A stretch of 64,000 nucleotides of DNA, from contig CALUUN010000003.1 in the NCBI GenBank assembly GCA_944323995.1, forward strand, positions 62,001-126,000, written 5' to 3'. The notes under the pieces are model-generated. The model was not told the DNA's origin, ran no database searches, and saw only the letters and a program-made list of their open reading frames with translations. This stretch comes from Candidatus Gastranaerophilales bacterium. GTDB taxonomy: Bacteria > Cyanobacteriota > Vampirovibrionia > Gastranaerophilales > Gastranaerophilaceae. Position numbers and translations under genes: made by a program. The first letter of the stretch is position 1. Each line of letters opens with the position of its first letter. Shown one piece after another: positions 1-64,000 of this stretch.

Positions 1-990
1 AAGCAGGTTCATTGCCTCATCCGGCTCAATTATTGTAACCTTGTTGTTATAAATCTTTTTTGCAACCGAATCTGATGCGGGAATTTTCAAGCGTTCAATA
101 AGATAATTTGATTTGCCGGAAATATGCGCCGTATTGCGGATTTGAATTAAAGTGTTTACAAGGGTTTCCGCACTTTTGAAATCGTTGGATTCTCCCGTAA
201 CAATTCCGATTGTTGTATGAACAAGTTCACACCGGCAGCCTGCGTATTCATCCCCCTGCATAATCACATACCCCCGCTGCAAATCTTTCGGTGAATAAAA
301 TTTCGGCGAAACCGATTCAAATGCAAACGTCAAAAAGTTTGCAACTTTTTCAGCTTTGTACAAATCGGTTATTATAAGAAATTCGTTATCCGAAACCGCC
401 CCGAAATAATCATTTCCGCATAATGCCGACTGAATTATGGCGCAATAAGTTTGAACAAGTTTGTCCGAAGCAAGCTCTGTATAGGCCTCTTTATAGTTAT
501 CAAAATTATCAATCGTAACGAGCATGGCCGCCCACGGATTTTGATATTTTATAACCCTTTTCAAGGCTCTGTAAGAATAATTTTTATTGGGGAGTTTCAT
601 TTTTAAATCAAAATTAGACTCAAATTCTCGCCGCAAATGAGCCTTAATCCTCATAACAAATTCATCCGAATTCACGGGTTCGCTGATAAAATCATCGGCA
701 CCGCTTTCCAAAACTTTTAACCTGTCCTCAACTTCGGCGGATTTGGAAATTGCAACAATAATCGGGCGCATGTTGTATGTGAGTCCGCGTATTTTTTTGC
801 AATAATTTGAAAGATCACTGTCCATACTGTCGGAAATTATTATCAAATCAGGTTCGGTATCTTGAATAATTTTCATTGCCGAAATAAGATTTTTTGACAC
901 AATGACCGAATTACTTGAGGAAACAAGCAGTTTTTTATATTTTGTTGAAAGCTCGCGCCTTTTATCTATCAATAAAGTTACTGACTGCAT
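1..990 (-). CDS. Receiver-GGDEF-like signalling protein with degenerate motifs (3' end outside window)
   Basis: About 330 residues are visible; the C-terminus runs off the left edge. Residues 1-120 resemble a receiver domain (SGADDFISEPV near the end), but the position normally holding the conserved Lys is Glu. Residues from about 130 resemble a GGDEF domain (MLVTIDNFDNYKEAY), yet the signature reads SDNEF instead of GGDEF, so diguanylate cyclase activity is unlikely; it may bind nucleotide or act by protein contact. The ATG at 990 lies 13 nt inside the end of the upstream histidine kinase, indicating translational coupling and a kinase/partner pair. Family assignment is moderately sure; activity loss is inferred. 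Confidence 0.7.
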   Translation of the reverse strand, partial: MQSVTLLIDKRRELSTKYKKLLVSSSNSVIVSKNLISAMKIIQDTEPDLIIISDSMDSDLSNYCKKIRGLTYNMRPIIVAISKSAEVEDRLKVLESGADDFISEPVNSDEFVMRIKAHLRREFESNFDLKMKLPNKNYSYRALKRVIKYQNPWAAMLVTIDNFDNYKEAYTELASDKLVQTYCAIIQSALCGNDYFGAVSDNEFLIITDLYKAEKVANFLTFAFESVSPKFYSPKDLQRGYVIMQGDEYAGCRCELVHTTIGIVTGESNDFKSAETLVNTLIQIRNTAHISGKSNYLIERLKIPASDSVAKKIYNNKVTIIEPDEAMNLL

Positions 991-1691
991 TTTTCCCTCG
1001 CCTGTTCTTCAACACTTTTTACCGGCATTAAAACTTCAAAGGTTGTTTCGCCGCCGCCCGAAATTACGGATATTCTGCCGCCCATTTTTTCAACAAGATT
1101 TTTTGTAATATAAAGCCCGAGGCCGCTTCCCTGAACCTTGCGGGTCAAAGGATTGTCTATTCTTGAAAATTTTGTGAAAATTTTGTTGTAATTTTCCGGC
1201 AGAATTCCCACACCTCTGTCTGTTACTTTTATTGATACAAAATCTCCGAAAGGTTCTGTGCTTACCGTAATCGTTGTGTTTTCGTTTGAATATTTTGCGG
1301 CATTTTCTATCAGATTGGTCATTATCTGTTGAAATTTATCTTTATCTACAATTATATTCGGAGTGTTTTCGTTGAAATTAAATTCAAATTCATGCGACGG
1401 GTATGCGGTTTTAATTATTGAAATAACGGGATCAATAAGGTATTTTAAATTTGCTTCCTTATAGACGAGAATATCTTTTTCGGATTGCAGTTTTGTAACC
1501 GAGAGCATATTTTCAACAAGTCCTATAAGCCTGTTAGACTGATCTTCAATAATTTTCAGGAACTTTTTTTTGCTTTCATCATCAAGTTTGTCCCACGAAT
1601 TGAGCATGGTTTGTGCAAACCCTCTGATTGACGTGAGAGGAGTTCTCAATTCATGGCTTACGGTTGATATAAAATCCTCATAGTTATCCAT
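978..1691 (-). CDS. Short sensor histidine kinase without sensor domain
   Basis: A 237-residue protein consisting only of HisKA and HATPase_c domains. The H-box SHELRTPLTS puts the phospho-acceptor His at residue 13. The N-box (NLIENAAKYS), G1 box (DRGVGI) and G2 box (GSGLGL) are intact, so it should autophosphorylate. There is no membrane segment or input domain; it probably senses through a partner. I start it at ATG 1691, because a TATAAT ends 6 nt upstream and a TTGAAT lies 18 nt before that; a TTG at 1727 would place this promoter inside the gene. The next gene, a receiver-like protein, overlaps its end by 13 nt. Confidence 0.85.
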   Translation of the reverse strand: MDNYEDFISTVSHELRTPLTSIRGFAQTMLNSWDKLDDESKKKFLKIIEDQSNRLIGLVENMLSVTKLQSEKDILVYKEANLKYLIDPVISIIKTAYPSHEFEFNFNENTPNIIVDKDKFQQIMTNLIENAAKYSNENTTITVSTEPFGDFVSIKVTDRGVGILPENYNKIFTKFSRIDNPLTRKVQGSGLGLYITKNLVEKMGGRISVISGGGETTFEVLMPVKSVEEQAREKCSQ

Positions 1692-1697
1692 ATTTTG

Positions 1698-1727
1698 ATT
1701 ATAACAAATTTTGCCGGATTTATTCAA
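1698..1727 (-). promoter_or_regulatory. Leaderless-type promoter of the short histidine kinase
   Basis: Reading on the minus strand: TTGAAT (1727-1722), 18 nt, TATAAT (1703-1698) preceded by TGT (extended -10), then 6 nt (CAAAAT) and ATG. The transcription start should fall on or next to the start codon. Confidence 0.65.
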
Positions 1728-1753
1728 AAATTAACAATATTTTTATAATATTT

Positions 1754-2119
1754 TTAAACCGTATCGTCCACGGTTAATTGAACTTTGCCGGCTTCCGGAT
1801 TCATAACTTCAATAACTATTTTGTTCGTACCCTGAACAACGCAGTCTTTGCCGCTCATAATAAGCAATCCTTCCTGCCCGAGTCTGAACGCAACCGGTTC
1901 CGCTTCCGATACACAGTCACCGGCAAGCTCTTTTCCGCCCGTAATAAATTTTACATCTTTCGGCTCAAATACAACATCATTAATTTTTACAAAATTAAAT
2001 CCGCTGATAAAACCGGGGCCAAGAACATTTTTCAACTCAAGACTGGCACCGTTTTCAAGTTTTTTCAAAGAGCCTTTTTTGTAAACCCTGCGGATTAAAA
2101 ATTCCGGAACAACGACCAT
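1754..2119 (-). CDS. Conserved small protein of unknown function
   Basis: 121 residues, starting MVVVPEFLIRRVYKKGSLK at ATG 2119 behind a strong GGAGG placed 8 nt upstream; an upstream in-frame TTG at 2134 would overlap this ribosome binding site and is rejected. The protein has no signal peptide, membrane segment or Cys. It alternates charged and beta-branched residues and probably forms a small beta-rich fold, ending in the acidic tail VDDTV. It resembles short proteins of unknown role with an N-terminal PEF(I/L)xR(K/R)xYxKGSL motif, as far as I remember them. It follows the GH35 gene after 35 nt on the same strand and may be co-transcribed. Confidence 0.65.
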   Translation of the reverse strand: MVVVPEFLIRRVYKKGSLKKLENGASLELKNVLGPGFISGFNFVKINDVVFEPKDVKFITGGKELAGDCVSEAEPVAFRLGQEGLLIMSGKDCVVQGTNKIVIEVMNPEAGKVQLTVDDTV

Positions 2120-2154
2120 TTCAAATACCTCCAAAGATTATTTTAACAGGATGA

Positions 2155-4569
2155 CTATTTAAACAACTGGTACATTTTTTGTGTACCTATTTGTATTATA
2201 ACATTTTTCATATCAGATTTAAAGCCCCATGGAGATTTTATATTGCGGTCTTTTTCCCAGATAACGATTTCGAGCGTGTTATGAGGTTTCAAAAATTCAT
2301 TAATCAAATAAAATTTGTCCTGAACCCGCGTACGCTTAATATATCTTCCGATTTTGACGCCGTTTAAGAATATTGTTGCGCGTCTGTACCAGAAGTTTTC
2401 GAGTGAAAGATATTTAGCAAAAAACACATCATTTTTAAAATCAATATCGAAATTGACCGTAATTTTAGTCAAATAAGGGTTATCGCTTTCGCGCAAATCG
2501 CCGCGCTCAATTGAGAGTTTTTCGCATACATAAAATTCAACCGGCACCTGCGGTCTGGTTTCAAATGTTACAAGCCCACGGGGAGAATTTGTATCGCCGG
2601 AAAATCCTTTGTCAAATCCCAGATTCTGTACAAGAATAGTAAGTTCGTTTATATCTTCTGAAAGTATATGTTTATCAAGCGGAATTGAAATTGTTTCCGG
2701 CACTTCCTGAAGTTTTTCTATCTTATAGCTGTTACGGTTAAGCACTTCTTTTCCGTTGATATAAACCGCAAAAAGATGGCGTGCGCTCAAGGTTATTTCT
2801 TCAAGATTATCGGGAATCTGTCCTTTATACCAGACAAATTCATCGTACAAACCGCAAGAGAGAGAATCGGTTTCAGAACCTATTTTCCGCCAGTTTGAAT
2901 AATCGTAATGAAGATCTATTTCAGGAGCACAAAAATCTATGTCAAAATTCTCGATAATTTCCGGTTTGTGGTAATCCTTAAACTCATTCACAACACAGTA
3001 TTTTTTGGCGAATTTATGTTTCAAATCGTAATATGCCACATCACCGTTTCTTTCAAGTGCGGCGGCGCCGTTTGGCAGAACATAATCCGCATTAAAAATA
3101 AGTTTATCCTTCAGCATCCAGCTTTTGTCGGCAAGATGTTTTGTTAAAAATACAAACTGGGTGCGTTTGCCTTGATTTTCAAAAGTAAGGTTGTCAAAAT
3201 CCTTTCTGTCGCCTGAAATTATTCCGTGCTGTTTGAGCCGGATTTGTGCATTTTTATCGGCAATCATAAACAAAACTTCTTCGTCTTCATCAAAAAGTCT
3301 TGCGAAAATTTCAACGTCGGAAAATTCAATCTCGCAGCCTTTTAGTTTCAAATTGACAGGACAAATTTTCATATCATAAGGTTTCAGATAAACATTTCCG
3401 AACTCAAATTCAAGATCGGCCGTATTTTTGTTCATATTACGGACAAAAAGCCAATCGCAGTTGTTTATATTATCATGCCGGAGTTTTGTATAAATATTTT
3501 CCTGACTGAATTCAAACGGAACCGGATCGGTGCTTGTAAAATCAAACGAATCAAGAAAATAATTTATTTCTTTTGCCTTAAAAAAGTTACTCTGCGGAAT
3601 ACCGAATTCATCAATCGGCGCCGTAAATTCATAACTCGTATAAACCTCGTCGCATGCAAGATCATCCCAGGATGTACCGCCTGCAACCATATAATGGTTA
3701 AAAAGGGTTACACCCTGCGAAAGAGCGGTTTTTGTCATAATATTTATATGTTCATCCCCGAGTGCGTCACGAATATGTTTGTAGCCCGAACCGTCCCATT
3801 TGTCGAACCAGCCTGACTGCATTTCCGCAATGAACGGCGGCGAATTCTCTTTTGCATTCCTGAAAATATCCTCAACATTATCAAGCGTATCAAAGCAGAA
3901 ATTATCCTGTTTCCAGTTCTGATTGGGGTTTATGTACGGATATAAGTCAAGTGCGTAAATATCCACAACATCGGCCCACAACCCCGCAAAATAAGCGTCA
4001 TTATGAAATATAGGACAGGTAATCCCTTTATCACGCGCCATTTTGTAAAGTGTGCGCATGTAATCTTCTTCCATTGTATCGGTTGCGTATTCGTTTTCTA
4101 TCTGAAAAAGGATTACATTATCAAAATCACGTATAATCGGAATTATATTGTCATACCATTCTTCAATATAGCGCATATATTTTTCGGAATAGCGGTATTC
4201 GGTACCTATACGGTTTCGCGGAATAACATCCTCCATTTTCAAAAGCCAGAAAGGCAGACCGCCCGCGTTCACCTCTCCGTTAATAAAAGGCCCCGGACGC
4301 GCTATTATAAACAAACCTGTTTCCTTTGCGGCCTGAAGAACTTTTCTTACGTCTTTTACTCCCGTAAAATCATACTCGCCCTGTTTTTGACTGTGGTAAT
4401 TCCAGTTGAAATAAATATCGACAGTGTTGTATCCGCCTGCTTTCATCTTCATAAACCTGTCAAGCGCCATCTCATACCCCGGTGTTCTGAAATAGTGAAA
4501 TGCCCCGCTTTTTATAAATACCCTTTTCCCGTCAATAATAAGAGAATATTTGTCGAAACTTATTTCCAT
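2155..4569 (-). CDS. Glycoside hydrolase family 35 beta-galactosidase, cytoplasmic
   Basis: 804 residues. The N-terminal TIM barrel carries GH35 hallmarks: SGAFHYFRTP near residue 21, the GGLPFWLL segment near 103, QIENEYA with the likely acid/base Glu160, and AEMQSGWFDKW with the likely nucleophile Glu249. The C-terminal third is rich in beta strands, as in the jelly-roll domains of the family. There is no signal peptide, so it should act on imported galactosides in the cytoplasm. The start at 4569 is supported by TACAAT ending 6 nt upstream and TTGACC 16 nt before that (leaderless). No sugar transporter lies next to it. GH35 family is secure; substrate is not determined. Confidence 0.92.
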   Translation of the reverse strand: MEISFDKYSLIIDGKRVFIKSGAFHYFRTPGYEMALDRFMKMKAGGYNTVDIYFNWNYHSQKQGEYDFTGVKDVRKVLQAAKETGLFIIARPGPFINGEVNAGGLPFWLLKMEDVIPRNRIGTEYRYSEKYMRYIEEWYDNIIPIIRDFDNVILFQIENEYATDTMEEDYMRTLYKMARDKGITCPIFHNDAYFAGLWADVVDIYALDLYPYINPNQNWKQDNFCFDTLDNVEDIFRNAKENSPPFIAEMQSGWFDKWDGSGYKHIRDALGDEHINIMTKTALSQGVTLFNHYMVAGGTSWDDLACDEVYTSYEFTAPIDEFGIPQSNFFKAKEINYFLDSFDFTSTDPVPFEFSQENIYTKLRHDNINNCDWLFVRNMNKNTADLEFEFGNVYLKPYDMKICPVNLKLKGCEIEFSDVEIFARLFDEDEEVLFMIADKNAQIRLKQHGIISGDRKDFDNLTFENQGKRTQFVFLTKHLADKSWMLKDKLIFNADYVLPNGAAALERNGDVAYYDLKHKFAKKYCVVNEFKDYHKPEIIENFDIDFCAPEIDLHYDYSNWRKIGSETDSLSCGLYDEFVWYKGQIPDNLEEITLSARHLFAVYINGKEVLNRNSYKIEKLQEVPETISIPLDKHILSEDINELTILVQNLGFDKGFSGDTNSPRGLVTFETRPQVPVEFYVCEKLSIERGDLRESDNPYLTKITVNFDIDFKNDVFFAKYLSLENFWYRRATIFLNGVKIGRYIKRTRVQDKFYLINEFLKPHNTLEIVIWEKDRNIKSPWGFKSDMKNVIIQIGTQKMYQLFK

Positions 4570-4575
4570 TCTTCT

Positions 4576-4603
4576 ATTGTAAAACTTTTTGCAAATTGGT
4601 CAA
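4576..4603 (-). promoter_or_regulatory. Leaderless-type promoter of the GH35 gene
   Basis: Minus strand: TTGACC (4603-4598), 16 nt, TACAAT (4581-4576), 6 nt (AGAAGA), ATG 4569. Confidence 0.55.
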
Positions 4604-4646
4604 GTTCGTTAAGTACGGTTATGATTTATCCGTATCGCATATCGGA

Positions 4647-5228
4647 TTATCTTTTTACAAAATTTAAAAGCGGTTTATAATTACCTCTATCTGCTGCTTG
4701 AAGTGCAGTAATATATTCTTTTCTTAATTCGGAAATCTTCGTTAAATCATCCGAACCCCAGTTCAAACTCTGTTGACCGGATTTACGCATTAATAAATCC
4801 GCCATTATTCGTGAAATTCGGCCGTTTCCGTTCGGGAACGGATGAATTTGTACTAATCTGTGATGAAATCGTACGGCAATTTCCTTCTCAGAAAAAGTCT
4901 TGTTTGTAATCCAAAATTTTATATCGTCAAATAATATTCTTAATTTAGGCTGAATTTCGTATGGAACAACACCGATATTTCTTTCAGTTTTTCTGAACAT
5001 GCCGGCCCATTTCCAAACATTGCCAAACATTTTTTTATGCAAAGTTTTTATAAACTCTTCACACAAGATATCTTTTTTAGTTTTTAAAAGCCAAATTTCA
5101 GCTTCAGCAATCCCTTTTGCTTCCAATTCGTTTAATTCTGCACGGGTAGTAACCCATTTTGCTTGTAACTGCATTTTTTCTTCCTCGGTAAGAGGTGTTG
5201 AATTGTCATCCGTCTCAAAAATATTCAT
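4647..5228 (-). CDS. Fic/DOC-family protein (mobile mystery protein B)
   Basis: 193 residues. The Fic motif HPFPNGNGRISR is complete, preceded by RFHHRLVQI, so the protein should be a competent AMP- or other nucleotide-transferase, or a related phosphotransferase. The N-terminal TPL...TRAELNELEAKGI and MFGNVWKWAGMFR...NIGV segments match the family named 'mobile mystery protein B'. I start it at ATG 5228, which overlaps the TAA of the upstream regulator by one base (TAATG), rather than an upstream TTG at 5249. The tight coupling to an XRE regulator suggests a toxin-antitoxin-like module; toxicity and target are inference. No inhibitory (S/T)xxxE(G/N) helix was recognised with certainty. Confidence 0.88.
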   Translation of the reverse strand: MNIFETDDNSTPLTEEEKMQLQAKWVTTRAELNELEAKGIAEAEIWLLKTKKDILCEEFIKTLHKKMFGNVWKWAGMFRKTERNIGVVPYEIQPKLRILFDDIKFWITNKTFSEKEIAVRFHHRLVQIHPFPNGNGRISRIMADLLMRKSGQQSLNWGSDDLTKISELRKEYITALQAADRGNYKPLLNFVKR

Positions 5229-5677
5229 TATTCGCCGCACCCGTTCCAAATTCTTGCAATATTTCCGTTTAATAATTCTTTTATTACATCTTCAAGAAGT
5301 TCTTCAGAATCAATTGATTGATTTTCCAGCCCCATATTCCGATTAACGTTTTTTAAAATTTTTAAGGCCTCCCTTTTTGCCTGGTTGTAGATAATATCGT
5401 CAATATTTTCTCTCGGCACAATAGCATACACAAAATCGCAGTTTAAAGAATCCGCAATTTTCTCCATCGTTGAAATTTTGAGTTTTTTTTCGTTCTTTTC
5501 CATATTGAAAACTCTGGGCTGCGAAACTCCTATTTTTTTTGCAAATTGCGTTGTTGTCATTCCTAAAAGTTCACGGATAGTTCTCAGCCACCCTTGAGGA
5601 GGTATTTCTATAACAACTTTTTTAAGTGTATCAAATTTTTTTTGATATGAACGGCGAAAGATAGTTTTATTAATCAT
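5228..5677 (-). CDS. XRE-type regulator (mobile mystery protein A)
   Basis: 149 residues. A helix-turn-helix of the XRE/Cro class sits at about residues 30-90 (RELLGMTTTQFAKKIGVSQ ... MEKIADSLNCDFVYAIVP). The preceding GWLRTIR and the following NQAKREALK stretch match 'mobile mystery protein A', which is found paired with protein B as here. The C-terminal tail (about 50 residues) is acidic and helical and could contact the Fic partner. The start ATG at 5677 abuts an ATTATA hexamer of the array upstream; a TTGACA-16-TATAAT promoter lies at 5738-5711. Autoregulation through that array is inferred. Confidence 0.85.
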   Translation of the reverse strand: MINKTIFRRSYQKKFDTLKKVVIEIPPQGWLRTIRELLGMTTTQFAKKIGVSQPRVFNMEKNEKKLKISTMEKIADSLNCDFVYAIVPRENIDDIIYNQAKREALKILKNVNRNMGLENQSIDSEELLEDVIKELLNGNIARIWNGCGE

Positions 5678-5763
5678 ATTATAACCTATATATTATACTT
5701 TACTATTTATATTATAACGCTTTTATTATAATTGTCAAGTAAAATTATAACATATAAATTATA
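5678..5763. promoter_or_regulatory. Periodic operator-like array upstream of the mystery-protein pair
   Basis: ATTATA occurs at 5678, 5692, 5711, 5725, 5744 and 5758, that is with spacings 14, 19, 14, 19, 14: three 33-bp repeat units, each with two half-sites 14 bp apart. The first site of each unit is extended to ATTATAAC (5678, 5711, 5744). On the minus strand these read TATAAT; the one at 5711-5716 has a TTGACA 16 nt upstream (5738-5733) and is the likely promoter. The array also lies just upstream of the hom promoter. Binding by the XRE protein is inference. Confidence 0.6.
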
Positions 5764-5784
5764 AAATCGCAAAAGATTTATTTA

Positions 5785-5799
5785 TGCTATAATACCTGT
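5785..5799 (+). promoter_or_regulatory. Leaderless-type extended -10 promoter of hom
   Basis: TGC-TATAAT (TATAAT at 5788-5793) followed by 6 nt (ACCTGT) and ATG 5800. No convincing -35 hexamer; the TGN extension may compensate. Confidence 0.6.
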
Positions 5800-7077
5800 A
5801 TGGAAGAGAAAAAAATTAAAATCGGATTAATCGGACTTGGCACCGTAGGTTCAGGGGTTTATAAGACTCTTGAAGCATTTAAAAATATTGAAGTTGTAAA
5901 AATTGCGGTAAAAAACAAAAACAAAAAACGCAATATTCCGGGTTTGGATGAAAATATTGTAACAGATAACGCCTACGAAGTTGTTAACGATCCTGAAATT
6001 GAGATAGTTTGCGAACTTGTAGGCGGAGTGGAACCTGCTTTTGATTTGATTAAAACAGCCTTAAAAAACGGCAAACATATTGTAACCGCAAACAAAGAAC
6101 TTCTTGCAAAACGCGGCGAAGAGATTTTTAATATAGCGGAAGAAAATAACAGGGTAATTTTGTACGAAGCGGCAATTGCAGGCGGAATACCGATTATTAT
6201 GCCGATAAAAACCATTCTTGCCGGCAACAAAATCAATAAAGTTGAAGCTATTTTAAACGGAACAACAAACTATATTCTCACCAAAATGGATATGCAAGGT
6301 GCTCAGTATCAGGATGTTTTGAAAGAAGCGCAGGAACTTGGTTATGCGGAAACCGACCCTACAGGCGATGTTGAAGGTTTTGACGCTGCATACAAAATTA
6401 CAACGCTGGCAACTCTTGCATTTAAAAAGAGGATCAGTTTTGAAAATGTATACCGTGAAGGAATTACAAAAGTCCGCGCCGAAGATATGAAAGCGGCAAA
6501 CGATCTGGGATATAAGATAAAACTTATTGCCTCTGCAAAAACCGATGAAAAAGGCCGTGCGGATGTAAGAGTTCACCCGATGCTTATTTCAAAAGATTCA
6601 ACCCTTGCGCATATTGATTACGTAACCAATGCTGTAAGTCTTACCGGTCATCCGATAGGCCATATAACTCTTTCAGGCCCGGGAGCCGGAGAATTTCCGA
6701 CCGCAAGCTCGGTTGTCGGAGATATTCTTGCAATAGCCGCAGAAATCGGAACAACCGATTATCTTCTGCCTATGATGCGATGCAGACACGACAATCCGGC
6801 AGAATGCATTAATATTCTTGATACCGAAAATAAATACTATCTTTCTTTGAATGCAAAAAATAACAAAGGTGTCATAGGAAATATAGGCAGCATCTGCGCT
6901 GAAAACAACATAAGCGTCGAAAGCATTGTGCAAAAAAATGTTTCTCAAAACAACACGGCAGATATCACGGTGATAACCGAAATTTGTCTGGAAAAAGATA
7001 TGCAAAATGCCGTAAAAGCATTTGAAAAAAGCGAATTTATAAATAACGTAAACAGTTTGATAAGAGTTCAAGTATAA
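5800..7077 (+). CDS. hom: Homoserine dehydrogenase
   Basis: 425 residues, the usual length for the ACT-containing form. An N-terminal NAD(P)-binding Rossmann motif ([11 protein letters not shown], residues 9-19) precedes the catalytic domain with [11 protein letters not shown] and [10 protein letters not shown], where substrate- and cation-binding residues lie. A C-terminal ACT domain (about 345-425, [19 protein letters not shown]) should give feedback control by threonine. It reduces aspartate semialdehyde to homoserine. thrC follows after 11 nt, so the two form an operon for threonine synthesis. The start is fixed by a TATAAT ending 6 nt upstream. Confidence 0.96.
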
Positions 7078-7088
7078 AGGAAAAAATT

Positions 7089-8141
7089 ATGTACTATCAG
7101 GGGCTTATAAACACATTCAGAGAATACCTTCCGGTATCCGAAAAAACTCCGGTAATTACCTTGAATGAAGGTAATACACCGTTAATTAAAGCAGACAATC
7201 TTGCCGGAAAAATCGGGCTTGAAGCGGAGATTTATTTGAAATTTGAAGGCTGCAACCCGACCGGAAGTTTCAAAGACCGCGGCATGACAATGGCGGTTTC
7301 AAAAGCAAAAGAAGCAGGATCGGAAGCGATTATTTGCGCCTCAACAGGCAACACAAGCGCTTCTGCGGCAGCCTACGGCGCAAAAGGCGGGATGAAAACT
7401 TATGTTTTAATTCCGGACGGCTATATTGCTCTTGGCAAACTTTCTCAGGCAATGATGTACGGTGCGGAAATCATCGCAATTCAGGGCAACTTTGATGAAG
7501 CGCTGGAAATGGTCAGAAAAATTTCGGATAACTATCCGATAACCCTTGTAAATTCCGTAAATCCTTACAGAATTGAAGGCCAGAAAACAGGTGCTTTTGA
7601 AATCTGCAATGCACTCGGCGATGCTCCGGATTATCATTTTATCCCTGTAGGAAATGCCGGTAATATAACGGCTTACTGGAAAGGTTATAAAGAGTTTTAT
7701 ACTCTCGGCAAATCCAAAAAATTGCCGAAGATGATGGGATTTGAAGCTGAAGGTGCCGCCGCAATAGTTAAAGGCGAAAGAATTATGCACCCCGAAACAC
7801 TTGCAACGGCAATTCGTATAGGTAATCCCGCCAGCTGGAAACAGGCAGAAGCCGCACGTGACGAAAGTCATGGCATGATTAATTTCGTGACAGATGAAGA
7901 AATCGTAAAAGCCTACAAATTAATCGCTTCAACCGAAGGTGTTCTCGCAGAACCCGCAAGCGCCGCCTCGGTTGCAGGATTGATTAAAGTCAAAAGTCAG
8001 ATAAAATCCGGCTCAAAAATAGTTTGTATCTTAACCGGCAACGGACTCAAAGATCCGGATAACGCCATCAAGTATTCAAACGCAGATGTTAAGAAAACAC
8101 CGGCTGACTTAACAGAAATCTTAAAAGTAATGAATATCTAG
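7089..8141 (+). CDS. thrC: Threonine synthase
   Basis: 350 residues; converts O-phosphohomoserine to threonine with pyridoxal phosphate. The PLP-binding Lys is in [11 protein letters not shown] (Lys62), and the serine/glycine phosphate-binding loop and the GNxGN segment ([11 protein letters not shown]) are present. The length fits the compact bacterial form rather than the long fungal/plant type. AAAGGA 7 nt before ATG 7089 is the ribosome binding site; the gene follows hom after 11 nt as the second cistron of a threonine operon. Confidence 0.96.
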
Positions 8142-8177
8142 GATTTGGGGAAATTAATTTTTTATACGGCAAATTTA

Positions 8178-8192
8178 TGTTATAATCCTGTT
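8178..8192 (+). promoter_or_regulatory. Leaderless-type extended -10 promoter of the TPR lipoprotein-like gene
   Basis: TGT-TATAAT (TATAAT at 8181-8186), 6 nt (CCTGTT), then ATG 8193. This decides the start of the following gene. Confidence 0.6.
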
Positions 8193-9083
8193 ATGAAGAA
8201 ATTTCTTTTAACAGGATTATTTATTGCACTGCTTTGTCCGTATGCGGCTGCAAACGAAATGACAGAGGATTATTTTGACATTGCAACAAATTATTGTATT
8301 GAGGGGAATTATTCTCAAGCCGTCAATTATCTTGACAAAATTCTTGCCATAGAACCTGATAACAAAAGCGTTTCGGATTTAAAAAACGGTTTGAACAGAA
8401 TTATACAGGGCAAGAATACATCTTTTATTCTGCCTAAAAGCAATGCCGTAAAACAGGCCGTCGACTGCAAAAAGTCGGGTGACAAGCAGGGCGAAATGAA
8501 CGCACTTGCCGCCGGCACGGATTACTGGGCATACTATTTTCTCGGAGAATATCACAGACAGAACAAAAACTATCAGCAGGCAATAAGTTATTTTGTAAAA
8601 TCGGTAAATGCCAAACCGAGTTTTACACAGTGCTATCTGCAAATAGCAATATGCTACTTTGAATCAAAAAATTATTACCAGACAATAACTTATCTGCACC
8701 AGTATTTAAAAATTAATCCTCAGGATGATTTTGCATACGCATTAAGGGCGCGCGCGCAGGTCAACCTTGGCGACTGCGATTCCGCATTGAGCGACATTTT
8801 AACCGCAATGGCACTTGAAAATTCAATTGATTACAGGTTTTTGGAAGGCAAAATTTTGTATAAAATGAAAAGGTATTCTCAGGCGCTTCAAAAACTTGAA
8901 AAACTTGCGGACGAAATCCGCACGGCCGAAGTTTACAAATACATCGGACTTTCTTATGCGGAACTCGGCAACGAAAATCAAGCCCTGCTAAACCTTGACA
9001 AATCACTACTTTTATTTGAGGACGACAAAACAGTTCAAGACAGGTATAATGAGATAAAATCGAGAATTAAAAATGCGACGTAA
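8193..9083 (+). CDS. Exported tetratricopeptide-repeat protein
   Basis: 296 residues from ATG 8193. The first 20 residues (MKKFLLTGLFIALLCPYAAA) are a clean signal peptide with an Ala-x-Ala cleavage site, which also argues against an in-frame upstream start at 8145. The rest is built of TPR-like helical pairs, for example AISYFVKSVNAKPSFTQCYL and ALLNLDKSLLLF, in at least five units. It probably acts as a periplasmic or envelope-associated scaffold. The downstream metallophosphoesterase gene overlaps its end by 11 nt, so the two are translationally coupled. Partners are unknown. Confidence 0.8.
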   Translation: MKKFLLTGLFIALLCPYAAANEMTEDYFDIATNYCIEGNYSQAVNYLDKILAIEPDNKSVSDLKNGLNRIIQGKNTSFILPKSNAVKQAVDCKKSGDKQGEMNALAAGTDYWAYYFLGEYHRQNKNYQQAISYFVKSVNAKPSFTQCYLQIAICYFESKNYYQTITYLHQYLKINPQDDFAYALRARAQVNLGDCDSALSDILTAMALENSIDYRFLEGKILYKMKRYSQALQKLEKLADEIRTAEVYKYIGLSYAELGNENQALLNLDKSLLLFEDDKTVQDRYNEIKSRIKNAT

Positions 9084-10038
9084 AAAAGAAAACTTTATAA
9101 CAAAATTGTCGAATGCCGCAATAACACTTTTGCTTGCGGCCGGAATGCTTTTGTGGGTTCAGGGATATACAAACGCTTCGGGTCTGAAATTTGCTCAAAT
9201 AAGTGATGCACATTTTTTAAAAGACGGTGCAAACACAACTTTCAAAATGACGGCGGAATCACCGCGGCTTTTGGATGATGCAATAGAACAGGTCAATGCT
9301 GTTCCGAATATTGATTTTGTGGTATTTACCGGAGATTTGATAGACAAACCTTTTGAAAAAGAGCTTCATGCTGTCTTGCCTCATCTGGAAAAACTCAACG
9401 CACCCTGGTATTTCGGTTTCGGAAACCACGATATTTGTGTCGGCGGATATTTGACAAAAAAATTATATTTTGAAATTTTACGCGAAATAAATCCTGATTT
9501 TACATTTGAAAAACCTTACTATTCATTTGTTCCGAAAGAGGGTTATAAAGTCATTGTTCTTGATTCAATTATAGACGATAAACTTACCTCAAACGGTTAT
9601 ATATACCCCGAGCAGCTCAAATGGCTTGACGAAGAACTGAAAAATTCGCAAAAAGATATTGTACTCATATTTATGCACGTACCTCTGGTGGAACCTTTTC
9701 CGAGTCCGGGACACAAAATGAAAAACGAACTTGAGGTAAGGTCGGTTATTGAAAAATACAAAAACCCGATAGGTGTTTTTTCCGGCCACTATCACGGTGC
9801 AAAAATCACGCAGATGAACAACGTTCTTTACGTAAGCACACCGTCGCTTGTATCTTATCCGAACGCATTCAGGATAGTTAATGTAACAAAAAAGAGAAAT
9901 AAAGTTATTTTTGATATAGAGTATAAAGAAACAAGACTTTCAAATGTTCAAAAACTTGCAAAACTAATGGTATTTTCATCTTCGGTATACAGCGGAGAGG
10001 AAAAAGATCAAAACGGTACTTTTGTAATAAAGAGATAA
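9073..10038 (+). CDS. Calcineurin-like metallophosphoesterase, membrane-anchored or exported
   Basis: 321 residues. Residues about 12-32 form a hydrophobic signal/anchor segment. The metallophosphoesterase motifs appear in order: ISDAHF (D-x-H), FTGDLID (GD-x-x-D), GFGNHDI (GNH), MHVPL (His) and SGHYHG (GH-x-H), so the two-metal site is complete. It should hydrolyse a phosphomonoester or diester outside the cytoplasm; substrate unknown. It overlaps the TPR gene upstream by 11 nt, and the next gene, another metal-dependent hydrolase, starts 11 nt downstream, suggesting one operon. Confidence 0.88.
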   Translation: MRRKKENFITKLSNAAITLLLAAGMLLWVQGYTNASGLKFAQISDAHFLKDGANTTFKMTAESPRLLDDAIEQVNAVPNIDFVVFTGDLIDKPFEKELHAVLPHLEKLNAPWYFGFGNHDICVGGYLTKKLYFEILREINPDFTFEKPYYSFVPKEGYKVIVLDSIIDDKLTSNGYIYPEQLKWLDEELKNSQKDIVLIFMHVPLVEPFPSPGHKMKNELEVRSVIEKYKNPIGVFSGHYHGAKITQMNNVLYVSTPSLVSYPNAFRIVNVTKKRNKVIFDIEYKETRLSNVQKLAKLMVFSSSVYSGEEKDQNGTFVIKR

Positions 10039-10048
10039 TGAGGGAATT

Positions 10049-10966
10049 ATGGGCGAATTCAGTTTAAAATTCAGAGGCGTCAGAGGAAGCTATCCGATAG
10101 CAAACAGAGATTTTTTAAAATACGGCGGCAATACTTCCTGCATAGAAGTCAGAGCTGGCGGACATTTAATAATTCTTGATGCCGGAACGGGAATGATTAA
10201 CGCGGGAGATGAACTTATGGAAAGGTATATCACCTCCGGTTTTTCACCCGAAACCAGAACGCCCGTGCGTGCGGTTGTTCTTTTGTCGCATATTCATCAG
10301 GACCATATTCAAGGGTTTACATTTTTCAGACCTTTGCATTTAAAATCCACCGTTCTGGATGTTTTCGGCAATGTTCCGGAAGAAGAAAACCTTTCGGATG
10401 AACTTTCAAATATTCTTTTCGGCAAAGCGTTTCCGCTGGATTTGGGCGACATTGCCGGAAATTTAAACATCAATAACATCACTGAAGGCGATGCAATAAT
10501 TTTAAGACAGGGCTGTGAACCTTTTATTGAAAAAGTTTCCCAAAACTCTGTACCGCAAAATGATGATGTTATCATAACCTGTTACAAATCATACGCCCAT
10601 CCGCAGGAAGGGGTTATGGTATATAAAATTTCATACAAAGACAAATCAATAGTTTACGCAACCGACAAAGAAAGCTATCTCGGTGGTGACAGAAAACTAA
10701 TTGATTTTGCGCGCAATTGCAGCGTATTAATTCACGACTCGCAATATACAACGGAAGATTACCTGAACCGTGTTGTCCCTAAACAAGGATACGGCCACTC
10801 AACTTTTGAAATGGCGCTGGAAGCCCAAAAACAAACCAACGCCGAAAAACTTGTCTTTTTCCACTTTGACCCGTCATATAACGACGAAAAACTTGACAGG
10901 ATTAAAGAACATTACGCTGACAGAGCAATTATGGCACAGGAAGGACTTGAAATTAATCTGATTTAA
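10049..10966 (+). CDS. Metallo-beta-lactamase-fold hydrolase
   Basis: 305 residues. The zinc motif HIHQDH follows DAGTGM, and later ligands occur in YATDKES, HDSQYTTEDY and GYGHST, so the binuclear site looks intact. The N-terminal FRGVRGSYPI and GGNTSCIEV segments are typical of the cytosolic MBL group near RNase Z and phosphodiesterase-like enzymes. There is no signal peptide. A GAGGGA ribosome binding site lies before ATG 10049. Third gene of a run of same-strand genes from 8193; substrate unknown. Confidence 0.88.
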   Translation: MGEFSLKFRGVRGSYPIANRDFLKYGGNTSCIEVRAGGHLIILDAGTGMINAGDELMERYITSGFSPETRTPVRAVVLLSHIHQDHIQGFTFFRPLHLKSTVLDVFGNVPEEENLSDELSNILFGKAFPLDLGDIAGNLNINNITEGDAIILRQGCEPFIEKVSQNSVPQNDDVIITCYKSYAHPQEGVMVYKISYKDKSIVYATDKESYLGGDRKLIDFARNCSVLIHDSQYTTEDYLNRVVPKQGYGHSTFEMALEAQKQTNAEKLVFFHFDPSYNDEKLDRIKEHYADRAIMAQEGLEINLI

Positions 10967-10981
10967 ATTATATAAGAAGTA

Positions 10982-11533
10982 ATGAAAAGATTTTTGACCA
11001 TATCATTAATATCACTTGCGATTTTAACATCGGCATACAAAAAACCCGATGTATACGAAATTGACGCGGAAAAAAACGCTTATGTCCATAACAATCTGGG
11101 CCTTATGTACGTAAACGAAAAATGCTACTACGCGGCAATTCAGGAATACAAAATTGCAATCAGCCTGAACCCGAATACTCAGGCCACGGCGGTTTATTAT
11201 AACAACCTCGGGGAAGTTTATCTGATAATAGGCTATCCCGATTACGCTCTTGATTGTTTTGAAAGGGCGCTCAAACAGTTCAGCCTGAACTTTAAATACT
11301 ACAAAAACCTTGCAAAAACCTATAAAGCGCTCGGCACGCTTGATGCGCAGATAACAAAATATTCTGACAATTCAAACCCGTTAAACAAAGTAATGCTCGG
11401 GGTTTTGTATGCGGAAAAAGGTGAAACAAGGCGCGCCATCACAATTCTGGATGAATTTTGCATGTCGGAACCCGATTTGATAATAACACCTTCAATAAAA
11501 AATTATATTAAAGAACTGGTATCACTTCAATGA
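10982..11533 (+). CDS. Small exported TPR protein
   Basis: 183 residues with a short hydrophobic N-terminus (MKRFLTISLISLAILTSAYK) that looks like a signal peptide. TPR units follow: NLGLMYVNEKCYYAAIQEYK and NLGEVYLIIGYPDYALDCF, then a weaker third. The gene lies 15 nt after the MBL hydrolase and its stop overlaps the next ATG by 4 nt (ATGA), so it belongs to the same transcription unit. No Shine-Dalgarno sequence is obvious. Function unknown; a scaffold role is inferred from TPRs. Confidence 0.75.
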   Translation: MKRFLTISLISLAILTSAYKKPDVYEIDAEKNAYVHNNLGLMYVNEKCYYAAIQEYKIAISLNPNTQATAVYYNNLGEVYLIIGYPDYALDCFERALKQFSLNFKYYKNLAKTYKALGTLDAQITKYSDNSNPLNKVMLGVLYAEKGETRRAITILDEFCMSEPDLIITPSIKNYIKELVSLQ

Positions 11534-12198
11534 ACGTAAGAAAACGACTTCTGGAACTTAAAGACGAAAAATACCGGAAATTTCATTCGGCGCTTGTGCC
11601 CGGAATTGATAACGTCCTCGGCGTAAGAGTTCCTGAGCTGAGAAAAATAGCAAAAGAATTTGTAAAAACCGGAGGCTGGCAAAAATACAACGACAGCCTG
11701 TATTACGAAGAACTTATGATACAGGGGCTTTTAATCGGATATGCAAAACTCAAAACAGAAGAAAAACTCAATCTTTTAAGAGATTTTATCCCCAAAATTA
11801 CAAGCTGGGGCGTGTGTGATGTCGTATGTTCGACCCTGAAATTTCCGCAAAAAGATAAAGAACTTGTTCTGGAATTTTTGCAGCCGTATTTAAAATCAAA
11901 CAAAGAATACCAAATCCGTTTCGGTGTCGTAATGCTTTTGAATTATTTTATTGAAGATAAATATATAGATAAAATTTTCCAAATTTTGGACGGGATAAAA
12001 CACGACGGATACTATGCCAAAATGGCGGTCGCATGGGCGCTTTCAATATGTTTTGTAAAATATTGGGACAAGACTTTTGAATATTTCAAACATTCAAATC
12101 TTAACAGCTGGGTTTATAATAAAGCAATTCAAAAAGCCTGTGAATCTTTCAGGATTTCTGATGAAAACAAAGAAGTTTTAAAAAAGATGAAGAAGTAA
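11530..12198 (+). CDS. AlkD-like DNA alkylation repair protein
   Basis: 222 residues composed of HEAT-like helical repeats. GVRVPELRKIAKEF near the N-terminus, SWGVCDVVC in the middle and YAKMAVAWALS toward the end are typical of the AlkD family of 3-methyladenine/7-methylguanine DNA glycosylases (COG4912 group). The family excises alkylated bases without flipping them. I cannot confirm which catalytic residues are conserved, and some members lack activity. The start overlaps the stop of the TPR gene (ATGA), and an intrinsic terminator follows the stop. Confidence 0.85.
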   Translation: MNVRKRLLELKDEKYRKFHSALVPGIDNVLGVRVPELRKIAKEFVKTGGWQKYNDSLYYEELMIQGLLIGYAKLKTEEKLNLLRDFIPKITSWGVCDVVCSTLKFPQKDKELVLEFLQPYLKSNKEYQIRFGVVMLLNYFIEDKYIDKIFQILDGIKHDGYYAKMAVAWALSICFVKYWDKTFEYFKHSNLNSWVYNKAIQKACESFRISDENKEVLKKMKK

Positions 12199-12200
12199 AA

Positions 12201-12223
12201 AGCCCCGATTTACGGGGCTTTTC
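12201..12223. terminator. Bidirectional intrinsic terminator
   Basis: AGCCCCG-ATTTA-CGGGGCT hairpin flanked by A-tract and T-tract, between the convergent AlkD-like and alcohol dehydrogenase genes. Confidence 0.85.
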
Positions 12224-12226
12224 AAC

Positions 12227-13435
12227 TTACATAGGTCTTAGAGAATTTTTATAAATTTCTTCAACGATTTCTCTGCCGTTGCCGGAGGGTGCAATATCAA
12301 GCAGCCCGCTCAAAGACGGCGTTGTATAAACGAGGTCAACGAGTTTTTGGACATCACTTTCGCCAAAACCTTCATCAACGAGTTTTTCGCTGACGCCGAC
12401 CGAATTAAGCCAATCCTGAACCCCTTTTGCAGCTCTGTCGGCCTCTGACGGTTCGCCTTTCAAATCGGGAACAATCGGGCTTAAGATATCAGCCAGAGTG
12501 TTAGCTCTGTCTTTGTAAATAACCTTAATCACGGCAGGCAGGAGAATTGCAAGCCCCAAACCGTGAGCGAGTTCGTGTTTTACGGCGCTCAAAGGGTGTT
12601 CAAGAGCGTGCGTATAGTGCAAAAGTCCGTTATCAAAGCAGACACCGCCCATCATAGCGGCGTATGCAAGGTAATATCTGGCTTCTAAATCGTCAGGGTT
12701 TTCAATTGCTTTTGGAAGATATTTTGCGACATCTGCAATAACTTCGCGTGCCAGAGTCACTGCATAAGGCGAAGTTACCGTGCTTGTTGCGGCTTCAATA
12801 ACATGGTTAACCGCATCAATAGAAACATATCTTGTTTGTTTCGGTGACAGCTTGGTCATCAACTGCGGATCATCAATCGCATATAACGGATAAATACAAT
12901 CGTAAGCGATAGCGGGTTTGAAGTCTTTTTCCGGAACGGTAACAACCGCAAACCTGTTAGTTTCGGTGCCGGTACCGTGTGTAAGGTTAATTGAAACAAT
13001 CGGTGCGGCTTTTTCGGGTGTAAATTTGAATTCATAAATATCATTTGCATTTTTGTCAGGGTATTCCATTAAAATTGCAACCGACTTACCCGCATCGGTC
13101 GGAGAACCTCCGCCGATAGCTATAACCGCTTTTGCGCCGAAATCGCGTGCGATTTTTGCAGCTTCATTAACGTGATGAGTTGTCGGGTTTGGTGTAACCT
13201 GATCGTAATTTACATAACCGATTGAATTATCTTTGAGCGCTTTTTCAACATAATCCCACGCTCCCGTTGCTTTGTAAGCGTTTCTTCCGGACATAACAAT
13301 TACTTTGTCAATCCCTTTTGATTTCAAATCACGTGCGATGTCGTCGATTTTTTTGATAGCACCAACACCGAAAAATACCGATGTGCGCGTTCTGATTTCT
13401 CTGACATCGTTGATATTAATGTCTTTTTCCCACAT
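12227..13435 (-). CDS. Iron-containing alcohol dehydrogenase
   Basis: 402 residues of the group III (Fe-ADH) family. The nucleotide-binding GGGSPTDAGKS motif and the metal-ligand segments (DAVNHVIEA, HALEHPL, HELAHGLGLA) are present. It should interconvert an alcohol and an aldehyde or ketone with NAD(P)H; the fermentative substrate is unknown. The start is ATG 13435 (MWEKDIN), which has AAAGGAG upstream; a more upstream in-frame start at 13486 would lie across the promoter. A consensus TTGCAA-17-TATAAT promoter lies at 13486-13458, giving an ordinary leadered transcript. Confidence 0.92.
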   Translation of the reverse strand: MWEKDININDVREIRTRTSVFFGVGAIKKIDDIARDLKSKGIDKVIVMSGRNAYKATGAWDYVEKALKDNSIGYVNYDQVTPNPTTHHVNEAAKIARDFGAKAVIAIGGGSPTDAGKSVAILMEYPDKNANDIYEFKFTPEKAAPIVSINLTHGTGTETNRFAVVTVPEKDFKPAIAYDCIYPLYAIDDPQLMTKLSPKQTRYVSIDAVNHVIEAATSTVTSPYAVTLAREVIADVAKYLPKAIENPDDLEARYYLAYAAMMGGVCFDNGLLHYTHALEHPLSAVKHELAHGLGLAILLPAVIKVIYKDRANTLADILSPIVPDLKGEPSEADRAAKGVQDWLNSVGVSEKLVDEGFGESDVQKLVDLVYTTPSLSGLLDIAPSGNGREIVEEIYKNSLRPM

Positions 13436-13457
13436 AATAAACTCTCCTTTCAATAAA

Positions 13458-13486
13458 ATTATAATGCATAATCCGATCTTTTGCAA
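13458..13486 (-). promoter_or_regulatory. Sigma70-like promoter of the alcohol dehydrogenase
   Basis: Minus strand TTGCAA (13486-13481), 17 nt, TATAAT (13463-13458). Unlike many promoters here it leaves a short leader carrying a Shine-Dalgarno sequence. Confidence 0.7.
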
Positions 13487-13702
13487 GACAAAAGACTTCC
13501 TACCAATGACGGAAATATTTTAAAGCACAGAATCTTAAAGTCGTTAAGATATTAAGATGTGAGCGCGGAGCAAATTCAATACACGCCTTATCGACTTTAA
13601 AACAACATCATGGGCCCTTTCCCGAAAAAGAAAGTCTCGTCGAATGACAAGACTTATAAATATACATTTACCCCACACTCTTTATATCATGAAAAAACAT
13701 GA

Positions 13703-13731
13703 TTGTCAAGCCATGGCCATTGTTATAAAAT
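13703..13731 (+). promoter_or_regulatory. Leaderless-type promoter of the U32 gene
   Basis: TTGTCA (13703-13708), 17 nt, TAAAAT (13726-13731), 6 nt (AAGTTT), ATG 13738. Confidence 0.7.
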
Positions 13732-13737
13732 AAGTTT

Positions 13738-15492
13738 ATGAAAAAAGTTGAACTTTTAGCACCTGCAAAAGACAAACAAACCGCATTTGCGGCCATAAAT
13801 TGCGGCTGTGACGCTTTATATATCGGCGCTTCAAACTTCGGCGCGCGTCAAAACGCCGCAAACCCCATTGAAGATATCAGAGAAATTGTCGAATACGCAC
13901 ACAAATTCAACGTAAAAGTTCATGCCGCAGTCAATACAATTCTTGACGATAATGAACTTATTCAGGCAAAAAAGTTAATCCAAAATCTTTACGATACCGG
14001 TGTAGATGCAATAATAGTTCAGGATATGGGAATTTTAGAGCTTGCAATAAACAAAGAAATCCCGCCGGTTTCCATCCATGCCAGCACCCAGTGCGACAAC
14101 AGAACCCTTGAAAAAGTAAAATTTTTTGAAAATACCGGAGTTTCAAGAGTAATTTTGGCGAGGGAACTCTCACAGGATAAAATAAAAGAAATTTGCCAAA
14201 ACACAAATATAGAAATTGAAACATTTGTCCACGGCGCACTTTGCGTATCATACAGCGGGCAGTGTTATATGAGCTGTTCAAACGGCGGCCGCTCCGCTAA
14301 CAGAGGCGAATGCGCCCAGAGCTGCCGCAAAAAATATTCGCTTGTCGATCAAAACGGAAAAGTTATCGCAAAAAACCTCTATCTTTTGTCGCTCAAAGAT
14401 TTTAATGCCTCAAAACACCTTAAACAACTCATTGACGCAGGTGTCAAATCTTTTAAAATTGAAGGCAGATTAAAAGATATAAATTACGTCAAAAACGTTG
14501 TCGCTTTTTACAGAAAAGAAATCGACAAAACAGCCCTGAAAACCTCTTCGGGCAAAGTTTTCTTCGATTTTGAACCTGACCTAAACAAATCTTTCAACCG
14601 CGGATTCACCGACTATTTTCTGGAAAAAAGAAAAGATTGCTTTAACTTCTTAACCCCGAAATCTCTCGGTGAAAACCTCGGTAAAATTAAAAATACCGGA
14701 AAAGATTATTTTGAAATCAACGCTGAAATCAATCCGCAGGACGGCCTGTGCTACTTTATAAACGGTGAACTCAAAGGCTGTCTTGTAAATAAAGTCGAAG
14801 GCTCCAAAGTATTCCCCAATAAATTTGATAAATTTGAAAAAGGCATGACGATTTACAGAAACTTTGACGCCAAATTTGAAAAACAACTCTCAAATTCCAA
14901 AACCCGACGCAGGCTGGGTGTGAAATTTTTGTATAACGAAAACGTTTTGCACGCAATTGACGAGGACGGCGTTGAAGTTGCGATGGAAGTTTTGAAAAGC
15001 GAAACTGCAAAAAATCCCGAAAAAATGAAAGAAAATTTCATAACACAGCTCAAAAAAACAGGTGAAAGCGATTTTTACGTAACCGGAATTCAAATAAACG
15101 GCGAGATACCGTTTTTGCCGGTTTCCGAAATAAACACCCTGCGGCGCGAAATTCTGGACAAATTGATGGAAGAAAGACTTAACGAATACGAACGCGACGT
15201 TCAGCAGACCTTGCATTATGCGGAATTTCCCGTGAAAAATCTTGATTACAGGGCGAATATTCACAATCATCAGGCAAAAAGTTTTTATGAAAAATGCGGC
15301 TGTGAAATCCACGAAATGTCTTATGAAAGTTCAAAACCGCAAAACGTCGAACTTATGCGCACAAAACACTGCCTGAAATATGCCTTTAATATGTGCAAAT
15401 CTTCGGACAAACTCTTTTTGATTGATGAAAAAGGTAAAAAATATCCGCTTGAATTTGATTGCAAAAATTGCGAAATGGTGGTTAAGGGTTGA
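13738..15492 (+). CDS. U32-family 'peptidase', probable RNA hydroxylation factor (RlhA/TrhP type)
   Basis: 584 residues. The U32 signature is complete: HGALCVSYSGQCYMSC followed by GGRSANRGECAQSCRKKY near residues 165-200; its cysteines bind an iron-sulfur cluster. Proteins of this family, once called collagenases, are needed for rRNA or tRNA base hydroxylation. The C-terminal part with INTLRREILDKLMEERL matches the DUF3656-like region found in RlhA, so the 23S rRNA branch is the better guess. It starts with a leaderless promoter. The C-terminal 30 residues hold a Cys pair (CKNC). Exact RNA target not determined. Confidence 0.85.
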   Translation: MKKVELLAPAKDKQTAFAAINCGCDALYIGASNFGARQNAANPIEDIREIVEYAHKFNVKVHAAVNTILDDNELIQAKKLIQNLYDTGVDAIIVQDMGILELAINKEIPPVSIHASTQCDNRTLEKVKFFENTGVSRVILARELSQDKIKEICQNTNIEIETFVHGALCVSYSGQCYMSCSNGGRSANRGECAQSCRKKYSLVDQNGKVIAKNLYLLSLKDFNASKHLKQLIDAGVKSFKIEGRLKDINYVKNVVAFYRKEIDKTALKTSSGKVFFDFEPDLNKSFNRGFTDYFLEKRKDCFNFLTPKSLGENLGKIKNTGKDYFEINAEINPQDGLCYFINGELKGCLVNKVEGSKVFPNKFDKFEKGMTIYRNFDAKFEKQLSNSKTRRRLGVKFLYNENVLHAIDEDGVEVAMEVLKSETAKNPEKMKENFITQLKKTGESDFYVTGIQINGEIPFLPVSEINTLRREILDKLMEERLNEYERDVQQTLHYAEFPVKNLDYRANIHNHQAKSFYEKCGCEIHEMSYESSKPQNVELMRTKHCLKYAFNMCKSSDKLFLIDEKGKKYPLEFDCKNCEMVVKG

Positions 15493-15586
15493 CATCCTTT
15501 GGAAAAACCTTAAATATAATACAAAAGTATGAGTTAAAAAAACTCACACTAATGTAAGATATTGTTGTAGAACCAGAGGTATGTAA

Positions 15587-17002
15587 ATGGGGTTGAACTT
15601 AAACAGCGTATATCAACGTCCATATTTTGTTCAAGACAGACGTAATCAGGTCAAAAGACGTGAGGACGAAGAACGTTCTGCCTCAAATGCGCAAAGAGAA
15701 GAACAAACCAATCAGACCAACCAAAACAGCAAAAGCAAAGGACTTCAATATGTTGACAGGAACCCTGCCGCATATCAGCCGGCATACCGTCAGGTTACAA
15801 CAGAACAGCTTGCCGCTCCTTACCCTAACGAAGTTGCAACCGCTCTGGCTCAGCGCAACCCCAACATTAACATTGCCCAAATCCTCAAAGATTTCAAAAA
15901 CACGGCAATAGCAATCGGAACCCCTGACGAGCTTAAGGAAGAAGTCAGCGGATATCTTGCCCTGATAGAAAAACAGGTTACAAAAGAGACCCCGAACAGC
16001 AAACTTATAAAATCAAACCTTAAAAATGCAGCCTCTATTTTAGATAACTACATTTCCCAAACTCTCAACAAAGATTCCAAAGTTGTGGAAAACTGGGTTG
16101 ATGCGCTTTTCTTGCAGCAGATTGATTTTAAATACGACGAAAACGATGTTAACCCCGAGTTTCTGGTAAAATTCCCCGAAGAAACCCTCAACCGCACCGA
16201 AAAAGCCGAAGAAGTCCAAAAGGAACAGGTTAACCCGTTTATTCCGCAGGACAAAGAGCTTAAAAAACTCTTTATTCAGGCGAAAAAAATGTCTTACGCA
16301 AACAAACCCAAAGAAGCCATTCAGGCTTTTCAAACAGCGCTTGAGCGTGCAAACGAGATTGATGACAAAGAAACCCAGTCAAAAATATTCTTAGAGGTCG
16401 GAAAAATTTATGACGACCACGATTACCTTGCGCAGGCTCTGAAAAGTTACAATCAATCGGTTCAAAGAACAAAAGACTGCAACGTAAAAACCCGCGCACA
16501 CTATTCAATGGCCGAAATTTATAACGACGTAAACCAGATTGAACCGGCAATAGACCACTATTTCAGTACGGTATCTTTTGCGGGCGAAGCCGAAAACCTT
16601 ACCGCACAGTCAAAATCCATGGCCAAAATCGGAAACATATATTCTGATATGTACGAAAAAACAGCATTTGACTATTTTGAAATAGCGGACACAATCGCCG
16701 ATGAAACCGATAACGCAAAAATAAAAGGCTATGTTTCCGCAAGCCTCGGCAACGCATACGATAAGTTCGGAGATTCACCCGAAGCCCTCAAAGCCTATTC
16801 AAAAGCGGTTAAAAACTATATTGACGCGGATTCACCGCAAAAAGCCGCCCAAAACTACCTCAATGCGGCCGAAATTATGCTGGAATACAAAAACGAGGAC
16901 AAAGCAAGATCCCTGCTTGAAAAAGCCCAAAAATTCGCCCGCAAAACAAATGATGTTAACCTGATGACCGAAATCAGCAATACTTTAATAAGTATTTCGT
17001 AA
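15587..17002 (+). CDS. Cytoplasmic TPR protein with disordered N-terminus
   Basis: 471 residues. Residues 1-60 are charged and Gln/Asn-rich (QREEQTNQTNQNSKSKG) and likely disordered. Residues about 60-200 are helical with no clear match. From about 225 a run of TPR units is evident, including AKKMSYANKPKEAIQAFQTA, KIYDDHDYLAQALKSYNQSV and YDKFGDSPEALKAYSKAVK. There is no signal peptide. An AGAGGT ribosome binding site precedes ATG 15587. TTGACA (15490) and TATAAT (about 15516) lie upstream but about 20 nt apart, so the promoter is suboptimal or read differently. Function unknown. Confidence 0.75.
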   Translation: MGLNLNSVYQRPYFVQDRRNQVKRREDEERSASNAQREEQTNQTNQNSKSKGLQYVDRNPAAYQPAYRQVTTEQLAAPYPNEVATALAQRNPNINIAQILKDFKNTAIAIGTPDELKEEVSGYLALIEKQVTKETPNSKLIKSNLKNAASILDNYISQTLNKDSKVVENWVDALFLQQIDFKYDENDVNPEFLVKFPEETLNRTEKAEEVQKEQVNPFIPQDKELKKLFIQAKKMSYANKPKEAIQAFQTALERANEIDDKETQSKIFLEVGKIYDDHDYLAQALKSYNQSVQRTKDCNVKTRAHYSMAEIYNDVNQIEPAIDHYFSTVSFAGEAENLTAQSKSMAKIGNIYSDMYEKTAFDYFEIADTIADETDNAKIKGYVSASLGNAYDKFGDSPEALKAYSKAVKNYIDADSPQKAAQNYLNAAEIMLEYKNEDKARSLLEKAQKFARKTNDVNLMTEISNTLISIS

Positions 17003-17056
17003 TATCAGACACACAAGGTGCGGTGTTATTGAATATCTACAACCATTTCCATACGG

Positions 17057-17190
17057 GCGAGGCTATTCCGCTAAGCACATCGCCTGAAAGTTGCTGCGGT
17101 CGCGGCTGATGTAGCCCCGGTACGTGCGCGTGGAGTAGAAGTCGCGGCGGTACGCGTAGCCCTTGCTGTACTCCTCACTCGACCACAGCC
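17057..17190 (-). other. Candidate DGR variable region (VR) in the pilin-like gene
   Basis: GC-rich island at the 3' end of an otherwise AT-rich gene. The NNC-codon block spans 17170-17090. It is followed by a constant-looking segment through the stop codon and beyond (GCGATGTGCTTAGCGGAATAG region, 17083-17063), where an initiation-of-mutagenic-homology site would be expected. Tyr, Ser, Arg, Gly and Asp dominate the encoded block, the residues reachable from AAC by changing adenines. Boundaries are estimates. Confidence 0.65.
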
Positions 17191-17500
17191 AAAACGTATT
17201 GCCGGGAGAGGAGATAAATTCCATTGATACTGCAAGATCGTTATCACATATTCTTGTTATCTTGATATGTTTAGATAATTCATTAACAAACGCTTCTGTT
17301 GTTGTATAACCTGCCAAGGTTCCCTGAACATTCATTACTCTTAATGCTTCACCGAGTTTTCTCTGAAATACTTGAGATGCAGTGTTACATGCTCTTTCTT
17401 GGTAATTTTGCACAAGTGTCGGGATAGTCAATGCCGCAACTATTCCGATAATCGCAAGAGTTATTAGCACTTCCGCTAAGGTAAAACCAATCTTTTTCAT
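17063..17500 (-). CDS. Type IV pilin-like protein with DGR-type hypervariable C-terminus
   Basis: 145 residues. The N-terminus MKKIG|FTLAEVLITLAIIGIVAA is a prepilin leader with Glu at mature position 5 and the usual hydrophobic helix, so it should be processed by prepilin peptidase. The C-terminal 45 residues contain WLWSSEEYSKGYAYRRDFYS and end NFQAMCLAE, resembling the C-type-lectin/FGE-like ends of diversity-generating-retroelement targets. In the DNA, 27 consecutive codons (17170-17090) all end in C or G; 22 are NNC, as expected from AAC codons mutated at adenines. The rest of the gene is AT-rich. No reverse transcriptase or template repeat is present in this window. Ribosome binding site AGAGAAG. 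Confidence 0.8.
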   Translation of the reverse strand: MKKIGFTLAEVLITLAIIGIVAALTIPTLVQNYQERACNTASQVFQRKLGEALRVMNVQGTLAGYTTTEAFVNELSKHIKITRICDNDLAVSMEFISSPGNTFWLWSSEEYSKGYAYRRDFYSTRTYRGYISRDRSNFQAMCLAE

Positions 17501-17672
17501 TTTCTTCTCTTTACTTATAAATCATATATTTAGAATTATACATCAAATTTATTACTTTTCAATTATGATATTTAACGAAGTGTGATTTTTTCTTCATTGT
17601 TGTGATGTAAAATTATCACAAGATAATTCTAGAGCATAGAGTTAATTTTGTCAATAACATAGAATAGTTAAT

Positions 17673-17891
17673 ATGAAAGATGAAAGGCTGCTTATTTTAG
17701 GACAGAGGATACGTTTTGAACGGCTCAAAAAAGGGCTTTCGCAGGAGCAACTTGCGGAAAAGACAGACCTGTCGCGCCGCGCAATCAGTTGTATAGAATG
17801 CGGGGTTAACGATGCAAAATATACCACTCTTTTGAAGATAGCAGACGCTCTGGAAACGGATATATCCGTATTGTTTTTAAAATCCTTGTGA
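17673..17891 (+). CDS. Small XRE-family transcriptional regulator
   Basis: 72 residues, essentially a single helix-turn-helix domain: IRFERLKKGLSQEQLAEKTD then SRRAISCIECG, typical of Cro/C1 and restriction-control proteins. It lacks a ligand or dimerisation domain. TAGAAT ends 7 nt before ATG 17673, so the transcript may be leaderless. It is divergent from the hypervariable pilin-like gene, with about 170 AT-rich bases between them, and may regulate it or the SLH gene downstream; this is inference from position only. Confidence 0.85.
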   Translation: MKDERLLILGQRIRFERLKKGLSQEQLAEKTDLSRRAISCIECGVNDAKYTTLLKIADALETDISVLFLKSL

Positions 17892-17982
17892 ACAAAACCA
17901 AATAGCCTGAGTGAATAACCGCTTTTGGCAATGTTTCTGACGTTGAATAACGTACATAATTTGGTATGAGTTTTTTAACTTT

Positions 17983-18006
17983 CGGGATTTTTCAAGAAAA
18001 AGCCCG
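17983..18006 (+). promoter_or_regulatory. Leader hairpin before the SLH gene
   Basis: CGGG-a-TTTTT-CAAG-AAAAA-g-CCCG stem-loop ending about 8 nt before the GGAGGT ribosome binding site of the SLH gene. Such a hairpin could stabilise the mRNA of an abundant surface protein; inferred. Confidence 0.45.
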
Positions 18007-18025
18007 CAAACACAAGGAGGTAAAA

Positions 18026-20080
18026 ATGACTATTAAAAAACTTACTGTGGCAGCTGCAATTGCCGTTGGAATAGCAACGTGTTCCTTGAATCAAGCAATG
18101 GCGGCTTGCCCTTGTGCAGAGCCGTTACCGACAGTAACAGGGCCTGCATGTCCGATTGAAGAACAAATGCCCGTTGTAACAGGCGGCGCATGTCCGTGCG
18201 AAAAGCCGGCACCAAAATGCAATACCTGCAAAAAAGCATTGCCTGATTGCGATTGCAAAAAACCTGCACCTTGCGACGACCCTTGTCCGCCAAAAGACAA
18301 AAAATCCGACTGCGGATGTCCTGATGAAATAAGCTGCGACGAACCTGCAGTTCCGGCTTGCGCATTGTGTCCTCAAACAGGAAAACCTGACAGAGCCCAG
18401 ATGAAACAGGTTTACGGTTATCCGCAGGCAATCTACGGTACTAACAACTATGTCGGCGAACCCGCAAACTCAATTTTCTCTACCGAAACCGCATTGAAAG
18501 GTACTTCGTCAAGCAAATTATCATCAAACATCAGCGGCGTAACCGTTGCAACTGACGGCAATATCACAGGCGCTGCTGCTCAAATGCCTTGCTTAAATGA
18601 ATTACCGACAATCAACAACGGTGTTTCGGTAAACAGAAACGAAGCAACTATGGACGGCAACAACTGCCCGATAGATTTTCAATCGTCAAATTCCATTGAT
18701 GCCATTAAAAAATCCTTAGTCCCTTTCGATTTGAAACCGTTCGCTAACCAGACAACAGGTGCGGCAGCAGGTGTTGCAGGCGCATGTATGTTTCCGGATG
18801 TTCCGAACAGCCACTGGGCAGCCTGCGATATCGACAAACTCGCAATGAACGATGTTGTTGTCGGTTATCCGGACGGTCTGTTCAAACCGAACAAAAACAT
18901 TTCGCGCGCCGAATTTGCAACAATGCTTGTTAAAGGTTTCAACCTTGACTCTTGCGGTCTTGAACGCGAAGGCATGTTTACCGATGTTCCGCGCGGAAAC
19001 TGGGCTAACGCAGCAATTGCAAAAGCCGTTGACGAAAACCTTTTAAAAGGCTATCCGAACGGCCAGTTCAGACCTAACAACAACGTAACAAGAGTAGAAG
19101 CTCTTACATCTATTGCAAAAGGTATGACCTGCGACATTGATCAGTGCAAAGCGGATGAAATCTTAAGCAAATATTCTGACGGTGCATCAGTTCCGACATG
19201 GGCAAGAATTCCGGTTGCCAAATCACTGGAAAACGGCGCCCTGAAAGATTCACCGAATCCGAACATGATTATGCCTAACAAAGATGCTTCCCGTGCTGAT
19301 GTTGCTTCAATGATGCAAACTGTTCGTGTCGCTCTCGGCTACGATACAAACCCGAAAACAGCAAACAGCATTTGTCCGGCATGCCCGGTTGACAAAAACG
19401 CATTTGTTCAGGAAGAAGAAATCGTTAAAATTCCTACACTTCAAGTTGAAATGATTGACCAGTTAACCGCAAAATCATCTCATGTAGGCCAATACTTCAG
19501 AGCAAATACCCTTGAAGACGTTACTATTAACGGCGTAACCTATCCTTGCGGTTCTACCGTAACCGGTCAGGTTGTCGAAGTTATCAGACCTTCAGGATGC
19601 GATAAAGGCGCGTTGAAACTTGCGTTTACCGATATCAAAAACGGCGACTGCAAAACCAAATTGCCCAAACAAATCCTGAGTGCTCAAATTAACAAATCCA
19701 AAAACGTAAACCCTGTTGCAAGACTTGTTGAAATGCCGTTCACATGGGCAGGTTCATTAGTCGGTGTAGTCGGCAGAACAGCAGGCGGTATCTTAACAAA
19801 CGTAGGTAACGCAGCCGAAAACGTATCTAATGATGCAGGTTATATGTTAGGCCACGTATTTCAGGGTAAATTCGGTGCCGCAGCCCGTAACCTCGGTGAC
19901 GGATTGTGGGAAACCGTTAAAGCTCCAATCGACGTAACAAGAACAGCATTGTCAGGTACAATGGGATTATTCCAGACAACAGGCGACGAATTTGCTTACC
20001 TTGTTGACCCTCGCGGATATAAAATATCTGCCGTTAATCCAAGAGAACACGTTACTATTGCTTTCGGTTGTAATGAATAA
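18026..20080 (+). CDS. Cys/Pro-rich SLH-domain surface protein
   Basis: 684 residues from ATG 18026, which has GGAGGT upstream; an ATG at 17966 lies before the leader hairpin and is rejected. A signal peptide (residues 1-26, ending NQAMA) precedes about 95 residues with 16 Cys, many as CPC, CNTC or CDC, and repeated (T/V)VTGxACP. Three SLH-like units follow (about residues 255-440): FPDVPNSHWA...VGYPDGLFKPN, FTDVPRGNWA...KGYPNGQFRPN, and a diverged third. The C-terminal 200 residues include glycine-rich hydrophobic segments. SLH domains anchor envelope proteins to cell wall polymers. It lacks an evident porin barrel. Confidence 0.85.
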   Translation: MTIKKLTVAAAIAVGIATCSLNQAMAACPCAEPLPTVTGPACPIEEQMPVVTGGACPCEKPAPKCNTCKKALPDCDCKKPAPCDDPCPPKDKKSDCGCPDEISCDEPAVPACALCPQTGKPDRAQMKQVYGYPQAIYGTNNYVGEPANSIFSTETALKGTSSSKLSSNISGVTVATDGNITGAAAQMPCLNELPTINNGVSVNRNEATMDGNNCPIDFQSSNSIDAIKKSLVPFDLKPFANQTTGAAAGVAGACMFPDVPNSHWAACDIDKLAMNDVVVGYPDGLFKPNKNISRAEFATMLVKGFNLDSCGLEREGMFTDVPRGNWANAAIAKAVDENLLKGYPNGQFRPNNNVTRVEALTSIAKGMTCDIDQCKADEILSKYSDGASVPTWARIPVAKSLENGALKDSPNPNMIMPNKDASRADVASMMQTVRVALGYDTNPKTANSICPACPVDKNAFVQEEEIVKIPTLQVEMIDQLTAKSSHVGQYFRANTLEDVTINGVTYPCGSTVTGQVVEVIRPSGCDKGALKLAFTDIKNGDCKTKLPKQILSAQINKSKNVNPVARLVEMPFTWAGSLVGVVGRTAGGILTNVGNAAENVSNDAGYMLGHVFQGKFGAAARNLGDGLWETVKAPIDVTRTALSGTMGLFQTTGDEFAYLVDPRGYKISAVNPREHVTIAFGCNE

Positions 20081-20166
20081 GGCACGGCGTAATGACGCCA
20101 AAATTGCCGGAATCTTTCCTCACAGGTAAAGATATCAACCCAGTAGTTTAAAAGTTCGTTTGCCTG

Positions 20167-20207
20167 GCAGCGCCCGCCGATATCGGCGGGCGCTGCTCTG
20201 TTTATTT
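20167..20207 (+). terminator. Strong hairpin terminator after the SLH gene
   Basis: A perfect 30-bp GC-rich palindrome (20167-20196, arms GCAGCGCCCGCCGAT) followed by TCTGTTTATTT. The T-tract is imperfect but the stem is exceptionally stable. Confidence 0.7.
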
Positions 20208-20359
20208 AAAAATATCAATTACGTCCGTCCGGCACCTAACGGGTTCGCTTACGCGGCGTTGAAAATCCGCAATGACCGGACGCATTAGACCAATGTCCGG
20301 CATATTCAGGCACTCCGGTAATGGCAATAAAACGGCAGCTTAGTTAATTTTTCGCGGTT
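20208..20359. other. Intergenic region with nested, competing inverted repeats
   Basis: CGTCCGG (20226-20232) can pair with CCGGACG (20276-20282), enclosing GCGG/CCGC; the same CCGGAC can instead pair with GTCCGG (20295-20300). GC content is above the surroundings. No gene seen; a REP-like repeat or structured RNA is possible. Confidence 0.35.
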
Positions 20360-21520
20360 TTAGAGTGCGCGGATAATTGATTTGATATTTTCATCGGTAA
20401 TCTTTAAAAGCGCAACCGTTTTTGCCGTGTCGTCAAGATTATTCAATGATTTCAAAATTTCTGCGGTTTTCAGAATTATTGTCTGGTTACTGCATTTTAA
20501 AAGTTCGCGGATTGCCATCAAATCTTGCGCAAAATCAAGCGCCGTATATACAAACGGGCTGTCCTCGCGCAATTCTGCGTTAACTTTTGAGAGCAATTCT
20601 TTTTTATCCGTGTTCAAAAGAAGTTTTTTTATGTCTTGAATTTCGTTTCTGGTGTCTTTATCTTCATCAAAAAGGTATTCATCGTTTTCTGTAAGAGTTT
20701 CAAACTTTTCACGCGCGTTCAACAGAACAACTGCCGCACGTGAATCTTCATACTTTGTTTCAATAAATTCAAGCACATCGAACAGTTCAAAGTCAAATAC
20801 CTGAGAAAGCCCCAGAATTTCGCCAAGCCCGTTTATGATATAATTTACAACCAATAGGCCGTTTTCAAAGTCGTTTTCAAGAATATTAAAAATACTTTCA
20901 AGATAAGGAATTTCACCGGCAATATTTTCAGCCATGGCGGAATTTTTCATAGCGTCGATAATTCCTTGAAGCGACTCTTTTTTGCCGTATGCGGTAAGGA
21001 ATTTTACCGCCAAAAGTTTTTCAAAATCATCATTTGATTTCAATTTTTCAAGCGCTTCATTGTACGAACTTTCTTCATTCATGGCAGACAGCGTAACCGC
21101 GCAGTTTGTGTTCAAATACTCGTTATCCGTATAAGAATTTTTTTTCAAAAACTCAATTGCCAGCGGATCTTGAATATATGAGAAAAACTTTGCCGCATAA
21201 GTTTTTTCATCATCCGTCCCGTTTTCCAAAAGCCCCAGCATTTTGTCGGTTAAATCTTCATCAGCATAGCGGGCAAGAGTTGAGGTTATAAATTCTTCGT
21301 ATGAGGGCGAATAGTATTTCAAAAAAGTTAAAAGAGTCTGCCAGTTGTGTTCGTTTGTAGCTTTTTCAAGCCTTCCGGCAACGTTTTGTTTTACAAAATC
21401 AAACAGAAAACTGTCTTTTTCAACAAGTTCGGCGAAAAGTTTTTCGTCAGCAGTGTCCATAATATGGCGTGCAGCATATTCATACTCACGCGGATTTTTT
21501 CCGGTTAGTTTTTTAAACAT
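20360..21520 (-). CDS. Helical-repeat (HEAT-like) protein of unknown function
   Basis: 386 residues, acidic, almost entirely alpha-helical, with irregular HEAT/armadillo-like pairs such as FLKKNSYTDNEYLNTNCAVT and ALEKLKSNDDFEKLLAVKFL. There is no signal peptide or membrane segment, and Cys is rare. It begins MFKKLTGKNPREYEYAARHI. It sits 8 nt downstream of the DprA-like gene on the same strand, so both are probably one operon. I do not recognise a defined family; a scaffold role is the most that can be said. Confidence 0.65.
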   Translation of the reverse strand: MFKKLTGKNPREYEYAARHIMDTADEKLFAELVEKDSFLFDFVKQNVAGRLEKATNEHNWQTLLTFLKYYSPSYEEFITSTLARYADEDLTDKMLGLLENGTDDEKTYAAKFFSYIQDPLAIEFLKKNSYTDNEYLNTNCAVTLSAMNEESSYNEALEKLKSNDDFEKLLAVKFLTAYGKKESLQGIIDAMKNSAMAENIAGEIPYLESIFNILENDFENGLLVVNYIINGLGEILGLSQVFDFELFDVLEFIETKYEDSRAAVVLLNAREKFETLTENDEYLFDEDKDTRNEIQDIKKLLLNTDKKELLSKVNAELREDSPFVYTALDFAQDLMAIRELLKCSNQTIILKTAEILKSLNNLDDTAKTVALLKITDENIKSIIRAL

Positions 21521-21528
21521 ATATACGC

Positions 21529-22116
21529 CTAATCAAGATAAAATACAGTAATGACTTTGTGCCCTTCTTCCGCGTATTGAACAGCGTTGTGAAGAGTTTT
21601 ACTTGTATGAGAAAGGAAGCATATCAACTGGTTGCAGTCGTCAATAATTTCTCTGTTGCAGACTCGTGAAGCATCAGCAAGAGTCATCATTGCGCGGTCA
21701 GCGTGTTCAACAATATTGGGAACGCCTATGAGCTGATCCTGAACATCAGACGGCTGCTGGCCTATTGTCTGCGGCAGAATAACCTTAAGTTTGTCCGGAT
21801 TAGCCTTCATAGCACCGCGGATAGCAGCTGCGTTTGTACCTGAAGATCCGCCGGAGGTGATTATTATATTACCCTGTCTTACAAGTGCCGTAGCAAGGGT
21901 TTCAATCATCTGCTGGTGGGTAATCGGAAGGTTGCGGCTTCCGATAATTGCAATGCGTTTTGCGGATTGTTTGATTGTCGCAAGTTCCATTGCAAGTTCG
22001 TCGACAGTATTCGGTGAGTCCGATTTGATGGTGTCCATATCATCATCTATAGGTACAACAATTGAACTTTGTTTTTCTTTGTCATCATCCTTTGAACTCA
22101 TTAAAATTTCTGTCAT
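21529..22116 (-). CDS. DNA recombination-mediator protein A-like (DprA-like Rossmann) protein
   Basis: 195 residues. After an acidic 45-residue N-terminus comes a single Rossmann-like domain: RIAIIGSRNLPITHQQMIE, GNIIITSGGSSGTNAAAIRG and KVILPQTIGQQ, then CNQLICFLSH. This matches the short 'DNA recombination-mediator protein A' family common in Cyanobacteria, and it lacks the SAM and winged-helix domains of canonical DprA. Whether it handles DNA or a nucleotide is not established. Start at ATG 22116 behind AGGTAGGA rather than TTG 22134. It supports a cyanobacterial-lineage origin of this window. Confidence 0.8.
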   Translation of the reverse strand: MTEILMSSKDDDKEKQSSIVVPIDDDMDTIKSDSPNTVDELAMELATIKQSAKRIAIIGSRNLPITHQQMIETLATALVRQGNIIITSGGSSGTNAAAIRGAMKANPDKLKVILPQTIGQQPSDVQDQLIGVPNIVEHADRAMMTLADASRVCNREIIDDCNQLICFLSHTSKTLHNAVQYAEEGHKVITVFYLD

Positions 22117-22195
22117 TTTTCCTACCTTTTGCAATTAATATTTTTTTCGATTATTATGATTATAGCATGAAAAACATATTTTGGGAATAGGGTTT

Positions 22196-24676
22196 GTGGA
22201 AAATATATTAGAAAATCTTAATAAGGAACAGAGAGAAGCTGTAGAAACGGTCAAAGGGCCGTTGTTAATTCTCGCCGGCGCAGGTTCGGGCAAAACAAAA
22301 GTTTTGACGACAAGAATTGCCTATTTGATACAAAATAATTACGCAAGAGCGCGTGATATACTTGCCGTAACTTTTACAAACAAAGCTGCAAGAGAAATGA
22401 AAGAACGTCTGGGCGGTATTCTCGGTGAAGATACCGTAAAATACATGTGGGTCGGTACTTTTCACGGAATTTGCGGAAGAATTTTGCGCGAAAATATTGA
22501 GCAGTACAGTTTTCAATCAGGCAAAAAATTGGACAGAAATTTTACCATTTATGACGAAAACGATTCTGTTGCGGTTATAAAACAGGCCGTTAAAAAATTG
22601 AATGTCGATGACAAAATTTATCAGCCGAAACTCGTAAAAGCGGTTATCTCCAATGCAAAAAACAAAATGCAGGACGCATACACCTTTGCGACTTTTGCAA
22701 GAGATTTTAAATCGCAGAAAATCGCACAGATTTTTGAAGAGTACGAAAATATTTTGAACAACAACAACGCAATTGATTTTGATGACATGCTTTTGTTGAC
22801 CGTAAAACTTCTTGAACAAAACGCTCAGGTCAGAGAATATTATTTTAATAAATTTAAACATATTCTTGTTGATGAGTATCAGGACACAAACCTTGCTCAA
22901 TACAAACTTGTCAATATGCTCTATACAAACTTGCAATCCGACATCCCGCCGGAACGCTCCCTGTGCGTCGTGGGAGATGTTGATCAGTCTATTTACAGCT
23001 GGCGCGGCGCGGATTATACGATTATTCTGAATTTTCAAAAAGATTTCAGAAACGCAAAATTAATAAAACTTGAGCAAAACTACCGCTCAACCGCTAATAT
23101 TTTGAATGTTGCAAACGCAATTATTGAGAACAATCAGGAACGTGTCGAAAAATATTTGTATTCCCAAAAAGGCGACGGTGAACTGATTGATTACTACGAG
23201 GCACAGGACGAAGCCGACGAAGCCAATTTTATTGTAAGCAAAATCAGGCAGAACAGCGGCGGAGATTATAACCGTTATGCAATCTTGTACCGTACAAATT
23301 CGCAATCCCGTGCGCTTGAAGAAGCCTGCATGGCAGCCGGAATTCCCTACAGAATTTACGGCGGTCTGAAATTCTACGACCGTAAAGAAATCAAAGATAT
23401 AATTGCATATTTGCGCTTAATCTATAACACTGACGATTCCCAGAGTTTAAGACGTATCATAAACGTTCCCAAACGCGCAATCGGTGAAACCACGGTTAAA
23501 AATCTTCAAAAATATGCCGACGAAAAAGATTTGAGCCTGTTTCAGGCAATTTTGGAACTTGATGAGGACAGCGAAATACCTTCCAAAACTCAAAGTAAAT
23601 TGAAAGATTTTGCGGCGCTTATTTTGAGGTTCCGTGATGCACAAAAGAGCTATAATTTGAGAGAATTTGTAACTCTTGTAATTGAAAAAACGGGTTATCT
23701 GGCTGAATTACAACTTCAAAACACACCGGAAGCCGACGCTGATATTGAAAACCTTCAAGAGCTCGTAAACGTTGCCGAAGAGTTTGAACCCGAAGAACTT
23801 GACAACGCGCTCGGCGAATTTTTGCAGCAGGTTGCACTCGTATCTGATGTTGACGGGATGGATAACATCGCAAATAACGTTACTCTGATGACATTACACT
23901 CGGCAAAAGGTCTGGAATTTCCGGTTGTATTTTTGGCCGGCATGGATGAAGGAGTTTTTCCGCACCAGAGAACTTTCAATTCGCCGTCTGAAATTGAAGA
24001 AGAACGCAGACTTATGTATGTCGGGGTTACGCGTGCGGAAGAAAAACTCTATCTGATTTCCGCAAAACGCCGCCAGATGTGGGGTGAATACAAATATTAC
24101 AACCCTTCAAGATTTATTGACGAAATTCCGCACAAACTCCTTGAAATGTCTGCATTTGAAGGCAGAAGCGAAAATTCTTCAACTTTCCGCGATGCTGTTT
24201 CGCGCGCAAAAACCGGAGATTCCGGAAGAAATTATTCCACGGTTCAATCTGACAGCTACGGTTATGTAAAACCCTCAACCGGTTTCGGCAGAGGTTTTGT
24301 CGCCCCGCAAAAACGCGAAATCTCTAACAGAACTCCGGCTCGTACAATACTTGTTAAATCCAAAGCCAACAAACAAAAAGATGAGGAAAAAGTTAAAGAA
24401 TTTTTCAAAGACAACGCAATCAAACGCATGGTCGAAGAACGTAAAAGAAAAAATCAGGAAGAACTCCTCCGCGAACAGGAAAAACAACGCGAGCGCGAAA
24501 ATACATCAATTGATTATGTTTTCAATACGGGAGAAAGAGTTTTTCACGAAAAACTCGGTGTCGGGCATATAACAGATGTTATGACTGTGGGCGAAAGTAT
24601 AATGTATACAATTGATTTTGGCAAAATGGGCAAAAAAGCCATGGATGCGGCTTATGCAAAGCTGAAAAAGTTTTAG
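22196..24676 (+). CDS. pcrA: UvrD/PcrA-type superfamily 1 DNA helicase
   Basis: About 826 residues. Motif I (LAGAGSGKT), motif Ia (AVTFTNKAAREMKER), motif II (LVDEYQDTN), motif III (VVGDVDQSIYSWRGA), motif IV (LEQNYRST), motif V (LMTLHSAKGLEFPVVFLAG) and motif VI (EERRLMYVGVTRA) are all present, so it is an intact 3'-5' helicase for repair and displacement. A Lys/Glu-rich linker near the end leads to a C-terminal tudor-like module (FHEKLGVGHITDVM) as in PcrA. The start is uncertain: GTG 22196 or in-frame TTG 22181, neither with a good ribosome binding site. Confidence 0.93.
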   Translation: MENILENLNKEQREAVETVKGPLLILAGAGSGKTKVLTTRIAYLIQNNYARARDILAVTFTNKAAREMKERLGGILGEDTVKYMWVGTFHGICGRILRENIEQYSFQSGKKLDRNFTIYDENDSVAVIKQAVKKLNVDDKIYQPKLVKAVISNAKNKMQDAYTFATFARDFKSQKIAQIFEEYENILNNNNAIDFDDMLLLTVKLLEQNAQVREYYFNKFKHILVDEYQDTNLAQYKLVNMLYTNLQSDIPPERSLCVVGDVDQSIYSWRGADYTIILNFQKDFRNAKLIKLEQNYRSTANILNVANAIIENNQERVEKYLYSQKGDGELIDYYEAQDEADEANFIVSKIRQNSGGDYNRYAILYRTNSQSRALEEACMAAGIPYRIYGGLKFYDRKEIKDIIAYLRLIYNTDDSQSLRRIINVPKRAIGETTVKNLQKYADEKDLSLFQAILELDEDSEIPSKTQSKLKDFAALILRFRDAQKSYNLREFVTLVIEKTGYLAELQLQNTPEADADIENLQELVNVAEEFEPEELDNALGEFLQQVALVSDVDGMDNIANNVTLMTLHSAKGLEFPVVFLAGMDEGVFPHQRTFNSPSEIEEERRLMYVGVTRAEEKLYLISAKRRQMWGEYKYYNPSRFIDEIPHKLLEMSAFEGRSENSSTFRDAVSRAKTGDSGRNYSTVQSDSYGYVKPSTGFGRGFVAPQKREISNRTPARTILVKSKANKQKDEEKVKEFFKDNAIKRMVEERKRKNQEELLREQEKQRERENTSIDYVFNTGERVFHEKLGVGHITDVMTVGESIMYTIDFGKMGKKAMDAAYAKLKKF

Positions 24677-24684
24677 GCTGCACC

Positions 24685-24713
24685 TTGATAACACCGTAAT
24701 TTGTTGATAAAAT
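24685..24713 (+). promoter_or_regulatory. Leaderless-type promoter of the DUF2400 gene
   Basis: TTGATA (24685-24690), exactly 17 nt, TAAAAT (24708-24713), 6 nt (AATGCC), ATG 24720. One of the clearest examples of the pattern. Confidence 0.75.
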
Positions 24714-24719
24714 AATGCC

Positions 24720-25463
24720 ATGATTACAAAGACCGAAATTGATAATCTTGTTAAAAAATACGAAACCGAAGATTTTATAAAAGACGATCCCGTGCGGTTT
24801 CCGAACCGGTTTAAAAATAAAAAAGATATTGAAATTGCAGGGTTCATCGCCTCTCTTGTCGCTTACGGCAGACGTGATGTTTTTGTGAAGAAACTTGATG
24901 AATTATTTAATCTTGCCCAAAATGAACCGTTGAATTTTATTTTGAATTTTGAGCCTGAAATTCTTGGAAATTTCAATTACCGATTCGGAAAACCTGACGA
25001 TTTTGCAAAAATATTTTCCGTCATGCGTACTCTTTATCGAAACGACGGCGGACTTGAGGAGCTTTTTAAATTCGGTTATGAAAATCCGCAGGATAACAAT
25101 ATGTTTATACCTGTCACGGATTATTTTTATTCACGCGTAAAAGACGCAGGTCAGGGGTTTTATTTTATGCTTCCGAATCCGAGAAACGGAGGCGCAATGA
25201 AACGTATGTGTATGTTTTTGCGCTGGATGGTGCGGAAAGGGCCGGTAGATTTCGGTCTGTGGGATTTTATGAAGCCGTCGGAATTGTTAATCCCTCTGGA
25301 TGTACATGTCGCAAGAATTTCACGCGAGATGGGACTTTTAACAAGAACCTCAAACGATTTTAAGGCGGTATTGGAATTAACCGAAAATCTGCGCAAACTT
25401 GATCCGGATGACCCTGTTAAATATGATTTTGCCATGTTCGGCTACGGTGTAAACAAAAAATAA
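24720..25463 (+). CDS. TIGR02757/DUF2400 family protein
   Basis: 247 residues. The early segment KDDPVRFPNRFKNKKDIEIAGFIAS with AYGRRD, and the later PVDFGLWDFMKPSELLIPLD and VHVARISREMGL, are characteristic of the TIGR02757 family of unknown function. The fold suggests relation to helix-hairpin-helix DNA glycosylases (LDVHVARISR), but no catalytic role is known to me. No signal peptide. It has its own leaderless promoter just after pcrA and is followed by a hairpin. Confidence 0.85.
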   Translation: MITKTEIDNLVKKYETEDFIKDDPVRFPNRFKNKKDIEIAGFIASLVAYGRRDVFVKKLDELFNLAQNEPLNFILNFEPEILGNFNYRFGKPDDFAKIFSVMRTLYRNDGGLEELFKFGYENPQDNNMFIPVTDYFYSRVKDAGQGFYFMLPNPRNGGAMKRMCMFLRWMVRKGPVDFGLWDFMKPSELLIPLDVHVARISREMGLLTRTSNDFKAVLELTENLRKLDPDDPVKYDFAMFGYGVNKK

Positions 25464-25464
25464 A

Positions 25465-25485
25465 AGGCGGTGGAGGGCACCGCCT
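25465..25485 (-). terminator. Intrinsic terminator for the downstream convergent GGDEF gene
   Basis: AGGCGGTG-CCCTC-CACCGCCT on the minus strand followed by TTTATTTTTTG. On the plus strand the tail is poor in T, so it works best for the minus-strand gene. A second hairpin ACACTTT-CTTT-AAAGTGT lies at about 25499-25518. Confidence 0.7.
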
Positions 25486-25544
25486 ATTAACCAGATATAC
25501 ACACTTTCTTTAAAGTGTTCAGAAAGGAGGATTTTTGAATTGTT

Positions 25545-26417
25545 CTATTCTCCTAAATTAATTTGCGAGAATTGAACAATTTTGTTTTTGCCGCGTTTTT
25601 TTGCGTTGTACAAAGCGTGTTCCGCATAACGGATTATGGTATTTGCGTCCTCTTCAGCGCCTTCAATGCAAGGATAAGTCGAAATTCCGCCCGAGATTGT
25701 AATCGGGTGTCTTTCTTCTTCGCCTGCCGGAATAAATTCCATTCTTTCTATGTCGCGTCTGAATCTTTCGGCAAAAAGGAATGCATTGTCTTCCGATGTG
25801 TTCGGCAAAATAAGCAAAAATTCTTCGTCGCCGTATCTTGTCAATACATCTTCTTTTCTTATAAGCTGTTTGAGCTTGTCTGCGATTGAACGTAAAAGCA
25901 CGTCGCCCCATTCATATCCGTAAATATCGTTTACAACTTTGAAAAAGTCAAGGTCGAACAACAGGCATGAAAGGCTTGTTCCGTAACGTCTTGCACGTGA
26001 AATTTCCTGCTCCAGACGTTCGTTTAAGTATTTTCTGTTGTGAAGTCCGGTGAGTTCGTCGGTTGTAGATACAACTTTTAATTTTTCTCTCAAATCTCTG
26101 ATTTTCAAAAGACAATTTGCACGGATTAAAAGTTCGTCATTGTCAACAGGTGTTTTTATAAAATCAAATGCAACCGATCTTACTGTTGTGCCTTTGAACA
26201 CCTCTCCGACAAACAAAACAGGCACCTTAAATTTTGTTACCATCAAAACATCTTTTATATCAGGCACACTTTCTATAACAAGCATTGCCGGATTTAATGT
26301 TTCATAGTCTTTTAATTTATCCGCGTTTTCTATTCTTATGTTTGTATCGTCAATCTTTGCAAGTACGTCAGCAAGACTTGAAGAATTTTTGTCAGTGTAT
26401 ACTATAATATTTCTCAT
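25545..26417 (-). CDS. Response-regulator-like GGDEF protein with altered signature (GDEEF)
   Basis: 290 residues from ATG 26417, preceded by AGGGAAA. Residues 1-115 are a receiver-like domain that keeps a Lys in FIKTPVD but has no clear phospho-acceptor Asp. The GGDEF domain begins DELTGLHNRKYLNERL and has FDLDFFKVVNDIYG, but the active-site loop is RYGDEEF, so the second Gly of GGDEF is Asp. The downstream helix and strands are normal. Diguanylate cyclase activity is possible but doubtful. No inhibitory RxxD motif was identified with confidence. Confidence 0.85.
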   Translation of the reverse strand: MRNIIVYTDKNSSSLADVLAKIDDTNIRIENADKLKDYETLNPAMLVIESVPDIKDVLMVTKFKVPVLFVGEVFKGTTVRSVAFDFIKTPVDNDELLIRANCLLKIRDLREKLKVVSTTDELTGLHNRKYLNERLEQEISRARRYGTSLSCLLFDLDFFKVVNDIYGYEWGDVLLRSIADKLKQLIRKEDVLTRYGDEEFLLILPNTSEDNAFLFAERFRRDIERMEFIPAGEEERHPITISGGISTYPCIEGAEEDANTIIRYAEHALYNAKKRGKNKIVQFSQINLGE

Positions 26418-26533
26418 GGAAATTTCCCTTACATTACTCTCATTTAAAGTGTAACACAGCGCGCATGGCAAATCAAAATTGTTACATTTGTTTAACAAAA
26501 TTTATGCTAATATATGCCTTAAAGGAATAAAAA

Positions 26534-28261
26534 ATGTCAAATCAGAGAATAATAAATGTGGCACGCGGACTTGAAAAAGCCGATTTAGTCATAAAAAACG
26601 CGAATATAATAAATGTTCTGTCCGAAGAAATTCATAAAGGCGATATAGCAATTGCGGACGGAATTATTGCCGGAGTCGGAGAAGATTATCACGGCGAAAA
26701 AGAGATTGATGTCAACGGCGCCTATGTTTCACCTTCGTTTATTGACGGACACGTTCATCTGGAAAGTGCAATGGTTATGCCTGAAGAATTTGTAAAAGTT
26801 GTTCTTCCTGCCGGTACAACAACCGTTATAATTGACCCGCACGAAATTTCAAATGTTTTCGGTCTGCACGGAATAAGTTTTATGCACGAAGCCGTTAAAA
26901 ATCTTCCGATGGATGTTTATACAATGCTTCCCTCATGCGTTCCGGCAACTCCTTTTGAAACCTCGGGATTTGACCTGAACAGTTATGATTTGTCGCTTTT
27001 AATAGACAAACCCTGGGTTCTGGGAATTGCGGAAATGATGAATTACACAGGCGTGCTTAATCTTGACAAAAATATTATGGCAAAATTAGAGCTTGCAAAG
27101 TCTAAAGACAAACGCATTGACGGGCATGCACCCTATCTTAAAGGCAAGGATTTGTGCGCGTATATCGCAAGCGGCGTCAAATCCGACCATGAATGCACAA
27201 CTCCGGAAGAAGCGGTTGAAAAACTCAGACTCGGTATGTATGTTATGATTAGAGAAGGTACTGCCGCAAAAGATCTTGATGCACTGATTCCGGTTTTGAA
27301 AAATAATAACACGAGAAAATGTATTTTTGTAACCGATGACAGGCATCCGTCAGATTTGAAAGAACATATTAACGGTATGGTAAGACGTGCCGTTGAAGCC
27401 GGAGTTGACCCCATAAAAGCGGTTCAGGTCGCAAGTTTGAATACGGCGGAATATTTCGGATTGAAAAATCTCGGTGCAGTTGCACCCGGATATAAAGCTG
27501 ATTTACTTATTCTGCCTGATTTGAAAATGTTTAAGCCTTCTGTCGTAATTAAAAACGGCGGAATTGCCGCCGAAAACGGCCGCTTAAAAACGGAAATCGG
27601 TATGTCCGAACCCTTATCCTACAGAGGTTCGGTCAATGTAAGGTGGATTGTCAAAGAAGATTTTCAAATTCATGCAAAATCCGATACTGTCCGTGCAATA
27701 GAAATCGTTCCCGGACAACTGATTACAAAATCGGTCAAATCAAAAATTAAAATTGAAAACGAAAATGCAATAAGTAATATTGATACGGATACTTTAAAAA
27801 TCTGTGTCATAGAGCGTCACAGAGCAACAGGAAACATAGGAAAAGGCTTTGTTAAAGGATTTAACCTTAAATCGGGCGCAATAGCTTCCACTGTCGCACA
27901 CGATTCTCACAATATGATTGTAATCGGTACAAACGATTTTGATATGTATACGGCAGCCGTTGCATTGATTAAATCTCAGGGCGGAAAAGTTGTCGTAAAA
28001 GACGGTGAAATACTTTCTCAACTGCCGCTTCCGATTGCCGGTCTGATGTCGGACAAGAGTTTTGATTATGTTGTCCGAAAAACCGGAGAATTGAACTCTG
28101 CGGCTCATTCAATCGGCTGCACGCTTGAAGATCCTTTCATGACTATGGGATTTTTATCGCTTCCGGTTATTCCGGAATTGAAAATTACGGATAAGGGCGT
28201 GTTTGATACGGATATTTTTGACTTTGTCGATATATTTGAACCTGTAAAAGTCAATCGTTAA
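26534..28261 (+). CDS. ade: Adenine deaminase
   Basis: 575 residues, typical length for the AdeC-type enzyme of the amidohydrolase superfamily. The metal-binding IDGHVHLES motif, IIDPHEISNVFG, KSDHECTTPEEA and FVTDDRHPSDL are visible in order, and the C-terminal adenine deaminase domain holds IVIGTNDFDMYTA-like sequence. It converts adenine to hypoxanthine and ammonia for purine salvage. It has a normal leader with AAAGGA 7 nt before ATG 26534. rimI follows 28 nt downstream with its own promoter. Confidence 0.95.
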   Translation: MSNQRIINVARGLEKADLVIKNANIINVLSEEIHKGDIAIADGIIAGVGEDYHGEKEIDVNGAYVSPSFIDGHVHLESAMVMPEEFVKVVLPAGTTTVIIDPHEISNVFGLHGISFMHEAVKNLPMDVYTMLPSCVPATPFETSGFDLNSYDLSLLIDKPWVLGIAEMMNYTGVLNLDKNIMAKLELAKSKDKRIDGHAPYLKGKDLCAYIASGVKSDHECTTPEEAVEKLRLGMYVMIREGTAAKDLDALIPVLKNNNTRKCIFVTDDRHPSDLKEHINGMVRRAVEAGVDPIKAVQVASLNTAEYFGLKNLGAVAPGYKADLLILPDLKMFKPSVVIKNGGIAAENGRLKTEIGMSEPLSYRGSVNVRWIVKEDFQIHAKSDTVRAIEIVPGQLITKSVKSKIKIENENAISNIDTDTLKICVIERHRATGNIGKGFVKGFNLKSGAIASTVAHDSHNMIVIGTNDFDMYTAAVALIKSQGGKVVVKDGEILSQLPLPIAGLMSDKSFDYVVRKTGELNSAAHSIGCTLEDPFMTMGFLSLPVIPELKITDKGVFDTDIFDFVDIFEPVKVNR

Positions 28262-28289
28262 ATCAGGCTTGTTGTGGTAAAATAAGTTT

Positions 28290-28787
28290 ATGGAAATTCT
28301 AATCAGAAGAATGCAAAAAACCGATTTGGACGGGGTTATAAAGATAGAAGAAAAGGCCTACGGCGAGCATCACTGGTCAAAAGACTCATTTATGAACGAA
28401 CTTTCAAACGATCTTGCACGCTACTACAGCGCTTTGAACTCAGACGGAGAACTTTTGGGTTATGCGGGCTGCTGGCAAATTCTGGAAGAAGTTCATATCA
28501 CAAATATCGCTGTCAGCCCCGAATACAGAAGGCAAAAAATCGGTGAGCGGCTTTTGAGGCAAATTATTGACGATTGTTATAAAAATAAAGCAAAATATAT
28601 TACGCTCGAGGTGCGTGTTTCCAATAATCCCGCCATAAGCCTTTATGAAAAATACGGTTTTAAATCGCTCGGTGTGCGCAAAGGTTATTATCAGAATAAT
28701 AATGAAGATGCCTTAATAATGTGGACAGAAAATATATTTTACGATAAATTTAAATTGAACTATGAAAAACTTACGGCCGGAGAATAA
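28290..28787 (+). CDS. rimI: Ribosomal-protein-alanine N-acetyltransferase
   Basis: 165 residues of the GNAT fold. The acetyl-CoA site is in VSPEYRRQKIGERLLRQII (Q/RxxGxG/A), followed by LEVRVSNNPAISLYEKYGF and the C-terminal YYQNNNEDALIM, all typical of RimI, which acetylates the N-terminus of ribosomal protein bS18. TAAAAT at 28278-28283, preceded by TGG, ends 6 nt before ATG, so the transcript is probably leaderless. bioY follows within 1 nt, suggesting joint transcription although the functions differ. Confidence 0.9.
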   Translation: MEILIRRMQKTDLDGVIKIEEKAYGEHHWSKDSFMNELSNDLARYYSALNSDGELLGYAGCWQILEEVHITNIAVSPEYRRQKIGERLLRQIIDDCYKNKAKYITLEVRVSNNPAISLYEKYGFKSLGVRKGYYQNNNEDALIMWTENIFYDKFKLNYEKLTAGE

Positions 28788-28788
28788 C

Positions 28789-29457
28789 ATGACTGATGAC
28801 GAAACTATGATTCCTAAAATTAAAAGGGTCAAAAAAGAAAAAAAGAAAATCAGAATACCTTTGTTGAATATTCTTCTTGTCTTATTTTGTTCTTTTTTGC
28901 TTATGGTGTCGACATTTGTTCAGTTTAACATAACGCATTACATAATCCCGTTTGATATTTTTTCAAGCAATAATTTAACAAAAGCGGACTTTTTGTATAC
29001 GTTTTCAATAATCCCGCAGATTCCGGCGGTAATGTTTGTTGTGGGATTGATGGGAAGAAGACTCGGGATTACGAGTATTGTGCTGTATATTTTGATAGGA
29101 CTTTTCTGCCTGCCTATATTTGCGCTGGGCGGCGGCATGAGGTATGTTTTGGAACCCGGATTCGGGTATATTGCGGCTTATATTCCGGCGGTATTTTTTG
29201 CGGGAAGTATATTGAAAAGCGGTTTTTCAATCCGTAATATGCTGAAAGCCGTATTAATCGGCGTGGTTACAATTCATTTTATCGGAATAATCTATATGCT
29301 TTTCATTGCGGCTTTAAGACATGAAGGATGGGAATTTATAAAAGGCTGGGTAATTTCGCAGAGTCTTTTAAAACTGGCTTACGATTATGTTTTAAGTCTT
29401 GTTGCACTTTTTGTTGCAAAATATGTAAACAAATACATTAAATACTTAATCGGCTGA
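28789..29457 (+). CDS. bioY: BioY-type biotin transporter substrate-binding subunit
   Basis: 222 residues. After a basic cytoplasmic N-terminus (KRVKKEKKKIR) there are about six membrane segments. The segment GGGMRYVLEPGFGYIAAYI corresponds to the conserved BioY loop before a transmembrane helix. BioY works alone or with EcfA/T ATPase and transmembrane units, none of which are encoded nearby. The start is ATG 28789, immediately after the rimI stop, with GGAG overlapping the rimI end; an ATG at 28762 is also in frame. Its 3' end overlaps the convergent gshA-like gene by 20 nt. Confidence 0.85.
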   Translation: MTDDETMIPKIKRVKKEKKKIRIPLLNILLVLFCSFLLMVSTFVQFNITHYIIPFDIFSSNNLTKADFLYTFSIIPQIPAVMFVVGLMGRRLGITSIVLYILIGLFCLPIFALGGGMRYVLEPGFGYIAAYIPAVFFAGSILKSGFSIRNMLKAVLIGVVTIHFIGIIYMLFIAALRHEGWEFIKGWVISQSLLKLAYDYVLSLVALFVAKYVNKYIKYLIG

Positions 29458-30769
29458 GATTTTTAAGATATTTAATGAGTTTTTTGATATCTTTATTCCA
29501 GAGTCCGTTCCAGTTTCTGAGAATTATATCAGCCGGACACAAACCGTTTAAAGTCAATTCTTTTACAGGTTCAAGAAATTTTTCTTCGCCGGTGTTTAAT
29601 TCTATCAAAGATTTTTCCGCGATATAGAGAATTTCTGCAGCAATATCCGATACGGCGTAACTTTTTATTCTGCTTTGCAAAGCATTTTTCGGAACGTTAT
29701 ATCTGAGTTCGGCAAAATCTCTGCCGGCAAATTCTTTAAATAAATCTTCAATCTCATCCATTGCATGTTTGCCGTACAAAATTCCTTTGTATATCGCTAA
29801 AACAGCATAAGGCATGTGCGTACAATCGTGATTCCGAATTTCAATAAAATTTCTTAGTCTTACATCGGGGAAATAAAGATTGGCCTGCAATTTATAATCG
29901 TCCTCTGTCGGGATAAAACCTTCAAATCCGTCATTCATATATCCGGCAAAATTTATTCTGCCGTTAACTTCGACCGGATGTCCGTCTTTATTCAAAAATA
30001 TAACGGGAGAATTCATAACGGCTTTTATATAATCCTCAAATGAAAAGTCCCCGTCAAGATTACATGCAAATCCGCAGCGGTCGTTGTCGGTGTTAAGCCA
30101 GCTTAAAGCCCTGAAACTTTTGTATCCGGTTTCGACCCCTCCTCTTATAGGTGAATTTGCAAACATTGCGGTCATAAAAGGGGATAATTTATTTGCAATT
30201 TTGAATTTTCTTACTGCGTCTTGTTCATCTTCAAAATCAAATGCGCCCTGAATTCCGGCAGTTTCCCTCATCATAACGTCAGAGAGAATCCCCCAGAGGT
30301 ATTTTGCCATAATTTTGTAGCGCTTTTTCGGGATAATATTAATATTTTTGTGAGTTGTTAAAGGTGATACTCCGTATTCAAGCAGTGTTATATTCAACCT
30401 GTCAAGAATAGGAAGAATAACTTTGTTTAGTGACTTAATTTTTTTTTCTATATCAAAAATTGTTTTTTCGGGTTTTATGCTTAATTCAATCTGACACCCC
30501 GGTTCAAGAGTAATTGTGTCATGATTTTGTTTTAAACCTATGATATTGTAGTCATCCGTTATGTAGTCCCAGTTTTCTTCTTTTGCAAATTGTCTTAAAA
30601 ATTCAGAAATTCCGAAAGAATAATCAACGGCTTTGAACGAGGATGACGATACCGGAAGTCTTTCGTATTCTATACCGACAGTAAAATCTTCCGGCTTTTT
30701 GCAGCCCTTTGTATAAAGTTTCAGTATATCTTCTTTTCCAAGTTCAGGTTTAATTTGTGTGTTTATCAT
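29438..30769 (-). CDS. gshA: Glutamate-cysteine ligase, plant/alphaproteobacterial (GCS2) type
   Basis: 443 residues. The family's early motif FTVGIEYERLP (metal and glutamate binding), then EPGCQIELSI, MMRETAGIQGAFDF and FANSPIRGG are recognisable. It forms gamma-glutamylcysteine, the first step to glutathione. No glutathione synthetase is nearby, so gamma-glutamylcysteine itself or a related thiol may be the product. GAGGGA precedes ATG 30769. It converges on bioY with a 20-nt overlap and no intervening terminator. Confidence 0.88.
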   Translation of the reverse strand: MINTQIKPELGKEDILKLYTKGCKKPEDFTVGIEYERLPVSSSSFKAVDYSFGISEFLRQFAKEENWDYITDDYNIIGLKQNHDTITLEPGCQIELSIKPEKTIFDIEKKIKSLNKVILPILDRLNITLLEYGVSPLTTHKNINIIPKKRYKIMAKYLWGILSDVMMRETAGIQGAFDFEDEQDAVRKFKIANKLSPFMTAMFANSPIRGGVETGYKSFRALSWLNTDNDRCGFACNLDGDFSFEDYIKAVMNSPVIFLNKDGHPVEVNGRINFAGYMNDGFEGFIPTEDDYKLQANLYFPDVRLRNFIEIRNHDCTHMPYAVLAIYKGILYGKHAMDEIEDLFKEFAGRDFAELRYNVPKNALQSRIKSYAVSDIAAEILYIAEKSLIELNTGEEKFLEPVKELTLNGLCPADIILRNWNGLWNKDIKKLIKYLKNLSRLSI

Positions 30770-30858
30770 TTTTTCCCTCTTTTATTATAACATCATCAAA
30801 ACTATCAAAGAAAATTTTTTAAAACATTTACCTGTGTGTGGTATTATTATTTAGTAAT

Positions 30859-31695
30859 ATGAACTACTTCGAACGAGCAAAATTTTTCAGAACCAAAAAA
30901 CGTCTGGGACAAAATTTCCTGATAAACGGCGAAATTATTCAGACTATTATTGATAATGCAAATATTTCACCCGAAGATACAATTGTTGAAATCGGCCCCG
31001 GAGTCGGTTTTGTAACGGAACAGCTTGTAAAGTATGCCAAACAGGTTATTGCAATAGAACTGGATGAAGAAGCAATCAAAGAGCTGGAAAAACTCAATGC
31101 CCCGAATTTGAAAATTATCCATGCCGATATTTTGAAAACGGATTTGTCCTCACTTTGCGACGGTCAGATTAAAATAGTTGCGAATATTCCGTATTATATT
31201 ACAAGCCCGATTATTGCACATTTGCTCGGCGAAGTTGATGATTTGAACAATAAAAACAGAAACAAAATAACTGACATAATCCTTATGGTTCAGGAAGAAG
31301 TTGCAAGACGAATGACGGCGGATGAAAACTCACCGTCAAAGCAATACGGGCTTTTGACAATTCTGTCGCAATTCTGGGCCGATGTTGAGATTTTCAAGTT
31401 AGTCGGCCGCAAATCCTTCTACCCCGCGCCCAAAGTTAATTCGGCACTTGTAAAACTTAAAGTGAAATCCGAGCCGCGGCTGAAACTTTCAGACTACAGC
31501 CATTTCAGAAAAACAGTCAAAGCAGCGTTTTCTCAAAGACGTAAAAATATTAAAAACTGTCTTTTAAACGGCGGATTTTCGCGGGAAACAATAACAAAAG
31601 CGCTTTCAAGCCTCAAAATTGACGAAAACACCCGCGGTGAAAAATTGTCGATTGAAACTTTCGGAAAACTGTCGGAGGCGCTTCTAAAAAAATAA
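30859..31695 (+). CDS. rsmA: 16S rRNA dimethyladenosine transferase (KsgA)
   Basis: 278 residues from ATG 30859 (MNYFERAKFFRTKKRLGQNF). The SAM-binding VEIGPGVGFVTEQL and the catalytic NIPYYI tetrad region are intact, followed by the C-terminal PKVNSALVKL segment. It dimethylates two adjacent adenines near the 3' end of 16S rRNA. A GTG at 30838 is in frame, but the family aligns from the ATG; a TATTAT lies 11 nt before it. Its TAA is 3 nt before the first DUF559 element. Confidence 0.95.
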   Translation: MNYFERAKFFRTKKRLGQNFLINGEIIQTIIDNANISPEDTIVEIGPGVGFVTEQLVKYAKQVIAIELDEEAIKELEKLNAPNLKIIHADILKTDLSSLCDGQIKIVANIPYYITSPIIAHLLGEVDDLNNKNRNKITDIILMVQEEVARRMTADENSPSKQYGLLTILSQFWADVEIFKLVGRKSFYPAPKVNSALVKLKVKSEPRLKLSDYSHFRKTVKAAFSQRRKNIKNCLLNGGFSRETITKALSSLKIDENTRGEKLSIETFGKLSEALLKK

Positions 31696-31698
31696 AAT

Positions 31699-32147
31699 AC
31701 CCTCCCTTGAGGGGAGGGTGGAAATCTACGATTTCCGGGAGGGTGATTATGAATAAAAAATATCCAAAAATTTCTATATCAAATGCAAAAAACTTAAGAA
31801 CTAATGCAACAACTCCTGAAAAAATATTATGGACATATCTCAGGAAAAGCAATTTAAATAATTTAAAATTTAGACGGCAACAGCCAATAGGTCCTTATAT
31901 TGTAGATTTTCTGTGTTGTTCCCGTAAAATAATTATTGAACTTGACGGAGGACAACACAATATGTCTAAAAATATTGATTATGACAACATTCGTGATAAC
32001 TTTTTAAAAGAAGAAGGCTATACAGTCATTAGAATTTGGAATAATGATATTATTAAAAATATTGACGGGGTAATTGAATTCTTACAAGACTATACTAAAA
32101 CACCCACCCCAAAATCAAAGATTTTGACCCTCCCCTCAAGGGAGGGT
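31699..32147 (+). mobile_element. DUF559 element 1, bounded by perfect 21-bp inverted repeats
   Basis: The left end (31699-31719) is itself a hairpin, ACCCTCCC-TTGAG-GGGAGGGT, and the right end (32127-32147) is its exact reverse complement. Inside each end lies a second hairpin: GGAAATC-TAC-GATTTCC on the left and CAAAATC-AAA-GATTTTG on the right, and then a G-rich or C-rich tract. AAT flanks both sides, compatible with a 3-bp target duplication. The enclosed 450 bp encode one DUF559 nuclease domain that reads through into ispE. Confidence 0.75.
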
Positions 32148-33389
32148 AATAGAAATATCAAAATTCAATGTCCGGCAAAAATTAATCTTACGCTTAAAAT
32201 TACCGGTAAACGCCCTGACGGATTCCATGATATTGAAAGCGTAATGCAGACGATTAATCTTTTTGACTACCTTACGATTTCAACCGCGGCAAACGGCAAA
32301 TTTGAGATTAATCTTTCCGGAACAAGCAGCGAAATACCTTATAATGAAAAAAACCTTGTCTATAAAGCGGCTTTGCTTTTTATTGAGAGAACAAATCTTC
32401 AGCCGTGCAAAATTAATGTTTTTATTGAAAAAAATATTCCGGTTGCAGCGGGACTTGCAGGCGGCAGCACTGATGCCGCGGGTATGCTCTACGGTTTGAA
32501 TAAACTTTACGGTGAACCTTTGAACCGTTTTGAATTGCATGAACTCTGCGCAAAACTCGGTTCGGATTTGAATATGTGCCTTGAAGGCGGCAGGCAGAAA
32601 GCAACCGGCAGAGGAGAAATTTTGGAAAAATTGCCGTTTGAAGAATTTGAAGTTTCTTTAATAAAGCCCGTTAATCTCGGGATAAGCGCAAAAGACGCCT
32701 ATACAAAGTTTTCCCGAAAAATGGAAAGCAATTCTTCCCCTGCGGATAAAACAAAGCCCCCCACCCCAACCCTCCCCCTCAAGGGGGGAGGGGGAAAACA
32801 TTCCCATAAATACAACCGTTATGCAAAAGAAAAATCTGCAATATTACGGAAAAATATGACGGATGCTGAAAATAAGTTGTGGTATTATATTCGAAAAGAA
32901 CAAATAAACGGTTTAAAATTCAGGAGGCAACAGCCAATAGGACCTTATATAGCGGATTTTGTTTGCCAGAGTTTAAAGCTGGTAATTGAACTTGACGGCG
33001 GTCAACACAATGAGGAAAATTATCAGGAATATGACAGTGAAAGAACTGTTTATCTTGAAAAAGCGGGTTACAAAGTTTTAAGATTTTGGAATAATGAAAT
33101 ATTTGAAAATATAGAAGGTGTCACGGAAAAAATCAGCAATTTCGCGAATTCCCTCCCCCCTCGAGGGGGAGGGTCAGGGTGGGGGGCAACCGCCTTTTTG
33201 AATGATCTTGAATGGGCTGTGATTGATGATTACAAAGAATTACGGCAGATAAAAACTCTCTATCCCAATTCTGTTATGTCAGGTTCAGGTTCCACTTACT
33301 TCGGCATAGGTTTTGAATTTGAAAAACAGCCCGATTTCTGGGTGAAAAATAATTTAAAATCCATTCCGTACGGGGTGAAAGAAGTCTAA
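31749..33389 (+). CDS. ispE: DUF559-IspE-DUF559-IspE composite: CDP-ME kinase interrupted in frame
   Basis: 546 residues in one open frame. Residues 1-120 are a DUF559/Vsr-like PD-(D/E)xK domain (FRRQQPIGPYIVDF, IIELDGGQH). From residue about 138 IspE begins (CPAKINLTLKI, ATP-site VAAGLAGGSTDAAG). At about residue 337 a second DUF559 domain (IADF, VIELDGGQH) is inserted, and IspE resumes with TAFLNDLEWAV and NSVMSGSGSTYFGIG. Removing 435 nt would rejoin the IspE halves in frame. The start ATG 31749 has GGAGG 6 nt upstream, supplied by the element end; IspE has no ATG of its own in frame. Whether the kinase is functional is open. It makes 4-diphosphocytidyl-2-C-methylerythritol 2-phosphate in the MEP pathway. 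Confidence 0.88.
   Translation: MNKKYPKISISNAKNLRTNATTPEKILWTYLRKSNLNNLKFRRQQPIGPYIVDFLCCSRKIIIELDGGQHNMSKNIDYDNIRDNFLKEEGYTVIRIWNNDIIKNIDGVIEFLQDYTKTPTPKSKILTLPSREGNRNIKIQCPAKINLTLKITGKRPDGFHDIESVMQTINLFDYLTISTAANGKFEINLSGTSSEIPYNEKNLVYKAALLFIERTNLQPCKINVFIEKNIPVAAGLAGGSTDAAGMLYGLNKLYGEPLNRFELHELCAKLGSDLNMCLEGGRQKATGRGEILEKLPFEEFEVSLIKPVNLGISAKDAYTKFSRKMESNSSPADKTKPPTPTLPLKGGGGKHSHKYNRYAKEKSAILRKNMTDAENKLWYYIRKEQINGLKFRRQQPIGPYIADFVCQSLKLVIELDGGQHNEENYQEYDSERTVYLEKAGYKVLRFWNNEIFENIEGVTEKISNFANSLPPRGGGSGWGATAFLNDLEWAVIDDYKELRQIKTLYPNSVMSGSGSTYFGIGFEFEKQPDFWVKNNLKSIPYGVKEV
32757..33186 (+). mobile_element. DUF559 element 2, inserted inside ispE
   Basis: Imperfect 36-bp terminal inverted repeats, 32757-32792 and 33151-33186, match at 33 of 36 positions and include the palindromes CCCTCCCCCTCAAGGGGG and its counterpart with TCGA. 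The enclosed DUF559 domain shares FRRQQPIGPYI(V/A)DF and (I/V)IELDGGQHN with element 1. CAA occurs on both flanks (32752-32754 and 33187-33189), compatible with a 3-bp target duplication. Ends are translated as PPTPTLPLKGGG and LPPRGGGSGWG. Confidence 0.75.
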
Positions 33390-33392
33390 AAA

Positions 33393-33422
33393 AATGCCTC
33401 TCAATTTGAGAGGCATTTTATA
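33393..33422. terminator. Bidirectional terminator after ispE
   Basis: AATGCCTCTCAA / TTGAGAGGCATT inverted repeat with TTTTATAT on one side and an A-tract on the other, between convergent genes. Confidence 0.85.
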
Positions 33423-33424
33423 TA

Positions 33425-35479
33425 TTAACCCTTTTCTTCGGGTTCTATTGTCAGATGAATTGTAGGCGGATGTGCACGCCTTAGTGAATCTTGGACATCT
33501 AATTTTGAAATGTCACGTTCATTCGGAGTTCCAAAATCTTTTTTGACTCTTAATTCTCCGTCAACAGTTGCTTCATAGCCGTAGCGTCCTTCTTGTGTGA
33601 CGACAGTTTCTGTTTTGGTCGGTCGTGTATTTTCGACTACTTTAGCATTTGAGGCTTCTGTTGAAATTGTACGTTTGAATTTTTCAGGATCTGAAACATC
33701 AATTAATTTATATTTTTTGCCGTCAATTTCAATTTCATAATCCAATTTGACAACATCCGGCATGTTAGCGCTGCTTCTTGCAATATTGTGTGCATCTTTT
33801 ATTTTTCTTGCAATAGCGCTTGCTGCTTTACCTCCTATCGGTTTGCCGTCTTCTGTGGTATACATGTTTTCTGCAATACCGTACCAGTATTCACCGGATT
33901 TTCTTTGATATTCGTATGTTGTCGGACGTTCTTCCGTTACAGGCGGAGTATCCGTATTTTTAACTTTAATTTCAGGAATATGAGTTTCTACATTAACACG
34001 CATAGCTGCTTGTTGTTCTTCCGGTTCTTGAGTTTCAGCTTTGCCGGCAGCTTTCATATAAGCTATTACAAGTTCTTTTTTGCTTACGATTTGTTGTCCG
34101 TTTTTACCTGCGGCTTCTGCAAGGAATTCTGTTTTTTCTTCATCAGTCAAATCCAGCTCATCAATTGCACGCATTACGAGTTTTACTTTTTCAGTATCAT
34201 CTTTTGAACCGAAGCTCATATTTTCGTAAGCTCTGACAGTTCCGTCTTTTGTTTCGACATCTTTAAAGATTTCCTCAACACCTACACCGTGGAGAACATC
34301 TTCATCTTCAGTTCCGCCAAACAGTGCTGTTGCTACCGCACCGCCGATTATACCGCCGACAGCGCCGCCTTTCCAGTTAAATATGGTGGCTTTTGCCGAT
34401 GCACTGTCTGATACAAGCGTTGCACCGGTAACCGCGTTTGTTACAACAGCTTCAGCAAATGCATTAACAACCGTCGGGACGGCGCTTGCTCCCAATGCTG
34501 AAAGTGTTGCTACGCCAAGACCTTTCAAGAGGTTCTTCCATGTATCGTCTTTTACTTCGTAGCCCAAATCTTTCAATGCTTTTTTGGCTGCACGCATGCG
34601 TACTTCATCATCTGATGATTTTGCGGCAAAGTTATCACGTTCGTTAGGTTCAAATCTTCTGTCGCCGCTTATGTCTTCGGAAATTTCAAATGCGGCTTCA
34701 TGTACCGTAACACCGTCACGTTCCATTATGTTGTGAAGATTTGCGTTATGTTCGCCAATATATTTTTGGTTAATAACTTTTAATCTCAAATCATCTGCTT
34801 CATCGCCGAGTTTTTTCTTAGCATCTTTGAGTTCTTCTTTGGAGCCAAACAATCTGGTGCTTTCAATTTTGGTACCTAATGTAATATTGTGTGTCACGAC
34901 TTTAGCACCTTTTTCTGCATATTTTTCAAGCTCTTCAAATTCTTTCAAAATTGCCTGTTTTTGTTCTTCAGTTTCGGCTTTTTCAAGAGCTGCATCGCGG
35001 ATTGTTTTTTGAGCTTTCAGAGAATAATCTTTAACAATATCAACTAATGCTTTTTGCGCTTTGCGGTTTTTGTAAAGCGGTTTGTCCGTATCGGTTGCTT
35101 CAAGAGCAAGATCTCGCAATGCGGCTTCGTCTTCGCTGAGTTCTTTCGGAGCGTACAGAGAAGCAGCGTATTTTTCGGATTCCGCTTTCATCCTTGCAAT
35201 TTCATCTTCTTTTGCTTTTTTTGCTGCCTCGCGGCGTTCTTTGCGCGTAAGTTTGTCCTCAGGAGTCAAATTTTCTTCCTTTGCCGGTTCAACTTCCGCA
35301 CCCTTAATAGGGCCGTCTGCAGCTTTTGCCGCAGCTGCCTGCCTGAACTCGATAGTCATCTGTTCACGTTCGGCTTCTCCGGCCTTGTTCCACCTTTTTT
35401 GCTGAGATTTCGACAGCTTGTCAAATTCGGCCATTGTCAAAAATCTCGGCTGGTTGTTCTGCACATCATTCACTGACAT
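33425..35479 (-). CDS. Large charged coiled-coil protein with glycine-rich centre and LysM-like C-terminus
   Basis: 684 residues. Residues 1-290 are Lys/Glu/Ala-rich and strongly predicted helical or coiled-coil (ERREAAKKAKEDEIARMKAE). Around 325-400 is a hydrophobic, Gly/Ala-rich stretch (VGGIIGGAVATALFGG) that could insert in a membrane. Near 530-600 YWYGIAENMYT...AIARKIKDAHNIA resembles a LysM repeat, a peptidoglycan-binding fold. No N-terminal signal peptide. AAAGGATG precedes ATG 35479. I do not recognise the full-length family; a cytoplasmic or phage-like structural role cannot be excluded. Confidence 0.65.
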   Translation of the reverse strand: MSVNDVQNNQPRFLTMAEFDKLSKSQQKRWNKAGEAEREQMTIEFRQAAAAKAADGPIKGAEVEPAKEENLTPEDKLTRKERREAAKKAKEDEIARMKAESEKYAASLYAPKELSEDEAALRDLALEATDTDKPLYKNRKAQKALVDIVKDYSLKAQKTIRDAALEKAETEEQKQAILKEFEELEKYAEKGAKVVTHNITLGTKIESTRLFGSKEELKDAKKKLGDEADDLRLKVINQKYIGEHNANLHNIMERDGVTVHEAAFEISEDISGDRRFEPNERDNFAAKSSDDEVRMRAAKKALKDLGYEVKDDTWKNLLKGLGVATLSALGASAVPTVVNAFAEAVVTNAVTGATLVSDSASAKATIFNWKGGAVGGIIGGAVATALFGGTEDEDVLHGVGVEEIFKDVETKDGTVRAYENMSFGSKDDTEKVKLVMRAIDELDLTDEEKTEFLAEAAGKNGQQIVSKKELVIAYMKAAGKAETQEPEEQQAAMRVNVETHIPEIKVKNTDTPPVTEERPTTYEYQRKSGEYWYGIAENMYTTEDGKPIGGKAASAIARKIKDAHNIARSSANMPDVVKLDYEIEIDGKKYKLIDVSDPEKFKRTISTEASNAKVVENTRPTKTETVVTQEGRYGYEATVDGELRVKKDFGTPNERDISKLDVQDSLRRAHPPTIHLTIEPEEKG

Positions 35480-35810
35480 TTTTCACATCCTTTCAGCCTG
35501 TATTGGCATGGTTATATTACTCTTTTTCTCTTGTTATTAAGATAAACACATTTTTCTCCCGAAAATTGCATGCATCATGTTGCTTTTACCATATTTGTAC
35601 ACCTTATAATTCTTACTATTCCTGCATTTTGACCGCTTAATATTTAAGTTTACAATACTTAATATATACGATTTATATACAGGTATAGTTCTACACACAT
35701 GTGTTTACGGCACTTTAGAAATCAATCTTTAATTCATGTAACAAAATATTAAGCGATAATTCCCTTATTACCCTATTTTCATATTCCCTTTTTAAATATA
35801 TAATTAACTT
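35480..35810. other. AT-rich intergenic region between divergent genes
   Basis: 331 nt with no credible gene. It contains the leaderless-type promoter of the ABC ATPase at its right end; the promoter of the coiled-coil gene is not clear. Short palindromes such as TGCATGCA and ACACATGTGT occur, with nothing more specific. Confidence 0.4.
35776..35804 (+). promoter_or_regulatory. Leaderless-type promoter with GTG start
   Basis: TTTTCA (35776-35781), 17 nt, TATAAT (35799-35804), 6 nt (TAACTT), GTG 35811. Confidence 0.65.
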
Positions 35811-36764
35811 GTGACGGTATTAGAAGTTAAAAATTTAAATTTAGGATTTAACTGTGAAAACGGATTTTGTCAGGCGTTGTATGATGTTTCGTTTTCACTT
35901 GAGGCGGGCAAGATGTACGCTCTTGTCGGCGAATCGGGCTGCGGCAAGACAATGAGTGCGATGAGCATATTGAGATTATTACCGAAAAATGCTGTCATAA
36001 CCGGCGGCGAAATATGTTTTCACGGTAAGGATTTGTTGAAGTTGCCGCAAAAAGATATGCAGAAAATCCGCGGTGCAAAAATTGCTTTGATACCGCAGGA
36101 TCCGATGACTTCTTTAAATCCGTTATATACAGTTGGAGATCAATTGCTTGAGGTTATAAAAATTCACCAGAATTTAGATGGCAAACAAGCGATACAAAAG
36201 GCTGCGGAAGCATTTGACATGGTTCAAATTCCGTGTGCTGCAGAAAGGCTCAAGTCATATCCGCATGAATTTTCCGGCGGAATGAAACAAAGAGCGATTA
36301 TTGCAATGGCGCTTGCGTGTAATGCGGAAATTCTTATTGCAGATGAGCCGACAACTGCGCTGGATGTTACCATTCAGGCACAGATAATGCGGCTGCTTCA
36401 AAAGATTAAAACAGAAACCGGAACCTCAATACTTTTGATTACTCATGATCTTGCGCTTGTCGGAGAAAATGCTGATGAGGTTGCGGTTATGTATTCGGGA
36501 AAAATTGTTGAAACCGCGCCTGCGGATGAATTTTTCCAGACTCCGAATCATCCGTATTCGACGGCATTATTAAATGCAATACCGTCGGTTAAATCTGAAA
36601 AACCCGAAACTATTCAGGGGCATCCGCCCAATATCCGGCAAAAAATTTCCGGATGTAAATTCCATCCGAGATGCAAACACTGTATGGAAATTTGCAAAAA
36701 AGAAGTTCCGCCGATGTATACGGTCGGCGAAAACCATTATTCTTCGTGTTTTTTAAATAAATAG
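35811..36764 (+). CDS. Oligopeptide-type ABC transporter ATP-binding protein (OppD/DppD-like)
   Basis: 317 residues starting with GTG. Walker A (GESGCGKT), Q-loop, signature (FSGGMKQR), Walker B (ILIADEPTTALD) and switch His (THDLAL) are complete. The C-terminal extension with HPRCKHCMEICKKEVPP is the Cys-rich segment typical of the peptide/nickel uptake ATPases. No permease or binding protein gene is adjacent, so its partners are encoded elsewhere. The start is supported by a TATAAT ending 6 nt before GTG. Confidence 0.9.
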   Translation: MTVLEVKNLNLGFNCENGFCQALYDVSFSLEAGKMYALVGESGCGKTMSAMSILRLLPKNAVITGGEICFHGKDLLKLPQKDMQKIRGAKIALIPQDPMTSLNPLYTVGDQLLEVIKIHQNLDGKQAIQKAAEAFDMVQIPCAAERLKSYPHEFSGGMKQRAIIAMALACNAEILIADEPTTALDVTIQAQIMRLLQKIKTETGTSILLITHDLALVGENADEVAVMYSGKIVETAPADEFFQTPNHPYSTALLNAIPSVKSEKPETIQGHPPNIRQKISGCKFHPRCKHCMEICKKEVPPMYTVGENHYSSCFLNK

Positions 36765-36787
36765 CGCGAAACTCAAGTTTCGCGCTA
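36762..36787 (+). terminator. Hairpin overlapping the ABC ATPase stop codon
   Basis: TAGCGCGAAAC-TCAA-GTTTCGCGCTA; the stop TAG is the first three bases of the left arm. There is no T-tract, so it may protect the 3' end rather than terminate. Downstream to 36905 further GC-rich inverted repeats occur (CCGGTGCCG / CGGGCACCGG). Confidence 0.5.
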
Positions 36788-36915
36788 CCGGCAGGGAATC
36801 ATGCCGTCCCTGAACCTCCGGTGCCGTATAAAACTGTGCCGATTTTTTTCGCACAGCCGCCGCGTTATATGCATGTCCCGAAAAATCCGGAATTGATTCG
36901 GCTCGGGCACCGGTT

Positions 36916-37395
36916 TTATTCTTTGATTTCTATTTTTTTAGGTTTTGAATTTTCAGTATTTTGTTTCGGAACGATTATTTTTAAAACACCGTTTTTGTAT
37001 TTTGCTTCTGCAAGGTCGCCTTTTACTGGTTGGTCAAAAGATATTGTTCTTTGATATTTTCCGTAACGGAATTCACTTGTGTGGAAGCGGGCGTTTTTTT
37101 CGTCCTCCTGTTTTTCTTCTTTTTCTTCCTGAATTTCGGCGGTTATTGTCATAAAATCGTTGTCTGTTTCTATTTCAATATCGTCTTTATTTATTCCCGG
37201 AAGCTGAACTTTTACTATATAGTTTTCTTTATTTTGCTTAACTTCTATTGCCGGACGCCAGATTGAATTTTTTTTGATATTTAAAGGGTTTGCAAAACTG
37301 TGCGTCAAAAGCGTATCTCGAAGAAAGTTATTTAATTCCTGATGGATACTGTCAAAGTATAAATCAGGTTCCCTTATTATTAAATCATGTTTCAT
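36916..37395 (-). CDS. Small heat shock protein, Hsp20/alpha-crystallin family
   Basis: 159 residues. The alpha-crystallin domain spans about 45-145: RPAIEVKQNKENYIVKVQLPG, then DDIEIE, with the conserved GVLKIIVPK near the end. A charged loop (EEKEEKQEDEK) sits between strands. The C-terminal tail lacks a clear I-x-I motif apart from KKIEIKE. It acts as an ATP-independent holdase that keeps unfolded proteins soluble. AAAGGAG lies before ATG 37395. No CIRCE element was seen upstream. Confidence 0.93.
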   Translation of the reverse strand: MKHDLIIREPDLYFDSIHQELNNFLRDTLLTHSFANPLNIKKNSIWRPAIEVKQNKENYIVKVQLPGINKDDIEIETDNDFMTITAEIQEEKEEKQEDEKNARFHTSEFRYGKYQRTISFDQPVKGDLAEAKYKNGVLKIIVPKQNTENSKPKKIEIKE

Positions 37396-37539
37396 CGGAA
37401 CTCCTTTCGTATAATCAGGATAACTTTTCTTTTTGGGGATTTCATTATCTTATTTGTTAATTATTTATCCTCAGATTATATACTTTCGTGTAATAGATTT
37501 AATTTTTCGTTATTAAAATAATATTTTCAGGAGGCTGTT

Positions 37540-38562
37540 ATGGCAATAAAAATGTTGGTATTTGATTACAGAGAAACCGAATACAAATTTTTCGGAGAAA
37601 ATAAGTTTAACAATTACGAGATAAAATTTTTCGATTTCAGTTTGAATGAGGAAACAATTGAGCGCGTTCCGGAACAAGACCGCGAACAGGCTTCAATAAT
37701 AAGTGTTTTTATAAATTCGGTTTTGACGGAAAACGTTATAGACAGCTTTAAAAATCTCCGTGCCATTGCAACCCGTTCAACCGGATATGATAATATAAAT
37801 AAAAAAGCCTGCATACGCCGCAATATTGCGCTTTTGAACGTACAAAATTACGGCGAAACAGCGGTTGCGGAATTTACGATGGGGCTTATTCTCGGGATTG
37901 TAAGAAATATTTTTACGGCGTCAACAAGCGTAAAAAACGGTGATTATCAAAAAAAATCTTTTGTGGGAAGAGATTTGGAAAAACTTACTCTCGGTGTTGT
38001 CGGAACAGGTGCAATAGGTGCTGCGGTATGCAGGCTTGCGCACGCTTTTAAGATGCGTATTCTTGCGTATGACCTGAACGAACGGCAGGAGCTTGAACAA
38101 AAATATAACGTTAATTTTACCACTCTTGATTTTCTTATAAGAAATTCCGATATCATAACCCTGCATGTTCCTTATACCGGCGATAATTACCACATGTTCT
38201 CAAAGCATGAATTTGATATTATGAAGGAGAATTCTTATTTTATAAATGTTGCGCGTGGTGAGATTGCGGAATTAAAGTATTTGAAAGAGCAGCTTGAAAA
38301 AGGAAAAATTCTCGGTGCGGCGCTTGATGTTGTTGCATGTGATGTTCAAGAGTGTGAAGATTTTAATAAAAAAAACGAGGTGTCCTCGCTTTCATGTTTT
38401 GAAAATTCCCAAACTGTAAAAGAGCTTATTTCAATGCCGAATGTTATTGTAACACCTCATATTGCTTACGAATCGCAGGATGCCGTTGATTTTATTTTAA
38501 GAAAAACTTTTGACGGTATAACGGATTTTATAAACGGCGGAAGCAAAAACAGAGTTTTTTAG
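37540..38562 (+). CDS. D-2-hydroxyacid dehydrogenase (D-lactate dehydrogenase-like)
   Basis: 340 residues. The NAD-binding motif GVVGTGAIGAAV lies near residue 150. Substrate and catalytic residues are in RSTGYDNI, NVARGEI (Arg), and TPHIAYES (His). The overall spacing and GETAVAEFTMGLIL fit the D-LDH/hydroxyisocaproate branch. A short Cys- and Glu-rich insertion (VACDVQECEDFNKKNE) lies before the last helices. AGGAGG precedes ATG 37540. Likely reduces pyruvate or another 2-oxoacid in fermentation. Confidence 0.9.
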   Translation: MAIKMLVFDYRETEYKFFGENKFNNYEIKFFDFSLNEETIERVPEQDREQASIISVFINSVLTENVIDSFKNLRAIATRSTGYDNINKKACIRRNIALLNVQNYGETAVAEFTMGLILGIVRNIFTASTSVKNGDYQKKSFVGRDLEKLTLGVVGTGAIGAAVCRLAHAFKMRILAYDLNERQELEQKYNVNFTTLDFLIRNSDIITLHVPYTGDNYHMFSKHEFDIMKENSYFINVARGEIAELKYLKEQLEKGKILGAALDVVACDVQECEDFNKKNEVSSLSCFENSQTVKELISMPNVIVTPHIAYESQDAVDFILRKTFDGITDFINGGSKNRVF

Positions 38563-38603
38563 ATAAAATTTGTTAAATTTTTTGCGCGGCTGAAAAATTA
38601 TTT

Positions 38604-38615
38604 TATAATAACAAT
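38604..38615 (+). promoter_or_regulatory. Leaderless-type -10 of the DUF4127 gene
   Basis: TATAAT at 38604-38609 followed by 6 nt (AACAAT) and ATG 38616. -35 weak. Confidence 0.55.
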
Positions 38616-39944
38616 ATGAAAATCGGATTTGTACCAATAGACAACAGACCGGTATGTTACTGTCTGCCCGCGCAAATTGCGGCAATTGACAGCAGTATTG
38701 AATTTTTTATGCCGAAGCGGGCATGGCTTGGCGGATTGACAAAATATGCCGCGGTTGAAGAAATTTTTACATGGCTTGAAAACCTTCCGGAACTTGATGC
38801 GATTATACTTTCTCTGGATACTCTTGCCTACGGCGGGCTTATACCTTCAAGAAGGTGTCCGGATTCATTTGAACAAATCAAAAAAAGGATTGAAAGATTA
38901 AAAAATATCATTCTTAAAAAACATGCCCGAATATATGCTTTTTCAAGCATTATGAGGATTTCAAACAACAACATAAACGAAGAAGAAAAAGAATACTGGA
39001 CGCATTGGGGCAAAAAAATATTTAACTATTCCTATTGTATGCATAAATTCGGAACTGTCTGCAAAAAAGAGATTCCGGACGAAGTCCTTGAAGATTACAT
39101 GCAGACCCGAAAAAGAAATTTTGAAATAAATAAAATCTATCTTGAGTGGCAAAAACAAGGTATTTTTGACACACTTGTTTTTTCAAAAGATGACTGCGCG
39201 GAGTACGGTTTCAACGTTCAGGAAGCAAAGGAGCTTGAAAGGCTCGGAGGTTTTGTAAAAACAGGCGCCGACGAAATTCCGCTTTCGCTTCTGGCAAGGG
39301 CGGTTGAAGGTGGGGTTAAAGTTGCGCCGGTGTTTTTGGAACCCGATCAATCTCATCTTATTTCAAATTATGAGGATGTTTCAATAGAGCAATGCGTAAA
39401 AGGCCAGACAGAACTTGCCGGATGCGGATTAACCGGAGCTGAGGATGCGGATATTCTGCTTTATGTCAACAATTTCAGGAACCGTCAGGGTGAAATTGTA
39501 ATGGGAGTTGATACAGAGATGTTTTCCGGCATGTGGCAAAGGCCCGAAAAGCCTTATATGATTGCGGATGTCAGGTTTGCAAACGGTGCTGATAATAATT
39601 TTGTAAACGAGTTGTTTAAAAATAATTTGGATGAGAATTTTTTCGGGTATTCGGCATGGAATACTTCCGCCAATACGCTCGGAAGTCTTATTTGTGCGGC
39701 AAAAATTAAATTTCTTGCCAAAAAATATAACGATGCAGCGTTCAAAAAATTGCAGACAATCAGATTTCTTGACGACTGGGCTTATCAGGCAAATGTAAGG
39801 CAGCTTAGGCCCGAATTTTCGGCCGTTAAAAATTTGATGAGGGATTTTGAGAAGATTGTTTTTGAAAAAATCGGTACAGATGCCGTGACCTGCTATAAAT
39901 TCCCGTGGAACAGATTGTTTGAGGTGGAAGTTGAGCTTAATTGA
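38616..39944 (+). CDS. DUF4127 family protein
   Basis: 442 residues. The N-terminal FVPIDNRPVCY and the SLDTLAYGGLIPSR segment are hallmarks of DUF4127, a family of unknown biochemical role in Firmicutes and Cyanobacteria-related lineages. Later conserved-looking parts are IPLSLLARAVE, AGCGLTGAEDADILLYVN and NTSANTLGSLI. No signal peptide or membrane helix. Two Cys near the N-terminus may be structural. The stop overlaps the start of the mntP-like gene by 14 nt, so they are coupled. Confidence 0.88.
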   Translation: MKIGFVPIDNRPVCYCLPAQIAAIDSSIEFFMPKRAWLGGLTKYAAVEEIFTWLENLPELDAIILSLDTLAYGGLIPSRRCPDSFEQIKKRIERLKNIILKKHARIYAFSSIMRISNNNINEEEKEYWTHWGKKIFNYSYCMHKFGTVCKKEIPDEVLEDYMQTRKRNFEINKIYLEWQKQGIFDTLVFSKDDCAEYGFNVQEAKELERLGGFVKTGADEIPLSLLARAVEGGVKVAPVFLEPDQSHLISNYEDVSIEQCVKGQTELAGCGLTGAEDADILLYVNNFRNRQGEIVMGVDTEMFSGMWQRPEKPYMIADVRFANGADNNFVNELFKNNLDENFFGYSAWNTSANTLGSLICAAKIKFLAKKYNDAAFKKLQTIRFLDDWAYQANVRQLRPEFSAVKNLMRDFEKIVFEKIGTDAVTCYKFPWNRLFEVEVELN

Positions 39945-40473
39945 CATAATTTTACTTGCAATAGCTTTAGGAATTGACTGCCTTGCGGTTTCTTTTTCGC
40001 AGGGGTTGATATTTACCGGAAACAGGATGAAAAATTCTCTGCGGCTTGCTTTGACCATGGGGTTATTTCAGGGATTGATGCCGTGTATAGGTTTTGCGGG
40101 CACGGATTACGTCAGAGATTTTGCGGAACCTTTCGGAAAATGGCTTGTGTTTGCAATATTTTTGGTTCTGGGGCTTAAATTTATTACAGAGGCCTTTCAG
40201 GATAAAAAAGAAGAAGTCTGCTGCATTGATTTCAGATGCCTTATGAGCCTCGGGATTGCAACAAGTATTGACGCTCTGGTTTCCGGTGCAAGTTTGAATC
40301 TGACGCGTACTCCGCTTGTTTTGTCCGCGTTGGTTATCGGAATTGTTTCGTTTTTTATGTCGATTTTCGGGTTCGGGTTAGGGAATTTTATAAAAAATTT
40401 CCCGTCAAAATACCTCGAAATTTCCGGCGGCTTAATTTTAATTTTTCTTGCAGTAAAATCATTATTTTTATAA
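39931..40473 (+). CDS. mntP: Manganese efflux pump MntP family
   Basis: 180 residues with six transmembrane segments arranged as two repeats of three, typical for MntP. Conserved acidic residues sit in the membrane segments ALGIDCLAVSF and GIATSIDALVSGASL. It should export Mn2+ and prevent manganese poisoning. The start is TTG 39931 behind GAGG 6 nt upstream, inside the end of the DUF4127 gene; an in-frame TTG at 39919 is the alternative. No yybP-ykoY manganese riboswitch was recognised upstream. A GGCATGCC hairpin follows. Confidence 0.88.
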   Translation: MSLIDIILLAIALGIDCLAVSFSQGLIFTGNRMKNSLRLALTMGLFQGLMPCIGFAGTDYVRDFAEPFGKWLVFAIFLVLGLKFITEAFQDKKEEVCCIDFRCLMSLGIATSIDALVSGASLNLTRTPLVLSALVIGIVSFFMSIFGFGLGNFIKNFPSKYLEISGGLILIFLAVKSLFL

Positions 40474-40474
40474 A

Positions 40475-40493
40475 GGCATGCCGCGGGCATGCC
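40475..40493 (+). terminator. Possible terminator hairpin after mntP
   Basis: GGCATGCC-GCG-GGCATGCC; stable stem but without a downstream T-tract. Confidence 0.4.
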
Positions 40494-40697
40494 AAAACGG
40501 GCTATATTTCTGAATATTTTACATTTCTTAATACATTTCAAAACCATGCAAAACCATGTCAGAACATGGGTTTTCATGGTTTAAAATCTTAAGAGCATGT
40601 CATAGCTTAATTATTACCATGATTGACAACTCAAAACGGGCTGTATGGCTTGATTAGACGGGTCTGTTACAAATCTTCATAACTTCATGTTTGACCC
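40494..40697. other. Intergenic region with a long ACCATG-rich imperfect hairpin
   Basis: No gene seen. At 40541-40582 the halves AAACCATGCAAAACCATGT and ACATGGGTTTTCATGGTTT pair almost fully (one bulge on each side) around a short loop. Further CATG and ATG-rich stretches follow. Confidence 0.4.
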
Positions 40698-40725
40698 TTG
40701 AAAAATAATACTTATTCCCTATAAT
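40698..40725 (+). promoter_or_regulatory. Promoter of the small Cys protein gene
   Basis: TTGAAA (40698-40703), 16 nt, TATAAT (40720-40725). Predicts a transcript start near 40732 and a leader of about 110 nt, unlike the leaderless genes around it. Confidence 0.6.
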
Positions 40726-40731
40726 GTTAGT

Positions 40732-40841
40732 ATAAACAGGTCGGAGATAGTTGATACAAGCGACCTAAGGGGTGGAGTAACGACAGTTATGCTGTCGGTA
40801 GTCGCTCATGTGTTAAGCAGATAAATTGGAGATTATATAAA
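40732..40841 (+). ncRNA. Structured 5' leader with mutually exclusive stems
   Basis: AGGTCG (40738-40743) can pair with CGACCT (40761-40766). Overlapping it, AGCGAC (40759-40764) can pair with GTCGCT (40801-40806), enclosing a CGACAG-TTATG-CTGTCG hairpin (40781-40797) and an internal purine-rich loop CTAAGGGGTGGAGTAA. The two pairings exclude each other, the layout expected of a switch. No known riboswitch class was recognised. Confidence 0.45.
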
Positions 40842-41063
40842 TTGTTTAGAAGTAGAGATATGGGTAGGGCAGTTGCTGTAAGAAGATGGACTCCGACAGC
40901 ACTTGAATGTTACAAAAGAGGATGCAACTGCGAAGGTTGTTTCTATAAAGATTTTTTCAGCGGGTCTTCGCAAAAATGTCAGATGAAAGCATCAGTTCTT
41001 GAACTGGTAAGAGTAATCGGCACACCGAGCGTTGAATTGCCGCAATTTATTATAGAAGATTAG
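40842..41063 (+). CDS. Small conserved-looking protein with Cys cluster
   Basis: 73 residues from TTG 40842, or 67 from ATG 40860. The core is RRWTPTALECYKRGCNCEGCFY followed by KCQMKASVLELVRVIG: five Cys with spacing C-x4-C-x-C-x2-C and a further Cys 15 or so residues on, suggesting a zinc or iron-sulfur site joined to a helical segment that could bind DNA. GGAG lies 10 nt before the TTG. It has a long structured leader and sits upstream of hpf with about 67 nt between. Family and function not recognised. Confidence 0.6.
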   Translation: MFRSRDMGRAVAVRRWTPTALECYKRGCNCEGCFYKDFFSGSSQKCQMKASVLELVRVIGTPSVELPQFIIED

Positions 41064-41095
41064 TTTGTTACCCCTTTAAAAAATACTAAAATTGT

Positions 41096-41116
41096 GTTAT
41101 ACTGCAAAAGTATAAC
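41096..41116 (+). promoter_or_regulatory. Inverted repeat over the hpf promoter
   Basis: GTTATACT-GCAAA-AGTATAAC. The left arm contains TATACT (41098-41103), the likely -10 for hpf with TTTAAA 17 nt upstream, so a bound protein or hairpin could control hpf. Confidence 0.5.
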
Positions 41117-41130
41117 AATGGAGGTTTTAA

Positions 41131-41502
41131 ATGCACATTTACGTAAACGGAAGAAACATCGAAATTACTGACGCTATCAAGGCTTATGTAAAAGAAAAAA
41201 TGGGCAAAGTTGCAGCTCATTACGACCAGATTCAAGGTATTGACGTTGTTTTGTCGGTAATCAAAAACCCTTCGGCATCCGGAAAACATGTTGCGGAAGT
41301 TTCCTGCAAAATGACATCAGGCGTTATCCGCTGTGAAGAGGCTGCTGAATCTATGTATGCAAGTATTGACCTGCTCGCTGATAAATTGGCCCGTCAGGTG
41401 GAAAAATATAAAGGCAAAACTCTTGCGCCCGGTAAAGAATCTATCAGAACAGAGGTTGCTGAAGATAAAACGGAAGAAGCTGTTGAAGAAGTTGCCGAAT
41501 AA
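41131..41502 (+). CDS. hpf: Ribosome hibernation-promoting factor, short form
   Basis: 123 residues. The HPF/YfiA domain fills residues 1-95: MHIYVNGRNIEITDAIKAYV at the start and AAESMYASIDLLADKLARQV near its end. The C-terminal 30 residues are acidic (EDKTEEAVEEVAE) and lack the dimerisation domain of the long form. It binds the 30S decoding centre and inactivates idle ribosomes, typically in stationary phase. TGGAGG precedes ATG 41131; an inverted repeat covers the promoter and an intrinsic terminator follows. Confidence 0.92.
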   Translation: MHIYVNGRNIEITDAIKAYVKEKMGKVAAHYDQIQGIDVVLSVIKNPSASGKHVAEVSCKMTSGVIRCEEAAESMYASIDLLADKLARQVEKYKGKTLAPGKESIRTEVAEDKTEEAVEEVAE

Positions 41503-41510
41503 AATTTTTA

Positions 41511-41534
41511 AAGCTCCCGAAAGGGAGCTTTTTT
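41511..41534 (+). terminator. Intrinsic terminator of hpf
   Basis: AAGCTCCC-GAAA-GGGAGCTT followed by TTTT; classical. Confidence 0.92.
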
Positions 41535-41641
41535 AAAACTCTTGCCAAAAAATGAAAAAAATGCTATATTAAAACAGTAGAGCAACACATGAACAACGAA
41601 AGGGGCTAAAAGTATGATGAATAGTGGATTTCAGCCTAAAT

Positions 41642-41650
41642 GGGGGGGGG
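41642..41650 (+). repeat. Homopolymeric G9 tract near the 5' end of the second pilin gene
   Basis: Nine G. ATG 41614, which follows AAGGGG, reads into this tract and hits TAA at 41659-41661. One extra G would join that start to the downstream pilin frame. A candidate slippage site; an assembly error is also possible. Confidence 0.6.
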
Positions 41651-41761
41651 TACTTTTTTAAGCTCTCACCGTGCGGGTTTCGGGGTATTTTGGAGTAAAG
41701 CGTTAAGCAAAAGCACCGCAGAGAGTGCATTTGCAGGGTCGGAAAATTGCAACGATAATGC

Positions 41762-41866
41762 GATTACTACGCAGACTGCGTCTGCTCGTAATGACAGCGC
41801 ACACAACCCTCTACCTTTGGGAGAGGGTGGCACGCAGTGCCGGGTGAGGGTCAAAAAGGCCGCCTT
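41762..41866 (+). repeat. Two REP-like palindromic repeats at the pilin 5' end
   Basis: First, ATTAC-TAC-GCAGAC-TGC-GTCTGC-TC-GTAAT (about 41763-41793). Second, CCCTCT...AGAGGG followed by GGCAC-GCA-GTGCC and GGGTGAGGG (about 41810-41850), which has the same hairpin-hairpin-G-rich order as the ends of DUF559 element 1. Both are read in the pilin frame. Confidence 0.55.
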
Positions 41867-42662
41867 TACTTTAGCGGAGGTTTTAATCACTCTTGCAATA
41901 ATCGGCATTGTTGCGGCACTGACAATTCCGGCATTGATAAGCAAATATCAAGACAGAGCCCTTGAAACAGCTTATCAAAAAGCAAAAGCAAGTATTGCAA
42001 ACGGTTACAAATTGATGATGGCACAAGAAGGTGTCTTTTCAATAAATGATTTATCATTGTTTAATGAATGTTCGGATATGACAAGCGATAATGATTCTAA
42101 AAATTGTGTGAGAAAATCATATAAAAATTCGTTCAGAGTAATTGAGGATGCTTTTTATGGTGATCAAAATATCTCAATGAACTTGCCGGATGAATATTCA
42201 TCACCTGAAACGACGAATAAATCACCGTTCAGGTGGTTAGAAAATTTTGACTCTCAAAGCGGTTCGGATAACATATTTTATGCTATGTATGTTTATAAAC
42301 TGCAAGACGGCGGAATTTACGGGTGGTATGATTTTTCACTTAGTTCTTCAGAATACGAATCATGGCTAAACTCTTTATTCATCGCCGTTGATGTAAACGG
42401 TTTAAATAATCCAAATACGGTCGGAGATGATTTATATTTGTTCAGGCTTTCAGGTAACGGCGCAGTAAGTGATGTAACCTTTGAACTGGAAGCCAGCGGA
42501 TGTTCATTTGATGCTCTTGACAAATGTAATCCGGAGCAGTGTGCCCGCTTGGTAGATAACTGTGATAAAGAGGGTTGTGATGCAACTTGTGACAGAGGAA
42601 AATGGGACTATGAAACAAACTCATGCACTAAAGTCCGAGAAACAGGTATATGTCCAAATTAG
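41844..42662 (+). CDS. Type IV pilin-like protein, start altered by repeats
   Basis: 272 residues from GTG 41844 (MRVKKAA|FTLAEVLITLAIIGIVAA), which gives a normal-length prepilin leader. The frame is open further up to ATG 41640, but that adds about 68 residues of translated repeat sequence and has no ribosome binding site. Glu at mature position 5 and the hydrophobic helix are intact. The C-terminal 60 residues are Cys-rich (CSFDALDKCNPEQC, CDKEGCDATC), probably disulfide-bonded outside the cell. Likely exported by a type II/IV pilus-like system; no assembly genes are in this window. A strong terminator follows. Confidence 0.75.
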   Translation: MRVKKAAFTLAEVLITLAIIGIVAALTIPALISKYQDRALETAYQKAKASIANGYKLMMAQEGVFSINDLSLFNECSDMTSDNDSKNCVRKSYKNSFRVIEDAFYGDQNISMNLPDEYSSPETTNKSPFRWLENFDSQSGSDNIFYAMYVYKLQDGGIYGWYDFSLSSSEYESWLNSLFIAVDVNGLNNPNTVGDDLYLFRLSGNGAVSDVTFELEASGCSFDALDKCNPEQCARLVDNCDKEGCDATCDRGKWDYETNSCTKVRETGICPN

Positions 42663-42671
42663 CAAAAACAA

Positions 42672-42702
42672 AGCCGGCTTTTTTAAAAGCCGGCTGATTT
42701 TT
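42672..42702. terminator. Terminator between the pilin and HEAT genes
   Basis: AGCCGGCTTTT-TT-AAAAGCCGGCT hairpin, followed by GATTTTTG on the plus strand. Confidence 0.8.
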
Positions 42703-42715
42703 GTAGTACAGAAAT

Positions 42716-43573
42716 TTAGAAAGTTGCAACAGGTTTTTTCTGAGCTGTAGCACCCGGAATTGACTGCCAGTTTGCCGCCATAATCTTTTTGAAAGATTTC
42801 AAAGCGGTATCTTCCAGTTCTCCGAGTTCTTCCGCTTCCATAATCAATTCTCTCAAAGGAAGCAGTGCTCTTTGATCTCTCAATACGCCGAGTGCTGCTG
42901 CTGCACCGGCTCTTACGAGTTCATTTTCGTTGCGGTTTTTCATAACGTCAATCAGAGCCGGAACTGCTTTTGTATCGTTCAGTTTGCCCAGAGATGTTAC
43001 CGCGTAAATTCTTACGTTAACCCATTCGTCATAAAGCATATTGATAACTTTGTCTACCGCTTTTTTGTTTCCGATTTCACCGAGTGCACGGGTTGCATCG
43101 CATCTTACGTTAACCTTTTCGTGATCAAGAGATTCAATCAATGCATCCGTTGCAACATCGCCGATTTCAATCAGAGCGTCTGTTGCGGTAATGCAAACCT
43201 GCGGGTTTTCATCATTAAGTGCTTCCACAAGAGGTTCTACTACAATTTCACCGCCAAGACGGCCGAGTGCTCTTGCTGCACGAACTCTTACGTCTACGTT
43301 TCTGTCTTCGCGCAATGATTCAATCAAATGAACTGTTGCTTTTGAATCGCCGAGTTCACCGAGTGCTCTTGCTGCGTATAATCTTACAGAACCGTTTTTG
43401 TCGTGTTTAAGTACATCAATTAATGGTTCAACGGCTTTGGAGTCACCCATTTCGCCTAAAACGCGTGCCGCGTTGTATCTTACTTTTTCAGAGTTGCTTG
43501 TTTTTAAATCAGTCAATAATTCGTCAAATGTTTTTTTAACTTGTTTTTTCTTGCTGTTTACACTAATTGTCAT
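42716..43573 (-). CDS. HEAT-repeat (PBS lyase-like) protein
   Basis: 285 residues of regular HEAT repeats of about 31 residues, with the recurring pattern (V/A)RxxAARALGE(L/M)GDSKAVEPLI. Seven or so units fill residues 25-265. Such proteins are abundant in Cyanobacteria, where relatives are phycobilin lyases; here there are no phycobiliproteins, so a generic scaffold role is likelier. ATG 43573 has GGAGG 6 nt upstream and is preferred to the adjacent GTG. No signal peptide. A long Lys-rich N-terminus precedes the repeats. Confidence 0.85.
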   Translation of the reverse strand: MTISVNSKKKQVKKTFDELLTDLKTSNSEKVRYNAARVLGEMGDSKAVEPLIDVLKHDKNGSVRLYAARALGELGDSKATVHLIESLREDRNVDVRVRAARALGRLGGEIVVEPLVEALNDENPQVCITATDALIEIGDVATDALIESLDHEKVNVRCDATRALGEIGNKKAVDKVINMLYDEWVNVRIYAVTSLGKLNDTKAVPALIDVMKNRNENELVRAGAAAALGVLRDQRALLPLRELIMEAEELGELEDTALKSFKKIMAANWQSIPGATAQKKPVATF

Positions 43574-43884
43574 CACTTTCCTCCGACACTACAATTTTAA
43601 ATTCACACCTTACCTATTTATAAAAAATTTGTGTTGAATTTAATTGCCTTTTTTATAACTAACTATTAATTTTCTGTAACAATTCCTTTGTCTAATCTTC
43701 TACTGTATATAGTGAGCAAAAAATTAAGGGTAACACTCACACTTTATATTTCTAATATAACATATTTTTTGAACAAATTCTTGGGTTATTTGTATTATTT
43801 TGCAAATCTTATTGATTGTTTTTTTAATATTACGTATGAAAGCGGTATATTAAGAAATGCCGTGTTACAAAACTTAATATAATA
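43574..43884. other. AT-rich intergenic region, nothing definite
   Basis: 311 nt upstream of the HEAT gene and downstream of a kinase gene (both minus strand). TATAAA-like sequences occur upstream of the HEAT gene but no convincing promoter pair, terminator or small gene. Confidence 0.4.
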
Positions 43885-45540
43885 TTACTCACTACAGATA
43901 GTAATAATAAATTCGCTGCCCCTGCCTAATTCACTGTTTACCAATATTTCGCCGTTATGCTTTTCTATTATTTTGGTACAAATCGCTAAACCGAGCCCTG
44001 TTCCGATGCCTGCACTTTTTGTTGTATATCCGGCTGTAAATATCTTGTCAAGCTCGTTTTCGGGAATTCCTTTTCCGTTATCTTTTATCTTTACGGTGAG
44101 TTTTTTGTCTTTGTATCCGGTTGTTATATCTATTTGTCCTTTGTCTTCTATTGCCTGACAGGCGTTAATCAAAATATTGGTGAAAACTTGATTCAGCATA
44201 TTCGGATAGCATTTTATAAGCGGAAGTTTGCCGTAATGTTTTTTAATTTCTATTCTGTTTTTTGTTTCGTGCCGGATTAAATCAAGGGTGAGATCAATTT
44301 CCTTATTGATATCGGCCTGTTGAAGTTCGGCTTCATCAAGTCTTACAAATTTTTTAAGCGAAGTTACTATGTTGCTGATTCTTTGTATTGCTTCATAATC
44401 AATCTCATTTATTTCTTTCAGCATATCTGCGATTTCGTTATCCTTAATCTGCGGAATGAATTTGCCGAGGATTGCGTTGTTTGATTTGATTGAGGCAACG
44501 GGGGTATTTATTTCGTGTGCAACTCCGGCTACAAGCTGGCCGAGTGATGCCATTTTTTCCGAATTAATCAACTGAACCTGTGTTTCTTTAAGTTCTTTGA
44601 GAGTGTTTTTGAGTTCCTGAACTGTTTTGATATTATTCTGATAGAGTTCGGCTCTTATAATTGCGTTGCCGAGCTGGTCAGAGATTGCCTCCAGAATATC
44701 AAGTTCTTCGCCGAGTTCACGCTTTTGATGGCTTAAAAGAACGAGGATGCCCATTAATTTTTGCATATGAAAAATCGGAACTATAACACGCATTACAGGC
44801 TGCTTAAGCGGCTGTGCTCCGGAGTATTCAATAAGGCACCGCGTTGTTGAAATTACGCCCGAAACTATCTGATTGTATGTGTTTTCGTCAAAATTTATTT
44901 TGCGGCCGATTTTGTTTTTGTTTCCGAAAACTTCGTCGATAGTGAAGTCGGATTCATGGTTTGAGGCATAATAAACCTCATAGGCGCCAAACATTATTGC
45001 AAGTTCATAAAGTGCAGAATTGAGGATTTTTGAAATATCCATTGACTCTCTTATAATGTTTGACATTTTATTAATCAATGCAATACGAATTGCTTGAGAT
45101 TGAGCTTTTTGTCTGATTTTTTGAAGGTCGTCGTTTTCTTCTTCAAGCCGTTCGTATTTTTTTTGCAGTTTTACAAGCCGAGATTTGTAATCTTCCAGCG
45201 CGTTTTCCGCCGTAACATCAGTCAGAAAAATTACGGTGTATTTTCTTTTTTTTATTGCTGTCAGATAAAAATACAAAATATGATTCGGTGACAGTTCGTA
45301 AGTTACAAAGGCGAAAAAATCTTCTTTTGAATTAAGCGCATGATAGACGGGTGAATAGATTTCAATATTTTCACTGTTAAGCGGGCAGATATCAAAGTTC
45401 ATGTTGTGTGAAAATTTTTTCAGACCGGAAAAATTTTTGAACATACGTTTAAATGCGTTGTTTTGAAAAACAACATCGCCCGATTTGTTCGTAACAATTA
45501 CCCCGTCCGGAAACTGATTTAAAAAACTGAACTTTTTCAT
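43885..45540 (-). CDS. Cytoplasmic PAS-GAF sensor histidine kinase
   Basis: 551 residues from ATG 45540. Residues 1-110 form a PAS-like domain (QFPDGVIVTNKSGDVVFQNN); about 115-160 is coiled-coil; about 165-300 is GAF-like. A second coiled-coil leads to HisKA with VAGVAHEINTPVAS (His about 342) and HATPase_c with NACQAIED, DNGKGIPE and GTGLGLAI. No membrane segment. The start is supported by TTGCCA-17-TATAAT-6-ATG; an alternative start 15 nt upstream lies inside the -10. No response regulator is adjacent, so its partner lies elsewhere. Confidence 0.9.
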   Translation of the reverse strand: MKKFSFLNQFPDGVIVTNKSGDVVFQNNAFKRMFKNFSGLKKFSHNMNFDICPLNSENIEIYSPVYHALNSKEDFFAFVTYELSPNHILYFYLTAIKKRKYTVIFLTDVTAENALEDYKSRLVKLQKKYERLEEENDDLQKIRQKAQSQAIRIALINKMSNIIRESMDISKILNSALYELAIMFGAYEVYYASNHESDFTIDEVFGNKNKIGRKINFDENTYNQIVSGVISTTRCLIEYSGAQPLKQPVMRVIVPIFHMQKLMGILVLLSHQKRELGEELDILEAISDQLGNAIIRAELYQNNIKTVQELKNTLKELKETQVQLINSEKMASLGQLVAGVAHEINTPVASIKSNNAILGKFIPQIKDNEIADMLKEINEIDYEAIQRISNIVTSLKKFVRLDEAELQQADINKEIDLTLDLIRHETKNRIEIKKHYGKLPLIKCYPNMLNQVFTNILINACQAIEDKGQIDITTGYKDKKLTVKIKDNGKGIPENELDKIFTAGYTTKSAGIGTGLGLAICTKIIEKHNGEILVNSELGRGSEFIITICSE

Positions 45541-45546
45541 GATTAT

Positions 45547-45575
45547 ATTATACAAAACAGGTGCATTCGTGGCAA
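45547..45575 (-). promoter_or_regulatory. Leaderless-type promoter of the PAS-GAF kinase
   Basis: Minus strand TTGCCA (45575-45570), 17 nt, TATAAT (45552-45547), 6 nt (ATAATC), ATG 45540. Confidence 0.72.
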
Positions 45576-45585
45576 TTTGTTAATC

Positions 45586-46011
45586 TTAACTGCGCAGATT
45601 TTTAAAATAATTCGACAGAATTTTGTCGCATTCAACTTCTAAAATTCCGCCGTAAACTTTCAACTTTGAGTTAGCGATTTTTCTCAAATCAATTTTTGAA
45701 CCGAGTGCTCCGTAATTTACATCATAGGAACCGAAAAAAACATTTTTAATCCTTGAATTTATAATCGCCCATGCGCACATCGGGCATGGTTCAAGCGTAA
45801 CATACAAGTCGCAGTCCTCAAGCCTCCAGGTTTTGAGTTTTTCCGCGGCTTTTTTTATTGCAATTATTTCGGCATGTGCGCTCACATCATTATCGGTTTC
45901 TTTCCGGTTAAAAGCGGAGGCGATTATTTCACCGTCTTTTACAATAACAGCGCCGACAGGGATTTCGCCTTTTGCGGACTTTGCAAGTTCAACGGCACGC
46001 TCCATAAACAT
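45586..46011 (-). CDS. tadA: tRNA-specific adenosine deaminase
   Basis: 141 residues. The zinc-dependent deaminase motif HAEIIAI (His ligand and proton-shuttle Glu) and PCPMCAWAI (two Cys ligands) are intact, with EPCPMC spacing of TadA. It converts adenosine-34 of tRNA-Arg(ACG) to inosine. Its ATG overlaps the TAA of the upstream histidine kinase by one base (TAATG), so it is the third gene of a regulator-kinase-tadA operon, an unusual association for a housekeeping enzyme. Confidence 0.93.
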   Translation of the reverse strand: MFMERAVELAKSAKGEIPVGAVIVKDGEIIASAFNRKETDNDVSAHAEIIAIKKAAEKLKTWRLEDCDLYVTLEPCPMCAWAIINSRIKNVFFGSYDVNYGALGSKIDLRKIANSKLKVYGGILEVECDKILSNYFKNLRS

Positions 46012-47681
46012 TATACTACCGCCTGTGCAAGTTCAAGGACAACTTCCGCACAAAATCCGCAGCCGGTTGAGGAGGAAAGCTCAATTTTGCCGTTCATGGC
46101 TTCCACAAGCCCTTTTACTATAAATAATCCCAAACCGGTTCCGCGGGTTGTTCTTGTTGTGTTGTCATCAAGCCGTATAAATTTGCCGAAAAGCCGCTGA
46201 AGTTTTTCTTTCGGAATTACGTCGCAATCGTTCTTTACGAGAATTCTGGCTTTATTGTCTTTGACTTCGGTTTCAATTCTTATAACAGAATCCGGATAAG
46301 AATATTTGACCGCATTTTCAAGAAGGTTTACAAAAACCTGTTCCAGACGGCCTTTGTCAGCATAAACCGCAGGAAAGTCTTCGCTGATTTTGATAACTAT
46401 TTCTCTGCCGTCTTTTTTCCGCAAAAGCATTTCAGATCTTTCAAGCACTTCTTCAAGATTTACCGGCTCGTTTACCGTTTTGAGCCGCATTCTTTCTATA
46501 TCCGGTATGGTCAGCAAATCCTCAATCAGCCGCTGAAGTTTTTCCGACTGCTCTTTTATTATCCGCAAAGATTTCTGTTTTGTTTCTTCGTCAATGGTTA
46601 TGTCCTGACGCATAAGCCTTGAAGTATAGCCCTGTATACTTGTCAAAGGTGTTCTTAATTCATGGCTTACCGTATCTATAAGATTTGATCTGAATTCGTT
46701 CAGTTCTTTGAGTTCAACGTTATTTTTTTGAAGCTGCAAATAGGATTTGTGAATTGCGTTTGCCATCTTGTTAAATTCAAACGCAAGGAATACTATTTCG
46801 TAAGGGGTGAAAGCTGTAGTTAAAAGCCTTATTTGACGGTTATAGTTTCCTTTGGATACTGCTATAATACCCTTGAAAAGCTGTCTGATATTGATATACA
46901 GGTAATATGTATAAAGTGCGGTTACAAAAAGAATTGCAATTGTTGCCGCAAGAACCGAGAGAATAATTTTAAATCTGTTGTCATTGATTGCGCGTTTTGT
47001 AATACCTTCTGTTGTATTTACGATAATTGTTATTTTCGGATCCTGTTTGGTAACGTATACAAGCGGCTGGTTCTTGACGTCACCGAAAATTACCGGTTCA
47101 TCAAATTGTCTGTATTTCGGAAGCAGTTCCATAGTTTGTAAAAAGACATCTTCGGTATAATTGTGTGCGGCAATGAGTTTGCCGTTTTCATCCAGAACGT
47201 ATATCTGCCTGCTGTCTTTATCAAGAGATTTGAACAGATTTGTACGGATTTCATCCACGTCATACGTTATCGTCAGATAATCCCCGTTTTTGAGTCGGGT
47301 AAAAAGCATGGCTTTTTTTTCCTGACGGTTGCGTTTTAAAAGTTCGTCCAAATCCGCCTGATATTTGACGATTGCAATATCTTCACAGCCGGGAAACTTT
47401 TGCTTGATGTCATATAAAAATTCACTTTTCTGACTTTCTGTCGGAAGATAGTCAAGAGTGTATGCAATCTGGCTTAATGTCATTTCATTCTGGTCAATGA
47501 AAAAATCAATTTCATCCGAAACCATATTCGCAATCAAAACCGCGGATTCTCTCAATTGCGAGCGGACGGTCTGCTGGTTAATATTATTTATGATAAAACC
47601 GCTTATCGACATCGGAATAAGCACTGCAAAGAAAAAGACTATTGCGATTTGTTCAACTATTTTAAGCCGCTTAAATTTCAT
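46011..47681 (-). CDS. Membrane sensor histidine kinase
   Basis: 556 residues. TM1 is at about 11-31, an extracytoplasmic sensor of about 205 residues follows (Cache-like from its strand pattern, tentative), TM2 is at about 238-263, and a HAMP linker leads to HisKA with DTVSHELRTPLTSIQGY (His340) and HATPase_c with NLLENAVKYS, and GTGLGLFI. The G1 box is less typical (KNDCDVIPKE), lacking DxGxG. It is encoded 3 nt after the OmpR-type regulator, its evident partner, and before tadA. Signal unknown. Confidence 0.9.
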   Translation of the reverse strand: MKFKRLKIVEQIAIVFFFAVLIPMSISGFIINNINQQTVRSQLRESAVLIANMVSDEIDFFIDQNEMTLSQIAYTLDYLPTESQKSEFLYDIKQKFPGCEDIAIVKYQADLDELLKRNRQEKKAMLFTRLKNGDYLTITYDVDEIRTNLFKSLDKDSRQIYVLDENGKLIAAHNYTEDVFLQTMELLPKYRQFDEPVIFGDVKNQPLVYVTKQDPKITIIVNTTEGITKRAINDNRFKIILSVLAATIAILFVTALYTYYLYINIRQLFKGIIAVSKGNYNRQIRLLTTAFTPYEIVFLAFEFNKMANAIHKSYLQLQKNNVELKELNEFRSNLIDTVSHELRTPLTSIQGYTSRLMRQDITIDEETKQKSLRIIKEQSEKLQRLIEDLLTIPDIERMRLKTVNEPVNLEEVLERSEMLLRKKDGREIVIKISEDFPAVYADKGRLEQVFVNLLENAVKYSYPDSVIRIETEVKDNKARILVKNDCDVIPKEKLQRLFGKFIRLDDNTTRTTRGTGLGLFIVKGLVEAMNGKIELSSSTGCGFCAEVVLELAQAVV

Positions 47682-47684
47682 AAC

Positions 47685-48395
47685 CTATCCTTCCGCAAAA
47701 GGTGTCAGTTTATAACCGACATTGGTAACCGTATGAAGATATTTGGGATTTTTGGTATCGGTTTCGATTTTATTTCTCAAACCGCCCATATGAACTCTGA
47801 GCATTCTGACATCTTCATTGCTGTCATAGCCCCAGACTTCGTCAAGAAGTGTCGCAAGAGTAACAGGATTATTGAAATGCTGCATAAGACAGTACAGAAT
47901 TTCAAATTCCGTAGGAGTCAACTTAACTTTTTTGTTAACGACTACAGCCTCAAGAGTTTCCGGAGAAATTGTAATATCGCCCGCGCTTAAAATTTCGTCA
48001 GAAAGAGAATTTTTTTCCTCTTCCATATTGTTGCGGCGTAAAAGTACACGTATTCTCAAAAGAACTTCCTGAATATCAAAAGGTTTTACCAGATAATCAT
48101 CCGCACCGCAGTCAAAACCTTCTGTTTTGTCGTCAATTGTGCCTTTTGCCGTAAGCATTAAAATAGGAATGGCAAGTTTTGCCTGACGAATATTTTTGCA
48201 GACGTCAAAACCGTTCATTTTCGGCATCATTACGTCAAGCAAAATAAGGTCGTAAGTATTGTTGAGAGCTTTATTAAGCCCTTCAAGCCCGTCCTTTGCC
48301 GTATCAACAAAATAACCGCTTTGAGCAACGTCAAATTCCAGCAGTTCTCTTATTTCATCATCGTCATCCACTATCAAAATTCTTTTTTCTGACAT
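47685..48395 (-). CDS. OmpR/PhoB-family response regulator
   Basis: 236 residues. The receiver domain has the acidic pocket (VDDDDE), phospho-acceptor Asp54 in LILLDVMMP and Lys in YLVKPFD. The C-terminal winged helix (about 135-232, LTPTEFEILYCLMQ ... LRVHMGGLRNKIE) binds DNA. It forms an operon with the membrane kinase and tadA. A TTGCTA-17-TAAAAT promoter lies at 48444-48416, leaving about 14 nt of leader. Confidence 0.95.
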   Translation of the reverse strand: MSEKRILIVDDDDEIRELLEFDVAQSGYFVDTAKDGLEGLNKALNNTYDLILLDVMMPKMNGFDVCKNIRQAKLAIPILMLTAKGTIDDKTEGFDCGADDYLVKPFDIQEVLLRIRVLLRRNNMEEEKNSLSDEILSAGDITISPETLEAVVVNKKVKLTPTEFEILYCLMQHFNNPVTLATLLDEVWGYDSNEDVRMLRVHMGGLRNKIETDTKNPKYLHTVTNVGYKLTPFAEG

Positions 48396-48450
48396 AAAAC
48401 CCCGCTTTTTATTTTATTTTACTAAAATCAAAAGGTTTTAGCAAGAGGGT

Positions 48451-51051
48451 TTAAATACTTATTCTTAACCCGAACATCAGAGCAATACCGTTTCTGCCGC
48501 CGTTTCTTATCATACCTTCAAAAAATCCGGTAACCCTGTCACCCCAGCGTTTTTGTATTCCGGCGCCGTACTGCACAAAAGGTTTGACCGACAAATCCGG
48601 AAGATATATCTCATTTGCCTGAAATCTTGCATGGTCTATTAAATTCCAGACCATTGATACTGCAATGTAGGGCTGAATATAGTTTTTAAAATTCCCGATT
48701 AATTTTATCTGAGGCTCAATGTGCAAAGCGTGCAGCGGCTCTGTGTTTATATGAACGTTTGCGGAATTTGTATAATTAAATGTATTAACAAAAGAATATG
48801 ATGCCAGAAGCGCGGGCTGGATTATTAATCTTCTTTTGCAAGTTTCAAAGTTATAGCCGGTTTTCTGGGCAATACCCGTATTAAGCATTGCAAAATCGTC
48901 GCTGCCGGTGTTTGTCGAGGCTTGCGAAACATTTGCCCCTATATTTGCTGTCCATGCAGAAAAGAATTTTCCTTTATAAAAAACGGTATAAGCCCCTAAA
49001 AGCCCGCCGTTGTTGTAAATTCCGTTCCCGTCATAACTCTGGTGGGAACCGTTGTATGATACATATCCGCCCGAAATATTATAAAGTTCTCTTTTTAATT
49101 TGTTCAAACCGCTTTCAACACCTATTAAACTTCCGTACATCACGTTTGAAACACGCGGGCCGTTTTTCAGCGGAACATTTTCAAATGTTGTGTAAGGTTT
49201 GAACCACACTCCGGTGCGTTCTTCCGGCATTAAAAGAGGTGAATATGCGGGATTTTGTCCGGACAGGGCAAATTTGTTCCGGTATTTCAGACTTTCTTTT
49301 AAATCCGGCGGATTTATCATTACCATATCAAGGTTTGAAAAAACATTTTTATATGTGTCAATCTGGGTTAGATATCCCGCAAGCTGTGCTGCAACCGCAG
49401 GTGCATAAATTGCGCTGTTAAATCCGCGCCTTGTAAAATCAAAGTTTCCGTCAGATTTGTCATAGCTTGAATAGTAGTCGTAAATTGGTGTATGTATTGT
49501 TTCGGGGTTATATCCGACGTAATCTTTCAGAATTGAATTTGCAAACGGAATTGTTATATACTGTCCTTCCGGTGTTCCGGAAAACGCAAGGTTTGAAACA
49601 AATAAAGAACCGTTTCCGCTTAAATTTGAAGCATTGATTCTGTCCATTGTATTTGTATTAAAATCAACGTCCGCAAGAATGTTTGACCTGCCCGAGATGT
49701 TCATATTTCCGAAATCTATATTGTTTATTTGTCCGTTTTGCATTTTAAAATTGACATTGTTTGCGAAATTTGTATTTGCAGCATTGAAATAAGTGCTGTC
49801 TTTTAACAGGTTAACCGTGCCGCCGTTGAAGGTAAAATTACCGGTGTAGCCGTCATTTTCCCCTCCGAGGTTGAGTATCCCGCCGTCATTTTTATAAATG
49901 TTCCCGCTGCCTTTTATGCCGCTCAAGATATTTGTTGTACCGTTTGAATTAAATTCAACCGTTCCGGAGGCGGTGTTGTAAATATCATTTTTGCCGCTGC
50001 TTGCGGAATTATCTTTGAAGGTTGAATTTTGGATTATTAAAGTATTATTATTGTAAATTGCGCCGCCTTCACTTTCCGCGCCGGAATCCGCTTTTGTATA
50101 ATTTTTTTCAAAAAGTGAATTTTCAATTGTTGCGGTTCCGGTATTATAAAGTGCTCCGCCAAATGCTTGATAGCCGGATTCTGTATGGTTTTCGCTTAAC
50201 AGAGAATTTTTAATCGTCAGGTTATTGTCATTATAAACGGCTCCTCCGTAAGAGAACGTTATATAATCACTGTTTATGTAATTCCCGTCCAAAATTGAGT
50301 TTTCGAGAGTCATATCACCCGTGTTAAACAACGCTCCGCCGTACAAAGTGTAGCCGTCAGTTGTTCCGAGATAATTATCCTGAAAGAGTGTATTTTTTAT
50401 ATCAATATTACCTTTGTTGTATAATGCTCCGCCTTCTGCAAATGCGGTTCCGTAAGAGTAATTATTTTTGAAAATACTGTTGTTAATATTCATATAAGCG
50501 GTCAGGCCGTTTTCGTAACCGTTTGCGACCGCACCGCCGTAAGTTCCGGCACCGTATGCGTAATTGTCTGTGAAAAGTGCTGAATTTATCTCCATTGTTC
50601 CGCCGTTAAGGTTATAGACGGCGCCTGCAACAGCAAAATTATACCCTGCTGAATTTACAAAGTTGTTTTCAAAAAAAGATTGATTTATTTCGGAATGCCC
50701 GCCGAAATTAAAAATTGAACCCGCGAATTTGGAATTGTTATAAACCTGCCCCTGACAGTTACGCACACCCACAAAATCAAATGAGTTGTCACGGCTTACA
50801 ATAAAACCGCCGAAGTTATTGTTTCCGTTGATATAATAATTATTACCCCTGAAAGTTATATCAAGTCCGATAAAATAATTATCTATTGAAGAAGTTGAGT
50901 TTAAGTCATTTGTAAATATTAAGGTATCACCGTTTTGCGGTTGTGACGTAACCAGCTGGTTGAATGTCGCAATTTCAATATCGTCGGCGTATGCCGCATA
51001 ATTGAAAGAGATAAGCAAAACCGCAATAATAATATTTTTACAATTTCTCAT
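48451..51051 (-). CDS. Autotransporter (type V secretion) with beta-helix passenger
   Basis: 866 residues. A signal peptide occupies 1-22 (ending AAYA). From about 80 to 400 the passenger has repeated right-handed beta-helix rungs built on GGA(L/V/I)YN(N/K/T)G(N/T) followed by (I/L)(K/E)NS, seven or more copies. The C-terminal region (about 615-866) is an autotransporter beta-barrel beginning ERTGVWFKPYTTFENVPL with alternating aromatic strands and ending LMFGLRISI. It should display an adhesin-like surface domain. Autotransporters presuppose an outer membrane with a BAM complex. A weak hairpin lies between it and the following regulator gene. Confidence 0.9.
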   Translation of the reverse strand: MRNCKNIIIAVLLISFNYAAYADDIEIATFNQLVTSQPQNGDTLIFTNDLNSTSSIDNYFIGLDITFRGNNYYINGNNNFGGFIVSRDNSFDFVGVRNCQGQVYNNSKFAGSIFNFGGHSEINQSFFENNFVNSAGYNFAVAGAVYNLNGGTMEINSALFTDNYAYGAGTYGGAVANGYENGLTAYMNINNSIFKNNYSYGTAFAEGGALYNKGNIDIKNTLFQDNYLGTTDGYTLYGGALFNTGDMTLENSILDGNYINSDYITFSYGGAVYNDNNLTIKNSLLSENHTESGYQAFGGALYNTGTATIENSLFEKNYTKADSGAESEGGAIYNNNTLIIQNSTFKDNSASSGKNDIYNTASGTVEFNSNGTTNILSGIKGSGNIYKNDGGILNLGGENDGYTGNFTFNGGTVNLLKDSTYFNAANTNFANNVNFKMQNGQINNIDFGNMNISGRSNILADVDFNTNTMDRINASNLSGNGSLFVSNLAFSGTPEGQYITIPFANSILKDYVGYNPETIHTPIYDYYSSYDKSDGNFDFTRRGFNSAIYAPAVAAQLAGYLTQIDTYKNVFSNLDMVMINPPDLKESLKYRNKFALSGQNPAYSPLLMPEERTGVWFKPYTTFENVPLKNGPRVSNVMYGSLIGVESGLNKLKRELYNISGGYVSYNGSHQSYDGNGIYNNGGLLGAYTVFYKGKFFSAWTANIGANVSQASTNTGSDDFAMLNTGIAQKTGYNFETCKRRLIIQPALLASYSFVNTFNYTNSANVHINTEPLHALHIEPQIKLIGNFKNYIQPYIAVSMVWNLIDHARFQANEIYLPDLSVKPFVQYGAGIQKRWGDRVTGFFEGMIRNGGRNGIALMFGLRISI

Positions 51052-51120
51052 AAAACTATTATTATTTTTTAAACAGACAAGTTGAATTAATCTGCTGTTT
51101 AGTTTTCGATAAACAAGCGG

Positions 51121-51801
51121 CTAAATCTCCATATATTTCAAATTATCACTGATGATAAAATCCGCCGTAACCGATGATTTTATATCATCAACCGTAAACA
51201 TCGGGTTAATTTCAATAAGCATAAGCCCGTCAGGTGTGACTTTAAACACGCAGCGTTCGGTTATAATCAGGTTAACTTCTTTATATGCGGTCAAAGGGAG
51301 GTTGCATTTTTTTACAATCTTAATCTGGCCTTTTGAAGTATGTTCCATTGCAACAATAACTTTTTTAGCGCCTACAACCAGATCCATAGAACCGCCCATA
51401 CCGGGAACAAATTTCCCCGGAATAAGCCAGCTTGCAAGGCTTCCTTCTTCATCTACCTGCAAAGCGCCGAGAACGGTTGCATCAATATGTCCGCCGCGCA
51501 TCATTGTAAATGCCATCTGCGAATCATAAAAACTTGACCCGATTTTTGCTTCTACATATCCTCCGCCGGCGTTTATAATTTTTTCGTCAATATTATCGCC
51601 TTTCCGGCTTTTGCCGACGCCTAAAAGCCCGTTTTCGGACTGAAAAGTTACATTTATACCATCAGGTACGTAATCCGCAACAGCAGTCGGAAGTCCGATG
51701 CCTAAAGTTACGACATCACCGTCTTTAAATTCTTTTGCCGCTCTTTTTGCAACAATTTCGCGAACTTTATCTTTACTCAATTCTTCAAACGCCGTAACCA
51801 T
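51121..51801 (-). CDS. CoA-transferase subunit B (3-oxoacid/acetate type)
   Basis: 226 residues of the family I CoA-transferase beta subunit. The catalytic Glu lies in FQSENGLLGVG (S-E-N-G motif). GLPTAVADYVP near the start and VPGMGGSMDLVVGAKKVIV later are typical. With subunit A directly upstream (TAA followed at once by ATG) it should swap CoA between acetyl-CoA and acetoacetate, butyrate or a similar short-chain acid; the acid cannot be told from sequence. Subunit A's end GCAGGGAGGG provides the ribosome binding site. Confidence 0.92.
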   Translation of the reverse strand: MVTAFEELSKDKVREIVAKRAAKEFKDGDVVTLGIGLPTAVADYVPDGINVTFQSENGLLGVGKSRKGDNIDEKIINAGGGYVEAKIGSSFYDSQMAFTMMRGGHIDATVLGALQVDEEGSLASWLIPGKFVPGMGGSMDLVVGAKKVIVAMEHTSKGQIKIVKKCNLPLTAYKEVNLIITERCVFKVTPDGLMLIEINPMFTVDDIKSSVTADFIISDNLKYMEI

Positions 51802-52449
51802 TTAACCCTCCCTGCACACAACATAATCCACAAACAGCCCCGGAATAACAACATCGTTCGGGTCAAGACAGTCAACGATTTCATCTGCCTGAACAATTAC
51901 CGTTTCGGCTGCGGTGGCCATTATTGTGTTGTGGTTTCTTGTTGTTCCGTGGAAACAAACATTGCCGTATTTATCAACCTTTGTTCCGTAAATTAATGCA
52001 AAATCAGCGCCTAACGGTTTTTCAAAAATATATTTTTTCCCATCGACTTCCATTGTTTCTTTGCTTTCTTCAATAATCGTGCCGACGCCGGTGGGTGTCA
52101 AAACTCCCCCGAGTCCCGAACCTTTTGCTCTTATTTTTTCTATCAAGGTTCCCATCGGAACAAGTTCAACCTCAATTTCACCGTCATGCATCTGGCGGCC
52201 GGTTTCGGGGTTTGTACCGATATGCGAGGCTATTACTTTTTTCACAAGTTTGTTTTCAATTAATTTGCCTCTGTCTTTTCCCGGAGTTGATGTATCGTTG
52301 CATATCATTGTTAAATTTGAAACATTCTGACGAATCATTTCATCAATGAGTGTATCCGGTGTACCGCAACTCAAAAATCCTCCGATCATAACGGTTGATC
52401 CGTCTTTTATCATATTAACAGCTTCTTTTGCGGAAATTATTTTTTTCAT
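51802..52449 (-). CDS. CoA-transferase subunit A (3-oxoacid/acetate type)
   Basis: 215 residues. The N-terminal SAKEAVNMIKDGSTVMIGGFL with GTPDTLI and the ALIYGTKVDKYGNVCFHGT segment identify the alpha subunit (AtoD/CtfA/ScoA group). It binds the CoA part, whereas subunit B carries the catalytic Glu. AAGGGATA lies before ATG 52449, and a TATAAT occurs about 30 nt further upstream. The pair likely serves short-chain fatty acid fermentation or use. Confidence 0.92.
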   Translation of the reverse strand: MKKIISAKEAVNMIKDGSTVMIGGFLSCGTPDTLIDEMIRQNVSNLTMICNDTSTPGKDRGKLIENKLVKKVIASHIGTNPETGRQMHDGEIEVELVPMGTLIEKIRAKGSGLGGVLTPTGVGTIIEESKETMEVDGKKYIFEKPLGADFALIYGTKVDKYGNVCFHGTTRNHNTIMATAAETVIVQADEIVDCLDPNDVVIPGLFVDYVVCREG

Positions 52450-52522
52450 TTTTATATATCCCTTATTACAATTCTATTATAAAAACGGCTGATTTGTAAA
52501 ATCTTTAGCTAATCTGTTACAT

Positions 52523-53122
52523 TTAAATTACGTCGGTATCGTCCGGCACTTGTTTTAAAATATTCGGATAATAGTAGATTTCTATAATACCGTTTTTCCG
52601 GAGTTTTGCGTGACCGCCTTTTATGAAGTTAGTGAGTGTGCCTGTCGGCGGCAGGGGTGTCAAAAGCCATTTTAGAGGGAAAACCCACAAACTTCTGTCC
52701 TCGCCAACTATTTCGTGGTAATCGGAAATCTGGATTTTTGCAATATTATCAAACTTAAAGCCGCCGATTATTATGCTTGCCGGAATCCCGTTCATCCCGC
52801 TGCGTATAATTGTTTCCACGCGGGCAGGAACAACGGTGCCTTTCGGAATAACAAGGGCGCCGTTATAATATACGCTTGTTTCGACACGGAAGTTTAACGG
52901 CATACCTTCATAAACCTTTGTTTCCGACTTTATTTCATCCAGCGAAAGAAGTTTTATGGTGAGTCTTTCGGTATTTGTAAAATCGTAGTTCAGACAACTT
53001 TCCGGCTTTTCAAGAATAAGATTTTTAAGCGTTGAATCCGCAAAATCATCCGTAATGAGTTCCGCACTTGAACATAGAGGCAGCGCAAAAAGAATAAGCA
53101 GGGTTAAAATCAGCTTATTCAT
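52523..53122 (-). CDS. Exported protein of unknown function
   Basis: 199 residues with a signal peptide (MNKLILTLLILFALPLCSSA, cleavage after SSA). The mature part has a beta-rich stretch GMPLNFRVETSVYYNGALVI and PKGTVVPARVETI, reminiscent of envelope or secretion-system proteins that carry a VxxGTxVxAxV beta barrel, and a later SLWVFPLKWLLTPLPPTGT segment. It overlaps the end of the degenerate M48 gene by 8 nt and probably works with it in the periplasm. No family was recognised. Confidence 0.7.
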   Translation of the reverse strand: MNKLILTLLILFALPLCSSAELITDDFADSTLKNLILEKPESCLNYDFTNTERLTIKLLSLDEIKSETKVYEGMPLNFRVETSVYYNGALVIPKGTVVPARVETIIRSGMNGIPASIIIGGFKFDNIAKIQISDYHEIVGEDRSLWVFPLKWLLTPLPPTGTLTNFIKGGHAKLRKNGIIEIYYYPNILKQVPDDTDVI

Positions 53123-53810
53123 AATCCAAATCCCCTTTCAGGTTGTTTTTGATTTTTTCCTCCAGAAGTTTTCTGTTATTTGTTGAATTTAAAAGAAAAT
53201 TCTGGTAGCTGTCAGTTTCAAGATATTTGTTATTTGCAAGATAATACGGGTATTTTGTGTAAATATATTCATAAATTATTGCAAGCCTTTTTGATGTCAG
53301 ATTTGTGCTTGAAAATCTGTCAAAACGCTTTTGCGGAAATGCTTTGTTGATATAAGTGATAAGTCCTATCGGGTTATATCCTGCGTTTACCATAAAGTCA
53401 ACCGCTCTTTTATCCGCAACAATTTCATAAATCTTCGGAGCCGCTTTTACCTGAATTGCGCTCAAACCGCCGTTCCAGATTCCGCCGTATGATTTTAAGG
53501 CCATTGATATCCCGCGTGCAAGAAACCCTGCAAGTTCATCCTCGTTTGAAATATATTGTATATCATCTTCATACAGTACAATCTGGCGTTTGGTTAGTTC
53601 ATCAGCCGATTTTAAAAGTGATTTTTTCTCTTCTTTGCCGTATACAAAAATAATTCGTTTATCAATTTTGTTTGCGTTTAAAATTTTGAATCCGACATCA
53701 TTAATTCTGGTCTGGATTTTTTGTTCGCGTATAATAACCGAATCATCTACAGCAAAAATACTGCAAGAAGTGAATATAAGAGCCGTTATTAAAAATAAAA
53801 TCTTTTTCAT
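53115..53810 (-). CDS. Degenerate M48-like peptidase, exported
   Basis: 231 residues with a signal peptide, possibly a lipoprotein (ITALIFTSC with Cys about 16). The layout follows M48 metallopeptidases: ISNEDELAGFLARGISMAL stands where EDELAxVLAHExAH is expected, and KIYEIVADKRAVDFMVNAGY matches the third-ligand ExxAD segment with AGYxP. The HExxH zinc motif is replaced by RGISM, so proteolysis is very unlikely. It may act as a chaperone or binding protein like other inactive M48 relatives. The next gene overlaps it by 8 nt and a 66-residue gene precedes it by 14 nt. Confidence 0.7.
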   Translation of the reverse strand: MKKILFLITALIFTSCSIFAVDDSVIIREQKIQTRINDVGFKILNANKIDKRIIFVYGKEEKKSLLKSADELTKRQIVLYEDDIQYISNEDELAGFLARGISMALKSYGGIWNGGLSAIQVKAAPKIYEIVADKRAVDFMVNAGYNPIGLITYINKAFPQKRFDRFSSTNLTSKRLAIIYEYIYTKYPYYLANNKYLETDSYQNFLLNSTNNRKLLEEKIKNNLKGDLDYE

Positions 53811-53824
53811 ACTTAAAACACACC

Positions 53825-54025
53825 TTAGCTTTCGGCAACAATTGTTGTTACAAGTTCGCCGTAGCTGTTAAAATGTCCGTCTGTTTCTTCAACAATATAT
53901 CTTAATTCCGGTTTGCCTTCAACCGCATTTTCGGCGCAATCCATTGCTTCGTCGTAATCTTTAAATTCTCCTATCAGAGTTTTAGTCAAACTTGAATGAT
54001 TTTTTTCGGTATAAACACTGTACAT
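53825..54025 (-). CDS. Small protein of unknown function
   Basis: 66 residues, acidic (MYSVYTEKN...), with FKDYDEAMDCAENAVEGKPELRYIVEE in the middle; no signal peptide. The pattern (strand-helix-strand) suggests a small alpha/beta fold. AAAGGAG precedes ATG 54025 and TATTAT is about 25 nt upstream. It leads the run of same-strand genes 54025-52523 and may be co-transcribed with the two exported proteins. Confidence 0.65.
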   Translation of the reverse strand: MYSVYTEKNHSSLTKTLIGEFKDYDEAMDCAENAVEGKPELRYIVEETDGHFNSYGELVTTIVAES

Positions 54026-54073
54026 AGCATAGCTCCTTTCCTAACTATATAATAGCACAGAATAAATATTACG

Positions 54074-55465
54074 CTAGATGTTTTCTTTTGAGGTGTTTAT
54101 TGAATACAAATCAACGCCGCCGACCGATTTGTACAGCGAAATGGTAGAAATCAGGCAGTTAATTTTGTTTGAAATCTGCTCTTTTTCAATTAACAAAAGT
54201 GCTTCCTTGCCGTACAAAACATCTATATCAGATGCCGCACCGATTTCTTTTTTGTCCTGCATAAGGCTGAATATCTGATTTTGCATTTTCAGACGTTCTG
54301 TACTTTGGTCATAATTTTTCATCGCAATTTTGTATTCCGAAAGCCCGTTATTTATTTCTCTTATTGCTTGAAGAATTGTTTTTTGATAACTGTTAAGAGC
54401 TTCTTCGTACTGATATTTTCTCAATTTTAACAAGGCCATTTTGCGTCCGCCGGCAAATAAGTCAAATGACGGCAGAATCCCCGCGTTAAACAACTGCGAA
54501 TAACTGTTGAAAAGCGTATCAAGATGATATGCATTCAATCCTATCTGGCCGAATATTATAAATTTCGGCAAAAGTTCTTTTCTTGCAATTCTTACATCAA
54601 ACCCGATGCGTTTGATGTTTGCTTCTTCCTGTATGTAATCAGGCCGGTTCTCTATAACCGTTGTATCATATTCAAGCGGAATTCCGCTCAACAAAGTTAA
54701 ATCTTCGTATTTTGCTCTTGAGGGGATTTCTTCTTTCATTGAAAGATAAACCCTTAAACCGTTCATTAAAACGTCCTGCTTTGCTTCAAGATTATTTTTT
54801 TCTTCTTTTAAAAGAGTTAAAAATTTCTGTTCGGCCAGAACTTCATTAATCGTACATAAGCCGGCGTCGTGTTTTTCTGCTGTTTTTCGGGCGATTTCTT
54901 CCTGTAATTTAATTAATTCTTCCTGAAGCTGCAAAAATTTATCTGTTTTGATAAGATTAAAATAATCCGCCGTGAAATCGGAAGTTAGTGCTATATACGC
55001 GGCTCTTTCAGCCTGTTCAATTATTGCAAGCTGCTGTTCGGCGCTTTTTGTTTTCAGTCTGTTTTCACCCCAGATGTCAATTTCGTAGCTCATTGTAAGC
55101 GGCAGCTGATAGTTGTACTGCGCGTAACTCGGAATCTGCATTGCGCCGAATTGCTGGTTTGAAGATCTGAATACTCTCCCAAGTGAGCCGTCAAATGTAA
55201 GTGCCGGCAATTCGTCGGCAAATTGAATTTTTACCATTTTTTCGTTTTCTTTAACTTTTAAATCGGCATTTTTTAAATCGTAATTGACTTCGTAAAGTTT
55301 TTTAATATTTTCGGTTAAAACCGGATCTTTATATTTTTCCCACCATGAAATATTAAGGTAGTGTATTTTGTTTTGTTCGTGCCGAATATCTTTTTTGCTC
55401 TGTTTTGCACAGGCCGGCAGCACAACAACAGTAAGGGTTAAAAGTATAATTAAAAATTTCTTCAT
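54074..55465 (-). CDS. Outer membrane efflux lipoprotein (TolC/NodT family)
   Basis: 463 residues. The N-terminal signal ends in LPAC, a lipobox with Cys19 or so, as in NodT-type channels. Two outer-membrane efflux repeats follow, rich in long helices (ADLKVKENEKM, AEKHDAGLCTINEVL, QILAIRE-type segments). It should form the outer membrane exit of the divergently encoded MarR-HlyD-MFS export system. GGAAGAG lies before the ATG. Its promoter shares the palindrome at 55487-55510 with marR. Confidence 0.9.
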   Translation of the reverse strand: MKKFLIILLTLTVVVLPACAKQSKKDIRHEQNKIHYLNISWWEKYKDPVLTENIKKLYEVNYDLKNADLKVKENEKMVKIQFADELPALTFDGSLGRVFRSSNQQFGAMQIPSYAQYNYQLPLTMSYEIDIWGENRLKTKSAEQQLAIIEQAERAAYIALTSDFTADYFNLIKTDKFLQLQEELIKLQEEIARKTAEKHDAGLCTINEVLAEQKFLTLLKEEKNNLEAKQDVLMNGLRVYLSMKEEIPSRAKYEDLTLLSGIPLEYDTTVIENRPDYIQEEANIKRIGFDVRIARKELLPKFIIFGQIGLNAYHLDTLFNSYSQLFNAGILPSFDLFAGGRKMALLKLRKYQYEEALNSYQKTILQAIREINNGLSEYKIAMKNYDQSTERLKMQNQIFSLMQDKKEIGAASDIDVLYGKEALLLIEKEQISNKINCLISTISLYKSVGGVDLYSINTSKENI

Positions 55466-55486
55466 ATTTCTCTTCCAATATTTTTT

Positions 55487-55510
55487 CTTGTGTTATAATT
55501 ATAACACAAG
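55487..55510. promoter_or_regulatory. Perfect 24-bp palindromic operator in a divergent promoter region
   Basis: Each half reads CTTGTGTTATAA from the outside in. TATAAT occurs inside on both strands (plus 55494-55499, minus 55503-55498), so one bound MarR dimer would cover the -10 regions of both the efflux channel gene and the marR operon. Confidence 0.75.
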
Positions 55511-55543
55511 ATATATTAATACAAAAAAAATAAAAAGTAAATT

Positions 55544-55999
55544 ATGAAATACAACCCCTTAAGAAAAAGAGTCGGAGCAATGCTGGTAGCAACGGGAGTG
55601 TTATCCCGCGGTTTAGCTTTGCAGACTTTTGCGGAAAAAGGGTTTGAAATCACTTCGGAACAGTATTTGATACTGTCTTTGCTGGTTGAACACGGCGAAC
55701 TTTATCAAAGACAAATTTCCGAACTTACGTATAAAGACAGACCGAATGTAAGCAGAATTATAAATATTCTTGAAGAAAAAGAGCTTGTAAAAAGAGTAAA
55801 CGATTCAAACGGCAGACAAATTTATAAAATTGTCGTTACGGAAAAAGGCAGAAAATTAAGAGAAATAATCCACCCCGTTATAGTTGATATAAGAAAAACC
55901 ATAACAGAAGGGATTTCAAAAGAGGAACTTGAAGGCTTTTTACAAATTCTGGAAAAAATGCTCGAAAATATGAAAGGTAAAGTAAAACTGCAGATTTAA
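55544..55999 (+). CDS. MarR-family transcriptional regulator
   Basis: 151 residues of winged-helix fold: LSLLVEHGELYQRQISELTY, then the recognition helix RPNVSRIINILEEKELVKRV and the wing DSNGRQIYKIVVTEKGR. N- and C-terminal helices would dimerise. It likely represses itself and the flanking efflux genes through the palindrome 34 nt upstream and is released by a toxic ligand. The membrane fusion gene follows after 15 nt. Confidence 0.92.
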   Translation: MKYNPLRKRVGAMLVATGVLSRGLALQTFAEKGFEITSEQYLILSLLVEHGELYQRQISELTYKDRPNVSRIINILEEKELVKRVNDSNGRQIYKIVVTEKGRKLREIIHPVIVDIRKTITEGISKEELEGFLQILEKMLENMKGKVKLQI

Positions 56000-56014
56000 A
56001 GAGGAGAAATATAA

Positions 56015-57004
56015 ATGGAAAATATTGATCATCACGGAACAAATGCCGAAGAATTAAAAGTTGATACACGCCCCGAATATATGAAAAAAAGAGTTATTGT
56101 ACCTTCAGTAACCGCAATAATATTTTTGTTATTCGGAATTTATTTTACGATACACTCAATTTTTTATCAGTCAACAGACGATGCTTTTATTGAAGGCCAT
56201 ATAGTGTCTATAGCTCCGAGGGTGGAAGGCCCTGTTTTGAATTTATTAATAGATGACAATCAGTTTGTGAAAAAAGGCGATTTACTGCTTGAAATCGACC
56301 CGAAAGATTACGAAGTAAAACTCAATCAGGCAAAAGCAAAACTTGATGAAGCAAAAGCCGCGCTTGTCAGCAGCGAAAATCAGGTTACAAAGAGCCTTTC
56401 CGATTTAGAATTTGCACAGAATGATTATGACAGATATTCAAAGATGTTTGAAAAAGGTATATCATCCAAACAGGACTATGATTCAAGTCTTAATAAACTG
56501 ACATCCGCACAATCAAACAGCAAATCCGCAAAAGCAAAATTTGACGAGATTTCAGCTTCAATAAAAAGACTGGAAGCGGAGGTTGAACAAGATGAACTCA
56601 ATCTTTCTTACACAAAAATTTATGCTCCGCAAGACGGACTTATAACAAACCGTTCGGTTGAGCAGGGAAATTATGTTCAGGTTGCCCAGCCGATGTTTGC
56701 GATAGTTCCGGAAAAAATGTGGATTGTTGCAAACTTTAAAGAAACCCAGCTTGCCGATATGAAACCCGGCCAGCCGGTAGAGATAAAAATAGATACATTC
56801 CGCGGCAAAAAATTTCAGGGTAAAGTGGACAGCATTCAAAGAGCCACAGGTGCAAAAGCCAGTTTATTCCCGCCTGAAAATGCAGTCGGAAGTTATGTAA
56901 AAATTGTTCAGAGAGTTCCTGTGAAAATTGTATTTACCGAGGATATTTCAGATTACAATATAGTTCCCGGCATGTCGGTTGTTCCGGAGGTAAAAGTTAA
57001 ATAA
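56015..57004 (+). CDS. HlyD/EmrA-family membrane fusion protein
   Basis: 329 residues. One N-terminal membrane anchor (about 29-50) is followed by a lipoyl half (FIEGHIVSIAPRVEGPVLNL), a long coiled-coil hairpin (about 95-190), the second lipoyl half (LSYTKIYAPQDGLITNRSVEQG) and a beta-barrel domain. It links the inner membrane MFS pump with the outer membrane channel. GAGGAG precedes ATG 56015. Its TAA overlaps the MFS ATG (TAATG). Confidence 0.93.
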   Translation: MENIDHHGTNAEELKVDTRPEYMKKRVIVPSVTAIIFLLFGIYFTIHSIFYQSTDDAFIEGHIVSIAPRVEGPVLNLLIDDNQFVKKGDLLLEIDPKDYEVKLNQAKAKLDEAKAALVSSENQVTKSLSDLEFAQNDYDRYSKMFEKGISSKQDYDSSLNKLTSAQSNSKSAKAKFDEISASIKRLEAEVEQDELNLSYTKIYAPQDGLITNRSVEQGNYVQVAQPMFAIVPEKMWIVANFKETQLADMKPGQPVEIKIDTFRGKKFQGKVDSIQRATGAKASLFPPENAVGSYVKIVQRVPVKIVFTEDISDYNIVPGMSVVPEVKVK

Positions 57005-58551
57005 TGGCAGGTGAAACTATAACGGCTAAAAAACCGCCTCTCTGGCTTATATCAATATCAATACTCATACCGACGGCATTTGCAATGCTTGCTACTTCTG
57101 CCACGAACGTTGCAATCCCGCATATTGCAGGGTATTTCGGTTCAACGATTGATGAAGCGAACTGGGTTATAACATCATACATGATAGCAAATGCGTGTTT
57201 GATTCTTATGACCGGATGGCTTGAAAACCTTATGGGAAGAAAAAACTTTTTGAAGGTTTTTATTTCAATATTTACGGTCGGCTCGGTTATATGCGCAACC
57301 GCACCGAACCTTAACTATCTTGTTCTGGGGAGATTGATACAGGGGATTGGCGGGGGGCCGATGATGCCTATATCGCAGGCAATTTTGCTTGAGAGTTTTC
57401 CGTTTGAAAAAAGGGGGCTTGCAATGTCATTGTTCGGGCTTGCGGTTATGGTATTTTCAATTCTGGGGCCGTCTTTCGGCGGTTATATTGTGGACAATTC
57501 CGCCTGGCAGTGGATTTATTACATAAATATTCCGGTCGGGATAATTTCCGTTATGCTTGTACACTGTAATATTCCGGAATTGGAATTCCGCAAAAAAATT
57601 GAAAAAATTGATTTTCCGGGCATGATTTCGCTTGTTATATGGCTTTTAACAATGCAGGTTGTGCTTGATAAAGGCCAGCAGTACAACTGGTTTGACTGTG
57701 CGTGGATTTCATGGCTTGCGGGAATTTCAGCGTGCGCAATGGCGTTTTTTATTGTCTGGGAACTGGAATGCAAGCATGCTTTGATAAATTTGAGAATATT
57801 TAAGGATAAAAACTTTTTTATCGGAACGCTTTTGGGTTCATCGGTAAACGTAATTATTTACGTAACAATTTTACTGCTGCCGCAGTTTTTGCAGAATATG
57901 ATGGGATATACTGCTATGCTCAGCGGTTTTTCACTTGCGCCGCGTGTAATTTCGTGCGTAATAATGCTTCTTATTATAGGCCCGCTTATGAATGTTGTTG
58001 ATAACCGGTTTTTAATTTCGTCGGGATTTTTCTTTCTCGGACTTTCAACAATTATGTTTATGAATCTTAATTTAAGCGTATCGTTTGCCTATGTTGCAAT
58101 ACCGAACATAATTATGGGAATCGGTGTAATCCTTGTATTTATACCTGTGTCGTCGCTTGTTCTGGGAACTCTGCCCAAATCCGAACTGTCAAACGGTGCG
58201 AGCCTGCACAGTTTGTGTAAATGTGTTGCAACCGCGTTTGTAATTTCAATGTCATCAACTCTTGTGGCAAGGCATTCACAGATGCATCAGGTTTATCTTG
58301 TAAGACATTTGTCAAATTTTAACCTTGTTTTTCAGCAGAAATTTTCTGCGATGGTTCATACGTTTATGTCCTCGACATCTCAATTTGCGGCACAGCATAA
58401 AGCAAATGCCTATTTTTACAAAAATCTGGTTGAACAGTCAAGATTGATGGCGTTTGTTGATGTCTTTGAACTCTTTGCACTGCTTGCGTTTATATTAATC
58501 CCTTATGCCTTTGCTTTAAAAGTTAATATCAAAAGCCGCAGAGAAAATTAG
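57004..58551 (+). CDS. DHA2 (EmrB-type) MFS drug exporter
   Basis: 515 residues with 14 predicted membrane segments. The motif LGRLIQGIGGGPMMPISQ and LFGLAVMVFSILGPSFGGYI (antiporter motif C) place it in the DHA2 proton-antiporter family. WVITSYMIANA in the first helices and GWLENLMGRKNF (motif A-like) fit EmrB. It pumps hydrophobic toxic compounds into the fusion protein and then the channel. Third gene of the MarR operon, translationally coupled. Confidence 0.93.
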   Translation: MAGETITAKKPPLWLISISILIPTAFAMLATSATNVAIPHIAGYFGSTIDEANWVITSYMIANACLILMTGWLENLMGRKNFLKVFISIFTVGSVICATAPNLNYLVLGRLIQGIGGGPMMPISQAILLESFPFEKRGLAMSLFGLAVMVFSILGPSFGGYIVDNSAWQWIYYINIPVGIISVMLVHCNIPELEFRKKIEKIDFPGMISLVIWLLTMQVVLDKGQQYNWFDCAWISWLAGISACAMAFFIVWELECKHALINLRIFKDKNFFIGTLLGSSVNVIIYVTILLLPQFLQNMMGYTAMLSGFSLAPRVISCVIMLLIIGPLMNVVDNRFLISSGFFFLGLSTIMFMNLNLSVSFAYVAIPNIIMGIGVILVFIPVSSLVLGTLPKSELSNGASLHSLCKCVATAFVISMSSTLVARHSQMHQVYLVRHLSNFNLVFQQKFSAMVHTFMSSTSQFAAQHKANAYFYKNLVEQSRLMAFVDVFELFALLAFILIPYAFALKVNIKSRREN

Positions 58552-58601
58552 TCTTGCAATTTTTTTGATGTGATTTTATAATTTAAAAAAAGGAGTTTTA
58601 T

Positions 58602-59483
58602 ATGACGGAAATGAATCTTAAAATAGACACAGATAAATGTATTCACTGCGGGCTTTGTATAAAAGATTGTATGACAGGAGCATTGGAATTTGATGAGAAT
58701 AAAATTCCCCGAGTTGCACAGGGCGGAGAAAACCGTTGTATGAAATGCCAGCACTGCCTCAGTGTATGTCCTATGGGTGCTCTTTCGATTTTCGGAAAAT
58801 CTCCCGAAGATTCAGAACCTGTAAAAGAGCATAATCCTGATGAAATTTTGAATTTGATAAAAACCAGAAGAAGTTACAGACATTACAAAAAAGAAAACCT
58901 TGACCCTGAAATTATGGCAAAACTCAAAGATATGCTCAACTGGGTTCCGACAGGCGTAAACAATCACAGGCTTCATTTTTCATTTATTGATGATATTGAA
59001 GTGATGAATGAATTCAGAGATTATACAAATAAAAAACTTGTAAAAATTCTTTCAAATCCTTTGTCGAACGGTGTTGCGAAAAAATTCGGACGATATAAAA
59101 AAGCCCTGTTAAAGGGTTATGATATAGTATTCCGCGGTGCACCGCACATGGTTGTTGTATCCTCACCGGTTGATGCGCCGTGCAAGGATATTGATCCGGT
59201 TATTGCGTTGAGTTATTTTGAACTTTATGCTCAAAGCCTCGGTGTCGCAACTTGCTGGTGCGGAATTGCATACGGCGTGCTGCGGTTTTTCCCGGAACTT
59301 TGCAGACAGCTTGAAATCCCGCAAACGCATAAGGTTTCTTATGTAATGCTTTTCGGGCCGGCTGATATTAAGTATGCAAGAGCGCCTCAGCCTGAACCCT
59401 TTACCGTGGTTTCGGTTAAAAAAGGAAATCGTAAAATATCTTTTGTCGATAAAGTTAAAAGATTGATTATCAATGCCGGATAA
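58602..59483 (+). CDS. Ferredoxin-nitroreductase fusion protein
   Basis: 293 residues. The first 65 residues hold two 4Fe-4S clusters (CIHCGLCIKDC and CMKCQHCLSVC with following Pro-Met). The rest is a nitroreductase-family flavoprotein beginning IKTRRSYRHYKKENL with the FMN-binding Arg/Ser pair and later SYFELYAQSLGVATCWCG. It should pass electrons from ferredoxin-type clusters to FMN; the acceptor is unknown (reductase of nitro compounds, quinones or enones). AAGGAG precedes ATG 58602. Confidence 0.9.
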   Translation: MTEMNLKIDTDKCIHCGLCIKDCMTGALEFDENKIPRVAQGGENRCMKCQHCLSVCPMGALSIFGKSPEDSEPVKEHNPDEILNLIKTRRSYRHYKKENLDPEIMAKLKDMLNWVPTGVNNHRLHFSFIDDIEVMNEFRDYTNKKLVKILSNPLSNGVAKKFGRYKKALLKGYDIVFRGAPHMVVVSSPVDAPCKDIDPVIALSYFELYAQSLGVATCWCGIAYGVLRFFPELCRQLEIPQTHKVSYVMLFGPADIKYARAPQPEPFTVVSVKKGNRKISFVDKVKRLIINAG

Positions 59484-59503
59484 TTAAGAAAAGAGGAATA
59501 ATT

Positions 59504-60493
59504 ATGTCAGTATTAGTATTGGGCGGAGCAGGATATATAGGCTCGCATACGGTTTATGAACTCATTGATAAGGGCGAAGAGGTAATCATTGCAGATAACC
59601 TCCAAACCGGTTATATGAAAGCTGTTCACCCGAAAGCAAAGTTTTATAAAGGTGATATCAGAGATAAAGAATTTCTGGACAGTCTTTTTCAAAAAGAAAA
59701 ACCGGAGGCGGTAATTCATTTTGCCGCAAATTCGCTTGTCGGAGAAAGTATGGTTGATCCTTTAAAATACTACGACAACAACCTTTACGGCACAATGGTG
59801 CTTCTCAAATCCATGGTTGAAAATAAAATCGGCAAAATAGTTTTTTCTTCAACCGCTGCAACATACGGTGAACCGGAAAATATTCCGATTTTGGAAACCG
59901 ATAAAACAGAACCTTCCAATACCTATGGTGAAACAAAACTTGCCATGGAAAAACTGTTTAAATGGGTTGCTCAAGCACACGGTATAAAATATGTTTCTTT
60001 AAGATATTTCAATGCTTGCGGCGCGCACAAAAGCGGAAATATAGGCGAAGCGCACAACCCCGAAACCCACCTTATCCCGCTAATCTTGCAGGTTCCGAAT
60101 AACAAAAGACCGGAAATTAAAATTTTCGGTGACGATTATGATACACCCGACGGCACTTGTATACGTGATTATATCCATGTTACCGATCTTGCAAATGCAC
60201 ATATTCTTGCTATTGAATACCTCAAAAAAGGCAGCCAAAATAATATTTTTAACCTCGGCAACGGTACAGGTTTCAGTGTAAAACAGGTTATCGACATATC
60301 AAGAAAAGTTACAAATCATTCAATACCTGCCGTTATCTGCCCGCGTCGCGCCGGTGATCCGGCAAAACTTATCGCTTCAAGTGAAAAAGCAAAAACCGTC
60401 CTTAAATGGCAGCCAATATATACAGACCTTGAAACAATTATTGAATCTGCCTGGAGGTGGCATAAAAATCATCCGGATGGTTATGAAAATTAA
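59504..60493 (+). CDS. galE: UDP-glucose 4-epimerase
   Basis: 329 residues of the extended short-chain dehydrogenase family. NAD-binding GGAGYIGSHTVYEL, catalytic YGETKLAMEK (Tyr-x3-Lys), the Ser/Thr in FSSTAATYGEP and the sugar-binding RYFNACGAH are all present. It interconverts UDP-glucose and UDP-galactose, which fits the galactose released by the GH35 enzyme at the other end of the window or use in surface polysaccharide. AGAGGA lies before ATG 59504. Confidence 0.94.
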   Translation: MSVLVLGGAGYIGSHTVYELIDKGEEVIIADNLQTGYMKAVHPKAKFYKGDIRDKEFLDSLFQKEKPEAVIHFAANSLVGESMVDPLKYYDNNLYGTMVLLKSMVENKIGKIVFSSTAATYGEPENIPILETDKTEPSNTYGETKLAMEKLFKWVAQAHGIKYVSLRYFNACGAHKSGNIGEAHNPETHLIPLILQVPNNKRPEIKIFGDDYDTPDGTCIRDYIHVTDLANAHILAIEYLKKGSQNNIFNLGNGTGFSVKQVIDISRKVTNHSIPAVICPRRAGDPAKLIASSEKAKTVLKWQPIYTDLETIIESAWRWHKNHPDGYEN

Positions 60494-60625
60494 TATTGTT
60501 TATAACTTATAATTAAGGCTAACAGGTTTATAATTTGCGATTGGAATAAATTTTGTGCTTAAATATATGATAATTATAATACACTATAGACAAAATTGAG
60601 GTTGTTAGTTTATAATAAAATTAAT

Positions 60626-61432
60626 ATGGTAAAGATAAAACAGGTAAAAACAAAGAATATTTTTTCAAAAACCTCATTCAGGGGGTACAGTTATGTAATT
60701 AATCCTTATACGGGCTGCGCGAGCGGATGCATATACTGTCATGCTTGTTTTATTCAAAATTTTACAAATCACCAGAACGAACTCTGGGGTGATTTTGTTG
60801 ACGTAAAACGCTGGGACGGGGTTGTCAGGACAAAAAGGACGGTTGTCGGCAGAAATATGCTGATGAGTACGATTACCGACCCTTACAATCCGGTGGAAGA
60901 AAAATACGAAAATACAAAACAAATTCTTGAAAGATTGCGCGAAATCGGCTGTAATCTGACGGTCTGCACGCGTTCCGATCTGGTATTAAGAGATATAAAA
61001 ATTTTAAAAGAAATGAACGCGCGGGTTTGTATGTCAGTTAACTCTTTTGATGAAATTTTTGTAAGGCAGACAGAACCCAAAACAACTCCGATTGAAAAAA
61101 GATTGAAGGCGCTTAAAGAACTTCATAAAAAAGGAATTTACACAATACTTTCGATTTCTCCGATATTCCCTTATATAACGGATTTTGAAGAAATTGTCGA
61201 AAAAACAAGAGATTATGTGGATGAATACTGGTTTGAAAACTTAAATTTAAGACAGCCCTACAAATTGAATGTTTTGAACTATATTTATTTGTATTATCCG
61301 GAACTTGACAAAAAATACACCGATATATACATCAAAAAAGATCCTCAATACTGGTTCTTTTTAAGACACAAGATAATAAAATACTGCCGCAAACACAAAC
61401 TTACTTACAAAATAGATTTCAGATACAGTTAA
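60626..61432 (+). CDS. Radical SAM protein (SplB/Rv2578c-like)
   Basis: 268 residues from ATG 60626. The cluster motif is C-x3-C-x2-C in GCASGCIYCHACF, preceded by FRGYSYVINPYTG as in the SplB-like radical SAM group of unknown substrate. TITDPYNPVEEKY and TVCTRSDLVLRD-type strands follow. TATAAT ends 9 nt before the ATG, so any leader is 2-3 nt; an in-frame TTG at 60596 lies upstream of that and is less likely. Its 3' end overlaps the convergent transferase gene by 14 nt. Confidence 0.85.
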   Translation: MVKIKQVKTKNIFSKTSFRGYSYVINPYTGCASGCIYCHACFIQNFTNHQNELWGDFVDVKRWDGVVRTKRTVVGRNMLMSTITDPYNPVEEKYENTKQILERLREIGCNLTVCTRSDLVLRDIKILKEMNARVCMSVNSFDEIFVRQTEPKTTPIEKRLKALKELHKKGIYTILSISPIFPYITDFEEIVEKTRDYVDEYWFENLNLRQPYKLNVLNYIYLYYPELDKKYTDIYIKKDPQYWFFLRHKIIKYCRKHKLTYKIDFRYS

Positions 61433-61949
61433 AACCCTGAGGCGTAAGTTCAAATATCCGGTAATCGGTGTCAAAATTTCCTGCGATTGAGAGCATGAAA
61501 TTATCTTTGAACGGAATTGTAATCTTTGTTTTGGGAGAACCTTGAAGTTTAATGCCGGCCTCGTATTCCGTCCAGAAAGAATAGAATAATTCTTTTGAAA
61601 TACCGTCGCCTTTAAAATTGTATCTTTTGAACAGTTCTTTAAAATTTCGGTCTTTCATAATTTCAATATCCGCGCCGACAGGGTTTTTGTCAAAGGCTGC
61701 AAGAACTATGTTTTCCGTGTGCGAGATACTGAAATGCAGTTTGGAATTTTTAAAGCGGGGTTTTTTATTTATGATTTCAATTGAGGGGTCGTTTATTTGA
61801 TAAAAATCTTTTGCGGCGGTTTTGACAAGATATCTTCCGAAGCAGTGCTGTTTTTCTTTTTCTTCGGATAAAAACTTTCTGTCGCCGTAAGATTTTAAAA
61901 TATCCGCCGGAAGCACAAATTCATTTGTATCAATGTAGAATATTTCCAT
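61419..61949 (-). CDS. 4'-phosphopantetheinyl transferase (Sfp type)
   Basis: 176 residues. Motifs of the Sfp/HetI group are visible: FSISHTENIVLAAF, VGADIEIMKDRNF (Mg-binding Asp/Glu) and FYSFWTEYEAGIKLQG (Glu-Ala-x-x-Lys). It attaches the phosphopantetheine arm to carrier proteins. At 176 residues it is shorter than Sfp (about 225), lacking part of the N-terminal half. TATTAT at 61961-61956, extended by TGG, ends 6 nt before ATG, so it is probably leaderless. No NRPS, PKS or ACP gene is nearby. Confidence 0.88.
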   Translation of the reverse strand: MEIFYIDTNEFVLPADILKSYGDRKFLSEEKEKQHCFGRYLVKTAAKDFYQINDPSIEIINKKPRFKNSKLHFSISHTENIVLAAFDKNPVGADIEIMKDRNFKELFKRYNFKGDGISKELFYSFWTEYEAGIKLQGSPKTKITIPFKDNFMLSIAGNFDTDYRIFELTPQGFNCI

Positions 61950-62064
61950 TCTTAAATAATACCATGTTTAAAAAACATTTTTCAAGAAGATTTATATCCA
62001 ATCGGGCAATTTTGTTTTATCCTGATGCAGGATAAAATAATTATACTTTCAGAAAGGCGGATTT

Positions 62065-62844
62065 ATGTATAAAGATACACAAATTAATTGTGCAAACTTT
62101 TGCAGCGAAATAACGGACAGCCGGGAATTATATGATTTAAAAAAAGGTTTTCTTGAAATATTAACGCATGATCTTAAAACTCCGATAATTGCTCAGATAA
62201 GGGTATTGCAGATGATGCTGGACGGCGGTTTCGGAAATCTGAATACCGAACAAGCCGAAATGCTTCAGCTTACGCTTGATTCGTGCAATTATATGTATGC
62301 GATGGTTGCAACCTTAATCTCAACTTACAAAGTGGATATAGAAGATCCGGGATTACATTACAGCGAATTCAATATAATGCAGGTTATTGAAGATACGATT
62401 AAAAAGGTTGACAGCTTTTTAAAAGAAAATAATATAAAAATAGTTATCCTGCCCGAAATTAAAACGCCGGTAATTGCAGGCGATATGATAAGATTAACAA
62501 GGGTTATACACACAATGCTTTTGAATTCACTCAATATGGCTTTCAAAAATTCAATTCTGAAAATACATCTTGAACAGACCGATAATACGGTTAAGGTAAA
62601 GTTTGAAAGCCGCAGCGGATATATAATGCCTGAAAAAATGGAGAAGATTTTTAAATTCCACACATACCGCACCCAGAAATACGATAAAATCGGAACGGGC
62701 ATAGGGCTTTATTTTGCAAGAAAGATTATTGAGAAACATCACGGAAAAATTATTGCGGAAAGTTCAATTAATCAGAAGAACATTTTCGGGTTTGAAATCC
62801 CGACAGAAGCACCCGACGAAATTTATTACAAAGACTGCGTTTAA
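62065..62844 (+). CDS. Sensor-less histidine kinase with atypical ATP-binding domain
   Basis: 259 residues. The HisKA segment ILTHDLKTPIIAQIRVLQMM has the phospho-acceptor His at about 34. In the HATPase domain the N-box is weak (LLNSLNMAF), the G1 Asp-x-Gly-x-Gly is replaced by ESRSGYI, and only the G2 box GTGIGLYFARKI is clean. Autokinase activity is therefore uncertain. No sensor or membrane region. AAAGGCGG precedes ATG 62065. Its last 4 nt overlap convergent prmC. Confidence 0.82.
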   Translation: MYKDTQINCANFCSEITDSRELYDLKKGFLEILTHDLKTPIIAQIRVLQMMLDGGFGNLNTEQAEMLQLTLDSCNYMYAMVATLISTYKVDIEDPGLHYSEFNIMQVIEDTIKKVDSFLKENNIKIVILPEIKTPVIAGDMIRLTRVIHTMLLNSLNMAFKNSILKIHLEQTDNTVKVKFESRSGYIMPEKMEKIFKFHTYRTQKYDKIGTGIGLYFARKIIEKHHGKIIAESSINQKNIFGFEIPTEAPDEIYYKDCV

Positions 62845-63677
62845 ATCCTTGCCGAAATAACACGGTCAATTCCCGCAAGATCTTTGATAATTTCAATATC
62901 CGAAAATCCGTAAGTTTCCATAATCTTTTTCACTTCATTTGATTGTCCCATACCGAGTTCAAAAAGAAGATATCCGCCTTTATTCAAGATTTTCGGCGCA
63001 TCTTTTGTTATTTTTTCATAAAATTCCAGCCCTTTTTCATCTTTTGTAAAAAGTGCTTCTTCAGGGTCGAATTTAACTTCAATCTGAATTTTGTCTTTTT
63101 CAAAAGGCGGAATATACGGCGGATTTGAAATAATTATGTCAAAAGTTTCATCCGGTTTTACATTTGAAAAGATATCGGATTTTCTGAAAATAGCTTTGTT
63201 GTATAAATTTAAACGCGAGGCATTATCAAGCGCCGTATTCAAGGCTTCAGTTGATATATCCAGCCCGATTATCCGGCAATCGGTGTATTTTGCTGTCATA
63301 CAGGCAATACATCCCGAGCCCGTACCGACATCCAGTGCTGTTTTAAAGTTGTTTTTCTTTATAATATCAATGGCATGCCTTGTTAGAATTTCGGTTTCAT
63401 CCCGCGGGATAAGCACATTTTCATTCACGATAAATTTCTCGCCCATAAAATCCGCAAACCCGATAATATGCTGAACCGGACGGCGGGTTTTTGCCCGAAT
63501 TTCGGCTTTTTCTTTTACAAGTTCAAGTTTTTCTCCGTCAAGTTTTTTGCCGAGTATTATATCTTTAACCCCGAATCCCGCAAAATGTTCTATAAGCATT
63601 TTAACCTCAACATTTGCCTCTTCAGGTTCAATGCCGGCGTCAGTTAAAATTTTTATAATATCCTGTATCGTTGTCAT
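62841..63677 (-). CDS. prmC: Peptide chain release factor N5-glutamine methyltransferase
   Basis: 278 residues. The N-terminal helical domain is followed by a SAM-dependent methyltransferase domain with ALDVGTGSGCIACMTA and the catalytic ISNPPYIP (NPPY). RDETEILTRHAI is also typical. It methylates the GGQ glutamine of RF1 and RF2. prfA is not adjacent in the window, since the gene has its own TATAAT 9 nt before ATG 63677. Confidence 0.94.
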   Translation of the reverse strand: MTTIQDIIKILTDAGIEPEEANVEVKMLIEHFAGFGVKDIILGKKLDGEKLELVKEKAEIRAKTRRPVQHIIGFADFMGEKFIVNENVLIPRDETEILTRHAIDIIKKNNFKTALDVGTGSGCIACMTAKYTDCRIIGLDISTEALNTALDNASRLNLYNKAIFRKSDIFSNVKPDETFDIIISNPPYIPPFEKDKIQIEVKFDPEEALFTKDEKGLEFYEKITKDAPKILNKGGYLLFELGMGQSNEVKKIMETYGFSDIEIIKDLAGIDRVISARI

Positions 63678-63723
63678 ACCGGAGTTATTATATCATCAAA
63701 AAAACATTAAAAAAACCCGCATA

Positions 63724-63747
63724 AAAAAAGAGGCCGAAGCCTCTTTT
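63724..63747 (-). terminator. Intrinsic terminator of the phosphofructokinase gene
   Basis: AGAGGC-TTCG-GCCTCT (UUCG tetraloop) followed by TTTTTTT on the minus strand; an A/T-tract on the other side may also serve plus-strand transcripts. Confidence 0.9.
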
Positions 63748-63749
63748 TG

Positions 63750-64000
<251 letters not shown>

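Follow-up and report, generated by a model that had tools for sequence, protein, structure and literature searches.

A palindrome-bounded DUF559 nuclease element carried in frame within ispE of a Candidatus Gastranaerophilales bacterium: a probable homing-like mobile element

The ispE gene of a Candidatus Gastranaerophilales bacterium carries, in frame and in a variable loop of the encoded protein, a nuclease gene bounded by inverted palindromes. We consider it probable that this insert is a non-splicing, homing-like mobile element in which a DUF559 nuclease of the EDxHD/Vsr type is placed between inverted REP-like palindromes. The finding is real and belongs to a widespread class. The element would work like a homing element with coding ends resembling those of the Rickettsia palindromic elements (RPEs), and its homing behavior is partly shown; that the nuclease is active and drives the mobility is what we infer.

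The core interpretation of an earlier note on this DNA was supported. The note had described a palindrome-bounded nuclease element tolerated inside a coding sequence due to its translatable ends, and had likened it to the RPEs with a nuclease added. Both points agree with the empty alleles, the repeated independent insertions in the ispE loop, the variety of other host genes and the presence in other phyla reported below. A possible kinship of the nuclease with an EDxHD homing endonuclease and the evidence for transfer between cognate sites are additions to that note.

The fused ispE gene

The window, the whole stretch of 64,000 nucleotides analysed here, belongs to a genome of 1.75 Mb with 99.9% completeness (G000 below). 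IspE and two DUF559 domains share one open frame, starting at 31707 (TTG) or 31749 (ATG) and ending at 33389 (Table 1). The two copies of DUF559 (PF04480) jointly scored 266.8 bits in the Pfam search (E-value 1.3e-80, cut-off 20.6).

Table 1. Features of the fused ispE frame in the window
Feature	Position	Strand	Remarks
Open frame DUF559(a)-IspE-DUF559(b)-IspE	31749..33389	+	546 aa from ATG 31749; ORF and Pfam scan
Element (a), palindrome-bounded DUF559, joined in frame to the ispE start	31698..32150	+	ends approximate; inverted-repeat score, palindromes
Nuclease core (DUF559), element (a)	31794..32087	+	
IspE 5' part, to the variable loop after ISAKDAYTKF	32157..32755	+	alignment of relatives, Pfam, AlphaFold
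Element (b), in-frame insert, 432 nt	32756..33187	+	37-nt inverted repeat; empty alleles in relatives
Left terminal palindrome, element (b)	32756..32792	+	encodes Pro/Gly-rich linker; disordered in model
Nuclease core (DUF559), element (b)	32844..33137	+	Pfam; invariant residues
Right terminal palindrome, element (b)	33151..33187	+	inverted-repeat arm; conserved vs relatives
IspE 3' part, NDLEWAVIDDY ... SGSGSTYF to stop	33188..33389	+	

The split of the ispE motifs by a block read in one frame, described in the earlier note, was confirmed, with both motifs located within the single ORF and a full DUF559 domain found by Pfam in the block between them. The palindromes bracket this domain, and empty alleles occur in the same genus (see below), so the observation survives the refuting conditions named in the earlier note. 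The arms of the inverted repeat at the block ends are 37 nt long and complementary at 34 positions (92%), against 36 bp and 33/36 given before. The in-frame nature of the insert stood, but its length is 432 nt (3 × 144) rather than that of a 430-bp block whose removal would take out 435 nt. The suggested CAA target duplication was abandoned: the right-hand CAA overlaps the end of the repeat, and the left flank differs among relatives (CAAAG, GATATG, ATAAT, AAATG), while the right flank is nearly constant.

Element (a), which was absent from the earlier note, had an inverted-repeat score of 62, compared to 23 for the best of 20 shuffles, with palindromes at 31700-31718 and 32128-32146. From its nuclease core to that of IspE, a single in-frame ATG, GTG or TTG occurs, namely TTG 32124. 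Since element (a) is fused to the start of ispE, translation of IspE may depend on ATG 31749, which belongs to the element, or on TTG 32124. Other N-terminal arrangements were observed in relatives. In G010 and G013, a truncated N-terminal remnant of an (a)-like element, without the remaining nuclease, reads into IspE in frame; in G003, a single open frame of 730 aa joins rsmA/ksgA, ispE and a DUF559 element; and the IspE proteins of other genera carry other palindrome-like N-terminal in-frame insertions, e.g., HPRPLGERA...PPRGEGE.

A search for a second intact ispE found none. The gene is single copy, with the sole other protein-level match being distant (E-value 6e-7). IspF is also present; therefore, the MEP pathway probably operates, and ispE is presumably essential here.

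The ispE loop in relatives

The ispE genes of 59 relatives were located by sequence and not by frame; this survey, as well as that of PriA below, was made by host sequence and is unbiased for the in-frame state. No internal stops were found in ispE of the 59 relatives. The alignment proposed in the earlier note revealed empty alleles in the window's own genus, with loops of 42–57 nt in G005, G006, G007, G008, G012 and G015. A related insert was present at this loop in G000, G002, G009, G010, G011 and G014, a different insert in G003 and a short in-frame scar in G013, all of the same genus. On the ispE tree, the pattern of presence requires five changes, four of which are forced by starred branches. 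A tree of 96 elements gave at least three separate origins at this one loop (the g1 clade, the g52 clade and G003). Because different element lineages share the ispE loop, insert-tolerant loops are struck repeatedly.

For the fused IspE, an AlphaFold model was built from 30 sequences (mean pLDDT 85, pTM 0.64). The pLDDT values were mostly about 90–98 in the IspE halves, about 80–89 in the nuclease and below 50 in the linkers. The predicted structure, which stops short of proving folding or activity, shows an intact IspE fold with the nuclease domain held on disordered, palindrome-encoded linkers. The best fold matches of the model in the PDB were IspE enzymes, several of them aligned across the insert.

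One could suppose that the segment is lost at the level of the mRNA or the protein (as an intron or intein, or by ribosomal bypass), helped by the long inverted repeat, through which the insert might be looped out of the mRNA; the inferred essentiality of the host genes would fit such a device. We consider removal highly improbable. No intein splicing (Hint) domain was detected by Pfam in the complete fused ORF or in nine other host ORFs, and the open frame through the insert argues against a group I or group II intron. The ends are open in frame in every ispE and PriA case, which would be needless under RNA removal or bypass, and the scars and truncated remnants remain in frame and are retained.

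Insertions in PriA and HydE

The insertion site in PriA is the loop immediately before the Walker A motif. In the window's genus, the loop region measured 114 nt when empty and 546–552 nt when filled, with a difference that is a multiple of three. The gene of G013 is filled, whereas its 97%-identical sisters G009, G010 and G011 have an empty, unscarred loop of ancestral appearance; therefore, the G013 element looks like a recent gain. The PriA elements of five genera formed one clade in the tree of 96 elements (support 97/87*), while the filled genes are scattered on the PriA tree, where presence requires eight changes, all eight forced by starred branches.

A local excess of identity was observed in one species pair, G130 and G073, whose priA and hydE genes are about 80–85% identical. 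In PriA, the element core was 95% identical compared to about 84% farther out; in hydE, the respective values were 98% and 78–82%. The adjoining 100 bp upstream were 98–99% identical, and priA and hydE beyond them 78–90%. The dS value in PriA was 0.23 for the element and 1.33 for the host. In this pair, the pattern has the look of co-conversion during homing (compare PMC2988022), but the element might also have been carried over by homologous recombination alone, with no action of the nuclease. In most same-site pairs, e.g., G000 and G002 at ispE or G002 and G013 at PriA, the element diverged about as much as the host, so old inheritance and loss also contribute. Trees constrained to congruence between elements and hosts were not rejected (p-AU 0.12–0.45, with too few sites for the test); therefore, the case for transfer is built on the patchiness and on the local identity.

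A pre-existing palindrome in PriA as a landing pad was considered and is not required, as the empty PriA loops hold none. No constant target-site duplication at PriA was seen by eye. The priA gene of G000 has a 30-nt in-frame scar at the insertion loop with element-like ends, ATTACCCC...GGGGTAAT. In G003 and G112, the same loop holds in-frame palindromic inserts that lack the nuclease, possibly non-autonomous forms.

Other hosts and properties of the nuclease

In 117 genomes of the family Gastranaerophilaceae, there were 79 full-length DUF559 matches (above 100 bits), 32 of them, by our count, in frames of at least 250 aa. In-frame hosts in this family included PriA, an M14 peptidase, PrmA, UvrD/AddA-like helicases and, at the C terminus, a HydE-like radical-SAM protein. 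Those in other phyla were HsdS (Nitrospira, Binatia) as well as a class-I tRNA synthetase and Mfd (Rickettsiales). Host identities were read from the sequences along with Pfam and NCBIfam; ‘HydE-like’ is our own reading of a sequence that Pfam assigns to Radical_SAM. Since these other-host ORFs were chosen partly for length, the fact that they are in frame is subject to selection bias. Carriage by phages or plasmids was considered and found to be rare (3 of 50,697 phage records and 46 of 72,556 plasmid records). PADLOC gave only weak matches (DpdF, mREase_II, HEase) and assigned no defence system. A DNA methyltransferase-like ORF was also observed, in which a DUF559-like domain of a different subtype occurs together with repeated palindrome-encoded peptides.

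Residues E9, D38, E49, D51, Q54 and H55 of the DUF559 core were invariant in 18 in-gene elements, and the dN/dS values of the nuclease, about 0.04–0.22, indicate purifying selection. The nuclease profile matched PDB 3hrl with an E-value of 8.5e-34; the match to 3r3p, the mobile intron protein I-Bth0305I, was marginal (E-value 0.0024, 56 of 98 positions). In Thermosynechococcus, a DUF559 gene was assigned to the EDxHD homing endonuclease family (PMC9403480).

The strong purifying selection and the intact catalytic residues would also be expected of a domesticated domain, recruited as a functional extra part of IspE, PriA and other proteins. Such recruitment has a very low probability in our judgment, given the patchy presence among sister species, the unrelated host proteins, the varied nuclease lineages in one loop and the scars of loss. 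The recurrence of the same inserts in many separate genomes, with divergence at the codon level under purifying selection, argues against an assembly or binning artefact; most of the genomes, including those of the nearest named relatives (Ca. Gastranaerophilales), are metagenome assemblies, yet we would give this explanation hardly any credence.

Proposed mechanism and known systems

In the usual view, homing nucleases can settle in conserved genes only with the help of a self-splicing intron or an intein. The element described here seems to occupy such genes with translatable palindromic ends alone. We propose that a single polypeptide is produced in the host; the nuclease would hang on disordered linkers encoded by the palindromes while IspE still folds. 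The nuclease would cut either the empty allele or its palindromes, and the filled allele would then serve as the repair template from which the element is copied in. This would amount to homing without a splicing device. In-frame decay would then leave peptide scars in the host proteins. First entry into new genes would be rare and might follow a palindrome-related route. The wider proposal, that these elements make up a so far unnamed, cross-phylum selfish class that homes without splicing, uses its ends also as linkers, spreads at the same sites by gene conversion and reshapes its hosts by scars, has in our view an even chance of being right.

Like the RPEs, the element has palindromic ends and lies in frame in unrelated protein genes, where the RPEs are read through (PMC10969869) and translation would be expected here; unlike them (about 150 bp, encoding a short peptide and no enzyme), it is 432 nt long, encodes a conserved nuclease and occurs across phyla. 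With homing endonuclease genes (the EDxHD enzyme I-Bth0305I, inteins, group I introns), it may share a related nuclease (weak match to 3r3p), and it resembles them in its same-site patchiness and, in one species pair, in localised identity as in co-conversion (PMC2988022). The difference is that no intein was found here, the insert appears to be retained in the host protein, and the cutting is putative. The free-standing homing endonuclease mobE in nrdA of phage Aeh1 (PMC2988022) is likewise a nuclease gene within a vital host gene, but it splits nrdA into separate coding regions, while here there is a single frame with palindromic ends.

Other DUF559/Vsr-like proteins, such as those of the YcjD type (PRK09767) and VsrA of Caulobacter (PMC12907096), belong to the same domain family; the latter source attributes an SOS response, seen in Caulobacter when a methyltransferase is mutated, to a Vsr-like protein with DUF559. 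As far as the accessible portions of the sources go, these proteins are described as stand-alone, with no palindromic element or in-frame insertion. No published link of DUF559 to palindromes or to in-frame insertion was found in the open-licence PMC literature.

Under the proposed reading, one group of coding palindromes would gain a nuclease function, and the widespread, functionally uncharacterised DUF559 family a plausible role in mobility. In-frame insertions and linker peptides would also arise in this way in essential proteins. Mobile DNA that codes for a nuclease inside a vital gene would be an unusual mode of survival for selfish DNA.

Palindromic ends

At 87 of 95 loci, the flanks of the DUF559 gene formed matching palindromic ends, with an inverted-repeat score higher than any of 20 shuffles; among the 51 stand-alone copies, this held for 45. 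In the named genomes, most matched flanks scored 30–110, while shuffled right flanks scored at most 23. The right end of element (b) was 89–97% identical between species, compared to 71–76% for the nuclease codons, over a stretch of only 37 nt. Because the right end is more conserved than the nuclease, the ends seem to matter as DNA or RNA beyond their role as linkers. The genome-wide search for the terminal repeat, suggested in the earlier note, returned 16 sites, four of them element ends and 12 dispersed solo palindromes; the reversed control pattern had zero matches.

Such solo copies, together with one gene lying between two inverted REP-like palindromes, resemble the REP/RAYT (REPIN) systems. 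The Y1 transposase is the defining feature of a RAYT. Here, its place is taken by the DUF559 nuclease, and the element matches only DUF559 and related nuclease profiles, with no TnpA_REP (Y1) match. One may still suppose that DUF559 mobilises dispersed palindromes in a RAYT-like manner (replicative or cut-and-paste), with the in-gene copies as surviving accidents and the same-site likeness as a result of inheritance and loss. This alternative, though the solo copies, the palindrome-flanked stand-alone copies in many phyla and the nuclease-less PriA inserts of G003 and G112 speak for it, we regard as rather unlikely. The PriA elements are a single, patchy clade with clean empty sisters, where more mixing across sites would be expected of a transposing element, and the local high identity occurs at two cognate sites of one species pair.

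The window's genome also contains intergenic mosaics of several palindromes, of the types GTCGGATTTACTAATCCGAC, TGAACTTGTTTCAGCA and CCCTCCC.
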